Source: a virus. From it: 51,675 nucleotides of DNA. Below the pieces are notes generated by a model that was not told the origin of the DNA, did no database searches, and was given only the letters and a program-made list of their open reading frames with translations. This document shows positions 1 through 51,675 of this stretch, piece after piece. Location: positions 1-51,675 of the IMG/VR virus record IMGVR_UViG_3300046690_000480; one strand, given 5' to 3'. The translations under genes and the position numbers were made by a program. Within the stretch, counting starts at the first letter, position 1. Every line of letters begins with the position of its first letter.

Positions 1-16
1 AATCCTGTTCGCGCAT
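1..16 (-). CDS. 5' end of a chromosomal gene leaving the window, possibly Bax inhibitor-1/YccA family
   Basis: Only five codons are visible, reading Met-Arg-Glu-Gln-Asp on the minus strand, preceded by a good Shine-Dalgarno (CAGGAGTG) seven bases upstream. From memory, a Bax inhibitor-1/YccA family gene with a similar N-terminus lies beside a tRNA-Ser gene in Pseudomonas, which would fit. That identification is inference from five residues plus context; the start codon itself is the better supported part. Confidence 0.35.
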
Positions 17-93
17 GGCGACACTCCTGTTGGTTTGAAACGTTCAGTCGCAAAGATCATAACAGACGCTCTGTAACAAGCCATGCACAGAGT

Positions 94-121
94 TTGACAG
101 TGTGTTTCATTCAGGTATTAT
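94..121 (+). promoter_or_regulatory. σ70 promoter of tRNA-Ser
   Basis: A perfect -35 hexamer TTGACA (94-99) and a near-consensus -10 TATTAT (116-121) are separated by 16 bp, ending 18 bp before the mature tRNA 5' end. It lies outside the prophage, so tRNA expression survives integration. Confidence 0.85.
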
Positions 122-139
122 GGCGCCCGCAACGCAAAC

Positions 140-227
140 GGAGGTGTGGCCGAGTGGTTTAAGGCAACGGTCTTGAAAACCGTCGACTGTAACAGGTCCA
201 TGAGTTCGAATCCCATCGCCTCCGCCA
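140..227 (+). tRNA. tRNA-Ser(UGA), CCA encoded; integration target
   Basis: The 88-nt sequence has a seven-base-pair acceptor stem (GGAGGTG with CGCCTCC, one G-U pair), discriminator G and encoded CCA. The anticodon loop CTTGAAA has anticodon TGA at 174-176, followed by the long variable arm typical of class II tRNAs and a GTTCGAATC T arm. The gene is complete at the left end, with its 3' half (from 168) inside the att repeat. The other copy of that half, at attR, lacks the 5' half and is not a tRNA gene. Confidence 0.96.
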
Positions 228-281
228 TTTTATGTACGACAAAGCCCTGATTATTCAGGGCTTTGTCGTTTCTGGGGGTTG
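168..281 (+). repeat. attL: left copy of 114-bp att repeat
   Basis: Runs from the anticodon stem of tRNA-Ser through CCA and the tRNA terminator. It matches 44687-44800 at 113 of 114 positions; the mismatch is T versus C just after the encoded CCA. Identity stops abruptly at both ends. The strand-exchange core is presumably within the anticodon stem-loop to T-arm portion, as for other tRNA-targeting tyrosine recombinases (inference). Confidence 0.93.
241..264 (+). terminator. tRNA-Ser intrinsic terminator (duplicated at attR)
   Basis: A ten-base-pair perfect stem AAAGCCCTGA / TCAGGGCTTT with a TTAT loop, followed by a moderately T-rich tail. An identical hairpin lies at 44760-44783 in attR, so the phage attP must carry its own copy and termination is restored after integration. 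Confidence 0.85.
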
Positions 282-304
282 GACTTCCAGCGGCTTTTTT
301 CGAT

Positions 305-341
305 GCGTTACAAAACTTTTTGCAACGCGTTACAAAACTTT
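305..341 (+). promoter_or_regulatory. Two direct repeats, candidate integrase arm-type sites (left)
   Basis: GCGTTACAAAACTTT occurs at 305-319 and again at 327-341, spaced 22 bp, about two helical turns. The same core GTTACAAAACT occurs once just inside the other end at 44574-44584. The position 24-60 bp inside attL and the helical spacing are what is expected for integrase arm-type binding sites; function is inferred. Confidence 0.6.
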
Positions 342-426
342 CCCTCTCCGGCGTCCTGCCAATAGTTAAAACACTCTTCATGTAACACGGTGCTACGCTG
401 ATTCCTTGGCTGCCAAGGAAACCAAA

Positions 427-636
427 ATGCCCAACTCCGACCTGCTCCCTTCCCTGCTATTCAAGATCAACGAAAACCAGCTCGCCCTCGAAGCCGCCAT
501 AATGGAACTGTCCAACTGGGTCGAGCAGCGCGGATCGGCCGATGTCGCCGAGAACATCCGCGGCGCACTCTGGACGATCGACAAAAATGAGGAGTTCATC
601 AAGATGACGCTCGCTGTTTTGATGACACCTGACTGA
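427..636 (+). CDS. Small conserved phage protein, first gene inside attL
   Basis: Encodes 69 residues, largely helical and acidic, with no recognised domain. I choose the ATG at 427 over an in-frame TTG at 406 because AAGGAA sits seven bases upstream. Reality as a gene is supported by a decayed second copy outside attR (44908-45105) that keeps most of the protein sequence but has a stop and a frameshift. Function unknown. Its place, after the leftward lysis genes and facing the opposite way at the very end of the prophage, is typical of cargo genes expressed independently of the lytic programme. Confidence 0.75.
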   Translation: MPNSDLLPSLLFKINENQLALEAAIMELSNWVEQRGSADVAENIRGALWTIDKNEEFIKMTLAVLMTPD

Positions 637-716
637 CAGCTCGTCGCCTCACCCTCGCCCACCTGCCAAGCCTCGATTACTGCATATCCAAACAGTGCAC
701 AGCAAAGGCGCCATCC

Positions 717-1100
717 GTGGATCCCCTCTATATAGAAGAAACCGACGACTGGCTCGGATGCCCGACGCCGCTCGAAACCTGCCGGCACCAGCTCGCCCTC
801 TACGAAAATGAGTTCGAGGAGCTGAACCTGCAACTGCGCCAGGCCAGGGAAAGGATATTCAAGCTGGTCGAGATGCACGCCGAGGTCAGCAAGGAGTGCA
901 ACACTCTTCGATCACGGCTGACTGCAGCCAAGGCTGAAGTTGCCGAGGCTCGCCGGCGAGCTAGCGACATCCAGATCAAAAGCAACTGGGAGCTGATGGC
1001 GAAGGACAAACACATCTCCCATCTGGCTACAGAGGTTAAAACGCTTAAAGGCGAGAATCCCCACGCGCCCTCCTTTCCCCATCAGCGGGACAACTCCTGA
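717..1100 (+). CDS. Hypothetical coiled-coil protein
   Basis: A 127-residue protein starting at GTG 717. Residues about 20-110 form a long heptad-rich, charged coiled coil (repeated Leu/Ala with Glu, Arg and Lys), and there is no membrane segment. No catalytic motif is visible. It lies 80 bp after the 69-aa gene and 94 bp before the SRAP gene, all rightward, so the three may be co-expressed. The start is uncertain because the Shine-Dalgarno is weak (AAAGG about nine bases upstream). I do not recognise a family. Confidence 0.6.
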   Translation: MDPLYIEETDDWLGCPTPLETCRHQLALYENEFEELNLQLRQARERIFKLVEMHAEVSKECNTLRSRLTAAKAEVAEARRRASDIQIKSNWELMAKDKHISHLATEVKTLKGENPHAPSFPHQRDNS

Positions 1101-1194
1101 ATGCAAGCCCCGCCCACCCGCCGAGCCAGAAAAGGTTTTGTGACGAAGTAAGCTCCAGCGGGTCTACGCTGAAAGCTCACGCGAGGAACTGGCA

Positions 1195-1878
1195 ATGTGC
1201 GGACGACTCTCTCAGTACAGCGGCATTCACGACTTCGTGGCGGCGCTGAGCATGCCGAACGCCCTGGTCAACTCGACCGGGGAGCAGCCTTTCGACCGGT
1301 ACAACGCCGCGCCGACTGCCCAACTCGCCCTCTTCCACCAGGAAGGCCAGTTCCTGCACGCCGACATGGTCCGCTGGGGATGGCGCCCGCACTGGGCCAA
1401 GGATCGCGCCGCGCCGATCAATGCTCGAGTAGAGAAAGTCGCCCACGCCCCGTTCTTCCGTGCAATCTGGCCCCACCGGGCGATCGTCGCGATCAACAAC
1501 TGGTTCGAGTGGGTTGATGAAGGCGGGCCGAAGAAGCAGCCCTACCTGATCAGGCACCGAGACCAATCGCCGATCTTGTGTGCTGCTATCGGCCAATATC
1601 CGAATGAGGAGCACGACCCCGGCGAACACGATGGCTTTGTTTTCATCACCGCCGACAGTGCCGGTGGAATGGTCGACATCCACGACCGGCGGCCGGTGGC
1701 ATTGTCGCCGGAATTGGCCCGGGGATGGCTGGGACCGGCCACACCGAAAGAGCGCGCCGAGCAAATGGTGCTGCACCAGGGCGAACCGACAGAGGCGTTC
1801 GAGTGGTACAAGGTTGATCGGGCCGTGGGGAACGTCCGGAATCAAGGCCCCGAACTGATCTGCCCTGTCAGCGAATAA
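1195..1878 (+). CDS. SRAP domain protein (YedK/HMCES family abasic-site sensor)
   Basis: A 227-residue protein spanning a whole SRAP domain. SRAP proteins shield abasic sites in single-stranded DNA by covalent linkage through the N-terminal cysteine. The key residues are present: Cys2 exposed once Met is removed (MCGR), Asn76 in NAR, Glu105 in WFEW, and His163 in HDRRPV. Only the usual Met of the HxRMP motif is changed to Arg. A Shine-Dalgarno (GAGGAA) precedes the ATG. Chromosomal homologues are housekeeping or SOS-linked; here the gene is prophage cargo convergent with the Rz gene, whose 3' end it overlaps by 11 bp. I saw no LexA box upstream. It may protect phage replication intermediates or deal with base excision by the host (inference). 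Confidence 0.9.
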   Translation: MCGRLSQYSGIHDFVAALSMPNALVNSTGEQPFDRYNAAPTAQLALFHQEGQFLHADMVRWGWRPHWAKDRAAPINARVEKVAHAPFFRAIWPHRAIVAINNWFEWVDEGGPKKQPYLIRHRDQSPILCAAIGQYPNEEHDPGEHDGFVFITADSAGGMVDIHDRRPVALSPELARGWLGPATPKERAEQMVLHQGEPTEAFEWYKVDRAVGNVRNQGPELICPVSE

Positions 1879-2404
1879 TTTCTCGCAAGTATCCCTGGCA
1901 CGCCTGAAGCGCGATCAATCCCCGGTCACCGGTGTCGGTGATGGCGATAATTCGTTGAGCATGCGCCGGGTCAAGTCGGGCGCGTACGGCTGCATGATCC
2001 ACGCCGCCGGCGCTGGTGGTGGCTGGCATACCGCAGCCTTTGGCAGCGTCGGCTGCGTCGAGGAGGACTGACAGCCGCAGATCAGAAGTGGCAAGGCGAT
2101 CGCGCAGGCGATCCTGGTTCTTTTGAGCATCGGTCATTTTCCTGAAGTGGGTTTGCTCACTGGCCGACAGCCTCTGCTCGAGTGCCAGCCGCTTGTCATG
2201 CTCGGCCTGCTGGGCTGTGGCGGCCGCCAGGGTCATTTGGTTGAGGGTGTCGGCGTGCAGCTGGGCCTGCTGGGCCAACTGCTTCCCGTAGCGCCAGTCC
2301 TGCACCTGCCAGGTAATGGCGGCGGATATGCCGACCAAGGCGATCAGCAGCGCCACCTTGCCAAGCAGCCGATAAGGCGCAGGTATCAGGTCGCAGAGAC
2401 GCAT
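1868..2404 (-). CDS. Rz: Rz-like inner-membrane spanin (i-spanin)
   Basis: A 178-residue protein starting at ATG 2404 inside the end of the endolysin gene. One N-terminal membrane segment (about residues 13-33) is followed by a long periplasmic α-helical region rich in Gln, Ala and Arg, the i-spanin plan. With Rz1 it forms the spanin complex that fuses inner and outer membrane as the last step of lysis. The reading frame is open further upstream, but the residues before Met at 2404 are the endolysin gene read out of frame. It is the last gene of the late operon. Confidence 0.85.
   Translation of the reverse strand: MRLCDLIPAPYRLLGKVALLIALVGISAAITWQVQDWRYGKQLAQQAQLHADTLNQMTLAAATAQQAEHDKRLALEQRLSASEQTHFRKMTDAQKNQDRLRDRLATSDLRLSVLLDAADAAKGCGMPATTSAGGVDHAAVRARLDPAHAQRIIAITDTGDRGLIALQACQGYLREIIR
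1915..2130 (-). CDS. Rz1: Rz1-like outer-membrane lipoprotein (o-spanin), nested in Rz
   Basis: A 71-residue protein wholly embedded in a different reading frame of Rz, the λ arrangement. It has a basic N-terminus, a hydrophobic signal sequence and a lipobox-like ICGC, giving a predicted lipidated Cys at residue 20. The mature part is proline-rich (PPPAPAA), as usual for Rz1 proteins. It should be anchored in the outer membrane and bind the Rz periplasmic domain. The nested position combined with a lipobox makes chance unlikely. Confidence 0.85.
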   Translation of the reverse strand: MLKRTRIACAIALPLLICGCQSSSTQPTLPKAAVCQPPPAPAAWIMQPYAPDLTRRMLNELSPSPTPVTGD

Positions 2405-2949
2405 AAAACCTCCCTCGCCCGCCCCCACAGCTCCAGACGATCCTGCAGGCCATTGAGACCACCGTTGATCCGGCGGGTGATCGCATTGAATTCGTTCTGA
2501 TCCGCGAGCGCGTTCAACCCATTCACCGACCAGAACCATGCGGCCGATTCAGCAGCCCACTGCGGCAGCTCCAACAGTTCAGGCGTGCGCAGCAATCGCT
2601 CGTCGCCGAACAGTGCCAAGCTGCAGCGCAGGTAGTTGTCGTGTCCGGTCACCTGAATCAGCCCGCGACCGCGATAACGCTGGCCATCGCCGTCCGCTGC
2701 CGGGCTGTTGCCCAGTTTTTCGGCCAGGGCACCGGTGTCGTATTTGCTCAGGTATTGATCGCCGCCCAGTTCCCGCACGAACTGCAACTGACCGGACTCG
2801 TGTCCGATTTGAGCCAAGAACGCAGCTTGGCGTTTCGGCGTGTTGATCTGTCGGTGCGCCATGGCAGCATTGAGTGCAGATACAAAAACGCCCGCTTGGC
2901 GGCGGGCGTTGGGCATGATGCGTTGCAGTTGCTGTTCTGTCAGTGACAT
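2386..2949 (-). CDS. Endolysin, glycoside hydrolase family 19
   Basis: A 187-residue chitinase-class lysozyme that cuts the glycan strands of peptidoglycan. Recognisable GH19 features are FLAQIGHESGQL with the catalytic Glu (about residue 52), the RYRGRGLIQVTGHDNY block around 92-107, and the C-terminal ITRRINGG. There is no signal peptide, so release depends on a holin, which in this phage lies far upstream at 23359-23679. The start has a strong Shine-Dalgarno (AGGAGAC). The gene follows the tail gene D and overlaps Rz by 19 bp. A hairpin at 2885-2910 lies within the coding sequence and is not a terminator. Confidence 0.92.
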   Translation of the reverse strand: MSLTEQQLQRIMPNARRQAGVFVSALNAAMAHRQINTPKRQAAFLAQIGHESGQLQFVRELGGDQYLSKYDTGALAEKLGNSPAADGDGQRYRGRGLIQVTGHDNYLRCSLALFGDERLLRTPELLELPQWAAESAAWFWSVNGLNALADQNEFNAITRRINGGLNGLQDRLELWGRAREVLCVSAT

Positions 2950-2983
2950 CGATGTCTCCTTGAGGTGTGGGGATGCGACGCTA

Positions 2984-4030
2984 TTAGTTGAGCTGAACGA
3001 CCTTCAGATCCTTCGGCGCTTTTTTCTTCTTGCCTTTGGCTTTCGCCTTGCCCTTCTTGCCGCCATTGCACTCGACTGTTGTGCTCCAGCCGGACTGGGT
3101 AAACACCTGCTCCACAGAGTCGACCAGGTACTCGCCATCGAGGCCGACCTTGAAGCCTTGAGCGTTGATCGATCGTTCGGCAAACAGATCGGTGCGCCCT
3201 GGCATTTCCAGCCGGACCCCGGCAGTGGAGCGGTTGAACGCAGTGAGACGTGCCTGGGCTGCCGCTTCGGCGGCTGACTTGTTCGGGTAGATGTGGCGGT
3301 CGGTATGCACTGGCGGTAAGCCGTCCGGCGATTCGTCGTTGTCGAGGGTGACAACGGCGAGCTTGCCGGTCTTTTTGTCCTGGTGCTTGGCCGACACGGC
3401 CTTGTGCGTGTTGCGGTCTCCGAGTCGGAACTGGAAGCGACTGACGTCCCGGCGCTGAATCGTCACCGTGCCCAGCGCCTTGCCCGAAGCACTCTCACCG
3501 CCCTGACGCGGCATCACCAGTAGTTTGCCGTCGGCCACCTTGGCCGTGGAGTCGTACTGTTTGGCCAGCCGGGTGATGAAATTGAAATCGGACTCACTAA
3601 GCTGATCAGCACGAGGCACTTTGGTCTGCACCGGGCAGACCGCCTGCCAGCCGTTGCGAGCGGCAACATCGGCAACGATCCTCGACAGCGGCACATTTTC
3701 CCAACTGCCGCTACGGGTGGTCTTGCCACTGCCCCGCATGTCGCTGGCCTTACCGGTGATGACCAGCGTATCGGGCGGGCCAGATAGCTCAATCTCATCG
3801 ACGACGTAACGGCCGATACGGGTCAGTTTGGTTTCTGCATAACCGAGGAAGATCTCGATGCTGGCCCCGCGTGGAGGCAGCACCACAGCGCCGTGGCGGT
3901 CGTCGATGCGCAATTCGAACTCGTCGGATTCCATGCCGGGTTTGTCTGTCGTCTTCAACTGCAGCAGGCGGTCATTGATCCGCTGGGTGATGTCGGCGCC
4001 GTCGGCCACGACACGAAAGATTGGGGTCAT
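2984..4030 (-). CDS. D: Phage late control gene D family / baseplate hub protein (P2 gpD-like)
   Basis: A 348-residue protein of the P2 gpD family, structurally a T4 gp27-like hub at the tail tip. The N-terminus (TPIFRVVADGADITQRINDRLLQL) is characteristic. The end is very Lys-rich (KKGKAKAKGKKKKAPKD). I start at ATG 4030; upstream in-frame codons run into the intergenic terminator at 4041-4065 and are unlikely to be translated. It closes the tail block, downstream of X, U and the tape measure in the usual P2 order. Confidence 0.9.
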   Translation of the reverse strand: MTPIFRVVADGADITQRINDRLLQLKTTDKPGMESDEFELRIDDRHGAVVLPPRGASIEIFLGYAETKLTRIGRYVVDEIELSGPPDTLVITGKASDMRGSGKTTRSGSWENVPLSRIVADVAARNGWQAVCPVQTKVPRADQLSESDFNFITRLAKQYDSTAKVADGKLLVMPRQGGESASGKALGTVTIQRRDVSRFQFRLGDRNTHKAVSAKHQDKKTGKLAVVTLDNDESPDGLPPVHTDRHIYPNKSAAEAAAQARLTAFNRSTAGVRLEMPGRTDLFAERSINAQGFKVGLDGEYLVDSVEQVFTQSGWSTTVECNGGKKGKAKAKGKKKKAPKDLKVVQLN

Positions 4031-4040
4031 CATTCCATCC

Positions 4041-4065
4041 AAAAGAAAGCCCGCACTGGGCGGGC
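4041..4065 (-). terminator. Intrinsic terminator/attenuator between X and D
   Basis: GCCCGC / GCGGGC stem with a five-base loop; on the minus strand it is followed by TTTCTTTT. It is one of several short hairpins between late genes (also 9820, 9878, 14011, 17145), probably tuning stoichiometry and transparent to Q-modified polymerase (inference). Confidence 0.6.
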
Positions 4066-4099
4066 CGATTGAGTCATTGCGCGGCATACCGGAGGGGCA

Positions 4100-4306
4100 T
4101 CAGCCCCACAGCATCACCTCGCTGTCATCGGGTGCGGGCAGATCCGGCAGCTCGATCACGATGCCGGCGCGATACGGTTGCGGCTCGTCGGCCAGCCCCT
4201 GATTGGCGTCCAGCACCGCCTCGACCGTTCCGCTCAAATGCCCATAGGCGTGGTAGCACAGGGTGTCCAGCAGATCCCCGTCAGACGTTCTGCAGGTCAT
4301 CGCCAT
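4100..4306 (-). CDS. X: Tail protein X (P2 gpX-like, LysM-like fold)
   Basis: A 68-residue protein with the gpX signature: an early GDLLDTLCYHAYG motif and a PYRAGIVIELPDLP core, a LysM-like small domain. It is needed for tail assembly in P2-type phages. The ATG at 4306 has a GGAG ten bases upstream and overlaps the end of gene U, implying translational coupling. Confidence 0.85.
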   Translation of the reverse strand: MAMTCRTSDGDLLDTLCYHAYGHLSGTVEAVLDANQGLADEPQPYRAGIVIELPDLPAPDDSEVMLWG

Positions 4307-5126
4307 AGCGTACAAACTCCAAGGTGAACGCCTGCTTACGCGGGATCCCGCCCTGCAGCAGCGCGCTCTGTTCTTCTTCGACGTTCTTCAAGCACCAGGT
4401 GCCGAGCACGTCGCCATAGCCGGTGGTCAGGGTCAGAGGCAGGAGCTGGGCACCGAGACTGCGCAGGGTGTCCAGCTGTTTGATCCCGCCCTTGAAGCCG
4501 GGGAAAATCGCGCCCTTGAGGGTGATTTTTTCCTCGCCAATGCCCACCGCTTGCTGCGCCGGACGGCGGGTCAACCGTTCCTGCGACGCCCAGCGGTACT
4601 CCGTCGAGCGTCGCAGTTCGTCGAAGGCGGCGGTGTCCAGGTTGAAGTAATACGGGACCGCCTTGGGATCCAGCGGCTGCACGATCAGTAGGTGCGGAAA
4701 CGGCTTCACTGCTTCCGGAACCGGTGTCGCGTCACCCGCCAGTGATCCGGTCGGCAGAATGTTCCCCAGGGATGGGCTGACCTTGCCGGCGATCTTGTTG
4801 ATCGCGGTGGACGCCCGCGCTGCCTGTTCCTTAAGTTCGCCCATCCGCTCATCAATCTGCGACACGGCGCGGGTGGCCTTGTTGTAGGTGGCCACCACCT
4901 GGCCGACTTTGGCCTGCGCGGCGTTGACGCTGCGCATGACGCGCTGGAGTTTTGCGCCGACCGCCGGCCCCACGATTGGAATGCCTTCCAGCTCCGAAGC
5001 CGCGCCGCTGATCTCGCTGATAGCTCCGTTGACCGGTCCCATCATGCCGTCCAGGCTACGGCGTCCAGTCTCCCCCGCTGCAGCCAGATTTTTCAGCCCC
5101 GACTGCAGCTGTTCCATATAGGCCAT
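4281..5126 (-). CDS. U: Tail protein U (P2 gpU-like) with long N-terminal extension
   Basis: A 281-residue protein. The C-terminal 130 or so residues (PFPHLLIV onward through LTLTTGYGDVLGTWCLKNVEEEQS) are the gpU domain. The first 125 or so residues are an added Ala/Gly-rich, helical segment that P2 gpU (about 160 aa) lacks; similar long forms are known in other prophages. gpU acts at the tail end near tape measure and X. It starts ten bases after the tape-measure stop with a clear Shine-Dalgarno (AGGAGG). What the extension binds is not known to me. Confidence 0.85.
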   Translation of the reverse strand: MAYMEQLQSGLKNLAAAGETGRRSLDGMMGPVNGAISEISGAASELEGIPIVGPAVGAKLQRVMRSVNAAQAKVGQVVATYNKATRAVSQIDERMGELKEQAARASTAINKIAGKVSPSLGNILPTGSLAGDATPVPEAVKPFPHLLIVQPLDPKAVPYYFNLDTAAFDELRRSTEYRWASQERLTRRPAQQAVGIGEEKITLKGAIFPGFKGGIKQLDTLRSLGAQLLPLTLTTGYGDVLGTWCLKNVEEEQSALLQGGIPRKQAFTLEFVRYGDDLQNV

Positions 5127-5135
5127 TGTTCCTCC

Positions 5136-7634
5136 TTACACATGCGGTTCGTCATAAAGCTTGCGGCTCTGCAACTGCTGCGTGGCCTGCTGCATCTGCT
5201 GCTCGATAAAAGGCCGCAGCTCGCGTGCCATTTGCGCCGGATCCTTCACATCCCCCTGTACGGTGATGTGCAGAGGCGCCGAGATCTCGACGCGCTGCTC
5301 GATCTTCGGCGGCTCGGTTTTAATCGCTGCCGGCGGAGGAGCCAGCAGCGCCGGTACGCTCGGCGGCGCGGGTGCGCTCAGGGAACGCGTCACATCACCC
5401 ATCGCAGCCGCATCGGCAGCGCGCTCTGGCAACAGGCTCTGCACTGCCGAGGGCGTTGGAGTGCCCTGAACAAGCGGAGTCGCGGCGGCAGGCGCAAATG
5501 AGCGGGCAATGTTGCCCATCACCGGCGGCAGGTTCTGTCCGGCGTTGGCCATCATCAGTGGCCCGGCATCCGGTACTTTCTTCAACGACTCGTCCGCACC
5601 GAACATTGACTTGCCAAGCGATCCGCCCAAGGCATCGCCGCCCATGTAACCGAGGTAACCACCGATCAGACCGCCGACGATGTTGCCGATAATGGGCACC
5701 GCCGTGCCGATGGCGGCACCTGCAGCGGCACCGGCCAATGTGCCGGCCAAACCTCCAGCAGCCTTACCATAGCCCTCGGCCTTTTCATCCTGCGTCTCGG
5801 CGTTTTCGTAAGTGTCGTAAGCCTGATAACCCGCCTGCGCGACTGCAAGGATCGCGGGGCCTTTCATACCGCCCGCGATCTTGGCGCCGCGACCGCCACC
5901 TCCTCTCCCGCCGCCTTTCCCCCCTTTGCCTTTCTTGCCTTCACCGCTGGCATCGAGATCACTGCCACTCAGCCCTCCGCCAGTACCTGGCAGATTGGTG
6001 ACGATCACTTTTTGCGGGATGTTGGGGTTGCCCATCAGGGTGCCCCTTCCAAGGTTCATCAGCCCCTTGCCAACCTTGAAGGCGCTGACGGCCCCCTTGA
6101 GCGCAACCAGTCCAGCCACGGCCGTGCCGATGCCAAGCGTGACCCGTGGAAACTCGTCGGCAAAGCCCGACAGTTTGCGACTGACGTTGTTGAGGCCGTC
6201 AGCGACGGAATCGGTGACAGGCCGGATCGCATCGCCGATGCTGCGCATGGCGTCGTCCATCGATTGGGCCATTTCAGACCATTTCTGCGCTGAGGTTTGC
6301 CGGCGCTCGGCGAGGTTCTTGTCGAGGATTCCGGTCGCCCCGGCGGAATCCTTTTTCAGCTGCTCATACAGATCCTTGTTCTGCATGTATGCAGTCAAGG
6401 CTGCCTTGACCTGCATATCAGCGAACAGATCACCGGTACGCAAAGCCTCTTCCAGAGACTTCATCATGGCTTTGGCTTTTTCGGGATCGGCCTCTTTACT
6501 GATAGCCGCAGTGGCCTTGGCCATCTCGGCGGCCCGCTTCGGATCGGTCGCTTCGATGTACTTCTGGGCCAGGGCAAAACTGGATTCCAGTGTGGATTTG
6601 CCATTCTGCAAACCGGTCTGCATCGACCCCTTATAGTCGATCCCGGCCTTCTTGTAGGCCTTGACCGTTTCACCGGAGCCGATTTTCTCCATCCAGTTTT
6701 TGAGGTTGTTCGCCGCTTCGTCTGAACCACCGGCCGTCTTCATCTGCACCTGCAGCATCGCGCCGAGTTGCGTCACGGAGTCCATGCCGGTGATTCCCAG
6801 TTTGCCCATGCCGGCCAGCAACTCAGGAAACCACTTGGCCATGTCGACCGCTTCAAAACTGCCCGCCTGGCCCTGGTAGGCGATAGCCTCCAGCGCCTGC
6901 TGCATCACTTTGGGGTCAGTGATCTTGGCGTTCTGACCCAAGGCGTTGATCATCTTCGCCGTTTCAGTGCCTTCCGATCCTTGGCCCACCGCAAATTTGG
7001 CTGCGGTCGGTGCATAGGACAGCGCTTTGTCCAACTCCATACCGGCGCCGACCAGGGCGTTGACCACCTCGGCCACCTGATTGCGCGCCATGCCCGTATC
7101 GCGTGACGTGTCGATCACAGTCTTGGACAGCTGCGCCTCTTCCGGCGAGTTGGCAATGTTGGCCTTGATCGCAATGTCGCGAATGATCGCGCCATAGTCC
7201 GCACTGACCTTGGTCGGGATGGCTGCTGCAGCGGTCAGCGCACCGGCTTGACCGAGGGTGCTTTTCAGGCCGGACCGGCCCTCCTCGATCTGCCGGTGGC
7301 CCAACGCTTTCAGTTCGGCGCCGGCGGCCACGCGGCCCATCGTGGCGTATGCCTTGCTCAGCCGCCCCACCTCGACGCCCTGTTTCTTGAGCAGTGCGAG
7401 ATTCTTTTCATATTTGGCCAGCAGCTTGTCTGCGCCTTCGGCGCCCGTGGTGTGCGCTTTGCGCCATTCATCGCGCAGACGCATGGTGTCGCCGATGGTG
7501 TTCTGCAACACGCGGGCCTTGCTGCCCACAAAGTCCAAATGTTTGATCTTGCTTTCGACGTCCTTGAACGCTTTGCCTACCGTCGGATCGACGGCGCCGC
7601 CAATGACAAAGCCGAGTGCGAGGTTCTTCGCCAT
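5136..7634 (-). CDS. T: Tail tape measure protein (P2 gpT-like)
   Basis: An 832-residue protein, the longest tail gene, which sets tail length and is ejected with the DNA. The N-terminal third carries the P2-family tape-measure region (about residues 120-330, with the VAEVVNALVGAG and ITGMDSVTQLGAML blocks). The middle is helical. Hydrophobic Gly/Ala-rich stretches follow (about 500-520 and 640-680, with GGLAGTLAGAAAGAAIG), and a very Gly-rich linker lies near 570-595. It ends in a Gln-rich tail. It lies just downstream of E/E', as expected for a tape measure whose chaperones are E and E'. Confidence 0.92.
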   Translation of the reverse strand: MAKNLALGFVIGGAVDPTVGKAFKDVESKIKHLDFVGSKARVLQNTIGDTMRLRDEWRKAHTTGAEGADKLLAKYEKNLALLKKQGVEVGRLSKAYATMGRVAAGAELKALGHRQIEEGRSGLKSTLGQAGALTAAAAIPTKVSADYGAIIRDIAIKANIANSPEEAQLSKTVIDTSRDTGMARNQVAEVVNALVGAGMELDKALSYAPTAAKFAVGQGSEGTETAKMINALGQNAKITDPKVMQQALEAIAYQGQAGSFEAVDMAKWFPELLAGMGKLGITGMDSVTQLGAMLQVQMKTAGGSDEAANNLKNWMEKIGSGETVKAYKKAGIDYKGSMQTGLQNGKSTLESSFALAQKYIEATDPKRAAEMAKATAAISKEADPEKAKAMMKSLEEALRTGDLFADMQVKAALTAYMQNKDLYEQLKKDSAGATGILDKNLAERRQTSAQKWSEMAQSMDDAMRSIGDAIRPVTDSVADGLNNVSRKLSGFADEFPRVTLGIGTAVAGLVALKGAVSAFKVGKGLMNLGRGTLMGNPNIPQKVIVTNLPGTGGGLSGSDLDASGEGKKGKGGKGGGRGGGGRGAKIAGGMKGPAILAVAQAGYQAYDTYENAETQDEKAEGYGKAAGGLAGTLAGAAAGAAIGTAVPIIGNIVGGLIGGYLGYMGGDALGGSLGKSMFGADESLKKVPDAGPLMMANAGQNLPPVMGNIARSFAPAAATPLVQGTPTPSAVQSLLPERAADAAAMGDVTRSLSAPAPPSVPALLAPPPAAIKTEPPKIEQRVEISAPLHITVQGDVKDPAQMARELRPFIEQQMQQATQQLQSRKLYDEPHV

Positions 7635-7671
7635 GTGCGGACCTTATGCGCAAGGTTGGTTAAGCGGTGGC

Positions 7672-7767
7672 TCAGTCAGAGAGCCACCACACCAGTTCGT
7701 TGAAGGGCATAGCCAGGATCTCGGCTGCTGAGAACCCAGTCTCCCGGGCCATGCGTTTGGCCAGCAT
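7672..7767 (-). CDS. GpE-family tail assembly protein E' (short ORF or frameshift extension of E)
   Basis: A 31-codon ORF on the minus strand, starting at ATG 7767 and ending in a conserved-looking FNELVWWLSD. It contains MARETGFSAAEIL, the hallmark of GpE/E' proteins between the E gene and the tape measure. The frame stays open upstream into the E gene, so in vivo it may be made as an E-E' fusion by frameshifting. As a stand-alone ORF it has no good Shine-Dalgarno. Family assignment rests on the WW motif and exact position; the mode of translation is open. Confidence 0.65.
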   Translation of the reverse strand: MLAKRMARETGFSAAEILAMPFNELVWWLSD

Positions 7768-7789
7768 CTTCAACGTGGTTCCGTCGCAC

Positions 7790-8104
7790 TTAGTCGTCCG
7801 TGACCAGACGAAAGTAGCCGGCCTGCAGGCGCATGTAATCGACCACCTTGAGCGTGACCAAATCCGCCTCCGGGGTCTGGGTCAGCGAAGCGAAGAGCGA
7901 CAGTTCGCGCTGCTCGGCGTCACCGTTAGAGGCCGCCTGTGCCGCCCGCACATCCCGCACGCACGGTGCACGCATCGTCAGGCGGTCGACCTGAACGCCA
8001 TTCAGTTCGGTGGGGCACTTGAGACCGATGCGGAAACCGTCTTCGGTGAGTTCCAGCCACTTCGGCAGCGGTTTTTCGGGTGTTACTTGAATTGCTTGAG
8101 TCAT
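7790..8104 (-). CDS. E: Tail assembly chaperone E (P2 gpE / Mu gp41-like)
   Basis: A 104-residue acidic protein between tail tube FII and the tape measure, the fixed position of the E tail chaperone. The C-terminal ADLVTLKVVDYMRLQAGYFRL is typical of this family. With its frameshifted partner E' it is thought to coat the tape measure before tube polymerisation. It starts 11 bases after the tube gene. The E' frame overlaps its 3' end. Confidence 0.85.
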   Translation of the reverse strand: MTQAIQVTPEKPLPKWLELTEDGFRIGLKCPTELNGVQVDRLTMRAPCVRDVRAAQAASNGDAEQRELSLFASLTQTPEADLVTLKVVDYMRLQAGYFRLVTDD

Positions 8105-8115
8105 TGCGTTTTTCC

Positions 8116-8619
8116 TTAAAGGCCCAGGGCCGAACGTTCGTCAGCGAGCTGGTCGACGCCGTCGACGACCAGGACCATGCCCAGCATGTCGATCTCGTAA
8201 ACCACCCTACCGGCGACTTCGAGCTTGTAGTAGGTCAGTGCCATGGTGTGTTTGGTCTCGGCCTTGTCGCCGGGCTTCCAGTCGCCCATGTCGACTTCCT
8301 TGATACCGCCACGCATGGTGACGATCACCGGAGTGACCTTGCCCTTTAGGCCTTTGAACGCGCCTCGGAACACCGCGCTGCAGGCGGTGCGATCAGACAG
8401 ACCGAAAAACTTCAGCGCTTCGCGGCGCACACCGTTGGTGGTGAAACCGGCTTCGAGTTTTTCCACCCCGGTCGAGATCTCGACTTCGCCGGCCATGCCG
8501 CCGCCTCGATAGCCGTCGGTTTTCAGGACCACCTTGGGCAAGGTGAGGCTCGGCATGTCACCGGCAAAACTGACGCCGTCAATAAACCCGGCGCAGTTGG
8601 AGAGAACTTCAGGAATCAT
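8116..8619 (-). CDS. FII: Major tail tube protein (P2 FII-like)
   Basis: A 167-residue protein with the FII pattern: an N-terminal IPEVLSNCAGFIDG, a central GEVEISTGVEKLEAGFTTNG, and KHTMALTYYKLEVAGRVVYEIDMLGMVLVVDG near the C-terminus. It polymerises into the inner tube of the contractile tail. It is paired with the sheath gene 12 bases upstream. Confidence 0.93.
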   Translation of the reverse strand: MIPEVLSNCAGFIDGVSFAGDMPSLTLPKVVLKTDGYRGGGMAGEVEISTGVEKLEAGFTTNGVRREALKFFGLSDRTACSAVFRGAFKGLKGKVTPVIVTMRGGIKEVDMGDWKPGDKAETKHTMALTYYKLEVAGRVVYEIDMLGMVLVVDGVDQLADERSALGL

Positions 8620-8631
8620 CAGGGTGCCTCC

Positions 8632-9798
8632 TTAGGCAGGTTCAAGCACTTCGGTCATCCACTCGTTGGTGACCTCGAAAAGGAAGTTCGGGTTTTCAGC
8701 CGGCGGCACGTCGGTGAAGCGGATCCGCCAGTACACCTTGCCCTGCTCGATCTGGCTGGCCGTGTTCATTTCGTGATCCGGATACGCTTCGAACTTAATC
8801 ACCGCGCCTTGGTTTGTTAGGTCGCGCCCGAACGCCTCCAGGCCGTCGGTGACGTCCTTGACGTAGGTCTTGGTAATTGAGCGATCGACCGCCCATTTAT
8901 GACCGGCCTGTACCGCGTCCATGATGATGAACAGTGTGCGGACGCGGGTGACGAACGCCCATTTCGGATCGCTCGACAGCGTGCGGTTGCCCCACAAGCG
9001 ATAACCGTCATCACGAATGATCGTGGTGATGTTGGCGTTGTTGAGCAGGTTGGCTCGGCAGGTCTCGTCGCCGTCCAGGTACTCGACTGCACGGGTGGTA
9101 CCGGTGATACCGGTAAACTCCTTGTTCGACGGCGAGGCCCAGAAACCGTAGGTGGCATCCGTCCAGGCGAACAGGCCGGCAGTCCAGGCCGAACCAGGCG
9201 CGTCCACCGTCTTGCTTTCGCCGGTGTCCCAGAACTGCACACCGGGGTCGACCATGAAAAGGTTACGACTGCCGAAGTTTTTCGCGTAGGCCATGGCGGC
9301 CTCGTCGGTGGTGCATGGCCCGTCGATGATGCCGATAGCCCGTAGCTTCTGCGCGAGGCTGTCCATGGCCGTGGCCACCGCTTGGGTGGCGGAGTGGCCG
9401 GGTGCAATCAGCAATCGCGGCTGGGCGTTGAACAGGCTCTTACCATCGAGCAGCGCCTGCAGGCCGGTACGCTGACCGGATTCCAAAACACCACCAATGA
9501 TTGCCGAGGTCTGCAGCGCCGGGTCGTCCATCTTCGGCACACCGATGGCGACGATCACCGCTTTGGCTTTGGCGTAGATCGCCTGGCAGGCCTTGGTGAT
9601 CGCCGATTCGGCGCCGAACGCGGCGATGGCTTCACGCTCGGTGGTGATCAGCTTGAGTTCGCCGGCCTTTGCCGTACCGCCACCGACCAAGCCAGGGCTG
9701 AAGGTGTCACACAGGCCGATGATCGACGAGGACGGCAACGAAATAGTGCGTGCGCCGGTATCGACCGAGGTGGTCGTGACGCCGTGGAAGAAACTCAT
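8632..9798 (-). CDS. FI: Tail sheath protein (P2 FI-like)
   Basis: A 388-residue contractile sheath subunit. It begins MSFFHGVTTTSVDTGARTISLPSSSIIGLCDT, and the C-terminal domain ends in the RIRFTDVPPAENPNFLFEVTNEWM segment typical of sheath proteins, whose terminal strands mesh with neighbours. I take ATG 9798; an upstream in-frame stretch of 11 codons reads through the terminator hairpin at 9820-9843. It is separated from the tail fibre genes by two hairpins, so the sheath/tube pair may have its own expression level. Confidence 0.94.
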   Translation of the reverse strand: MSFFHGVTTTSVDTGARTISLPSSSIIGLCDTFSPGLVGGGTAKAGELKLITTEREAIAAFGAESAITKACQAIYAKAKAVIVAIGVPKMDDPALQTSAIIGGVLESGQRTGLQALLDGKSLFNAQPRLLIAPGHSATQAVATAMDSLAQKLRAIGIIDGPCTTDEAAMAYAKNFGSRNLFMVDPGVQFWDTGESKTVDAPGSAWTAGLFAWTDATYGFWASPSNKEFTGITGTTRAVEYLDGDETCRANLLNNANITTIIRDDGYRLWGNRTLSSDPKWAFVTRVRTLFIIMDAVQAGHKWAVDRSITKTYVKDVTDGLEAFGRDLTNQGAVIKFEAYPDHEMNTASQIEQGKVYWRIRFTDVPPAENPNFLFEVTNEWMTEVLEPA

Positions 9799-9819
9799 AA
9801 GGCTCGTTCTCCAGAAACG

Positions 9820-9843
9820 AAAAAGCCCCACTTTCGCGGGGCT
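9820..9843 (-). terminator. Intrinsic terminator upstream of sheath gene
   Basis: AGCCCC / GGGGCT stem with an eight-base loop; on the minus strand it is followed by TTTTTCG. A second hairpin lies at 9878-9905. Confidence 0.65.
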
Positions 9844-9877
9844 GTGAGGTGTGTTCGAGTTGCGCGTAATGCAAATG

Positions 9878-9905
9878 AAAACGCCCCGTCAGTGCGGGGC
9901 GTTTA
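9878..9905 (-). terminator. Intrinsic terminator at end of tail fibre assembly gene
   Basis: Eight-base-pair perfect stem ACGCCCCG / CGGGGCGT with a six-base loop and an A-rich 5' flank (T-rich on the minus strand). It begins at the stop codon of the fibre assembly gene and is roughly bidirectional. Confidence 0.65.
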
Positions 9906-10343
9906 TTGGGATTGGTTGGCCACCCACTCAGGTGCCACGGGTCGATACTCGGCCGAGGGAAAATCGGGGGACTGCGGCCAATCACGCAGGCTCTTCACAT
10001 AAGCCAAAAGTTCGCTGAACTGGTCAGCGGTCAGCGTGGTTGGCTCGCCGACGTCCTGCTCGTCTCGATGACGCTCACGCAGCCATTTCACCCGCTCGAT
10101 TTCCGCATCACGCCACGCACGTTCATCCCGCATAAGCTCGTCGGGCGAAGTTTGCGGAACAACCAGAATTGGCAGTCCCTCAGCATCATGGTCGCGTACC
10201 ATCCCCGGCACAGGCTCTGCGATGACAGCCTGATAGCGCTCCTTGCTGATAGGCACCGCGTCTTCGGGGATCTGCCCATCATGCATACCCTGCAGATAGC
10301 AGCAGCCCGTGGTTTTCGAGTAGAACATTTTTCCTGACGCCAT
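9903..10343 (-). CDS. Tail fibre assembly / tail assembly chaperone
   Basis: A 146-residue protein directly after the tail fibre gene, on the same strand. It begins MFYSKTTGCCYLQGMH.. and PEDAVPISKERYQAVIA, then has a helical Arg/Glu-rich segment (DELMRDERAWRDAEIERVKWLRERH) and a short C-terminal DWPQSPDFP element, the usual layout of Caudovirales fibre assembly proteins. It probably helps the fibre fold and trimerise. A strong Shine-Dalgarno (GGAGATAGGA) supports ATG 10343. Confidence 0.85.
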   Translation of the reverse strand: MASGKMFYSKTTGCCYLQGMHDGQIPEDAVPISKERYQAVIAEPVPGMVRDHDAEGLPILVVPQTSPDELMRDERAWRDAEIERVKWLRERHRDEQDVGEPTTLTADQFSELLAYVKSLRDWPQSPDFPSAEYRPVAPEWVANQSQ

Positions 10344-10346
10344 TTC

Positions 10347-11945
10347 CTATCTCCCCACTGCGAGCCAGCGGTAGTTGGCCGCACCGCCGCCGCCAGAAAA
10401 GTGATAAACAGTAATCGCCGTTTTACTGGTCGCGCTTACAGCACCGCATAAAGCTGCCGTAAAGTTTCCCGAGCCGTTTACCGAGACAAAGGCATTCAGA
10501 ATCGCATTGGGGAATTCGAGGGGCATCGGCACAGAAACCGACGAACCGCTGTTGATCAGCACGGTTGATCCCCACTGAAGAACCAGTCCGCCAAGCCAGC
10601 TCGGAAACGCGATATAGCCGTTGGTGCCCAAACCGATCTGGAAGCCAAAACGTAGCTTTTTCGGAGTAACGATGGTGCCGTCATCGACCCCGGCATCTGT
10701 CAGCGCCTGCGTTGCGATCTTAGCCGTACCGAGTTTGACTTCGGTGGCCTGGGTCGCCAATGCCGAGAGCGCGACGATATCGATGTTTCCCTGATTGATG
10801 GGCGCGTTCCAGGCTTTGATGCACCAAATCACCGCTAGGTTGCGCGGGCGTGTCGCACCGAAAGCCGTCTGATCGCTGTTAGAAATAGGTGAGCTTGTAT
10901 TAGCGACTGAAACCGAATACTCACTCCCCGGATAATCAGCAGCATTAACAGTGTCGTACCCCATACTCGTAAGGGCAGTAACTGCAGACGTAACGCTATT
11001 CCTATCCGAGACCGTTGCTACCGACGTGCCGGTGTCAAAGGAATGCTGCGACCCCTTCTGCCAGCTCCCGACGGCCCGGCCAGCATCCACGCCACGCCCA
11101 TGATCCCAACCGCGCAGGAACTCGCCGCGCGAATCCGGCAAACGGAAATTGCCTGCTCCCTCGTCGCCCTTGTTGAAGACAGTGCCGAGGAATACCGCCA
11201 GATCTGGATAGACGGCGATGCTCTTGACGCTGCCGTCCAGCTCGAGAAACCCGGGCGCGACCTTGTCCAACGGGAAAGCGACCGTAGCGCCGACCGGCAA
11301 GGCCGAAGCCTGCGCGATCATCGACTCGATTTCAGTCTTGGTGTAAGTGTCCTTGATGCCAAACCCGGCCAAGGTTGTTGGATTGGACCCGGACATGAAC
11401 ACGCCGCGATCATTCACCGTGACCTTGGTATACGTCCCGGCGGCCTTGTTCGCCGGCAGCAATCCGTTGATCAAATCGTCCACGTACCCGCGAGTGGCCA
11501 ACACCACCGACGGGTCGATCTTCAACTGAATGTTCGCCGTGCCGCTGGTGATGATGTGCATCCGCACCACCTGGTTGCGTCCAGAACCTTGCGCAAGTAA
11601 CGGCTTGTAGCTCGGGGCAGCATTCGCCACCGTGCAGAAAACACCGTCCTTGTCTTCCAGCGCAAGCTCACGAATCCACCAACCGCCTACATCCGGTGGC
11701 AACACCAGCTCAGCAATCAGGACATTGGAATCGGTGGGAGACACACGCAACTGATTGAGCTGCGCCCGGTAAACCTGATTTACCAGCTTGGTTTGCGAGG
11801 CGCTGGGGACGGGGTCGGTGCCGTTGGCATCACCGATCAGCATGTAGCGCGGTTCCCAAGGGATGCCCAGCGCGTCGCAGTTGGTTTTCTTGGCGGCGCC
11901 CTGCGTGGTAAGCATGCCGCCAAAAATAGAGTTTTTATCAACCAT
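10347..11945 (-). CDS. Tail fibre protein with collar domain and gp53-like C-terminus
   Basis: A 532-residue receptor-binding fibre. The N-terminal 150 residues match the conserved tail-collar fibre attachment domain (SIFGGMLTTQGAAKKTNCDALGIPW...). Residues about 228-290 form a phage tail collar domain (LPVGATVAFPLDKVAPGFLELDG, then GNFRLPDSRGEFLRGWDHGRG). The C-terminal hundred residues (IAFPSWLGGLVLQWG to HFSGGGGAANYRWLAVGR) resemble the gp53-like putative tail-fibre tip domain. The tip is expected to be host-specific. It overlaps gene I by eight bases. Confidence 0.9.
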   Translation of the reverse strand: MVDKNSIFGGMLTTQGAAKKTNCDALGIPWEPRYMLIGDANGTDPVPSASQTKLVNQVYRAQLNQLRVSPTDSNVLIAELVLPPDVGGWWIRELALEDKDGVFCTVANAAPSYKPLLAQGSGRNQVVRMHIITSGTANIQLKIDPSVVLATRGYVDDLINGLLPANKAAGTYTKVTVNDRGVFMSGSNPTTLAGFGIKDTYTKTEIESMIAQASALPVGATVAFPLDKVAPGFLELDGSVKSIAVYPDLAVFLGTVFNKGDEGAGNFRLPDSRGEFLRGWDHGRGVDAGRAVGSWQKGSQHSFDTGTSVATVSDRNSVTSAVTALTSMGYDTVNAADYPGSEYSVSVANTSSPISNSDQTAFGATRPRNLAVIWCIKAWNAPINQGNIDIVALSALATQATEVKLGTAKIATQALTDAGVDDGTIVTPKKLRFGFQIGLGTNGYIAFPSWLGGLVLQWGSTVLINSGSSVSVPMPLEFPNAILNAFVSVNGSGNFTAALCGAVSATSKTAITVYHFSGGGGAANYRWLAVGR

Positions 11946-12549
11946 GGGGATATACGTCCAATTCGTCGAGGGTGTATTCGCTGACGCCGTGGTTCCCCTG
12001 AACCATTACGTCCATGTCCGGGTTGCTCCACGGGTAAACGTCGATTTCATCACCGTCGTAAACGGCAAAACCGACATAGGCGTCCAAGTGAGTTTCAAGA
12101 GTGATGTCGAGTCCGGTCAGTTTTCGGCTGACGGGTTTGGCGTCGTCGATCAGGCGTTCGAGTTCGAGGTACATCTCCTCGGTGATGCCGGTGTCCAGCA
12201 CGCCGACCTTCAACGCGAAGGTGCCCGGCACGCCTTCCGGAACGGTCTGCCACCACTCAGAGATCTCGATCAGATAGCCCAGCGGTTCGACAACTCGGCG
12301 CAATGCGCCGATGGTGCCCTTGTGCTTGTGGATGTAGAACGAGGCCTTGATGGCGGCGCGTTTGACCGCTTCCGGCCAAGCCGGATCCCAGCGGTCAACT
12401 GACCAGGCCCACGCCAGATGCGGCAGCAGATGAACCGGACAGGTGTCGGGGTTGTACAGCGTGCGTAGCGGAATCAGCGTGGTCTCGGCAAAGGTCGCCT
12501 CGATAGCCCGTTCCAGGGGAGTGCTGTTGAGCGGTAGGAGACTGCGCAT
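11938..12549 (-). CDS. I: Tail/baseplate protein I (P2 gpI-like)
   Basis: A 203-residue protein of the gpI family, linking baseplate wedge and fibres. The N-terminal LLPLNSTPLERAIEATFAE, the LRTLYNPDTCPVHLLPHLAWAWSVDRWDPAWPE block and the FYIHKHKGTIGALRRVVEPLGY block are diagnostic. It follows J directly. Confidence 0.92.
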   Translation of the reverse strand: MRSLLPLNSTPLERAIEATFAETTLIPLRTLYNPDTCPVHLLPHLAWAWSVDRWDPAWPEAVKRAAIKASFYIHKHKGTIGALRRVVEPLGYLIEISEWWQTVPEGVPGTFALKVGVLDTGITEEMYLELERLIDDAKPVSRKLTGLDITLETHLDAYVGFAVYDGDEIDVYPWSNPDMDVMVQGNHGVSEYTLDELDVYPHG

Positions 12550-12550
12550 A

Positions 12551-13441
12551 TCAGCCTCCCAACACGACGGTGTAACCGGTGCAGTACGCTGCCTGCGCCT
12601 TGGTGGGTTTCAAATCCTGCCAGTCCTTGAGTTCAACGCGAGCCACACCAGCAACGTGCAACTGCGCATCGACACCCGAGCGCGCTACCTCGACGCCCAA
12701 GCGACGGCGCGGATTGATCCAAGCCTCAAGACGCTTGATCGCCTCGGCGAGCGCGGCGTCGTTTTCCGGTCCGGTACCTTTCATGTGCAGCACCGCATCG
12801 ATCCGGTACCGCAGGATCTCGGCACCCCTTACTTTCACCCGGTCACCGACCGGGCGCACATCGTCATCATTCACAGCATCGGCGACCAGGGCCAGCATCT
12901 CCGGCCCGACCGCGCCGTCCCCTTCCAAGCCCAGCACAGTCACGTCGACGCAGGCCGGCGCCGGGCTTTCGGCTGTTGCGTCAGCAACCATCGCCGAGGC
13001 GTTACGGGCATGCAGGATGTAGCTGTTGCGTGGCCCCGCCGTGGTCAACCCTTCGTAGGCCATCTGCACCCGCTCACGCAAGGCATCGTATGATTCCAGT
13101 ACTGCCTCGACCGGCGGCACCGCCAGCGGATCCGCCGCCTGAATCACCAGGCGTTTGAGATTGACGTTCGCGGCCAGTTGCTCCAGATCGGCGCCGACGG
13201 CATAGGCCAGCAGCTGTGCCTTGGCCGCGTCGTTGACCCGCGCCCGGTTGCCGAGTTTGATGTAACTGCCGACCTCCAGCAGTTTGGTCACCGGATCGCT
13301 CTCCAGCGCCGCCGTCCAGTTGCCGCCCATGTAACCGCGAAACACGCCAAGCGCTTCGCCGTATACCTCTTCAAAGTCCAGCGGCTCCAGCACGTCAGGT
13401 GCGGGCAGCTCCGTCAGATCCACCAGCGTACTAATACCCAC
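12551..13441 (-). CDS. J: Baseplate assembly protein J (P2 gpJ-like)
   Basis: A 296-residue baseplate wedge protein. LPAPDVLEPLDFEEVYGE at the start, then LLEVGSYIKLGNRARVNDAAKAQLLAYAVGADLEQLAA, are family signatures. The proposed GTG start at 13441 is only about one base from the GGAGG upstream, an unusually short spacing, so the true start may differ by a few codons. It overlaps the end of W by 28 bases. It lies between W and I as in P2. Confidence 0.9.
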   Translation of the reverse strand: MGISTLVDLTELPAPDVLEPLDFEEVYGEALGVFRGYMGGNWTAALESDPVTKLLEVGSYIKLGNRARVNDAAKAQLLAYAVGADLEQLAANVNLKRLVIQAADPLAVPPVEAVLESYDALRERVQMAYEGLTTAGPRNSYILHARNASAMVADATAESPAPACVDVTVLGLEGDGAVGPEMLALVADAVNDDDVRPVGDRVKVRGAEILRYRIDAVLHMKGTGPENDAALAEAIKRLEAWINPRRRLGVEVARSGVDAQLHVAGVARVELKDWQDLKPTKAQAAYCTGYTVVLGG

Positions 13442-13758
13442 ACCTCCAACGTGCCGCGCTCACCAAGGTATTCACCGGTGATCCTGAAATTGATTTTCCC
13501 GCCCAGCACCGAGATGGCGACGACGCGCTCAAGCTTAAGTCGCGGCTCCCACTGGCGCAGCGCCCGGGCCGCTTCCGCTTGAGCGGCGCTTTTCCAGCCT
13601 TCGTTAATTGGAAGGTCGACCATGCGCCGCAGCTTGCTGCCGTACTCCGGACGCTCGCGGCGGCTCAGCAGCGGCGTGCCGAGAATGTCCGCCACCGACT
13701 GACGTAAATGCTCGATGCCGGAGATGGGTTGCCCGGTGTGGCGATCCATTCCGATCAT
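13414..13758 (-). CDS. W: Baseplate assembly protein W (gpW/gp25 family)
   Basis: A 114-residue gp25-like lysozyme-fold wedge protein without lysozyme activity. It contains SGIEHLRQSVADILGTPLLSRRERPEYGS and RVVAISVLGGKINFRITGEYL. ATG 13758 or a second Met four residues later could serve as start. It lies upstream of J in the standard V-W-J-I baseplate order. Confidence 0.9.
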   Translation of the reverse strand: MIGMDRHTGQPISGIEHLRQSVADILGTPLLSRRERPEYGSKLRRMVDLPINEGWKSAAQAEAARALRQWEPRLKLERVVAISVLGGKINFRITGEYLGERGTLEVWVLVRWWI

Positions 13759-13763
13759 CGGGT

Positions 13764-13994
13764 TTACTCCTTGAGTTGCTCGAACTCGGTGTTGGCTTTA
13801 AGGCACTGCAGCGCTACATCGTCGGTGCCATCAACCGAAACCTGGGCTTTCGCTACGGCCAGGGTGCGGCCGTCAGGCAGGATGACCGTGCGCGAGGTGT
13901 AAAGGGTGTCGCGAAAAGTCACGGTCGAGGTCATCTGCACCGCGCTGATCGGGACAGGCTCAGGCGCAGTCGAATCATCTTGATGTTTGGCCAT
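13764..13994 (-). CDS. Hypothetical phage protein between V and W
   Basis: A 76-residue acidic protein starting at ATG 13994 (GGAG upstream). It contains TSTVTFRDTLYTSRTVILPDGRTLAVAKAQVSVDGTDDVALQCLKAN. I see no known domain and no membrane segment. It is placed in the baseplate operon after a terminator-like hairpin (14011-14033), so probably a minor structural or assembly protein; function unknown. Confidence 0.7.
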   Translation of the reverse strand: MAKHQDDSTAPEPVPISAVQMTSTVTFRDTLYTSRTVILPDGRTLAVAKAQVSVDGTDDVALQCLKANTEFEQLKE

Positions 13995-14010
13995 GGTTTC
14001 TCCAGGCATG

Positions 14011-14033
14011 AAAAAGCCCGCTCGCGGCGGGCT
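14011..14033 (-). terminator. Intrinsic terminator after gene V
   Basis: AGCCCGC / GCGGGCT seven-base-pair stem with a five-base loop and TTTTT on the minus strand. It lies 15 bp after the V stop codon. Confidence 0.65.
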
Positions 14034-14047
14034 GAATGAGTGATGAG

Positions 14048-14635
14048 TTAGTGCTTGTGGTGGTTGTCACTTTGGCCGGTGGCCAGAATGTCGGCATCGC
14101 TGGTGATGCTCTGTGCCGCGTGCAGCGGGCCGTCGATGTTGACCGGCCCTTTGATGTTCACAGCGCCCTCCAGATTGATCGTTCCGGACTTCACGCTCAC
14201 AGCGTTATCGGTGATTTCGGCCAGTGTTGAACCGACCTTGATGGTGACCGTACCGCTCGGCAGGGTGATGGTGTAACTGTTGGCCTGCCAGTCGTAGACC
14301 AGTGAGCCTCCATCATCGAAACGCCAGACCTCGACGTGGTCGCGGTTGTCCGGTGGCGGGCCACCATTGCCGTAAAGACCAGGAATGAACGTGCCCTGCG
14401 CTACATCGCCGCTGGCACTGATCAAAGTGCCCTGCTCGTCGATGCTAGGTGCCCGCCAGTGCCGCGCCTTGCCAGCTGCAACGCTGTGCCAGCGTACCCA
14501 GCCGCTGACCCACTCCCCGTCCGAGACTCGACACACTGGGGGTGACGCGGCGAGATCCACCGCCACCACGTAGCAATCCTTGACCAGGCCGGCGAGCATG
14601 CGGTCGTGCTGAGCCGCGACGTAACCGGAACTCAT
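14048..14635 (-). CDS. V: Baseplate spike protein V (P2 gpV-like membrane-piercing needle)
   Basis: A 195-residue spike. The N-terminal OB-fold region (VVAVDLAASPPVCRVSDGEWVSGWVRW) is followed by a repetitive β-helix (LEGAVNIKGPVNIDGPLH), and the protein ends SDNHHKH. A terminal HxH-type His cluster is how gpV-type spikes coordinate metal at the tip that punctures the outer membrane. It is the first P2-type tail gene after the λ-type head genes, overlapping the preceding gene by four bases. Confidence 0.92.
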   Translation of the reverse strand: MSSGYVAAQHDRMLAGLVKDCYVVAVDLAASPPVCRVSDGEWVSGWVRWHSVAAGKARHWRAPSIDEQGTLISASGDVAQGTFIPGLYGNGGPPPDNRDHVEVWRFDDGGSLVYDWQANSYTITLPSGTVTIKVGSTLAEITDNAVSVKSGTINLEGAVNIKGPVNIDGPLHAAQSITSDADILATGQSDNHHKH

Positions 14636-15153
14636 TGCACGTCCTCCGGACGGAACGGGCCGTCGCCTGGCTCAATATTCAAGACCAAGGTGCCCGGTGG
14701 TTGATCCGGCCAAGGCCATTCGGCGTCACCGAGGTAGATCTGCTGTGTCCATTCCACGACCCAGACGGTATAGCCGTCCAGTTCGGGTTTGGTCCAGTCT
14801 TGCATGGCCTGAACGAACTCGGCCGGCTCGACCTCAACGCCCCAGCACTGCATGCGCAGCAACGCGGCGAGGTGGCCCGCCAGGAACACCGCCTGTTGAT
14901 GATGATCCGACTGAATCGGATCGGTGATCACTCGCGCCTCAAACTTGCAGGCCAAGCCGGTTTCACCGGTTCCCGGATCGAGACCCGGCTCCATCTCGGC
15001 CAGTTCGATCAGCACCGCTGGCAGCGGCAAGCGATCCAAATCATCCGGCCACATGGACACCGTCTGCAGGCCCGGGAAGTGCTCTTGAATGCGCCGCTCG
15101 ATGGCGTGATACAGCTGTTCAAGACTGAACGACTCGTCGACTTGATCAGTCAC
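14632..15153 (-). CDS. Phage protein in the λ gene U (tail terminator) position
   Basis: A 173-residue acidic protein with no clear motif. Gene order up to here matches λ (E, FII, Z) and the next λ gene is U, the tail terminator (131 aa). Size class, acidity and an αβ pattern (LYHAIERRIQEHFPG..., then a strand-rich middle) fit, but I cannot align it by eye. If correct, it would be the part that joins a λ-type connector to a contractile tail. The alternative is an unrelated tail completion protein. It overlaps V by four bases. Confidence 0.6.
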   Translation of the reverse strand: MTDQVDESFSLEQLYHAIERRIQEHFPGLQTVSMWPDDLDRLPLPAVLIELAEMEPGLDPGTGETGLACKFEARVITDPIQSDHHQQAVFLAGHLAALLRMQCWGVEVEPAEFVQAMQDWTKPELDGYTVWVVEWTQQIYLGDAEWPWPDQPPGTLVLNIEPGDGPFRPEDVQ

Positions 15154-15154
15154 G

Positions 15155-15811
15155 TCATTTCCCCTTCAAGTGCTTCTGCACTTCGAAATTGAGTTCCTGC
15201 TGCAGGACGTGCACCAATTGCTCATCAGCTTTGCGCACCCAGCTTTCGAAGTGTGGTCGGGCCTGCTCCAGAGACACCTTGGCTTTAGCCAGCGGGAAGC
15301 GGTTGTCGTGCTCTGCGATCCAGCCCGAACTCGCGCCGACCGCACCACTGACATCGCTGTCGGGATAGTCGCCCGCCCTGAAGTGCTTGCTGCCGGTACG
15401 AATCCAAACGTCTGCGCTGTTGCCGTAGACCTTCTTGAAGAACGCGCCCTGAAAGCGCCGACCTGCCACCGAGACACCGGTGCGACTCTGCCGAGGCCGG
15501 CCGATGCGGCTGGCCTCCATGGCGTTGAGACCGAACCACAATTTGCCGCTGTTGGCCCCGCCACTGACCGGGTAGGCCCGCAGCCGCTGACGTACAGCAG
15601 CGACCGCAATGCGTTCCTGCCGGCCGACAGCGCGGGCAATTTGTGTGGCAAGCCAACGCAGGGTTTTGTTGATCGCTCGGCGCTGGGCATTGGCCGCTGC
15701 TTTTGGCACCAGGGCGGCAAAGTCCTGAAAGGCTTTCAGATCTGCCGCCGAGGTCTGCAACGAGATCATCCCGCCGCCGGCCGAGGGTTTGAAGTGACTG
15801 CCAACGCTCAT
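15155..15811 (-). CDS. Minor tail protein Z-like (λ gpZ family)
   Basis: A 218-residue basic protein. The N-terminal part (LVPKAAANAQRRAINKTLRWLATQIARAV, then RLRAYPVSGGANSGKLWFGLNAM) and the FKKVYGNSADVWIRTGSKHF segment are typical of prophage minor tail Z proteins, which complete the tail so it can join the head. It lies between an FII-like head-tail protein and the U-position gene, as in λ. A P2 phage would use R and S here instead. Confidence 0.75.
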   Translation of the reverse strand: MSVGSHFKPSAGGGMISLQTSAADLKAFQDFAALVPKAAANAQRRAINKTLRWLATQIARAVGRQERIAVAAVRQRLRAYPVSGGANSGKLWFGLNAMEASRIGRPRQSRTGVSVAGRRFQGAFFKKVYGNSADVWIRTGSKHFRAGDYPDSDVSGAVGASSGWIAEHDNRFPLAKAKVSLEQARPHFESWVRKADEQLVHVLQQELNFEVQKHLKGK

Positions 15812-16128
15812 GGTCGTTTCCTCAGTATCAAGGCGACGAGTCCGTCACCGCCCGGCTCCAGCTGCAGCAGGTCGTAGTCACCGCCACCATCCAGCTCTGG
15901 CAGGTCCACACTGACGAGCAGCCCTTTTCTTAGGCCATGCGAATCGCGAACGCGAATCTCGAACTTTGGTTCACGCAACGCCGTCCTGGTATTGCCCATC
16001 TTGGGTTGCAACCACGGAGCGGCGAACATGCCCAATACCGGCTCGTCGTAGCCCTCGATCCGAGCCGAGTCGCCCAGCGTTTCAAACACCACCGCGTCGA
16101 CGTCAGCGATCAGATCGCGAAAGCCCAC
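15808..16128 (-). CDS. Head-tail joining protein, λ gpFII-like
   Basis: A 106-residue protein if started at GTG 16128, preceded by GGAG eight bases upstream inside the capsid gene end. The frame is open 14 codons further to an ATG at 16170, but those codons overlap the capsid gene out of frame and look uninformative. Size and position (directly after the major capsid) match λ FII (117 aa), which caps the head completion site. It overlaps the Z-like gene by four bases. Confidence 0.7.
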   Translation of the reverse strand: MGFRDLIADVDAVVFETLGDSARIEGYDEPVLGMFAAPWLQPKMGNTRTALREPKFEIRVRDSHGLRKGLLVSVDLPELDGGGDYDLLQLEPGGDGLVALILRKRP

Positions 16129-16130
16129 GG

Positions 16131-17126
16131 TCAGAGCTCCAGCAGGATCTGGGCGCGCGGTCGAGTGCACAGGTGCAGCGGGTTGGACTGAGCTTCACCG
16201 GCCATGCCTTTGTTGAAAGGCAGCGGCTCGATCATGCTGTAGTACGGGATCCCTTGAGTGTTGACCGTTTCCATGTAGTCGGCAGGTGCAAACACAGAGA
16301 TGTACAGATCTGGCACGCCTTCCGGAACCAGCAGCGCCTTGTCGTCATGGACAAAAGACACGCCGGCGACCTTGCCACGGTAACGCTCCCAGATGATGCC
16401 GCCGAACTCGAAGCTTTCCCGGGCGTCACCACGCAGCGCTGCCGCTTGCTGACTGTTGAGGTAGGTCTCTTTGACCGACTTGTGAACAATCAGCTTGTTC
16501 CAGAAGTTCTTGCCGCAGAAAGCGCGCGAACCGGTACTGGTCACGCTGCCCAGCGCATCCTCCTGCATGTCCAGCGCCTCACCGCACATGACCCGCAGCT
16601 CGGTATCGGCCTTAGTCAGCCCCATGGACATCTTCTGACGCTGCACACCGAAGCGCTCATACAAGTCCAGCAGCACCGTCGAACCATCAGCGTCGAGGAT
16701 CTGGCCGTTGAGTGCGCCCATGCGCTGGAACTCATGCGTGGCGTCCAACTGTCGACGCGCCTTAGCCAGACGCGCATTGACCACGTCCTGCACCGCCTGC
16801 AGCTCAGTGCGAGTGCCGAAGGCGCGGATGCCTTGGATCTCATCCGCCTTGATGGTGAAACGCTCCGGCAGGTGCACGGTGTTGAACGGGATCAGGTTGC
16901 GCTTGCTGGCCGCAACTACCAAGCCTGAACCACCGCGCTCACCGGCCGGCACCAGTGCCAGGGTGTCACCGTCCTTTTCAATCTGCACGGTCAGGGTGGT
17001 AATGCCTTCCTCGCGGAACAGGCCCAGGGCGCTGATGCGGCCCGGCAGGTAGGGTTGATCATTGAGTGCAGCGGTCAGCGAGGTAACGGTAAACGCTTCG
17101 TCTTCAAAAATGGCGATATCGGCCAT
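16131..17126 (-). CDS. Major capsid protein (λ gpE family)
   Basis: A 331-residue HK97-fold capsid subunit of the λ gpE family. Recognisable segments are the N-terminal MADIAIFEDEAFTVTSLTAALNDQPYLPGR, ERFTIKADEIQGIRAFG, the QVRL-like DATHEFQRMGALNGQILDADGS block and GVPDLYISVFAPADYMETVNTQG near the C-terminus. ATG 17126 has GGAGAG six bases upstream. It follows the decoration gene and a terminator hairpin, so capsid mRNA may be made in several forms. Expected as the most abundant virion protein. Confidence 0.93.
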   Translation of the reverse strand: MADIAIFEDEAFTVTSLTAALNDQPYLPGRISALGLFREEGITTLTVQIEKDGDTLALVPAGERGGSGLVVAASKRNLIPFNTVHLPERFTIKADEIQGIRAFGTRTELQAVQDVVNARLAKARRQLDATHEFQRMGALNGQILDADGSTVLLDLYERFGVQRQKMSMGLTKADTELRVMCGEALDMQEDALGSVTSTGSRAFCGKNFWNKLIVHKSVKETYLNSQQAAALRGDARESFEFGGIIWERYRGKVAGVSFVHDDKALLVPEGVPDLYISVFAPADYMETVNTQGIPYYSMIEPLPFNKGMAGEAQSNPLHLCTRPRAQILLEL

Positions 17127-17144
17127 GGGTACTCTCCAGAAACG

Positions 17145-17167
17145 AAAAATCCCGCACGCGGCGGGAT
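17145..17167 (-). terminator. Intrinsic terminator between decoration and capsid genes
   Basis: ATCCCGC / GCGGGAT seven-base-pair stem with TTTTTCG on the minus strand. The flanking bases (CTCCAGAAACGAAAAA, 17133-17148) also occur before the sheath hairpin (9810-9824), so the two hairpin-plus-leader units share ancestry. Confidence 0.65.
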
Positions 17168-17188
17168 GCATACAAAAGAAGGATCGAC

Positions 17189-17533
17189 TTAGCGAACGAT
17201 CACGAAATGAGCGGCGAGTGCTTTCTCGGCGGCCAGATCGATGCCGGTCAGGTGCGCTTCGCTGACCTCGGCCAAACGCACCACGGCGCGACCGCGACGC
17301 ACCACATCGGATTCGCCAAGCGGGCCGTAGAGAATGGCGACAGCGTTTTCTGTGCCGTCTTCAGCAGTCGGTTCGTAGGCTGCGAATTCGCCGGAGGCGG
17401 TCACCAGCCCGAGGACTTGCCCGGGCCACAACGCTGGACCGGCCGCGACGTTAATCGCTTCACGCGAAATATTGCCGGCGCCTTCGGACAGCAGGAATTC
17501 CCCCGCGTGCATCGGTTCCTGTTTGATGGTCAT
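17189..17533 (-). CDS. Head decoration protein (λ gpD-like)
   Basis: A 114-residue capsid-stabilising protein that binds at three-fold axes of the expanded head. It contains PMHAGEFLLSEGAGNISREAINVA near the N-terminus and ends in HFVIVR. ATG 17533 overlaps the protease stop as ATGA, so translation is coupled. It lies between protease/scaffold and capsid as in λ (C-Nu3-D-E). Confidence 0.88.
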   Translation of the reverse strand: MTIKQEPMHAGEFLLSEGAGNISREAINVAAGPALWPGQVLGLVTASGEFAAYEPTAEDGTENAVAILYGPLGESDVVRRGRAVVRLAEVSEAHLTGIDLAAEKALAAHFVIVR

Positions 17534-18684
17534 GCTCTTGCTCCTTTCGCGCTTTGCGCTGTTCCAGTTTGGGCCGCTTGGCGAGCAGCCCAAATCGAGT
17601 TGGGGTCAGGTTGTTTGGCCAGCACCTTGGGCGCCACGTCGTCCGCCAGCGGCAGACTGTTGTCTATTTCAAAGCCCTTACCGCTGGTGACAATCTTGTC
17701 GAACAGACGCGCCCGCACCGCCGGCGAATCCAGACCTGCCGCGACATACTCGGCGCTGAATTCAGGCAGCCGCGCGGCCACGCAGAGGTCGTTAATCGCC
17801 TTGGCGCGTGTCAGACCCGCCAAAACGATCTCTTCACTTTCAAGCTGGGTGGACTTGAGCAGCGGCTCGATCAGGTTGCTGATGCCCGCCGCCGTGCAGC
17901 GCTGAGTGACCATCAATGCCAACTTGGCCGAGTCTACGACGGGCGGCACCGGCGGCGGATCGACAGGATCAAGATCCGGATCCGGTTCGGGTGCCTCGTC
18001 GAGCTGGGCCAGCAAATCAGCCGGTGCGTTCTGGAATCGTTGCAGCACCGCGCCCTGACCGAGACAGGCTTTGACCTTGACGCCGTCGCCCACTTCATCG
18101 GCCAGCCCCAATGCCACCGCTTCGTTGGCGGTCAGCCAGGTTTCAGCCGCCACCAAACGCCGCAGTTCCACCTCATCAATGTCGGGCGCTTTGGCCTTGT
18201 ACGCCGCGATGATCGCTTCCATGGTCTGGTCGAGAACGTCGGCCACCTTGCGGAAGCCCTCCGCATCACCGGCGGCGTAAGTCCATGGGTTATGGATCAT
18301 CAACATCGCGTTGGAAGCAATGACCACGCGGTGGGCACCGCACACAGCCACACTGGCGGCACTCGCTGCCAGTGCATCGATCCGGCCGGTGCAGCGCTCG
18401 CCCAGCCGCGACAGCGCGTTGTGCATGGCCAGCCCGTCGAACAGGTCACCGCCGATACTGTTGAACGCGGCGACCACCGGCGACACATCGTCGTCCATGG
18501 CGCGCAGATCCTGCACGAACTGATTGGCAGTGATGCCCCACGCGCCGATCTCGCCATAGACAAAGACTTCGATCACTCGCTCGGTGGACTCGCCGCTGGC
18601 ATGAACGGCGTACCAGGTCTTGTCCTTGACCTCGACGCGTTTGCCGGCGCGGTTGTAAATACGCGGTTTCGCGCTCTTGCTCAT
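17530..18684 (-). CDS. Prohead protease fused to scaffold region (ClpP-like, λ gpC/Nu3-like)
   Basis: A 384-residue protein. Residues about 25-210 form a ClpP-type serine protease with GEIGAWG, FNSIGGD, the likely nucleophile Ser108 in ALAASAAS and His131 in MIHNPW. A proline/aspartate-rich linker follows (about 240-265, DPDLDPVDPPPVPP). The C-terminal 120 residues form a helical region that probably acts as scaffold, as Nu3 is encoded within λ C. An internal start for a separate scaffold is possible but not demonstrated. It matures the portal and removes the scaffold during head assembly. Confidence 0.9.
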   Translation of the reverse strand: MSKSAKPRIYNRAGKRVEVKDKTWYAVHASGESTERVIEVFVYGEIGAWGITANQFVQDLRAMDDDVSPVVAAFNSIGGDLFDGLAMHNALSRLGERCTGRIDALAASAASVAVCGAHRVVIASNAMLMIHNPWTYAAGDAEGFRKVADVLDQTMEAIIAAYKAKAPDIDEVELRRLVAAETWLTANEAVALGLADEVGDGVKVKACLGQGAVLQRFQNAPADLLAQLDEAPEPDPDLDPVDPPPVPPVVDSAKLALMVTQRCTAAGISNLIEPLLKSTQLESEEIVLAGLTRAKAINDLCVAARLPEFSAEYVAAGLDSPAVRARLFDKIVTSGKGFEIDNSLPLADDVAPKVLAKQPDPNSIWAARQAAQTGTAQSAKGARA

Positions 18685-20162
18685 GGTTGCTCCTTGTCGT
18701 CGGTGTCTTCGACGGCATCCAGGGTGTTGTAGTTAAGGCCCAGCGCTGTGGCCCGCGCCAGATCGGCGGCGTTTTCCAGATCGACTGTTTCGGCGTCGTA
18801 GCCGGTACGCAGGACCATCTCGCTGCGCGACGAAAAACCGGCTCTCACCTCCATCGCTCGTGCTTGCACGTCCTGAACCGGCTGGATATAGGCCCAGCCT
18901 TGCGGTACCCAGCGAGTGCGAAGGTACTGGCGGCGCTTCTGTGTGTAATCGTCCAGCACCAGGACGCCCGAAAGCACAGCCATATCCATCCACGCTGCCC
19001 GTACTGGGCGGCAGAGTTGATGGACGTACACGCTGAATTGCAGTTGTTCCAGGCGGCGCCGAAACTCGTTGAGCACCACCCGTAATGCTCGGTCGTTGAT
19101 TCCGCGCATGTCGCCGGTGAGGATCTCGTAAGGCGTACCGCTACCCGCCGCTGCAGCCATCAACTGCTGACGCATAAAGTCCGGGTAGTTGTTGCCGGCG
19201 TCTGGCGGTTTGGAAAACTCAACCTCCTCTCCCGGCCCGAGTTCCTGCATGGTGCCGGGTTCGAGCGCGACCATGGGGGTGAACCCGTCGCGATCAAGAT
19301 CCAGCGGAGCGCCGGTGACCGGATCGCGTGGAACCGGTCCCGCGTCCGGCGACGGGCGTGTGATGAAACCGGCGAACAGGTTGGCCACCTCTTGGCGGAA
19401 CAACACCGCGTCGTCGTAGTTGTCCAGACTGCGCAGGCGCTTAAGCACCGGCGACAAGCGCGGCACACCGCGCAGTTGTCCTGGCTCCACCGGCTCGAAG
19501 ATGTGTAGCACCTGCGCGGCCGGGATGCGCACTAGCTGGTTGTAACCGGCGTTCAACGAGGCCGAGTCACGCGGATGCGACATGTACATCCAATACGCTA
19601 CCCGCTTGCCGCCGGGCGTGAACTCGATGCCGGCGCGGATGATGTTGCCGTTTTTGGTGGTCTCGAATTTGTCGTGCGGCACGAATTCCGGTGCAAGGAT
19701 CTGCAGCTGCAGCGGAACGGCCAAGCCTTCATCAAGCCCGCGCGGACGCAACCGTACGAAGCACTCGCCCGATGTTTCCACCGTGCGTGCTACCAGCGCC
19801 TGCTGGCCGTAGAAGTCAGTGCGATCATCCGCATCAGACTCATCAACCCAATCGCCCCACAGCTCCTGCAGCAGCTTGCGCAGGACATCATCATCGGTCG
19901 CTGGCCGAGGGGTGATGCCGGTGCCGATCAGGTTGCTGACGCGCTTGTCGATGACGTTGAAGGCATACGGGTCATTGCGAACGGCTGCACGGGAGCGCGA
20001 CCGCAAATTGCGCAGTGCCGGGGTGTTGATGCTGTTGATCCCGTTGTCGGGAGCGTCCCAGTTAGCGGATCGGCGGCCTTCACCAGCGCCTTCGTAACTG
20101 GCCTTGATGTTGGACGGCAGCACAAAGCCGTTACGGGTCAACGTCGGAAAATGTCGGGCCAT
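18681..20162 (-). CDS. Portal protein (λ gpB family)
   Basis: A 493-residue portal subunit, forming the dodecameric channel through which DNA enters the prohead. It contains NGINSINTPALRNLRSRSRAAVRNDPYAFNVIDKRVSNLIGTGITPRP and, later, PYEILTGDMRGINDRALRVVLNEFRRRLEQLQ, hallmarks of λ-family portals. The start codon overlaps the stop of the W gene (TAATG) and the stop overlaps the protease start, so W, portal and protease are coupled. Confidence 0.94.
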   Translation of the reverse strand: MARHFPTLTRNGFVLPSNIKASYEGAGEGRRSANWDAPDNGINSINTPALRNLRSRSRAAVRNDPYAFNVIDKRVSNLIGTGITPRPATDDDVLRKLLQELWGDWVDESDADDRTDFYGQQALVARTVETSGECFVRLRPRGLDEGLAVPLQLQILAPEFVPHDKFETTKNGNIIRAGIEFTPGGKRVAYWMYMSHPRDSASLNAGYNQLVRIPAAQVLHIFEPVEPGQLRGVPRLSPVLKRLRSLDNYDDAVLFRQEVANLFAGFITRPSPDAGPVPRDPVTGAPLDLDRDGFTPMVALEPGTMQELGPGEEVEFSKPPDAGNNYPDFMRQQLMAAAAGSGTPYEILTGDMRGINDRALRVVLNEFRRRLEQLQFSVYVHQLCRPVRAAWMDMAVLSGVLVLDDYTQKRRQYLRTRWVPQGWAYIQPVQDVQARAMEVRAGFSSRSEMVLRTGYDAETVDLENAADLARATALGLNYNTLDAVEDTDDKEQP

Positions 20163-20368
20163 TAAAGTCCCTTGCCCCCGTGATAAAGGCGAACCACGCG
20201 CGAACGTGGCCCGGCGGCGCTGGCCAGCGACGAGCGTATTTCTTCGCGCGCCTTGAGCAGCTCATCGACCGTGCGGTATTCCACGGTACGGTCGGTGTAG
20301 CGCACAGTTTTTTCACCGCGAGCAATGGCCGCCTCAACCGCGTCGAGGTGCTTTTTCGTAAATGACAT
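20162..20368 (-). CDS. Head-tail connector gpW family
   Basis: A 68-residue protein of the λ W family: helix-turn-helix with a short β hairpin (KKHLDAVEAAIARGEKTVRYTDRTVEYRTVDELLKAREEI). In λ, W enters after packaging and is needed for FII and tail addition. It is placed between the terminase large subunit and the portal exactly as in λ. Confidence 0.9.
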   Translation of the reverse strand: MSFTKKHLDAVEAAIARGEKTVRYTDRTVEYRTVDELLKAREEIRSSLASAAGPRSRVVRLYHGGKGL

Positions 20369-20369
20369 A

Positions 20370-22364
20370 TCAGCGTCTCTTCAGGTAGCCACTGGTGGAG
20401 CTGCGGCGTTGTGGGGGGGCCGTTGTCGGACGTGATTTCACGGCTGGTTGCGGCGCCTGTGGTGCTGCCGGTGTTTCGACTGGCCGGCTGAGCCGCTCGC
20501 TCTGAACGGGTTGGCCACTATCGCCAGAAGCCGACTGGATGATCGCCTGCCGAATCCGCGCCCAATCGTGATCTTGGTAGCGATTAATGCCGAGGTAATG
20601 GGCCATGGCCAGGTTGTAAACCAACAGGTCGAGCGCTTCGTTGCGCTCGGACTTGCCCTTGGTCCATTCGATGCGTTTATGCCCCCTGACGTAACGGGTG
20701 ACTTTGCGCTCAGCCACACACTGGGCGAAAAAGTCATCCGGCAGGTCGTTGGCAAAGTGCAGCGCTCCCGGGCCGGTGTCGAATGCATAGCGGTTGTAGA
20801 TCCAGTCCTTCGCCGTGTCGGTACCGACAATCCATAGCTCGGCGCCATGCCGTTCAGTCAGGCCCTTCCATGTCACGTCGACCATCGAAGGTCGCTGCGC
20901 GATCACCGGCCGGCCCCGCTTGCTCGCCCCCTTGATGGCGAACACGCTGCGCCAGCGGCGCATACGACAAAACTGATAGACCTCATCCGTATGGTTACCA
21001 CCGGAGTCGACCGCAGTAGCCATGATCATCAGCTCAGCACCACAAGGGTGTCGGTAACGGGCCTTGAGTAACTCATCCAGCGCCACCCAGGTGCGCTCAT
21101 CGGCAGGGTCGCCGGAGATCACTTGAAAGTCGACCACCCAGCGCTCCATGCCAGCGCCCCACCCCATCACCATCAGTTCCAGGCGGTTGGCTTGGGTGTC
21201 AACGGAAGCGGTCAGCATCAATACGCCGTCGGGCATTGAGCCAAGCCCGTAGATTTCCAGTCGCGCCCGATCCATCAGCACACCGGCTGAGGTTTGCTCC
21301 TGAGCGCTATCCCAGACCTTGGCCAGACGGGTGTTGTAAAACACCTGCATCGGCTCCAGATCGCCTTTGGCCTGAGCCTTTTTAGCCTTCTCGAATTGCT
21401 TGGCCAACGAGGCCCAACCGGTCCAGCCGGGCGGCGAGTACAACGCATTCAAGTTGAAACCAATGGTTTCGCCATCGCCTTGGGTGTGTGCTCGCCACTC
21501 CCCTTTCGCCAGCATCTCGCCCTTATAGCGCTCCTCGATCAGTACGTCGCAGTCGGGGCCGGCACACTGGTAATGCACAACCTGAAAATCCGCCGAGTAA
21601 TGCAAACGCTCCCACTCCAGCACCTGCATATGCTCGCAGGTTGGGCACGGCACGTAGTAGTAACGCTGATCGCTGACCTCAAACAGATCAGCGATCCGTG
21701 ACGCCCCCCTGACCGTGGGCGAACTGGAAAAATAGAATTTCGCGTTACGGCCGAAAGTACTGCCGCGAGTCTCGGCCAGTTCGACCGGGTCGCCCTCTTC
21801 GCCAACGTCCACACTCCAGCGATCAACCTCGTCGCCGTAGATGTAGCGTGCGGAAAGCTCCGCCAGGTTGGCCGCAGAACCGGCCGTGGTGATGTACAGC
21901 GAACCACCCTCGAACTCCTTCGTGTCCATGGTGTTGCGCGCATCTCGCGAGCGGTTGGACGCCACGCGCTCACGCAGAACCGGCGTAGCCTTGATGGTTT
22001 TACCAATCCGCGAAGATACCCGCTTGGCCAACCCCAGGCTGGGCAACAACGTCAGGATGTTGGACGGGGCCATATGGATCAGGCCGCCGATCCAGTTCAA
22101 GGCGATCTGCGTTTTCATCAACTGCGAAGCCACCATGGTCACCACCCGCTTGCACGGGTGGGCAGGTGACAGACAGCGCATCGGCTCACGCGCATAAGGG
22201 GTGCGCGAAGTGTGGTATTGACCAGGTTCGGCCGCACCCGTGTCGCGCGGGATGCGCATGTACTCGTCGGCCCACTGATCAATCCAGACATCTGGCTCTG
22301 GTCGCTGCCCACGGAAATACGCCTCGCGGTACACCGTCGCACCGTTCGACATTTCTAAGGACAT
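20370..22364 (-). CDS. Terminase large subunit (λ gpA family)
   Basis: A 664-residue packaging motor. The N-terminal ATPase has a variant Walker A at about residues 79-86 (ASQLMKTQ, in λ style without a classical P-loop) and Walker B YIYGDEVD at 174-181. The middle contains CPTCEH...CAGPDC, a zinc-binding cluster. The C-terminal nuclease region includes SVDTQANRLELMVMGWG and later acidic residues. The C-terminus is Pro/Arg-rich, probably for portal binding. I choose ATG 22364 over in-frame codons overlapping TerS. A λ-type terminase predicts cos-site packaging. Confidence 0.94.
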   Translation of the reverse strand: MSLEMSNGATVYREAYFRGQRPEPDVWIDQWADEYMRIPRDTGAAEPGQYHTSRTPYAREPMRCLSPAHPCKRVVTMVASQLMKTQIALNWIGGLIHMAPSNILTLLPSLGLAKRVSSRIGKTIKATPVLRERVASNRSRDARNTMDTKEFEGGSLYITTAGSAANLAELSARYIYGDEVDRWSVDVGEEGDPVELAETRGSTFGRNAKFYFSSSPTVRGASRIADLFEVSDQRYYYVPCPTCEHMQVLEWERLHYSADFQVVHYQCAGPDCDVLIEERYKGEMLAKGEWRAHTQGDGETIGFNLNALYSPPGWTGWASLAKQFEKAKKAQAKGDLEPMQVFYNTRLAKVWDSAQEQTSAGVLMDRARLEIYGLGSMPDGVLMLTASVDTQANRLELMVMGWGAGMERWVVDFQVISGDPADERTWVALDELLKARYRHPCGAELMIMATAVDSGGNHTDEVYQFCRMRRWRSVFAIKGASKRGRPVIAQRPSMVDVTWKGLTERHGAELWIVGTDTAKDWIYNRYAFDTGPGALHFANDLPDDFFAQCVAERKVTRYVRGHKRIEWTKGKSERNEALDLLVYNLAMAHYLGINRYQDHDWARIRQAIIQSASGDSGQPVQSERLSRPVETPAAPQAPQPAVKSRPTTAPPQRRSSTSGYLKRR

Positions 22365-22368
22365 AGGT

Positions 22369-22938
22369 TTAGCTCGGGGTAATGGCTTGTTGTAGATCTG
22401 CTGCTGACAGCCGCTCAGCATCTTCCAGTGTTTGTCGCAAAGCCGACGTCAGACGCTTTTCGATTTGCCATGGATTAGACAGCGAGGCCAGTTCCGGCGA
22501 TAGCTGTGGCGCCATTCCAAGCAAAAGATCACGCAGTAAGCGCCCGGCGTTATAGGCCGCATCTTCGACCGCTTTGCGCTCTACCAAGGTGCCTCGGGCT
22601 TTAAGGAAGTTGTCTTTTTCCTGAAGCGACAGGTAGTGCTCACGAAGCGCGCGTGACTTTTGAAAGTCGGGTACCGGATCAGAGGGGTCATCTACAAAGT
22701 CTGCGATGACTATTTCCAGCGGTGGCTGATCACCCCGATTCGGGCGATTGCGCTCATGTCGAGCGGCGACGGCGGCCTTGCTCGGGTCGCTCGTCATGGC
22801 CAGAAGCTTCTCGCTGGCCTCCACATCAATCTGCCCGGCAGCATTCAGAACCAGTCGTTGATTCTTGACCAGCTTGCCGACGTACTGCCTCGACCACCCC
22901 TTCAGCTCGCAGTACTCCTTGCGAGTTACAAAAGCCAT
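22369..22938 (-). CDS. Terminase small subunit (Nu1-like)
   Basis: A 189-residue protein starting at ATG 22938 (GGAGG four bases upstream). The N-terminal FVTRKEYCELKGWSRQYVGKLVKNQRLVL is a winged-helix DNA-binding region like Nu1. The helical middle and C-terminus should contact TerL. First gene of the packaging block; the 420 bp upstream hold inverted and direct repeats that may be its binding sites. Confidence 0.85.
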   Translation of the reverse strand: MAFVTRKEYCELKGWSRQYVGKLVKNQRLVLNAAGQIDVEASEKLLAMTSDPSKAAVAARHERNRPNRGDQPPLEIVIADFVDDPSDPVPDFQKSRALREHYLSLQEKDNFLKARGTLVERKAVEDAAYNAGRLLRDLLLGMAPQLSPELASLSNPWQIEKRLTSALRQTLEDAERLSAADLQQAITPS

Positions 22939-22968
22939 GCGGCCTCCATCGTCGTGGCTTGTTAAGCC

Positions 22969-23304
22969 TGTCAACTAACCCGGCTTAGTTGACAAGCCTT
23001 CTGGCCATTGCACAGGGGCTGCTGTTCAAGAAAATGAACAGGCATGAAAAGGCCTACAGCCCAATAGAACCGGGGGGACTTCACTAAAAACCATTGTTTG
23101 GATCACGCGAATCCTGTCGCTGAAAACACAGAATTCCTTGTCAACCTGTCAACCACTGTCAACTAACTTTCCAGCCCTGTGGCTAACGCTTTCCCGCGGG
23201 TTTCCGACCCCGTACCCTTCGGATAACCTCAGGGTCCCCGGCGATGTCAGCTCCAGGTCGGGTCGGGTCTCATCTTTGACCCACAATTCCTTCCCGACAT
23301 CGCC
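22969..23304. other. Gene-free region with repeats, candidate cos/terminase-binding site
   Basis: The interval between TerS (from 22938) and holin (to 23359) has no credible gene. It holds a ten-base palindrome TGTCAACTAA / TTAGTTGACA at 22969-22978 and 22985-22994. Three TGTCAAC direct repeats lie at 23139-23145, 23147-23153 and 23157-23163, the last extending to the same TGTCAACTAAC. A nine-base inverted repeat GGCGATGTC / GACATCGCC lies at 23240-23248 and 23296-23304. In λ-type phages cosN and the TerS-binding R sites lie next to the TerS gene, so this is the best place for cos. The role is inferred. Confidence 0.5.
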
Positions 23305-23358
23305 TATCACGCGGACCTGCATTGGCCAATCTTCTTAAAGTATTTGATTGTCAGCGGC

Positions 23359-23679
23359 TTACTCGTCGACTTGAATGCCTGCCTTCTTTGCCAAGAACCG
23401 GGTGTACAAACCACCGGCTACATCGGCACCAATCACCGCAATGACGATGCCCAGTCCGGCTGCTAGGTACAGGTTGTTCCAGAGCGCCATTGCGAGCAGC
23501 AGCGTGGCCATACCTAGTAGACCGGATGCGAGAAATCGCAAAGCTACCCGTTGCAGGATTTGCCGAAGACCAAGGTCGCTACCTGACGCCCTCAGCATTT
23601 CTCCCGACAGGCCCGCCATGCTCAGCAAAATCAAAAGCCAAAGGGGCACATCCGCGAGAGCTTGTTGCTCCGTGCTCAT
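23359..23679 (-). CDS. Holin (three-TM, superfamily III/LydA-like)
   Basis: A 106-residue membrane protein with three hydrophobic segments (about residues 12-30, 45-68 and 70-92) and a charged C-terminus. PLWLLILLSMAGLSGEMLRASG and GADVAGGLYTRFLAKKAGI are features I associate with Pseudomonas prophage holins. It times lysis by opening the inner membrane for the GH19 endolysin, encoded 20 kb downstream at the other end of the late operon. First gene after the tR'-like terminator. Confidence 0.85.
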   Translation of the reverse strand: MSTEQQALADVPLWLLILLSMAGLSGEMLRASGSDLGLRQILQRVALRFLASGLLGMATLLLAMALWNNLYLAAGLGIVIAVIGADVAGGLYTRFLAKKAGIQVDE

Positions 23680-23754
23680 CTGTAGTCCTCAAATAGGTTC
23701 GGCCCCCATGTCACTGTCATCCGCGCAGAGCAAAGAGGCAGGCAGGAGGCCGAA

Positions 23755-23784
23755 AAAGAAAAGCCCCGCTCAATGGCAGGGCTT
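23755..23784 (-). terminator. Intrinsic terminator ahead of holin, candidate tR' overcome by Q
   Basis: AAGCCC...GGGCTT stem; on the minus strand it is followed by TCTTTTTCGG. It lies about 75 bp before the holin start, downstream of where a late promoter would be. In λ such a terminator stops transcripts from PR' until Q modifies the polymerase. I could not identify the promoter with confidence; on the minus strand TGAAC repeats near 23845-23870 are possible Q or promoter elements. Confidence 0.55.
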
Positions 23785-24064
23785 GTCAGTAGGTACAAAA
23801 AACGACTCATTGGTCGGGTTTTTGAAAGCGTATCGCTGCGTTCACAGCAGTTCACGCTGGCATAAAAACAAATCTATTCCGTGCGGAAAAGGCATTTTCA
23901 CGCTATGACCAATATTTTCCTCAACTAGGATTTTTCGCTCTGCTGGCCAAATGACGCAAAGATAGCAATATGCCATAATGCGACCCACCCAAGGGGTTCA
24001 CCACAATAATAATTAAAAAACAACAGATAAAGTTAACTACCAACACGGACAAAAGGACGACAAG

Positions 24065-25033
24065 ATGTTAGAGGAAATTTTAAAACTAGCCGACGAAGGC
24101 AAGCTCGTTGCGTATTTAGTTTTAGCACTCATGTATTTAGCGACTGGCTATCTAGTTTATAAGTCCGGAATTGGTAAGAAACTTACTCGGAGTCTCGCGC
24201 TAGTATTTTACTCAGACTCAAGCAGCTATCAATCCAAACGAATGACACAACATTTATTCGAGTTAGAAGAAAAAATCAGGAGTATTCAAAAGCTTCTTTC
24301 AAACAAGAATCTAGAAGCTCAGAGAGCTGCTATTGAGGCTGAACTTGAGGGCCAACTGACTCGAGACATTCCAAAAATAGTTGCCGCAAAACTTGAGAAA
24401 ATCAAAACACTTGACAATGCCTTCGACTCTGAACTTAAAGCCACAATCGTAGACGCCGTATCCGCATTCCTCATCGCGAATGAACCGTCAACGTTACTAG
24501 AGGATAGACGAGAGCAGCTACGAATCAAAGAACGTGCGGAGCGTGGAAACATATTAGAAAAAACGATTCAAGAACAATCCCAAAGCGCTGGCCGCCTTAA
24601 AGCTGTAATGATTAATCTCTTTGTAATATTCAATATCGGCGTTTTACTAATCTACCTATTCGCAGCCACCTCACTAACAGATCGAGCAGTTACTGCAATT
24701 ATCGGCCTGTATGTTAGCTTGGCAGCATTCATTGTATATATTTATCGAACCTCAAACTTCAGATCATCAGTATTACTCGCGCTCAGAGAAGATGCTAAAA
24801 AGTACTTCGACGCAGATGATTATATTAGACGACTGAAGCCAGGTGCTTCGCCTAGCGACAGGGACATTGAAGTCCTGAAGCTACTTTTGCTCAACAGGGC
24901 GGAGCGTGAAAAAATGGCCAATCACCCTTACGAGCTTATTCTAAAAGGCATAACCAACTCAAATATTCAGCTAAAAGGTGGCAAAATGGTTAGCTCAAAA
25001 AAAACCGCAAAGAGTGACTCAGAATCAACTTGA
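24065..25033 (+). CDS. AT-rich membrane protein of unknown function (moron)
   Basis: A 322-residue protein: one N-terminal membrane segment (about residues 14-34), a long charged coiled coil (about 55-180), then two adjacent membrane segments (181-201 and 208-228) and a soluble Lys-rich C-terminus. The gene is far richer in A/T, with many rare codons, than the surrounding genes. It is rightward while everything around it is leftward, has its own AT-rich upstream region and a Shine-Dalgarno (AAAGGACG), and ends at a hairpin. It lies between antiterminator Q and holin. No enzymatic motif is visible. Candidate superinfection exclusion or defence protein (inference only). Confidence 0.85.
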   Translation: MLEEILKLADEGKLVAYLVLALMYLATGYLVYKSGIGKKLTRSLALVFYSDSSSYQSKRMTQHLFELEEKIRSIQKLLSNKNLEAQRAAIEAELEGQLTRDIPKIVAAKLEKIKTLDNAFDSELKATIVDAVSAFLIANEPSTLLEDRREQLRIKERAERGNILEKTIQEQSQSAGRLKAVMINLFVIFNIGVLLIYLFAATSLTDRAVTAIIGLYVSLAAFIVYIYRTSNFRSSVLLALREDAKKYFDADDYIRRLKPGASPSDRDIEVLKLLLLNRAEREKMANHPYELILKGITNSNIQLKGGKMVSSKKTAKSDSEST

Positions 25034-25048
25034 CGTCAAAATAACAAA

Positions 25049-25085
25049 AGGCAGTAATAGGGTTCAAGGAACAAAATTACTGCCT
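25049..25085. terminator. Hairpin after the moron gene
   Basis: A ten-base-pair perfect stem AGGCAGTAAT / ATTACTGCCT with a 17-base loop, 13 bp after the stop codon. The U-tract is poor, so termination is uncertain. A second hairpin (TGATCTTT / AAAGATCA, 25101-25127) follows and reaches the Q stop codon. Confidence 0.45.
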
Positions 25086-25124
25086 CCTCAAGTAAGGCAT
25101 TTGATCTTTGACTTGCCTTAAAGA

Positions 25125-25514
25125 TCAGGCGACCTTCCGAAACTCACTTACGACACAATCAATCCAAGCTGCCCCTGCTCTGGCCAACTCTCGCGCCTTA
25201 CCTTCACTGATTCCATATTGCTTCCCTACCCTTACCATTGCCCACTTCGCTCCATAGTAGAGCCAGATAATATCCCCCATTTGCTGATCTCGATTCGCTA
25301 GCTTAGCTACGGCGTTGTCGATAGCTATAGCCCAGTCATCAGTAATGCAGTAATTCTTGCTTGATGCAGCTTGTGGCATCGCTTGTCGCATCAGCGAGAG
25401 CGTCGGAGATGTGTAACCGGGTATACCCATTCCATCCATCCTCCACCAACCCCACTGCTCGAGCAGGTACTCGGTATCGCCCAACGGTCGTCCTGCCGGT
25501 TTACGAATCATCAT
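25125..25514 (-). CDS. Antitermination protein Q
   Basis: A 129-residue protein of the phage antitermination Q type seen in Pseudomonas prophages: PAGRPLGDTEYLLEQWGWWRMDGMGIPGY near the start, then a C-terminal helix-turn-helix-like ISEGKARELARAGAAWI. It should bind near the late promoter and let RNA polymerase read through terminators into holin, packaging, head, tail and lysis genes. I choose ATG 25514; an in-frame TTG nine bases upstream overlaps the previous stop. Last gene of the PR-side early operon. Confidence 0.85.
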   Translation of the reverse strand: MMIRKPAGRPLGDTEYLLEQWGWWRMDGMGIPGYTSPTLSLMRQAMPQAASSKNYCITDDWAIAIDNAVAKLANRDQQMGDIIWLYYGAKWAMVRVGKQYGISEGKARELARAGAAWIDCVVSEFRKVA

Positions 25515-25519
25515 TCCCT

Positions 25520-25840
25520 TCAATCCCCTGTGTAATTTGTGCCGCCCGCCCCCAGGCGGTTAGATCGTTCATATGGGCTCTGTGACTCGCTCGTCGATGG
25601 CGAACCTTTCAGTACTGAAATTTCACGCTGAGCACTCTGTAATTTGAAACTTAACTGGGTGACCAACTCGTCGGTAGAAAGCACCAACTTGCTGCCCTGA
25701 ATAACCCAACCTGAACCGTTGCAGTCAGCGCAAACCAGCTCATAAAACAGCCCTTCCACTACCGCTTTTCCCGCGCAGATTGAACAAGGCTCCAGCTCGA
25801 TCCGCTCTCGCTTAAAGCCAGGCACTCGCCTTTTCTGCAT
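25520..25840 (-). CDS. Hypothetical zinc-ribbon phage protein
   Basis: A 106-residue protein with two Cys pairs, CSIC (residues 19-22) and CADC (37-40), spaced as a zinc ribbon. A predicted helical segment and a Ser/Gly-rich end follow. It lies in the nin-like region between the internal recombinase (overlap of 29 bases) and Q. Probably nucleic-acid or protein binding; function unknown. Confidence 0.75.
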   Translation of the reverse strand: MQKRRVPGFKRERIELEPCSICAGKAVVEGLFYELVCADCNGSGWVIQGSKLVLSTDELVTQLSFKLQSAQREISVLKGSPSTSESQSPYERSNRLGAGGTNYTGD

Positions 25841-27125
25841 GATTTAAAACCTCGCCTATGGTTGTTTCTTCAGTGGCCTTGCGGGCCTTATGTTCTGTGG
25901 CTTGCAGCGAATTACCAGAATCTTCAAATCTAAAGCCGGTCAATCCATGAATCGCTGCAAAGCCTTTCTGATCTAGATGTGCGTGCCACTGTTCAAGGGC
26001 ATCCCGCTTGCGGCTCATTACGTCCGACTGGATGTAAACCTTCACGTTGTGCCCCATCGCGTGGTTGATTAGCAGCTCGCCTATCAGGTGGTCGATGCCG
26101 ATATCTGCCCAGCCAGTGCGCGCCACCTTGCGCAAGTCGTGACTGGTCCACTCGCCCTTTCCCAACCGACGGAACACGGCGCAGCCTTGTGCCTCGCCCA
26201 GCGCCTTGCCATTGCGCGCAGGGAACAGGCATTGGCCGTCATAGCCTCGGGCGTACTGACTTTCTCGGTACCGGGTCAGCAGCGTGCAAACCTGCTCGGT
26301 CAGGGGCAGGTGATGCTCGACACCGGTTTTCGTGTTCTCGGCCGGGATGAACCATTCGCGTTCGGCCAGGCTGATGTGCGACCAGCGCGCCATCCGGGTT
26401 TCACCGATCCGCGTGCCATGGCAGAGCATCATCAGTGCGAGCATCGAATCCAGCGGCGCGGTGCTCATGACTTCGGCCAGTTGCCCGAGCAGGCCTTCCA
26501 ACTGAACGCCGCGCAGACGGGACGGCTTGATGCCGACCTTTGCCTTAGAGAAGTCGTTGAACCGGATCGCTGCCATCGGGTTGGACGTGATCATCCCCAG
26601 CTTGGCCGCTTGCCGGAATGACAAGGCCAACAGCTGAAACGCGGAACGTACGTAGTCGATGGAAACCGTCTCCTGCAGCGGCCACATCAGCAGGGTGTCG
26701 AGAGCGGCCTTGTCGATGCCGATCAGGGGCAGCTCGCCGAGGCGCGGTTTCAGGTGGCACTTGATGATCGAGGCGCCGGTGTTTTTACGTTTGGTCGACA
26801 GATTGCGATCGCGCGACATGCGATCAGCGAACCAGTCCAGCAGTTCGCCAACAGCGTTCCACTTCGACAGGCTCGCGCCCTCCCCGGCGGCCAGACGCAG
26901 CCGAAGCGACGGCAGCGCCGCTACAACTTGTTTGTGAGTCAGCTCGGGGAACGTGCCGATGGGATTCCACTTGCCCTTCAACACCAGGTACCACGAGCCA
27001 CCGGTTCGAGCCTTGTTGAAGCGCAGGTACAGCCCCTTATTCTCAATGTCGCGTACGTCCTGTACGGTGCCGGCCACTTGGCGCTTGATCTCAGCTTCGG
27101 TGATCTTCACCGCGGCGGTACTCAT
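25812..27125 (-). CDS. Internal tyrosine recombinase in the replication/nin region
   Basis: A 437-residue tyrosine recombinase, complete by motif. An N-terminal DUF4102-like arm-binding part and a core-binding domain (about 90-195) are followed by a catalytic domain with Arg239 (CHGTRIGETR), His329 and Arg332 (SHDLRKVART), His355 and the nucleophile Tyr364 (HAMGHNVKVY). It is the second recombinase of the prophage and lies 17 kb from the att-proximal integrase, inside the leftward early operon (ATGA overlap with the DUF1364 gene). It would be expressed with lytic genes, which suggests a role in phage DNA processing, dimer resolution or inversion rather than integration (inference). Confidence 0.88.
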   Translation of the reverse strand: MSTAAVKITEAEIKRQVAGTVQDVRDIENKGLYLRFNKARTGGSWYLVLKGKWNPIGTFPELTHKQVVAALPSLRLRLAAGEGASLSKWNAVGELLDWFADRMSRDRNLSTKRKNTGASIIKCHLKPRLGELPLIGIDKAALDTLLMWPLQETVSIDYVRSAFQLLALSFRQAAKLGMITSNPMAAIRFNDFSKAKVGIKPSRLRGVQLEGLLGQLAEVMSTAPLDSMLALMMLCHGTRIGETRMARWSHISLAEREWFIPAENTKTGVEHHLPLTEQVCTLLTRYRESQYARGYDGQCLFPARNGKALGEAQGCAVFRRLGKGEWTSHDLRKVARTGWADIGIDHLIGELLINHAMGHNVKVYIQSDVMSRKRDALEQWHAHLDQKGFAAIHGLTGFRFEDSGNSLQATEHKARKATEETTIGEVLNHAEKASAWL

Positions 27126-27424
27126 GCGGCCCCCTTAACGGTGAGAATTCCAGCCCTGATCAGGGCTTCGTGGGTTTCGGCGATGGCGCGCGGCACGTCC
27201 TGCCAGTCGATCTCGCCGGCGGCGCGGCCGTCGATCACGTCGTGGCAAGCGTTGCACGCGTACACCGCCACGGTGTCAAAACCTTTCATGCCCATACCCT
27301 TCTGCCCGCAAGACAGATGCGCGAGGACGGTGGTTTCTGGATTGTGATTGCAGATGCTTGGCATCCGGACGGTGCACTCTTGGCCATTTGCCGAGGCGCG
27401 AAGCTTTCTCGAGCTCACTCGCAT
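27122..27424 (-). CDS. DUF1364-type putative nuclease (nin region)
   Basis: A 100-residue protein starting at ATG 27424 (GGGGAA upstream). SSRKLRASANGQECTVRMPSICNHNPETTVLAHL and CNACHDVIDGRA give the DUF1364 pattern, a Cys/His metal-binding fold related to HNH-type nucleases. It lies beside replication gene P as in λ-like nin regions, where such proteins act in phage recombination. Catalytic activity is inferred from family, not shown. Confidence 0.8.
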   Translation of the reverse strand: MRVSSRKLRASANGQECTVRMPSICNHNPETTVLAHLSCGQKGMGMKGFDTVAVYACNACHDVIDGRAAGEIDWQDVPRAIAETHEALIRAGILTVKGAA

Positions 27425-27624
27425 GCAGGCTTCCCCGTCACTACGTCGACGACTTCGTAGGTCCCAGGCCACATCCACGAGCCATAACGCTTGGCCATGG
27501 CCTCGTCGGCAAACAGCGCCAGCGCGTGATCAGGCGGCGAACTCAGATCGACCTTGAACGAGCAGCAGAACACTGCGAAGCGATAGGTATCGATTTCAGG
27601 AACAGCCAGGCGGCGGTCAGGCAT
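27415..27624 (-). CDS. Small hypothetical protein
   Basis: A 69-residue protein starting at ATG 27624, overlapping the end of replication gene P and the start of the DUF1364 gene. It has two adjacent Cys (FAVFCCSF) and an αβ pattern (LALFADEAMAKRYGSWMWPGTYEVVDVVTG). No domain recognised. Coding is supported by tight coupling within the operon and typical codon use. Confidence 0.7.
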   Translation of the reverse strand: MPDRRLAVPEIDTYRFAVFCCSFKVDLSSPPDHALALFADEAMAKRYGSWMWPGTYEVVDVVTGKPACE

Positions 27625-28279
27625 GACGGGCAGCCCCCGATCTCATGGCGCGCAGCTCGGAGAGCGCTCTGTTTCCGATCTCAGGTGTACGGCGGCCGTC
27701 AACTCGGGCGGGCAATGCCAGCGGCATCTTTTGGAGCGGCAACCCATCGATCAAACGGCGCACGGTGATCACGTAGTTGCGCTCGAACAGCTTGCGCGCC
27801 AGCGAGGTTTCGAGGCGGTTCAGACTCTCGAAACCCGACTCCTTGGCCGTGTGCCAAATCGCATCATGTGACCAGTTCGCTTGGCCGGCCATCGACGGAT
27901 GGACATTGCGGCTCGCTTCGCGAAACGCCGTTTCGAGCGGTGGCAGCCCAAGCATTTCAGGCGTGGGCTGGCTCAGGTTTATGAACTTGCCTACGCTCGG
28001 CGCGAAGTCAGAGCCAAGCTTCCGGCACTGCTCGATGCCGAAGCGAATCTGCTCGACCTTCGTGATTTTCTCGGCCATGAACGCCTTGGTCCAAGTGGCT
28101 TTCGCGGCGTTGACGGCCTCTTGATCAGGCCAAGCCTGCTTCCACGCCGGGAAGATTGCCATCAGCTCGCGGAACAGTGCGTTGATGACTTGGACGGTAC
28201 CCGCATCCGCCTTCACTGGCGCGACCTCAGCCGACGCCACATTGGGTAACATTTGCAGCACACTCGAAACAGACTTCAT
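27617..28279 (-). CDS. Replication protein P-like helicase loader
   Basis: A 220-residue protein of the λ P type, which delivers host DnaB to the phage origin. FRELMAIFPAWKQAWPDQEAVNAAKATWTKAFMAE and IEQCRKLGSDFAPSVGKFI in the N-terminal half are characteristic. It starts at ATG 28279 overlapping the stop of the O-like gene (TGATG) with GGGAGG in front. The pair O-P with an origin inside O is the λ replication module. Confidence 0.85.
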   Translation of the reverse strand: MKSVSSVLQMLPNVASAEVAPVKADAGTVQVINALFRELMAIFPAWKQAWPDQEAVNAAKATWTKAFMAEKITKVEQIRFGIEQCRKLGSDFAPSVGKFINLSQPTPEMLGLPPLETAFREASRNVHPSMAGQANWSHDAIWHTAKESGFESLNRLETSLARKLFERNYVITVRRLIDGLPLQKMPLALPARVDGRRTPEIGNRALSELRAMRSGAARHA

Positions 28280-29067
28280 CACAGACCTCCCAGGTCATCA
28301 CCCCAACTGGTGTCGTTGAAATCAGGCTCTTGACCACGACCTGCTGCCTGCACTCGCTCACGCTTCACCCACTGGACCAGGCGGTAGCACCAGCCGGAGC
28401 CGGAATCGAGAGTGTTTGGCTTGGCGCAGTGGAAGCCCTTGAACTTGCGAACCGCTTCGTCAGGGACGCAGTCGGCCGGAAGCCCCGCGATGGCGATCTG
28501 ATCCGACAACGCTTTCTCGTTCGGCAACCAAGTCGCGAACATGGAGAAGCGCTGGTGATTATCCTGCGGCTCGATTGCGGCGTTGTTCTGCTCCGCGATC
28601 GCGACATCAATCTCGCGCTGTTGCTGCTCTTCGGTTAATTGATGGTTAAGTGACGGATTGGGTGCAGCCGCTGCACCCCGTTCTGTCGTAGCTTGCACCC
28701 CGTTCTGTTGTGGATTGCACCCCGTGCCTTCATTTGCACCCCGTTCGGAACGGGGTGCAGCACTTGCACCCCGCAATAGTTGAAGGTCGTAAACGACTGG
28801 GCGTCGGTCATGGCGATCAATGTGAACAGCAGCGATCGCCTGGTTGCCCTGCTTGATCAGCCCGGACGTCTCCAAGTCATTCAGTTTGTAACGCACGGTG
28901 CGCTCGGAAAGACCGGTGTCCTGAGCCAGCGTGGTAGCCGACGGGAACGCGCCAGCACCATTCGATCCGGCATAGTTGGCCAGGCACAGCAGAACGTGCC
29001 GGGCACTGGCATCCTTGAGAACTTGCGTGGGCAAAGACAGCGCCCATGACATTGCTTGAACGCTCAC
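28279..29067 (-). CDS. Replication initiator, λ O-like, with helix-turn-helix N-terminus
   Basis: A 262-residue protein. Residues about 10-75 form a winged helix-turn-helix (LKDASARHVLLCLANYAG, then LAQDTGLSERTVRYKLNDLETSGLI). The middle (about 95-140) is a low-complexity stretch encoded by the iteron cluster, and the C-terminal part resembles a DnaT-like partner-binding domain (WLPNEKALSDQIAIAGLPADCVPDEAVRKFKGFH). It should bind the iterons and recruit the P-like loader and DnaB. GTG 29067 has a well-spaced GGAG. The middle segment is presumably a flexible linker free to carry origin sequence. Confidence 0.85.
   Translation of the reverse strand: MSVQAMSWALSLPTQVLKDASARHVLLCLANYAGSNGAGAFPSATTLAQDTGLSERTVRYKLNDLETSGLIKQGNQAIAAVHIDRHDRRPVVYDLQLLRGASAAPRSERGANEGTGCNPQQNGVQATTERGAAAAPNPSLNHQLTEEQQQREIDVAIAEQNNAAIEPQDNHQRFSMFATWLPNEKALSDQIAIAGLPADCVPDEAVRKFKGFHCAKPNTLDSGSGWCYRLVQWVKRERVQAAGRGQEPDFNDTSWGDDLGGL
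28671..28773. repeat. Iteron cluster inside the O-like gene, candidate replication origin
   Basis: Six copies of YTGCACCCCG: 28671-28680, 28693-28702, 28715-28724, 28734-28743, 28764-28773 in one orientation and 28751-28760 inverted. The first three are exactly 22 bp apart. A partial inverted copy (GGTGCAG) lies at 28661-28667. Iterons within the initiator gene are the λ ori arrangement. No clear AT-rich unwinding element is obvious next to them. Confidence 0.8.
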
Positions 29068-29105
29068 AGCGAGGCTCCGATATTCAATTCGGCAAAACGA
29101 GATGA

Positions 29106-29147
29106 CGTGTGTTGCGACACGCTTTGCGAACTCTGAAAACGTGTCGC
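29106..29147. promoter_or_regulatory. Inverted repeat, possible regulator binding site
   Basis: GCGACACG (29114-29121) faces CGTGTCGC (29140-29147), with a third half-site CGTGT at 29106-29110. It lies upstream of the O-like gene and downstream of the CII-like gene. It could be an operator or an RNA hairpin; no assignment is possible by eye. Confidence 0.4.
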
Positions 29148-29216
29148 GACATTGTTCTGGGTATTGCTAGAATTTGGCTGGCTCTGCATAATCAGGTCTC
29201 TCTAGTTTTGCGAATC

Positions 29217-29242
29217 AGCCGACCTTCTCCGTCGGCTTTTTT
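29217..29242 (+). terminator. Rightward intrinsic terminator at the CII-like gene 3' end
   Basis: A perfect AGCCGAC / GTCGGCT stem with a seven-base loop and a run of six T after the stem, reading rightward, 12 bp before the stop of the leftward CII-like gene. There is no rightward gene here. In λ the antisense OOP RNA ends at the equivalent place, at the cII 3' end. Confidence 0.75.
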
Positions 29243-29253
29243 GTGTCTGCTAT

Positions 29254-29679
29254 TCAGGCTGCCTTCACGGACTGCTTGAACACTTCCAGGCTGACGATCA
29301 CTTCCTCCGCCTCCTTGAGCAGGCTCGTTTTCTCGACCGAGCAGACGCGCCCATCAGCCTGTGCGTCGAACGCAAGGCGAGTAACGTCAGCAAGGTCGGC
29401 ATGCAGTCGAAGAAGTGCGGCGTTGAGATTGATGCCTTCCGGCTTTTTCTTCGGAGCCAGCTCGAAACCGAACGCCTCCGCCCATGCTTTGAGCGGACGG
29501 AAGTCTTGGGTGAACTTCATGATCCGATGCAGCTCTTCCACGTTCATGCGGTGGGTGTCGTAGTCCGGGTTTGCCTTCTGGGAAAGAAGCGTCCGCGACT
29601 TGAAGTCCGCGCCTTCGGCGATTTTCTTGGTGCCATGGTCGTCAACCACGTCATAGATCGCCCTCATCAACTCCTGCAT
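29254..29679 (-). CDS. Phage regulatory protein, CII family (PF06892-type)
   Basis: A 141-residue regulator. DVVDDHGTKKIAEGADFKSRTLLSQKANPDYDTHRMNVEELHRIMKFTQDF is the characteristic N-terminal DNA-binding part of the CII-like family of P2/P4-type and Pseudomonas phages. ATG 29679 has GAGGTG five bases upstream. It lies between cro and the replication genes, the λ cII position, so it probably activates lysogeny promoters. The 283 bp between it and cro hold no convincing gene. Confidence 0.82.
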   Translation of the reverse strand: MQELMRAIYDVVDDHGTKKIAEGADFKSRTLLSQKANPDYDTHRMNVEELHRIMKFTQDFRPLKAWAEAFGFELAPKKKPEGINLNAALLRLHADLADVTRLAFDAQADGRVCSVEKTSLLKEAEEVIVSLEVFKQSVKAA

Positions 29680-29962
29680 GTCACACCTCGAAAATTGTTA
29701 CGTGGCTTTGCGCGACCAGCGGCGCGATCATTTGCTTATCGAATGATCAAGGACATATCCGTGACCGACTCATCAGAACCGCAAAGCGAGATAGCCGCCC
29801 TTTATTGCTTTGCAGGTGCTCCAGTTTCCACCCTGCCCTTGTCTTCTAAGCTCAGGCTTTGGCCCGCATTTGAATCATTGGCCAATCAGTCGAGAGTCAA
29901 ACTTGATCGCATGCCCTGAATGGGTTTGAGCGGGCTGTGCTCTCACTCAGGACAAGACATGG

Positions 29963-30157
29963 TTAAGCGACGCTCTTTTGCGACGGGAAGGGGCGCTGCT
30001 CCAGCGCCGAGAGACTGCCGTCGTCCTCAAGAGTCACCGATACGTCTCGCCCGACGCGGATTGCCTTGCTCAGCGCACCCTGGGTGCAACCAAGCATTTG
30101 CGCAGCCTTGGTATGACCGTGCTCTTTGGCGAATTCAGAAAGTGGGATACGGCGCAT
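29963..30157 (-). CDS. cro: Cro-type repressor
   Basis: A 64-residue protein consisting mainly of one helix-turn-helix (IPLSEFAKEHGHTKAAQMLGCTQGALSKAIRVGRDVSVTL). It is divergent from cI across a three-operator region, transcribed leftward from PR into CII-like, O, P and Q genes. The AGGA Shine-Dalgarno supports the start. Expected to compete with CI for OR and favour lytic growth. Confidence 0.88.
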   Translation of the reverse strand: MRRIPLSEFAKEHGHTKAAQMLGCTQGALSKAIRVGRDVSVTLEDDGSLSALEQRPFPSQKSVA

Positions 30158-30188
30158 GGCGACGTCCTCAGTATGGTTGTCCGCCGCA

Positions 30189-30257
30189 AGTATGACCGCC
30201 GGTATTGTATTCGGTCAATACCGGCGATATTGGCATCATTAATACCGTGGGTAATAA
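30189..30257. promoter_or_regulatory. OR: three 17-bp operators with PR and PRM promoters
   Basis: Three imperfect palindromes related to CAATACCGGCGGTATTG: 30191-30207, 30216-30232 and 30240-30256, starting 25 and 24 bp apart. PR (leftward, to cro): -35 TTGACC read from 30218-30213 and -10 CATACT from 30194-30189, spacer 18 bp, overlapping two operators. PRM (rightward, to cI): TTGGCA 30230-30235 and TAATAA 30252-30257, spacer 16 bp, covering the third operator. The same operator sequence occurs at 31931-31972 (OL). Promoter strengths are inferred. Confidence 0.85.
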
Positions 30258-30266
30258 GATCACCGT

Positions 30267-31061
30267 ATGAAAAAAGACTCCCGACGGCTTCCGCTATCCG
30301 AATGGCAGCTGCAAGACAGCGCGCGCTTGAAATCCATATTCCAAGCGAAACGTGGGGAGCTGAAGCTCACCCAGGAAAAGCTCGCATCCGAGCTGGGAGA
30401 CGGGGTAACCCAAGGCGCTGTGAGCCATTTTATGAATGGCCGCACGGCGCTGAGTGTTAATGCAGCGGTAGTTTTTGCTAGGGCGCTTGATGTGCCGATA
30501 TCCGATATCAGCCCAACCCTTGCAGCTCAAATCGAGAAAATGACATCCGCCCTACCCGACCGTCGTCCGACGGCAGCTGATCATGCGATTGATACACGAA
30601 TCCCTCCGCGAGGATTTGATCTTAAGGATGATCCTAGTTACACCGGCGTTCTCCAGCTCACTGCTCAAGGATCAGCTGGTACCGGCGAAGAAAACCCTCA
30701 CGTAGAGATTCGTGGCGTCATGGCGTTCAAGTCGTCTTGGCTACGGGCGAACAACCTGAACCAGCGGCATCTGGACGTCATCTATGCGAGCGGGCACAGC
30801 ATGGAGCCAACCATCAACGACGGCGACGTCCTGCTAGTGGATGAGTCGAGTATTGAGCCGAAAGATGGCCACATCTTCGCCATGCAAAGCGCCACCAAAG
30901 GCACGATCGTGAAGCGTCTGGTGAAGTCGGACATCGAGGGCTGGATCATCCGTAGCGACAACTCGGACAAGACGCGGTACGGCGATGAGATTCTGCGTGA
31001 CGGTGAAATAAACGAAGTCCGCATCATCGGACGCGTGGTTTGGCGCGGCGGGATGCTCTAA
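30267..31061 (+). CDS. cI: CI repressor, LexA/S24 self-cleaving
   Basis: A 264-residue repressor. An N-terminal helix-turn-helix (about 35-85, LTQEKLASELGDGVTQGAVSHFMNGRTAL) is followed by a linker with a likely Ala137-Gly138 cleavage site and a peptidase S24 domain with Ser178 (GHSMEPT) and Lys216 (TIVKRL). DNA damage through RecA should trigger self-cleavage and induction. PRM would start transcription within a few bases of the ATG, and no Shine-Dalgarno is seen, so the message from PRM is probably leaderless as in λ. The SLATT pair follows on the same strand. Confidence 0.95.
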   Translation: MKKDSRRLPLSEWQLQDSARLKSIFQAKRGELKLTQEKLASELGDGVTQGAVSHFMNGRTALSVNAAVVFARALDVPISDISPTLAAQIEKMTSALPDRRPTAADHAIDTRIPPRGFDLKDDPSYTGVLQLTAQGSAGTGEENPHVEIRGVMAFKSSWLRANNLNQRHLDVIYASGHSMEPTINDGDVLLVDESSIEPKDGHIFAMQSATKGTIVKRLVKSDIEGWIIRSDNSDKTRYGDEILRDGEINEVRIIGRVVWRGGML

Positions 31062-31125
31062 TGCCAGTCGCCGTCATGTGACCTGCAACATGGCAAAAGA
31101 TCAATATAAAAGGAGCTAGACTGGT

Positions 31126-31284
31126 ATGAGTGACAAGCCTAAAAATCCACCAGCACCGAAACCTGCACAGCCACCAAGCAGACCTGTTCACACAAATGAT
31201 GGTTGGAGCAAAAGTGACCGTGGTAACGGCCCGAATACTATATCGGAGAGCCGACCCGTCCCGCGCCCACCTAAAGGGAACTGA
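31126..31284 (+). CDS. Small proline-rich protein paired with SLATT gene
   Basis: A 52-residue protein starting at ATG 31126 with AGGAG upstream. Nearly one third of its residues are proline, arranged as NPPAPKPAQPPSRPV at the start and SRPVPRPPKGN at the end; there is no membrane segment. It stops two bases before the SLATT start, so the two genes are translationally linked. It lies 64 bp behind cI. Role unknown; it could be a partner, regulator or inhibitor of the membrane protein. The precise two-gene packaging, not a known domain, is what makes it credible. Confidence 0.75.
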   Translation: MSDKPKNPPAPKPAQPPSRPVHTNDGWSKSDRGNGPNTISESRPVPRPPKGN

Positions 31285-31286
31285 AG

Positions 31287-37869: not shown

Positions 37870-39337
37870 ATGAACATCACTTATGGAAGCGTCTGCTCCG
37901 GCATTGAGGCGGCAACGCTTGCGTGGAAGCCGCTCGGCATGCGCGCCGCCTGGTTCGCCGAGATAGACCCCTTCCCCAGCGCAGTGCTCGCCCACCACTA
38001 CCCGAATACGCCGAACCTTGGCGACATGACCAAACTCGGCGCCCAGGTGCTGGCCGGAAAGATCGCCGCACCGGACGTCCTCGTCGGCGGAACCCCGTGC
38101 CAGGCGTTCAGCGTCCGGCATGCGCGAAGGACTCACCGACCCACGCGGCGCCCTCACCATCAAATATGTGGAGCTTGCAGATGCAGTTGACTATGTTCGC
38201 GCCGGCCAGCGAAAGCCCGCCTGCGTTGTCGTATGGGAAAACGTTCCCGGTGTCCTCAGCGACAAAGGGAACGCCTTCGGATGCTTTCTTGGCGCGCTTG
38301 CTGGGGAAGACTGCGAACTGCAGCCTTCAGGGAAGAAGTGGCCGGACGCTGGTTGTGTGTATGGACCCAAAAGAACAATCGCGTGGAGGGTCTTGGACGC
38401 CCAATATTTCGGCTTGGCCCAACGACGCCGCCGTGTGTTCGTTATCGCAAGTGCTCGAGACGGATTCGATCCCACCGAGGTACTTTTTGAGCGCGACGGC
38501 GTGCGCAGGGATTATGCGCCGCGCCTTGGCGAGGAAGAAAACATTGCCAGCACCATTGCAGGCGGCGCTCGAAAGAGGGGCGGATACAGCACGGACGATA
38601 TCCCTCTGACCGCGCCAACTCTCCGCGCGCAATCACAAAGCAGCCATCGTGCAGACTCCGAAGCATTCATTCCGGTATCGGCTTATGGCGGCGGACGAAC
38701 CAGCGGGGCAATAGAGGTCGCGGCTTGCCTGACCGCAAAAGGGATGCGGATTGATTTTGAAGTTGAGAGCTTCGTGGTGCACGGCACTCAGGATCCCGAT
38801 GTGCGAATCGATCAAACGCACACACTCGGCAGAAACAATGGGATGGAAAATGCCGTGCTTGCTTTCTCATGCAAGGATTACGGCGCGGATGCCGGGGATG
38901 TCGCGCCAACACTGCGCGCCATGAACCACTCGGGAAGCCATGCAAACGGTGGCGGTCAGGTTGCAATCGTCGCATCAGTTTCACCCACCCTCAGATCGGG
39001 GAACATGTGGAATAACAGCAACCCAGTGACCGAGGCTGAAATGCTGGTAGGCGGATCAATGGTTCGGCGCTTGACTCCGCGTGAGTGCGAACGCCTACAA
39101 GGTATGCCGGACGACTACACGCATATCCCTTGGGATGGCTGGCGAAAGCTCGACGCCGACGAGACTCCGGAGCAGTGCATCGCCGACGGCATGGACGTGC
39201 GCCAAGCAAAGAAAAGCAAAGCATGGTACGTGCGAGACGCCGACGGGCCGCGCTACAAGGCGATCGGCAACAGCAAGGCCGTGCCTTGCGTACGCTGGAT
39301 TGGCCGGCGGATTCTGCGGCAGCTTGGCGCTACTTAG
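37870..39337 (+). pseudogene. Cytosine-C5 DNA methyltransferase split by a frameshift
   Basis: The first frame (37870-38190) has the SAM-binding start NITYGSVCSGIEAATLAWKP and the catalytic GGTPCQAFSV. The second (from about 38117 to 39337) continues MREGLTDPRGALTIKY, VVWENVPGVLS, QRRRRVFVIA, a long target-recognition region and a C-terminal RRLTPRECERLQGMPDDYT plus AIGNSKAVP. The join at about 38115 lacks two bases compared with the expected SVAGMREG. The rest is undamaged, so inactivation is recent, or a frameshift restores about 490 residues. The intact enzyme would methylate phage DNA against host restriction. Confidence 0.85.
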
Positions 39338-39584
39338 AAAACAGCTGATATGCCGCTACCTCTGCTCGCGAAATCACGGCAGGCTTTCCAGCGGCGATGA
39401 AGCCATTAATGCATGACCTGGTCGCAGAGATGTTTAAGCGCTGTCCCTGATCTTCCATTTGTTTAAGTACTGTTCTGGATATCAGGTACTTCCCGCATTC
39501 GGAGCAATCAACATCTCTAAACTCCCCTGCCGAATACGTTTCCTTGCCCTTCCCACCACAGATAACGCAAACGTAATTATCCAT
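39330..39584 (-). CDS. Small zinc-ribbon protein
   Basis: An 84-residue protein starting at ATG 39584 (GGAGGTGG upstream). CVICGGKGKETYSAGEFRDVDCSECGKYLISR forms a four-Cys zinc ribbon (CxxC, CxxC), then a helical C-terminus. Reverse to neighbours and overlapping the methyltransferase end by eight bases. Similar N-terminal zinc ribbons occur in small phage and defence proteins, but nothing more can be said. Confidence 0.7.
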   Translation of the reverse strand: MDNYVCVICGGKGKETYSAGEFRDVDCSECGKYLISRTVLKQMEDQGQRLNISATRSCINGFIAAGKPAVISRAEVAAYQLFSK

Positions 39585-39672
39585 AACCACCTCCGTTTGA
39601 CTGATCGCTGAACTGTAGCTGATCCCTCACCACCCTCCACCGCCCGGGCATGCCCCGGCATAGGACGCATAT

Positions 39673-40014
39673 ATGAACAACAATCACGAAGCACTGGCAC
39701 GCAAAGTCGAACAACTCGAAGCATTCCGCGCCGAGGTTCAGGCGATCTGCGAAAGCGGAAAGCATCGGACGATGCACACCCAATCGCAGATGTGCGGGTT
39801 TCTGGATGGGATTCGGTTCAAGGCGATGAAAGCGCGGATTGATCGTCACGACGAGGCTGACAATGCCGCCGCTCTCGCACTGGAGGCCAGGGCGCGCGCC
39901 ATCTACGAAGGCTGGTCGGCGCAATCCGGTTTTGTGCCCTGGGTAGAGAGTGGCAACTCTGCCATGCAGGACGAAGCTCGGGCACAAGCTCGGCGGGCGA
40001 TGGAGATTGCATGA
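39673..40014 (+). CDS. Hypothetical helical phage protein
   Basis: A 113-residue mainly helical protein (LARKVEQLEAFRAEVQAICES, then DRHDEADNAAALALEARARAIYEGWSAQSGFVPWVES). No known domain. Stop overlaps the start of the next gene (ATGATGA), and both are in the rightward early operon. Confidence 0.7.
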   Translation: MNNNHEALARKVEQLEAFRAEVQAICESGKHRTMHTQSQMCGFLDGIRFKAMKARIDRHDEADNAAALALEARARAIYEGWSAQSGFVPWVESGNSAMQDEARAQARRAMEIA

Positions 40015-40748
40015 TGAGCGAAGTAAGCCGGTATTGGGTTAATGGAGACGGTTACCTGTTCGGATGCTCCTCAGCGTGGGAGCCGAAAGACGATGAGTTG
40101 GTGATGTGGCCGGACTTCAAGCGCGTGCAGGACGAGCGTGACGCCCTGCAGCAGCTCCTGAACGCAGCGGATCAGCGGATTGATGAGCAGGCAGGGTTGC
40201 TGCGGCGTTGTGTGAGCTCCGTCCGCGAACAGCATTGTGATCCGGGCGAAGCGGATTTCGACCTTCCTGCAGAGCTTATGGCTGATATCGATGCCCAGCT
40301 TTCCGCCAGTACCGAGCCGGAACAGGATGATGATTGGCACATGAACCCGTGCAAGCAAGGCCACCGGGATGTCGGTGCCTCGGGCGGTGTGGCGGCGTGC
40401 AACCAGTGCGACGAGAAGATCGAGGCCGCGACCACGCAGGAAGCCTTCGAGCGCTGGAACGCTACGCACCTGCCATCGCCGGTCACGGTGGTGATGCCTG
40501 ATCGATCACCAGAGGACTACGCCATTGAGCATGCTGAATACATGGCCGACTCAGCCGACGACGTACTGGCGAAGTTCCAAGCATACGGCTTGGCTCTGCT
40601 GGCAGTCGATGAGGGTGGCGACGACGGCGAAGGCGAGCTGTTTGAGGCAATCGACGCAGCGCGCCAGGACTTGCAGGAATCTTTGGTAGATATGCGTGGC
40701 ATGGTTTACGAGTTCCGCAAGCGCTTCAATCGTTGCACCCCGCAGTAA
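40011..40748 (+). CDS. Phage protein with Lar-like zinc ribbon
   Basis: A 245-residue protein. The N-terminal domain with a coiled coil (about 35-65) is followed at about residues 110-152 by HMNPCKQGHRDVGASGGVAACNQCDEKIEAATTQEAFERWNATH. This has the C..C-x-W/A-C..C and EA..WN pattern of Lar-type restriction alleviation proteins, with a first Cys pair reduced to C..H. The C-terminal part is acidic and helical. λ-family Lar modulates type I restriction; here it is a domain in a larger early protein, so function is inferred only weakly. Confidence 0.7.
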   Translation: MMSEVSRYWVNGDGYLFGCSSAWEPKDDELVMWPDFKRVQDERDALQQLLNAADQRIDEQAGLLRRCVSSVREQHCDPGEADFDLPAELMADIDAQLSASTEPEQDDDWHMNPCKQGHRDVGASGGVAACNQCDEKIEAATTQEAFERWNATHLPSPVTVVMPDRSPEDYAIEHAEYMADSADDVLAKFQAYGLALLAVDEGGDDGEGELFEAIDAARQDLQESLVDMRGMVYEFRKRFNRCTPQ

Positions 40749-40770
40749 CTCCCTCCCCCTTCAAAGTCAG
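40748..40770 (+). repeat. Left 23-bp direct repeat flanking the small membrane gene
   Basis: Matches 41103-41125 at 22 of 23 positions (core CTCCCCCTTCAAAGTCAG). The two copies bracket the reverse-oriented gene at 40767-41045. Confidence 0.85.
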
Positions 40771-41045
40771 ATGAAGACCGAGAGGAATTTAACATTGAAA
40801 AAAACGATGATCAGCGCCGTCAACAAACCAGGTGAGCGCATTACACCAAAAAAGATGTAGAGAAATGGACTTACCAGGCCGATCAGGAAAGGCATCCAGG
40901 CGGGCATTCTTAAAGGAGCAGGGTCAAACAGCGCCCAAGTCGTGAGCCCTAGCCAAATTGCCCAAAAGAAATACATCGTCACGCCATCTACCCGGAAAAA
41001 CGCCCGCTTGAACGTTTGTCCAACCTTATCTGACTCGTTGAGCAT
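40767..41045 (-). CDS. Small membrane protein, inserted cargo gene
   Basis: A 92-residue protein with two or three hydrophobic segments (about 25-42, 50-72 and 73-90 from ATG 41045). It has no signal peptide or catalytic motif. Reverse to the surrounding operon; its stop codon lies within the left of two 23-bp direct repeats. GTG 41054 is an alternative start. The repeats imply it arrived as a unit. Function unknown. Confidence 0.65.
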   Translation of the reverse strand: MLNESDKVGQTFKRAFFRVDGVTMYFFWAIWLGLTTWALFDPAPLRMPAWMPFLIGLVSPFLYIFFGVMRSPGLLTALIIVFFNVKFLSVFI

Positions 41046-41102
41046 CTGGACCACCGCTATAACCGATTCATATCGATAGTAGCCGTCGCTTCAAAAACCT
41101 CT

Positions 41103-41125
41103 ACTCACTCCCCCTTCAAAGTCAG
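41103..41125 (+). repeat. Right 23-bp direct repeat flanking the small membrane gene
   Basis: Partner of 40748-40770, one mismatch. It ends 25 bp before the following rightward gene, in the position of the normal junction between two operon genes. Confidence 0.85.
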
Positions 41126-41149
41126 CCGCTATAGCGGCAAGGAACCGGC

Positions 41150-42016
41150 ATGCCCAGGAAAAACCACCTCATAGTCGACTCCGGCTGCACGCAGGACAAC
41201 GAGCGCTGGTCGCTGTCGGCTTGCGGTCTGAATGAAGATTCCGAAGTCGCATGGGACGGCACCCACCAACGCGAATATGTCAGCTGCAAACGATGCCTGG
41301 CGAAAATGGCCAAGCCGCGGCCGGCGCCGGAGCCACTCCACAAAGAGCGGCCCATTCTTTTCAATGGTGCGATGGTGCGCGCGATTCTGTCCGGCCAGAA
41401 GACGGTCACCCGGCGCCCGATCAAAGGGAATCAGATCCCGAGTCGTAGCAAATCCGATTCCCCCGAACATCAGTGGATCGCCGTGGTTCAAGACCATCCG
41501 CGCTGGGGGTTCGCGGCATTCGGTGCGACTGAGGAGGAATGCGCGGCTGAGCTGGCAATGTACGGGGGTTGCCCGTACGGGCGGCAAGGCGATCGGCTGT
41601 GGGTGCGCGAGACTTTCATCGATCTGCGCGGCACCGGTGTCGAGCATCGCCCAGACCCGGACGGCCCGCTTCAGCGATACGCCTACGCTGCCGACTGTCG
41701 CCAAGGGTCACACAGCGACGAAGCAAGGAAAGACTTCGGCCTGAAGTACAAACCCAGCATTCACATGCCGCGTGCCGCGTGCCGCATCCTGCTGGAGATC
41801 ACAGCCGTCCGCGTCGAGCGGTTGCAGGACATCAGCCGCGCCGATATCCGGGCGGAAGGCCTGCAGTGTCCGCTGGAGCTGGCAAGCGATGACGTTTCAC
41901 CGAATTACCGAGACTGGTACCCAGCGGCTTGGAAGGAGTTGTGGAACTCCACCGGCGGCGACTGGGACGCCAACCCCTGGGTCTGGGTCGTCGAGTTCAA
42001 GCGGGTGACGCCATGA
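41150..42016 (+). CDS. ASCH-like phage protein with N-terminal Cys region
   Basis: A 288-residue protein. Residues 1-60 include CGL.., CKRC and resemble a short zinc-binding element. From about 65 on, HKERPILFNGAMVRAILSGQKTVTRRPIK, GDRLWVRETF and later VERLQDISRADIRAEGL with ELWNSTGGDWDANPWVWVVEFKR form an ASCH/PUA-type fold common in phage proteins often annotated as morphogenetic. The fold binds RNA or nucleotides in relatives. It starts the distal group of the early operon. Confidence 0.82.
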   Translation: MPRKNHLIVDSGCTQDNERWSLSACGLNEDSEVAWDGTHQREYVSCKRCLAKMAKPRPAPEPLHKERPILFNGAMVRAILSGQKTVTRRPIKGNQIPSRSKSDSPEHQWIAVVQDHPRWGFAAFGATEEECAAELAMYGGCPYGRQGDRLWVRETFIDLRGTGVEHRPDPDGPLQRYAYAADCRQGSHSDEARKDFGLKYKPSIHMPRAACRILLEITAVRVERLQDISRADIRAEGLQCPLELASDDVSPNYRDWYPAAWKELWNSTGGDWDANPWVWVVEFKRVTP

Positions 42017-42069
42017 TCTTCGCCCCGCTCTACATGGCCTACCTCATCTACAAGGCGCCGTGGCGATGA
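42013..42069 (+). CDS. 18-residue micro-ORF
   Basis: Reads Met-Ile-Phe-Ala-Pro-Leu-Tyr-Met-Ala-Tyr-Leu-Ile-Tyr-Lys-Ala-Pro-Trp-Arg. It overlaps the previous stop (ATGA) and the next start (ATGA), so it keeps the operon coupled. A hydrophobic, tyrosine-rich peptide. It could be a true peptide or only a translational bridge. Confidence 0.4.
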   Translation: MIFAPLYMAYLIYKAPWR

Positions 42070-42260
42070 GCCGCATGGAAGAAGCACTCATGAGGAAGCC
42101 TGGCTACACGCCATATTGCGGCGCCGACGCTTGCATGGTTTGGGCGAGAACACGATGGAATGGCGAACAATTCCAATGCCAATGCGGCTGGATCAGTTCG
42201 TACGCTCCCGAGCTCATTGCTCAATACAAGGCGCGCTGGCATCCCGAGCGCAAACCATGA
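42066..42260 (+). CDS. Small Cys-rich phage protein
   Basis: A 64-residue protein with YCGADAC (Cys pair) and FQCQCGWISSY (Cys pair), a likely zinc finger, starting at ATG 42066 overlapping the micro-ORF stop. It is coupled to the following DUF2591 gene (ATGA at 42257). Function unknown. Confidence 0.65.
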   Translation: MSRMEEALMRKPGYTPYCGADACMVWARTRWNGEQFQCQCGWISSYAPELIAQYKARWHPERKP

Positions 42261-42574
42261 GCCGCCTGGTCAGCGTCCGCACCGAGGATCTGGCCGGTCC
42301 GGCACTGGAGTGGGCAATCAACGCTATCGAGGGTGATCAGCAGCCCGGCACCGGTCAGATGGATCTCTTCGCACTGCCCGACGCCGAGCAACTGATCACG
42401 AAGTACGGCGTCTGGGTCGACGTTGGTCACCGGCACGCATGGCTGGCCGACATCACCAACGATCCGTTTAACCGGGTCACCGGCGAAACACGAACCATCG
42501 CAGTGTTCCGCGCCGTGATCTTCGCCAAGCGCGGCGGCGCCGTGAAGGTCCCCGCCGAACTGATCCAACAGTAA
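42257..42574 (+). CDS. DUF2591 (NinX-type) phage protein
   Basis: A 105-residue protein beginning SRLVSVRTEDLAGPALEWAINAIEG, the DUF2591 signature, and continuing with a TKYGVWVDVGHRHAWLADI region. DUF2591 proteins are frequent small phage proteins of unknown activity. A second member lies at 42863-43228 in the same operon. Confidence 0.82.
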   Translation: MSRLVSVRTEDLAGPALEWAINAIEGDQQPGTGQMDLFALPDAEQLITKYGVWVDVGHRHAWLADITNDPFNRVTGETRTIAVFRAVIFAKRGGAVKVPAELIQQ

Positions 42575-42576
42575 AC

Positions 42577-42771
42577 CTACAACAACCGCTTCTGTTTCGC
42601 TTCCAAGAGCAGTTCCTTTGCAACTATCCGGGCAATTATCTCAGGTGGAGACCCGCCCACCTGAGCGGGTTTTGAAAGACTTGCAACCCTCACGGTAATA
42701 ATCCCGCCGTCTATGGAATACGAGATTTTATGGGTCTTCCCGTCGAATTCGACTTCTAGCGTTCCACGCAT
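42577..42771 (-). CDS. Small hypothetical protein
   Basis: A 64-residue protein, reverse, with GGGGTGAG before ATG 42771. The N-terminal half is β-rich (GTLEVEFDGKTHKISYSIDGGIITVRVAS) and the C-terminal half helical and Lys-rich. It starts two bases after the DUF2591 stop on the opposite strand. A possible antisense or cargo gene; no family known. Confidence 0.6.
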   Translation of the reverse strand: MRGTLEVEFDGKTHKISYSIDGGIITVRVASLSKPAQVGGSPPEIIARIVAKELLLEAKQKRLL

Positions 42772-42862
42772 TGCTCACCCCGAAACTTTGGTATTGAAAC
42801 CATAACCGTAGACCTTTTTTCAACTCAACAGCCTGCCGGTGTACGGCGGGCGAGGAATTCGT

Positions 42863-43228
42863 ATGCGCGAAAAAGTATCCATCCAAGACCTCGAAGGCGC
42901 CGACCTAGCTCTGTGGGCTGCCCGAGCCCAGGGCGTCGAAGAAAGGAAGGGAATCCAGTTGTACGCCTCCGGCCCATGTCTTTACCGCGATACGGGCCCC
43001 GGCGGCGAGCCCTTCGCTTTTCGGCCGGACTCGCACCTCGGTGAATCGGCGATTCTTATCCAGGAGATGACGCAGGCAGGAATACTGACGCTGTTCGGGC
43101 ACGGCGCGCAGTTCGAGGCCCAGGGATTTGGACACGTCGGATTTACGGGCACGCCTTCTGCGGCGCTGACCCGATGCTACATCGCGTGGAAACTCGGCCA
43201 AGACTTCATGGCCACACCGACCAACTGA
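42863..43228 (+). CDS. Second DUF2591 (NinX-type) phage protein
   Basis: A 121-residue protein starting at ATG 42863 (GAGGAATT upstream) with VSIQDLEGADLALWAARAQGVE, as in DUF2591, then FRPDSHLGESAILIQEMTQAGILTLFGHG. It shares the family with 42257-42574 but is only weakly similar, so these are old paralogues or independent acquisitions. Confidence 0.8.
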   Translation: MREKVSIQDLEGADLALWAARAQGVEERKGIQLYASGPCLYRDTGPGGEPFAFRPDSHLGESAILIQEMTQAGILTLFGHGAQFEAQGFGHVGFTGTPSAALTRCYIAWKLGQDFMATPTN

Positions 43229-43268
43229 TCACCACCTTCTGCCGCCACGCGCGGCATGGAGCATCACA

Positions 43269-43511
43269 ATGGAAACAGAAATCCTCTCTGACGAGGAGCT
43301 GGCCGAACTCACCGGCTACAAGGCCCGCGCCTACCAGCGCCGCTGGCTGATTGATCGCCAGTGGGTCTTCGTCGAAAGCCGTGGTAAGCGCCCGCTAGTG
43401 GGTCGGATGTATGCCCGCATGAAGCTGGGCATGATCAGCCCTACGATTGCCGATCCGAACCCGCCACCGGCTGCGCCGGCATGGACGCCAGACTATTCGC
43501 AGGTGAACTGA
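43269..43511 (+). CDS. DUF4224 protein, probable recombination directionality factor
   Basis: An 80-residue protein. ILSDEELAELTGYKARAYQRRWLIDRQWVFVESRGKRPLVGR is the DUF4224 domain, a small winged-helix-like protein that regularly precedes phage integrases. The stop is one base before the integrase start, so the two are co-translated. It probably binds DNA near attP as an excisionase-type factor (inference from position and basic character). Confidence 0.82.
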   Translation: METEILSDEELAELTGYKARAYQRRWLIDRQWVFVESRGKRPLVGRMYARMKLGMISPTIADPNPPPAAPAWTPDYSQVN

Positions 43512-43512
43512 T

Positions 43513-44562
43513 ATGCGACCCCGCAAGGCCGACACACGCAACCTGCCGCCCCGGATGTACCAGTGGACGCGGACACGTAAAAGCGGAAAGGTCTGGATCT
43601 CCTATTTCTATCTGGACCTCACCGGAAAAGCGATACCGCTGGGCAAAGACCTAGACCAGGCCAGAATCAAATGGGCAGAGCTGGAAGCCAAGGAAAAACC
43701 ACTCGACCTGCGCACGATGAAGGGGATTTTCGATAGGTACATCCGCGACATCGTGCCCAAGAAAGCCCCGCGCACGCAAAAGGACAATATGGCGGAGATC
43801 AAGCAGCTACGGACGATGTTCGATAGCGCACCGATTGACTTGATCACGCCGTCGACGATCGCAGGTTACCGCGACGCCCGATCGGCAAAGGTACGGGCGA
43901 ATCGGGAAATCGCCACCCTTTCCCACATTTTCAACATTGCTCGGGAGTGGGGCCTGACGACAAAGGAAAATCCTTGCCAGGGAGTACGCAAAAACAAAGA
44001 GACACCGAGGGATTACTACGCGAACGACGTGGTTTGGGAGGCGGTTTACAGGAAGGCAGCTCAAGAGCTGAAAGACGCGATGGACCTGGCTTATCTGACC
44101 GGTCAGCGGCCGGCGGATGTGCTGGTCATGAGAGACGATGATATTCAGGGCGGATACCTCACCGTCCAGCAGAACAAGACGCACAAGAAGCTGCGCATCC
44201 AGATGACTGACGGCGGTGAGCTGAACAGTTTGGGGCTACTGATCACAGCAATGGCTGAGCGCAATGCCCAGCACATTTGCAGCTATTTGATCGTAAGCGC
44301 ACGCGGCAAGCGGATGACCGCGAAGATGCTTCGCGACCGATGGGACGACGCCAGAGAAAGAGCCAAGAAAGAGGCTGAAGAAAAAGGCGATGTTCAGCTG
44401 GCGGAGAAAATCGGAGGCTTCCAGTTCAGAGACATCAGACCGAAAGCGGCGTCGGAAATCCTCGATGTCGGCGATGCGAGTCTACTCTTGGGGCACACCA
44501 AAGGAGACATTACCGAACGCGTCTATCGACGAATTGGCGCCATTGCCAAGCCATCGAAATAG
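43513..44562 (+). CDS. int: Integrase, tyrosine recombinase (att-proximal)
   Basis: A 349-residue tyrosine recombinase: N-terminal arm-binding region (1-60), core-binding domain (about 65-150), catalytic domain with Arg199 (TGQRPADVL), Arg309 (RDIRPKAAS), His328 (LLGHTKGDI) and nucleophile Tyr338 (ERVYRR). The usual His of HxxR is Arg306. It lies 124 bp from attR and is the last gene of the rightward operon, so it would be made soon after infection from PL. It inserts the phage into tRNA-Ser(UGA). Confidence 0.94.
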   Translation: MRPRKADTRNLPPRMYQWTRTRKSGKVWISYFYLDLTGKAIPLGKDLDQARIKWAELEAKEKPLDLRTMKGIFDRYIRDIVPKKAPRTQKDNMAEIKQLRTMFDSAPIDLITPSTIAGYRDARSAKVRANREIATLSHIFNIAREWGLTTKENPCQGVRKNKETPRDYYANDVVWEAVYRKAAQELKDAMDLAYLTGQRPADVLVMRDDDIQGGYLTVQQNKTHKKLRIQMTDGGELNSLGLLITAMAERNAQHICSYLIVSARGKRMTAKMLRDRWDDARERAKKEAEEKGDVQLAEKIGGFQFRDIRPKAASEILDVGDASLLLGHTKGDITERVYRRIGAIAKPSK

Positions 44563-44573
44563 CCCCAAAAACC

Positions 44574-44584
44574 GTTACAAAACT
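44574..44584 (+). promoter_or_regulatory. Candidate integrase arm-type site (right)
   Basis: GTTACAAAACT, the core repeated twice near attL (307-317, 329-339), lies 103 bp inside attR just after the integrase stop. Same orientation on the map. Confidence 0.5.
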
Positions 44585-44686
44585 CAAAATCCGCCCCTTG
44601 TAGAATGCGGGCTGTAGAGGTGTCAAAAAATAAACGTATCGTAACGAAAATCGGCTACAAGCCCCGGTTTCATTGGCTTTGAATAT

Positions 44687-44800
44687 CGGTCTTGAAAACC
44701 GTCGACTGTAACAGGTCCATGAGTTCGAATCCCATCGCCTCCGCCATCTTATGTACGACAAAGCCCTGATTATTCAGGGCTTTGTCGTTTCTGGGGGTTG
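44687..44800 (+). repeat. attR: right copy of 114-bp att repeat
   Basis: Begins CGGTCTTGAAAACCG and runs to GGGGGTTG, matching 168-281 with one mismatch. It contains the tRNA-Ser 3' half (no 5' half) and a copy of the terminator hairpin (44760-44783). Chromosomal-side DNA begins at 44801. Confidence 0.93.
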
Positions 44801-44907
44801 AGAATTTCTACGCCCTCCAGAATGTGTTCCATAACTTTTGTGGGCGAGTTCCATAGCTATCCGTGCTTCAGCCACTTTCCCCGGCGTTCTGCCACCTGAA
44901 AAACCAA

Positions 44908-45105
44908 CCGACCTGCTCCCTTCCCTGCTCTTCAAGATCAACGAAAACCAGCTCGCCCTCGAAGCCGCCATCATGGAACTGTCCAACTGGGTCGAGCAGC
45001 GCTGATCGGCCGATGTCGCCGAGAACGTCCGCGGTGCTCTGGACGATCGACAGAAATGAGGAATTCATCAAGATGACCTTGGCTGTCTTGATGAAGCCTG
45101 ACTGA
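44908..45105 (+). pseudogene. Decayed copy of the attL-side gene, relic of a second prophage
   Basis: Matches 437-636 closely: DLLPSLLFKINENQLALEAA and NEEFIKMTLAVLM are preserved. It lacks the normal start, has a TGA after GTC-GAG-CAG-CGC (45003-45005, where the intact copy has GGA) and misses two bases before TGG-ACG, which shifts the frame. Weaker similarity continues leftward to about 44875. It sits 107 bp outside attR, as the intact copy sits 145 bp outside the attL repeat. Confidence 0.88.
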
Positions 45106-45251
45106 CAGCTTTCGGTTAGCAGTCAGGCAAAAATGAAAATATTTGGCCAGCGACGACCGTGTTTGAAATCGACGTTTGTTCTTATTGGAAGTTGTAAACC
45201 AACCACAAGGCTGGGAGGCTAGAGGGAGGTTTACCATAAGGACATGCTGAA

Positions 45252-45992
45252 ATGAGAACACCAAAAGTCCTGGTTACAGGTGCTGCGGGCCAGATCGGTA
45301 GCGCTTTTTGGGCAGCGCAAGACGATAAATCAAATTTGCGTTTAGCCGACATGGACGTCTCAAAACTTCCGGACTCGGCACAGCGTTTCTCTCTCGATAT
45401 CAGGGATCAAGCCAGTTGTCTTGAAGCTTGCGCGGGCATACACACAGTGATTCATCTAGCGGCTGACCCTAACCCGGACGCCGATTTCACCACCTCCCTG
45501 CTCCCGGTGAATATTGTGGGCACCTACAACATGCTATTCGCCGCAAAGGCCCAAGGCTGCAAACGGTTCATATTTGCGAGCAGCGCCCAGGCGATTGAAG
45601 GTTATCCATTGGATGTCCAGATACAGGAATGTATGGCGCCTAGACCGGGCAATCTTTACGGGGTCAGCAAAGCGTTTGGGGAAGCGCTGGCCTCGATGTA
45701 TGCAAACGATGGACACATGACAACCATTGCAGTGCGTATTGCAAACGTCGCCAGATTTCATCAAGGGGAAAGCCACAGTCCCAGGGACGTCGCTGCTTTT
45801 ATCAGTTTCAGGGACGTTGTCACGCTACTTGAAAATTGCGTTGAGGCTGAACTGAGCGGCTTCCATGTTATCCACGGGGTCTCGGATAACAGATACAAGC
45901 GTCTTTCCATTGATAGCACCCGAAAAGTAGTGGGGTACGATCCCCTTGACGACGGATTTGCAATCTTGGAAGGACGCGCTCAACCGGATTGA
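45252..45992 (+). CDS. NAD-dependent epimerase/dehydratase (short-chain, uronate dehydrogenase-like)
   Basis: A 246-residue extended SDR. VLVTGAAGQIGSAFW is the NAD-binding GxxGxxG motif (residues 8-14), HLAADPNPDADF follows, Ser in ASSAQA (about 110-113) and Tyr/Lys in YGVSKAFGE (about 136-140) form the catalytic set. Similar to small uronate dehydrogenase-like or sugar epimerase proteins. ATG 45252 has AAGGAC 14 bases upstream. First intact gene right of the prophage; its end overlaps a truncated regulator. Substrate unknown. Confidence 0.85.
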   Translation: MRTPKVLVTGAAGQIGSAFWAAQDDKSNLRLADMDVSKLPDSAQRFSLDIRDQASCLEACAGIHTVIHLAADPNPDADFTTSLLPVNIVGTYNMLFAAKAQGCKRFIFASSAQAIEGYPLDVQIQECMAPRPGNLYGVSKAFGEALASMYANDGHMTTIAVRIANVARFHQGESHSPRDVAAFISFRDVVTLLENCVEAELSGFHVIHGVSDNRYKRLSIDSTRKVVGYDPLDDGFAILEGRAQPD

Positions 45993-46447
45993 ACGCAAGC
46001 ACCCTGCATGGCCGCCAGAAATCCCCAATGCACACTGCACTCGTAGCCATCGAGCAACCCGGCTTTAGCGAGCGCCCAACTACCGGTGCACACCCCGCCC
46101 AAGCGCTTGGACTGTCGCGCCAAGGCTTGCAGCCAAGTCGTGTGCTCCCGGGTAATCGAGCTCTGAATGCCGACACCACCGCAAACGATGACCGTGTCCA
46201 CCACGGAGGGATTGCTCCACGGCGTATCCGGCGTATCCGGCGTGATCGGCACGCCGTCACTGGCCCGGACCACCGCTCCATTGGGGCTGAAGGTATGCCA
46301 GCGATACCGCGTTCGCCCCGTCAGTTGATTGGCCATTCGCAATGGCTCAACGGCGGACGCCAGAGACATGAGGGTGAATTTGTCCAACAGCAGAAACCCG
46401 ACGGATTGGGTTGTACCGTCGGCCGCGGAAGGGGTCGATGACATCAT
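45980..46447 (-). pseudogene. Truncated GlxA-type AraC-family regulator (N-terminal domain only)
   Basis: 155 residues of the DJ-1/PfpI-like sensor domain of GlxA family regulators: VGFLLLDKFTLMSLASAVEPLRMANQL, VIVCGGVGI, LGGVCTGSWALAKAGLLDGYECSVHWGF. It breaks off after LAAMQ, exactly where the conserved domain should continue, and the C-terminal AraC helix-turn-helix (about 150 residues) is missing. The end overlaps the epimerase stop. A deletion or insertion joined them. Without a DNA-binding part it cannot act as a normal regulator. Confidence 0.82.
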
Positions 46448-46532
46448 GTCCTCATAAAAAACGGTCTGCGATGCAGGCGTCTGTCAACTCCTCCGACATT
46501 CGTGAAGGGATTATCGGGTTCGGTTTAAACGT

Positions 46533-47933
46533 CTACCCCACCGATGTGACCCTCGCAACCGGCGTGGGATGACGCGACGTCGCGAGACCAACAAGAGAAA
46601 TCGCCAATGCCAAGCCTATAGTAGTGGTGACTTCAGTGCGGTGTTGCGGGGTGATCATCATGACCGCCAGCGCTGCGCAGATGAACACAATCACCAGCCA
46701 CGTCAGCCATGGAAACAACCACATGCGAAAGGTCAGTTCGACGTTGCGCTGACGCAGTATCCGCCGCATCCGCAACTGCGACACCGCGATGGCCAGGTAC
46801 ACCAACAAGGCAATCGCCCCGGAGCTGGCTAACAGAAACTCGAACAGTCCGTCGGGCATGAAGTAGCTCCACACGGTGATCGACGCGCCGAGCACCGTGC
46901 TGGCGATTACAGCCGCCCGTGGCACGCCTTCCGAGGAGGTGGCCTTCAACATTTTCGGTGCATCACCACGCCGGCCCAGCGAGTACAACATCCGAGAGGC
47001 AATGTAGATCGAAGAGTTCATGCAACTGGCCACGGCGATCAGGACGACGATGTCGACCATGAACTTGGCGTGAGGGATATTCATGATTTCCAGGGCGCGC
47101 TGATAAGAGCCGACCGAGGCCAGCAATGGATCGTTCCAGGGCACCACGGAGATCACCACGAAGATCGACAGCAGGTAAAACACGCCGATACGCCAGATTA
47201 CCGAACGCGTGGCCTTGGCAATGTTTCGCGACGGGTCGTTCGATTCGGCCGCCGCAATGGTCACCGCTTCAGTACCGATGAAGCTGAACATGATGGTGAT
47301 GAACGCGCCAACCACCGCTGACAATCCGTTAGGCGCGAATCCGCCGTGCTCGGCCATCAGCCCGCTCAACCCGCTGACTTCACGATCGGGCACCCAACCC
47401 ATCAACACGGCAAAACCGACGCCGATAAAACCGATGATCGCCACGACCTTGGCCATGGCAAACCAGAACTCGAATTCACCATACTTGGACACGCTGAACA
47501 GGTTGGTCACCACCAGCGCAATGATCGAGCCCAGCGCGAACATCCAGGCATCGACTTGCGCAAACCATTGGTGCAACACATGCCCGGCCGCCAGCGCTTC
47601 GATCGGAATGACCAGAACCCAGAACCACCAGTACAACCAACCGATGGTAAAACCAGCCCAGCGGCCGATGGCCTGGTCGGCATAGGTGGAGAACGAACCG
47701 GTATCCGGATTGGCCACCGCCATCTCACCGAGCATGCGCATGACCAGAACGACGAGCAAACCTGAAAACAGATAGGCGAGAAGCACCGCCGGCCCTGCTG
47801 CGGCAATGGCGTGTCCTGAACCTACGAACAAACCGGCGCCAATAATCCCGGCGATGGACAGCATTGTGACGTGACGAGGCTTGAAGCCCTGCGCCAATTG
47901 GCTACTCGAATCCATGGAGTTCGGGCTGATCAT
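46533..47933 (-). CDS. APC-family amino acid permease (GABA permease-like)
   Basis: A 466-residue inner-membrane transporter with about 12 membrane segments. LAQGFKPRHVTMLSIAGIIGAGLFVGSGHAIAAAGPAVLLAYLF at the start and FSFIGTEAVTIAAAESNDPSRNIAKA (sixth to seventh segment) are signatures of the amino-acid permease AAT group; overall closest in my reading to GabP. ATG 47933 is preferred; ATG 47915 is possible. The substrate is not decided by sequence. The 371 bp upstream (47934-48304) contain no gene that I can support. Confidence 0.88.
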   Translation of the reverse strand: MISPNSMDSSSQLAQGFKPRHVTMLSIAGIIGAGLFVGSGHAIAAAGPAVLLAYLFSGLLVVLVMRMLGEMAVANPDTGSFSTYADQAIGRWAGFTIGWLYWWFWVLVIPIEALAAGHVLHQWFAQVDAWMFALGSIIALVVTNLFSVSKYGEFEFWFAMAKVVAIIGFIGVGFAVLMGWVPDREVSGLSGLMAEHGGFAPNGLSAVVGAFITIMFSFIGTEAVTIAAAESNDPSRNIAKATRSVIWRIGVFYLLSIFVVISVVPWNDPLLASVGSYQRALEIMNIPHAKFMVDIVVLIAVASCMNSSIYIASRMLYSLGRRGDAPKMLKATSSEGVPRAAVIASTVLGASITVWSYFMPDGLFEFLLASSGAIALLVYLAIAVSQLRMRRILRQRNVELTFRMWLFPWLTWLVIVFICAALAVMMITPQHRTEVTTTIGLALAISLVGLATSRHPTPVARVTSVG

Positions 47934-48304
47934 TGGTTTTTTTGTTCTCTGCTGATCGACATTCAAGCAAAATTGACCGGGCAGACGATCGATCACCATC
48001 GTTGCCTGCAGAAACTCCCGAAAGAAGCCCGTTCAACCGCCGCAGTTCTTATCAACCCCATGATTTGAGTGGGGTTATTTTGATACGAAGACACGTCACC
48101 TTAGCCGGCCTTCCCAACGATCCAGTAGCCTGATTGCGCCATGATCGTGTCTGATATCGACACGCCAATACCTGGAGGTCGTGTTGGAGACTCTTGAGTC
48201 ACGGAGAACCTAAGACCATTCCCGAAACCCTGCCTCTGCGGCGCACCGCACTCCGTTCAAGACAAAACAGGGGGTTTTGACGCTTTCCGAACGCCCTCCC
48301 CTCG

Positions 48305-49009
48305 TCAACAAATTTCACCCTCGCTGTTGCAGGGCCGTACCTCCTGGGAACGCCACTCCTTGACGAGCTGGCGGCGACTTCGAGAGTAGCGCTCTGCAAG
48401 TACCACCGCGCTCGCAATGTCATCCATGCCGATCACCCGAAATCTACTGTCCAGCTCACACCATGCTGCTATGAACCGCCTGGATTCTATGAAGCCCAGC
48501 ATGATCGGCCAGATCACTTGTTCGTCCTCCGGTGCATGTGCGATCGAAAGTGTAATGCGCAGCTTGCGCTGCTCCCGAAGTGCCCCGCGTATTTGACTCA
48601 GATCGAGAGGCATCAAACCCTTCATAGGGTGGCCCACGTAGACCGTGTCATCGTCCAGGGCCGAGCGCATATCAGCGGGAAGAACGGCATTGATCTTGGC
48701 CAGTGCGTTCGTTACGGCGAGGGTGAGTGAATCGTCGGCTTGGCGACTCACCCACTGGGCGCCGATTGCCAGCGCATATATTTCCTCTTCGGTGAAAGAC
48801 AGTGGGGGCAGAAGAAATCCTGGTCGCAGAATGTAGCCGACACCTGGTTCGCCCTCGATGTCGGCGCCCATCTCCTGAAGTGTGGCGACGTCACGGCGGA
48901 TGGTGCGCAAAGACACACCCAGCTCATGCGCAAGCGCTTTGCCTGACACCGTCCTGCGGTGTCGGCGAAGTGCTTGCATCAGGTCAAATAATCGATGACT
49001 TCTGGTCAT
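48305..49009 (-). CDS. WYL-domain transcriptional regulator (YafY type)
   Basis: A 234-residue regulator. An N-terminal winged helix-turn-helix (HRLFDLMQALRRHRRTVSGKALAHELGVSLRTIRRDVATLQEMG) is followed by GEPGVGYILRPGFLLPPLSFTEEEIYAL and a WYL-type sensor region (IWPIMLGFIESRRFIAAWCELDSRFRVIGMDDI). It overlaps the oxidoreductase gene by four bases (ATGA), which suggests it regulates its own two-gene operon. Confidence 0.9.
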   Translation of the reverse strand: MTRSHRLFDLMQALRRHRRTVSGKALAHELGVSLRTIRRDVATLQEMGADIEGEPGVGYILRPGFLLPPLSFTEEEIYALAIGAQWVSRQADDSLTLAVTNALAKINAVLPADMRSALDDDTVYVGHPMKGLMPLDLSQIRGALREQRKLRITLSIAHAPEDEQVIWPIMLGFIESRRFIAAWCELDSRFRVIGMDDIASAVVLAERYSRSRRQLVKEWRSQEVRPCNSEGEIC

Positions 49010-49953
49010 TCCGGCTCCATCGCGACGATGCCTTTACCGCCAAGCTTGCGCCCTTTTTCAAGTTCTGTGATTAGCTGGATCGCTGCGTTCAGCGAAACGA
49101 TTTCTCCAATTGGCATTCTGAGGTTGTTCTCCCGGGCAGCATCCGCAAGCTTCTCGAGAATATCGGCACGTGGCGAACCGATAACAGGCTTCAGCCGTCG
49201 ATCGAAGATCGCCCGGATGAACTTGCCCGGGCCGGGATTCAGATCCAGCAACACGCCGCTTTGCCGCAGCATGGCCATCCCCGCCGACATTTTCATTGTC
49301 GCGGCGGTATCGAAGACCACGTCGAAGCGCGTAGTGATCGTTGAGAGATCCATCGTGCGGTAGTCGTAGACGGTCTGCACGCCGAGTGCTCTGGCCCGTT
49401 CCATGTCCCGGGCGCTACAGCTACCGGAGACAACAGCACCGAAAAGCCGTGCGATCTGCACAGCGGCTTCGCCGACCGCCCCGGCACACCCGTTGATGAA
49501 GACATGCTGATCAGCACGCAGCTTTGCCTTGTCGATCAGCCCGTTCCACGCGGTAACGCCTGGAGTGCCCAAACATGCCGCATCCTCGAAGGAAACACTG
49601 TCGGGCTTTTTGGCAAGGAACGTCTCCTTTGTCACCACCGCCTGGCCGAGCGCGCCACTTTCCTTGAAGCGGGCAAGACCAAATACGGCGTCACCTACCC
49701 GAAGCCGCGTTACACCGTGACCGACGGCCGTGACGATCCCGGAGAAGTCCATCCCCATCGCCCGGGGAAAAGCCCTGCCAGTCACGATTTTCATTTGTCC
49801 GTCGCGCAGCTTCCAGTCGATTGGATTGATGGCGGCGAACTTTACCCGCACCGCCACTTCCCCGTTGCCAGGTGCGAGCAGTTCGAAATCTTCGATCCGC
49901 ATCACCTCCGGGCCACCATAGTTGTTGTACTGAATACGTTCAAATCCGGGCAT
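49006..49953 (-). CDS. Zinc-independent MDR oxidoreductase (quinone oxidoreductase-like)
   Basis: A 315-residue medium-chain dehydrogenase/reductase. The N-terminal GroES-like domain includes VKFAAINPIDWKLRDGQ and GMDFSGIVTAVGHGV. The cofactor site is HVFINGCAGAVGEAAVQIARLFGA (about 150-175). No zinc-binding Cys/His set is seen, so it is probably an NADPH:quinone or enone reductase. First gene of the operon with the WYL regulator. Natural substrate unknown. Confidence 0.88.
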   Translation of the reverse strand: MPGFERIQYNNYGGPEVMRIEDFELLAPGNGEVAVRVKFAAINPIDWKLRDGQMKIVTGRAFPRAMGMDFSGIVTAVGHGVTRLRVGDAVFGLARFKESGALGQAVVTKETFLAKKPDSVSFEDAACLGTPGVTAWNGLIDKAKLRADQHVFINGCAGAVGEAAVQIARLFGAVVSGSCSARDMERARALGVQTVYDYRTMDLSTITTRFDVVFDTAATMKMSAGMAMLRQSGVLLDLNPGPGKFIRAIFDRRLKPVIGSPRADILEKLADAARENNLRMPIGEIVSLNAAIQLITELEKGRKLGGKGIVAMEPE

Positions 49954-50158
49954 GGCGCAGTTCCTTCACAGAGCAGGCAGCGACGAGACTGGATGGGTAT
50001 CTCTGCCTGAGAAGCGCAGCATAAAACCCGGTGGTGCCAATTTATGGCACCATTTGTGAAAGTCGTTTTGTGTGCTCCGCAGGTTCAGGATCCTGGCGTA
50101 CTCACGCGAGTACCGATCAGGTAAGCGAACTCAATGCTCAAAGCAACGAAGATCAATG

Positions 50159-50247
50159 GTGGGAGCGGGCTTGCTCGCGAAGACGTCGGCCCGGCAAACA
50201 TTGATGTTGACTGCCCCACCGCTTTCGCGAGCAAGCCCGCTCCCACA
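50159..50247. repeat. REPIN (paired inverted REP sequences)
   Basis: GTGGGAGCGGGCTTGCTCGCGAAG at 50159-50182 faces its near-complement at 50222-50247, 39 bp apart. Each arm is the palindromic REP element abundant between genes of P. fluorescens group genomes, mobilised by RAYT transposases. The pair forms a stable cruciform. It lies between the oxidoreductase and the gene relics. Confidence 0.92.
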
Positions 50248-50354
50248 GGGGATCTGCGCTTGACTGATCGGCATTAGACTGGTGGGGCTGCCCTTCTCCG
50301 CTATCGAGTAGATGGCGAGCACGCCGGGTTCAACGCGAATGGATTCCCCAGCTG

Positions 50355-50627
50355 TTGCCTGCGCAAGAAGCCATCGATCTGAACCGTGCCGCCAACGATT
50401 GGTTAGCCGCAGCTGCGCAAGCTCATCCCGAGCGCTTCGCCGGTTTTGCAACCCTGCCGTGGCAGCCGCCGGAAGCGGACGCACTTTCAGTTCATTCATA
50501 CGCTGATGGGTGCCGAGCGCATCCTGTATTCCATCGACTATCCCTATCAGAGCCTGGATGGGGCGCGAGCCTTTATCGATGCACTTCCCGTGAGCGATGC
50601 CGAGAAAGCACTCATAGCCCACGGCAG
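50355..50627 (+). pseudogene. Relic of an amidohydrolase-family (ACMSD-like) gene
   Basis: PAQEAIDLNRAANDWLAAAAQAHPERFAGFATLPWQPPEA in one frame, then, after a large internal deletion and frameshift, HTLMGAERILYSIDYPYQSLDGARAFIDALPVSDAEKALIAHG in another. Both are conserved pieces of amidohydrolase-2 proteins from the middle and C-terminus. No single start or frame covers them. It is joined directly to a LysR relic. Confidence 0.75.
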
Positions 50628-50629
50628 CT

Positions 50630-51025
50630 GCGGCACCGAGCTACCTGGAACGGTTTGGAACACCTGAACACCCGGATGACCTGTTGAATCATCGCTGCAT
50701 CAGCAACCGTCTTGGAGATGATCGGGTGTATCGGTGGGAGCTGGAGCGCGACGGTGAGGCATTACAAATCACCGTTCCGACGTCCATCACTGTCGACCAG
50801 GCCGAGACGGGGCTCATTGCTGTACTCGGTGGTGCTGGCTTGATGTATTTGCCGGAACCTCTTGTCGCGCCTTATGTGAAGGACGGGCGGCTCCGTCTGG
50901 TGCTGACGGAGTGGGCGCCTCTGGAAGATGGCTTTCATATCTACTATTCCAGCCAGCGGCAACTGCCAACCGGGTTGCGCTTGCTCATTGAATTCATCCA
51001 GCAAATCAAGCCGCTGAGCGGGTAG
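50630..51025 (+). pseudogene. Relic of a LysR-family regulator (C-terminal domain)
   Basis: APSYLERFGTPEHPDDLLNHRCI onward to LLIEFIQQIK is the latter part of a LysR substrate-binding domain (about 130 residues). The N-terminal helix-turn-helix and first half are absent; the sequence begins right after the amidohydrolase fragment. An ATG-less start at 50684 could give at most a 113-aa partial protein, so I call it a pseudogene. Confidence 0.8.
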
Positions 51026-51046
51026 CCCGACGCCGCATCATCTTCC

Positions 51047-51675
51047 TCACACCACAGCGGCTTCAATCGTTCTGGAGCGCCAGGCAAAAGCCAACACCAT
51101 CAGCAGCCCCAGGCCGGCCATCGCCGCTGCGGCCAGGGAAATCGCCGGATAACCCAGACCCGCGTTGATCACCGCTCCGCCCAGCGCAGCGCCAATCGCG
51201 TTGCCGAAATTGAACGCGCCAATGTTCACCGCAGAGGCCAGATTGGGCGCGTCCTTCGCAGCTTCCATGACGCGCATCTGTAGCGGCGGCACCAGGGCGA
51301 AACTGGCGACACCCCATATCAGGATGGCGACGGCGGCCGGCAGCGGCCAACGCATCAGTACGGTGAACGCCAGCAAGACGAGAATCAGCACGCTCAGCGA
51401 GATGATCAGAGTGCGATCTATCGAGTGGTCAGCGGCCTTGCCGCCCAACATGTTGCCCAGCGTCAACCCGACACCGTAGAGCACCAGCATGGCGGTGATG
51501 AAGGCGGTGGACGCATGGGTCTCGCTGCTGAGGATCGGCGCGATGTAGGTGAAGACGGTGAACATGGCACTCGAGCCGACGACGGTCAGGGCCAGCGCGC
51601 CCAACACCGGGCCACGCCCCAATACCCGAATTTCCGCCATTACACCGACGCTTTGCGGCGCCTTCAGGTCAGGCA
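51047..51675 (-). CDS. MFS efflux transporter, C-terminal part (continues beyond window)
   Basis: The frame is open to the window edge, 12 codons beyond the Met at 51640, so the N-terminal half lies outside. The visible 209 residues carry about six membrane segments: GPVLGALALTVVGSSAMFTVFTYIAPIL, LVLYGVGLTLGNMLGGKAADHSIDRTL (the seventh-to-eighth segment loop signature) and the last four helices. It resembles AraJ/YdhP-type drug:proton antiporters. The substrate cannot be told. Confidence 0.85.
   Translation of the reverse strand, partial: PDLKAPQSVGVMAEIRVLGRGPVLGALALTVVGSSAMFTVFTYIAPILSSETHASTAFITAMLVLYGVGLTLGNMLGGKAADHSIDRTLIISLSVLILVLLAFTVLMRWPLPAAVAILIWGVASFALVPPLQMRVMEAAKDAPNLASAVNIGAFNFGNAIGAALGGAVINAGLGYPAISLAAAAMAGLGLLMVLAFAWRSRTIEAAVV

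Follow-up and report, generated by a model that had tools for sequence, protein, structure and literature searches.

The window, i.e. the whole stretch of 51,675 nucleotides that was analysed (IMG/VR record IMGVR_UViG_3300046690_000480), is a provirus holding a complete Pseudomonas prophage in tRNA-Ser. The att sites are marked by the end of tRNA-Ser, which recurs as a direct repeat (168-281 and 44687-44800; additional matches extend to ~628 and ~45097, respectively); the integrase gene (43513-44562) lies just inside the prophage end and bacterial genes are found from ~45 kb. The similarity between the att repeats continues piecewise for several hundred bases, which suggests repeated integration at the tRNA-Ser site. 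The interval of interest lies between two conserved minus-strand genes, encoding the antiterminator Q (25125-25523; PF06530, E=1.8e-10; phrog_79, E=3.9e-28) and a superfamily III holin, Hol (23359-23679; PF16085, E=8.5e-23; phrog_3897, E=8.5e-39). All phage-record matches of Q (43/43) are Pseudomonas phages, and 80 viral contigs carry a holin 84-100% identical to that of the window. A second integrase-family gene (25812-27125, minus strand; phrog_1, E=9.2e-45) is situated between the replication genes and Q, and it is retained in relatives, including the isolate phage PseuP_224.

A single gene (24065-25033, plus strand), the candidate exclusion gene of this work, lies between Q and the holin gene and is opposed in strand to both. 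It encodes a 322-aa protein with three transmembrane (TM) segments predicted by hydropathy (residues 14-32, 181-199 and 208-226), the first of which is separated from the second by a charged helical stretch. The AF2 model of the protein is all-helical with a long helix (56-138/141-200), at a pLDDT of only 62. The GC content of the gene is 0.414 and its GC3 is 0.385, compared to a GC content of 0.574 for the window and a GC3 of 0.72-0.74 in terL, the portal gene and the integrase-like gene. The AT-rich, reversed gene for a three-TM, coiled-coil protein that the preliminary description had placed between Q and holin is thus confirmed by the open reading frame (ORF), the base composition and the hydropathy profile.

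A Shine-Dalgarno sequence, AAGGA (24053-24057, plus strand), lies 7 nt ahead of the ATG. Further upstream, a promoter is predicted (23951-23979, plus strand; ATGACG, 17 bp, CATAAT with an extended TG), 29 of 33 positions of which are the same in the closest relative (L003), whereas the surrounding upstream DNA has diverged. The homologue on contig L010, which resides outside the Q-holin interval, is preceded by a consensus promoter (TTGACA-17-TATAAA). Between the convergent 3' ends of the gene and Q there is a palindromic hairpin (25050-25084), which is likely a bidirectional terminator. The hairpins noted earlier behind the gene are real: the stretch 25031-25124 folds with -25.1 kcal/mol (z -3.5), a value equalled by none of 200 shuffles, and a palindrome is present at this place in every copy of the three-TM gene that sits between Q and holin. 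Since the ORF has homologues with a dN/dS of ~0.04, a Shine-Dalgarno sequence and a conserved extended -10 element, we regard it as a real gene, not a chance ORF. Judged by its sequence only, it is an autonomous transcription unit, consisting of one gene with its own predicted promoter and terminator, and together with its foreign composition and its absence from close relatives these are the marks of a moron.

Related loci were retrieved via the holin and via Q, mostly from metagenome contigs; 134 loci were read, which gave 79 distinct Q-holin intervals. Their length ranges from 255 bp to 3652 bp (L109), the shortest being an empty site (L064/L117) in which a 35-bp spacer stands in place of the cargo. 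The ORFs of at least 110 aa found in the 79 intervals fall into 64 clusters without mutual similarity, some of the short ORFs being perhaps spurious; 54 clusters include proteins of 150 aa or more, and 42 include proteins of 200 aa or more. The comparison of this interval in related prophages, suggested in the preliminary description, did therefore reveal different cargo. The median GC content of the cargo is 0.42-0.44, and the main cargo gene is co-directional with its neighbours in 33 intervals and opposed in 27. A stable hairpin directly after Q accompanies 23 of 27 opposed cargo genes (85%) versus 4 of 33 co-directional ones (12%; p=8e-9), a bias that is expected if opposed genes need stopping before Q. 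Two cargo units can share one interval, as in L007 and L011, where a gene encoding 345 aa lies beside the three-TM gene; this 345-aa gene has no Pfam match and occurs alone in L034. No transposase or integrase was seen in the slot. Conserved flanks with non-homologous content between them (79 intervals, one empty site) mark the Q-holin interval, as judged from the alignments, as a hypervariable cargo slot in these Pseudomonas prophages.

The same alignment delimits what is foreign in the window. About 215 bp ahead of holin are conserved in nearly all 79 intervals and form a block joined to the holin gene (23680-23892, minus strand, end approximate). The block consists, in order, of TTTTCCGC(G/A)CGGAATA, a -10-like TG-N-TTT-N-AT and two tandem terminators. 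The palindrome TTCCGC(G/A)CGGAA plus TG-N-TTTTAT (23853-23890, minus strand), a putative Q-dependent PR', was found only once in the window by pattern search, shuffled sequences being expected to yield none, and a close version of it is present in 75 IMG/VR stretches. It is followed by a first, tR'1-like stem (23803-23816) with a T run on the minus strand, and by a second, tR'2-like terminator (23761-23784, minus strand) of nine pairs and then TTCTTTTTC. The latter is the tR'-like terminator seen earlier in front of holin, to which the first stem is now added. By position and by likeness to lambda, the conserved block would correspond to PR'-tR'. The foreign segment is consequently shorter than the originally proposed 23680-25124: the 1232 bp from about 23893 to 25124 (41% GC; start approximate), delimited by the alignment of the Q-holin intervals and by composition, are cargo, while 23680 to ~23892 is the late-control block of the phage itself. 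Because the cargo is placed between the Q stop and the conserved block, it is predicted to be outside the late transcript, upstream of the putative PR', with late control undisturbed. The suggestion that the insertion alters the late-promoter context is contradicted by this arrangement, in which the putative PR' and both terminators are contiguous with holin.

The assigned content of the slot is mainly of anti-phage defence families, and most of the cargo has no function assignment. The identifiable cargo includes KAP_NTPase/PDC-S49 (E=1.5e-142), NsnA (E=8.7e-72) and PD-T4-2_A (E=3.5e-33) with GmrSD_N, five members of the OLD/AriA/GajA/PtuA-like ATPases (Old, E=3.3e-66; AriA, E=2.3e-39), an OLD-TOPRIM nuclease, ApeA_NTD1 plus HEPN_Apea, and proteins with NACHT, nSTAND1, PDC-S31 or DUF4238 (DUF4238-Pers). 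PADLOC profiles are matched with an E of 1e-5 or lower by at least 10 of 45 cargo proteins, compared to a single one of the window's 26 core genes, which encodes a methylase (p=0.036); taken alone, this enrichment is modest. A NUDIX-like and a MerR-like ORF, both recognised by eye in L075, look non-defensive.

Outside the slot, the prophage has a second AT-rich block (34993-37793; GC 0.40-0.46) with three minus-strand genes, one of which (36711-37793) matches putAbiC (PF16872, E=1.2e-19); a C5-methylase gene (38120-39337) adjoins the block. In lambda, the rex genes lie directly downstream of the cI repressor gene. The same position, directly downstream of a cI-like repressor gene (30267-31061), is taken here by a gene (31287-31826, plus strand) for a small protein that looks two-TM and by eye resembles SLATT proteins; it has no Pfam or PADLOC match.

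Relatives of the 322-aa protein are encoded on several further IMG/VR contigs, with 87% identity in L003 and 56-62% identity in the others, and a distant one (33-36% identity) in a Marinomonas chromosome. The three-TM family occupies 7 of the 79 distinct Q-holin intervals. Seven of the eight distinct phage copies reside in this slot; the remaining one (L010/L002) is found where a tail/lysis operon ends, flanked by a spanin-like gene on one side and a dam-like methylase gene on the other (names given by eye). The homologues are thus not conserved structural genes of related phages, the outcome that would have spoken against a cargo gene; a structural role was rejected on the low number of intervals having the gene and on the lack of a match in 50,697 phage records. 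A plasmid search gave no match either, and genome searches revealed Marinomonas only, plus a marginal match in G276; these searches relied on exact short peptides, which distant relatives can escape. No broken copies of the gene were seen among the homologues found. In Marinomonas MED121 (L014, 6627-8759), the distant relative is the last of three genes arranged head to tail, after an FRG-domain gene and a barstar gene; the three possibly form a chromosomal defence operon, and an apparent IS110-type transposase gene comes next. The L003 contig carries a holin fragment fused to a shortened tape-measure gene (2560-2900), the cargo gene and Q being intact; either this prophage is rearranged or defective, or the fusion arose in assembly.

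The dN/dS of ~0.04 applies to the whole gene, as calculated between the window and L003, and shows it to be under purifying selection. The identity between these two proteins is, however, graded along the chain: 67% in residues 1-48, 83% in 49-174 and 96% in 175-315. Synonymous sites in 175-315 are saturated, therefore it is protein function, not recent transfer, that holds the C-terminal part constant. The gradient is steeper with L004, L005 and L010, which share only 19-28% identity with the window protein in residues 1-48 and 83-87% in the C-terminal part, and it is alike between L004 and L007 (23% and 88%, respectively).

No relative of known function was found for the 322-aa protein by sequence or by fold in PADLOC, Pfam, NCBIfam, PHROGs, PDB and BFVD. 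The best PADLOC match (Cas11d, E=0.009) is weak, runs across a coil and was judged a coil artefact. PHROGs gave no match and the Pfam matches of the protein were below cut-off; the hits to CUPID, KIP1, ING, Vma12 and Phage_holin_10, being scattered, sub-cut-off or confined to single members, were taken as coil or TM matches. The PDB sequence profile search resulted in chance coiled-coil matches only. Foldseek searches of PDB and BFVD with two AF2 models yielded nothing at an E below 0.001, and these models, both all-helical (pLDDT 52 and 62, pTM 0.23-0.25), were considered too weak for fold claims. The protein does not resemble the putAbiC protein encoded elsewhere in the prophage or any of the other membrane cargo proteins with which it was compared.

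The preliminary description had proposed a lysogenic conversion or exclusion gene. That the gene is foreign cargo, most likely of the conversion or exclusion kind, is well supported by the slot comparison, and an anti-phage function of the 322-aa protein is what we infer from the company it keeps in the slot. We consider it rather probable that the gene serves exclusion or abortive infection and that the slot housing it is a phage defence hotspot. We propose that the gene is a self-contained lysogenic-conversion unit housed in a slot for defence cargo, which a family of Pseudomonas prophages has between Q and the late promoter, the cargo being exchanged probably by homologous recombination via the conserved Q and PR'-tR' flanks. 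Transcription of the gene would take place while the lysogen is quiescent, and the product would be an inner-membrane protein whose coiled coil and C-terminal tail are predicted to be cytoplasmic by the positive-inside rule. There, it may shield the lysogen from other phages; a membrane effector that works by exclusion or abortive infection is the most likely form. The variable N-terminal half and the fixed C-terminal membrane half suggest a sensor and an effector: the fast-diverging N-terminal TM segment and coiled coil could recognise a signal of infection or bind to it, and the TM hairpin and C-terminal tail, which hardly vary, could target the membrane or a conserved partner in the host. 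In this proposed mode, i.e. acting on the lysogen membrane after infection, the protein resembles RexB and other abortive-infection membrane effectors, to which no sequence or fold match was found. RexB requires RexA; the 322-aa protein, in contrast, is encoded by a single gene.

An unlikely, if still appreciable, alternative is superinfection exclusion of the Sie/Imm type, in which DNA entry of related phages would be blocked at the inner membrane, with no post-entry suicide effector. A single membrane-protein gene with its own predicted promoter in the lysogen would agree with this, and a variable N-terminal region would suit a shifting specificity for incoming phages. However, the Sie/Imm-type proteins known so far are small, with about 60-160 aa, and lack the 120-residue cytoplasmic coiled coil predicted for the 322-aa protein, and the identifiable slot neighbours are mostly post-entry systems. 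Somewhat less probable again is a lysogenic-conversion gene for a host trait besides phage resistance, related to the envelope, stress or competition: the protein itself has no defence-family match and the slot can carry mixed cargo, but what can be identified in the slot is mainly of the defence type and the same prophage possesses the putAbiC gene in its second AT-rich block.

A regulator of the adjoining holin, i.e. an antiholin or lysis-timing protein, would likewise be a membrane protein next to holin, and one family member has a weak Phage_holin_10 match (E=0.002). Such a regulator would be co-transcribed and conserved with the lysis genes. The three-TM gene is on the strand opposed to the late operon, has PR'-tR' between itself and holin, is replaced by unrelated soluble proteins in most relatives and has a distant copy in a chromosome, all of which makes this function very improbable. 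That the gene, rare and AT-rich as it is, should be a neutral passenger or a decaying ORF is hardly credible in view of the low dN/dS, the conserved promoter, start and terminator and the intact state of all copies seen.

In the late control region of lambda, the order is Q, PR', tR' and S, with PR' directly after Q. The Pseudomonas prophages share the order of Q, promoter, terminators and lysis genes on one strand, but differ in that 35 bp to more than 3 kb separate Q from the putative PR' and in that their Q is of the PF06530 family. Gene Q of phage P2, in contrast, is a packaging gene, not an antiterminator. P2-like phages have a defence hotspot flanked by genes Q and A, and P4 satellites have one near cos (Rousset et al. 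2022, PMC9122126). Like these, the slot described here is a fixed site at which defence genes of many unrelated kinds, OLD/AriA-type ATPases and transmembrane proteins among them, replace one another; unlike these, it is found in Pseudomonas prophages between an antiterminator gene and the late promoter, and it is known from sequence alone, whereas the activity of the P2/P4 hotspots was shown by plating (PMC9122126). Dedicated defence positions have also been described in Felsduovirus prophages (PMC10121019), and core defence hotspots in the chromosome of P. aeruginosa (PMC10250203). Shiga-toxin phages are lambdoid prophages that likewise have accessory genes close to where Q meets the lysis genes; however, stx is downstream of PR' and is co-transcribed with the late genes (PMC8065619), while the slot cargo is upstream of the putative PR', is often opposed and has its own predicted promoter and terminator. 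Tab of the P. aeruginosa phage JBD26 is, like the proposed exclusion gene, a single-gene moron of a Pseudomonas prophage, and its action is anti-phage, but it encodes 83 aa and is located in the late operon between the terminase genes (PMC10884400); no sequence similarity between Tab and the 322-aa protein is claimed. In the part of the literature covered, we found no account of a slot that Pseudomonas phages would have between the antiterminator gene Q and the late promoter.

A wider claim, to which we give somewhat less than an even chance, has two parts: the region separating Q from the late promoter in these Pseudomonas prophages would be an undescribed defence hotspot with dozens of uncharacterised single-gene systems, and the three-TM protein would be the first member of a new family of membrane exclusion effectors, in which the sensor at the N-terminus diversifies and the effector at the C-terminus hardly changes. 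Prophage defence hotspots are productive ground for discovering anti-phage systems. The borders of this slot are easy to recognise, with Q at one end and, ahead of holin at the other, the palindrome with its double terminator, and the many long, domain-less cargo genes beside clear defence genes provide a ready list of candidates. The arrangement also indicates how these prophages may carry foreign genes without upsetting late control: the cargo would enter upstream of the putative PR', and opposed genes would bring their own terminator.
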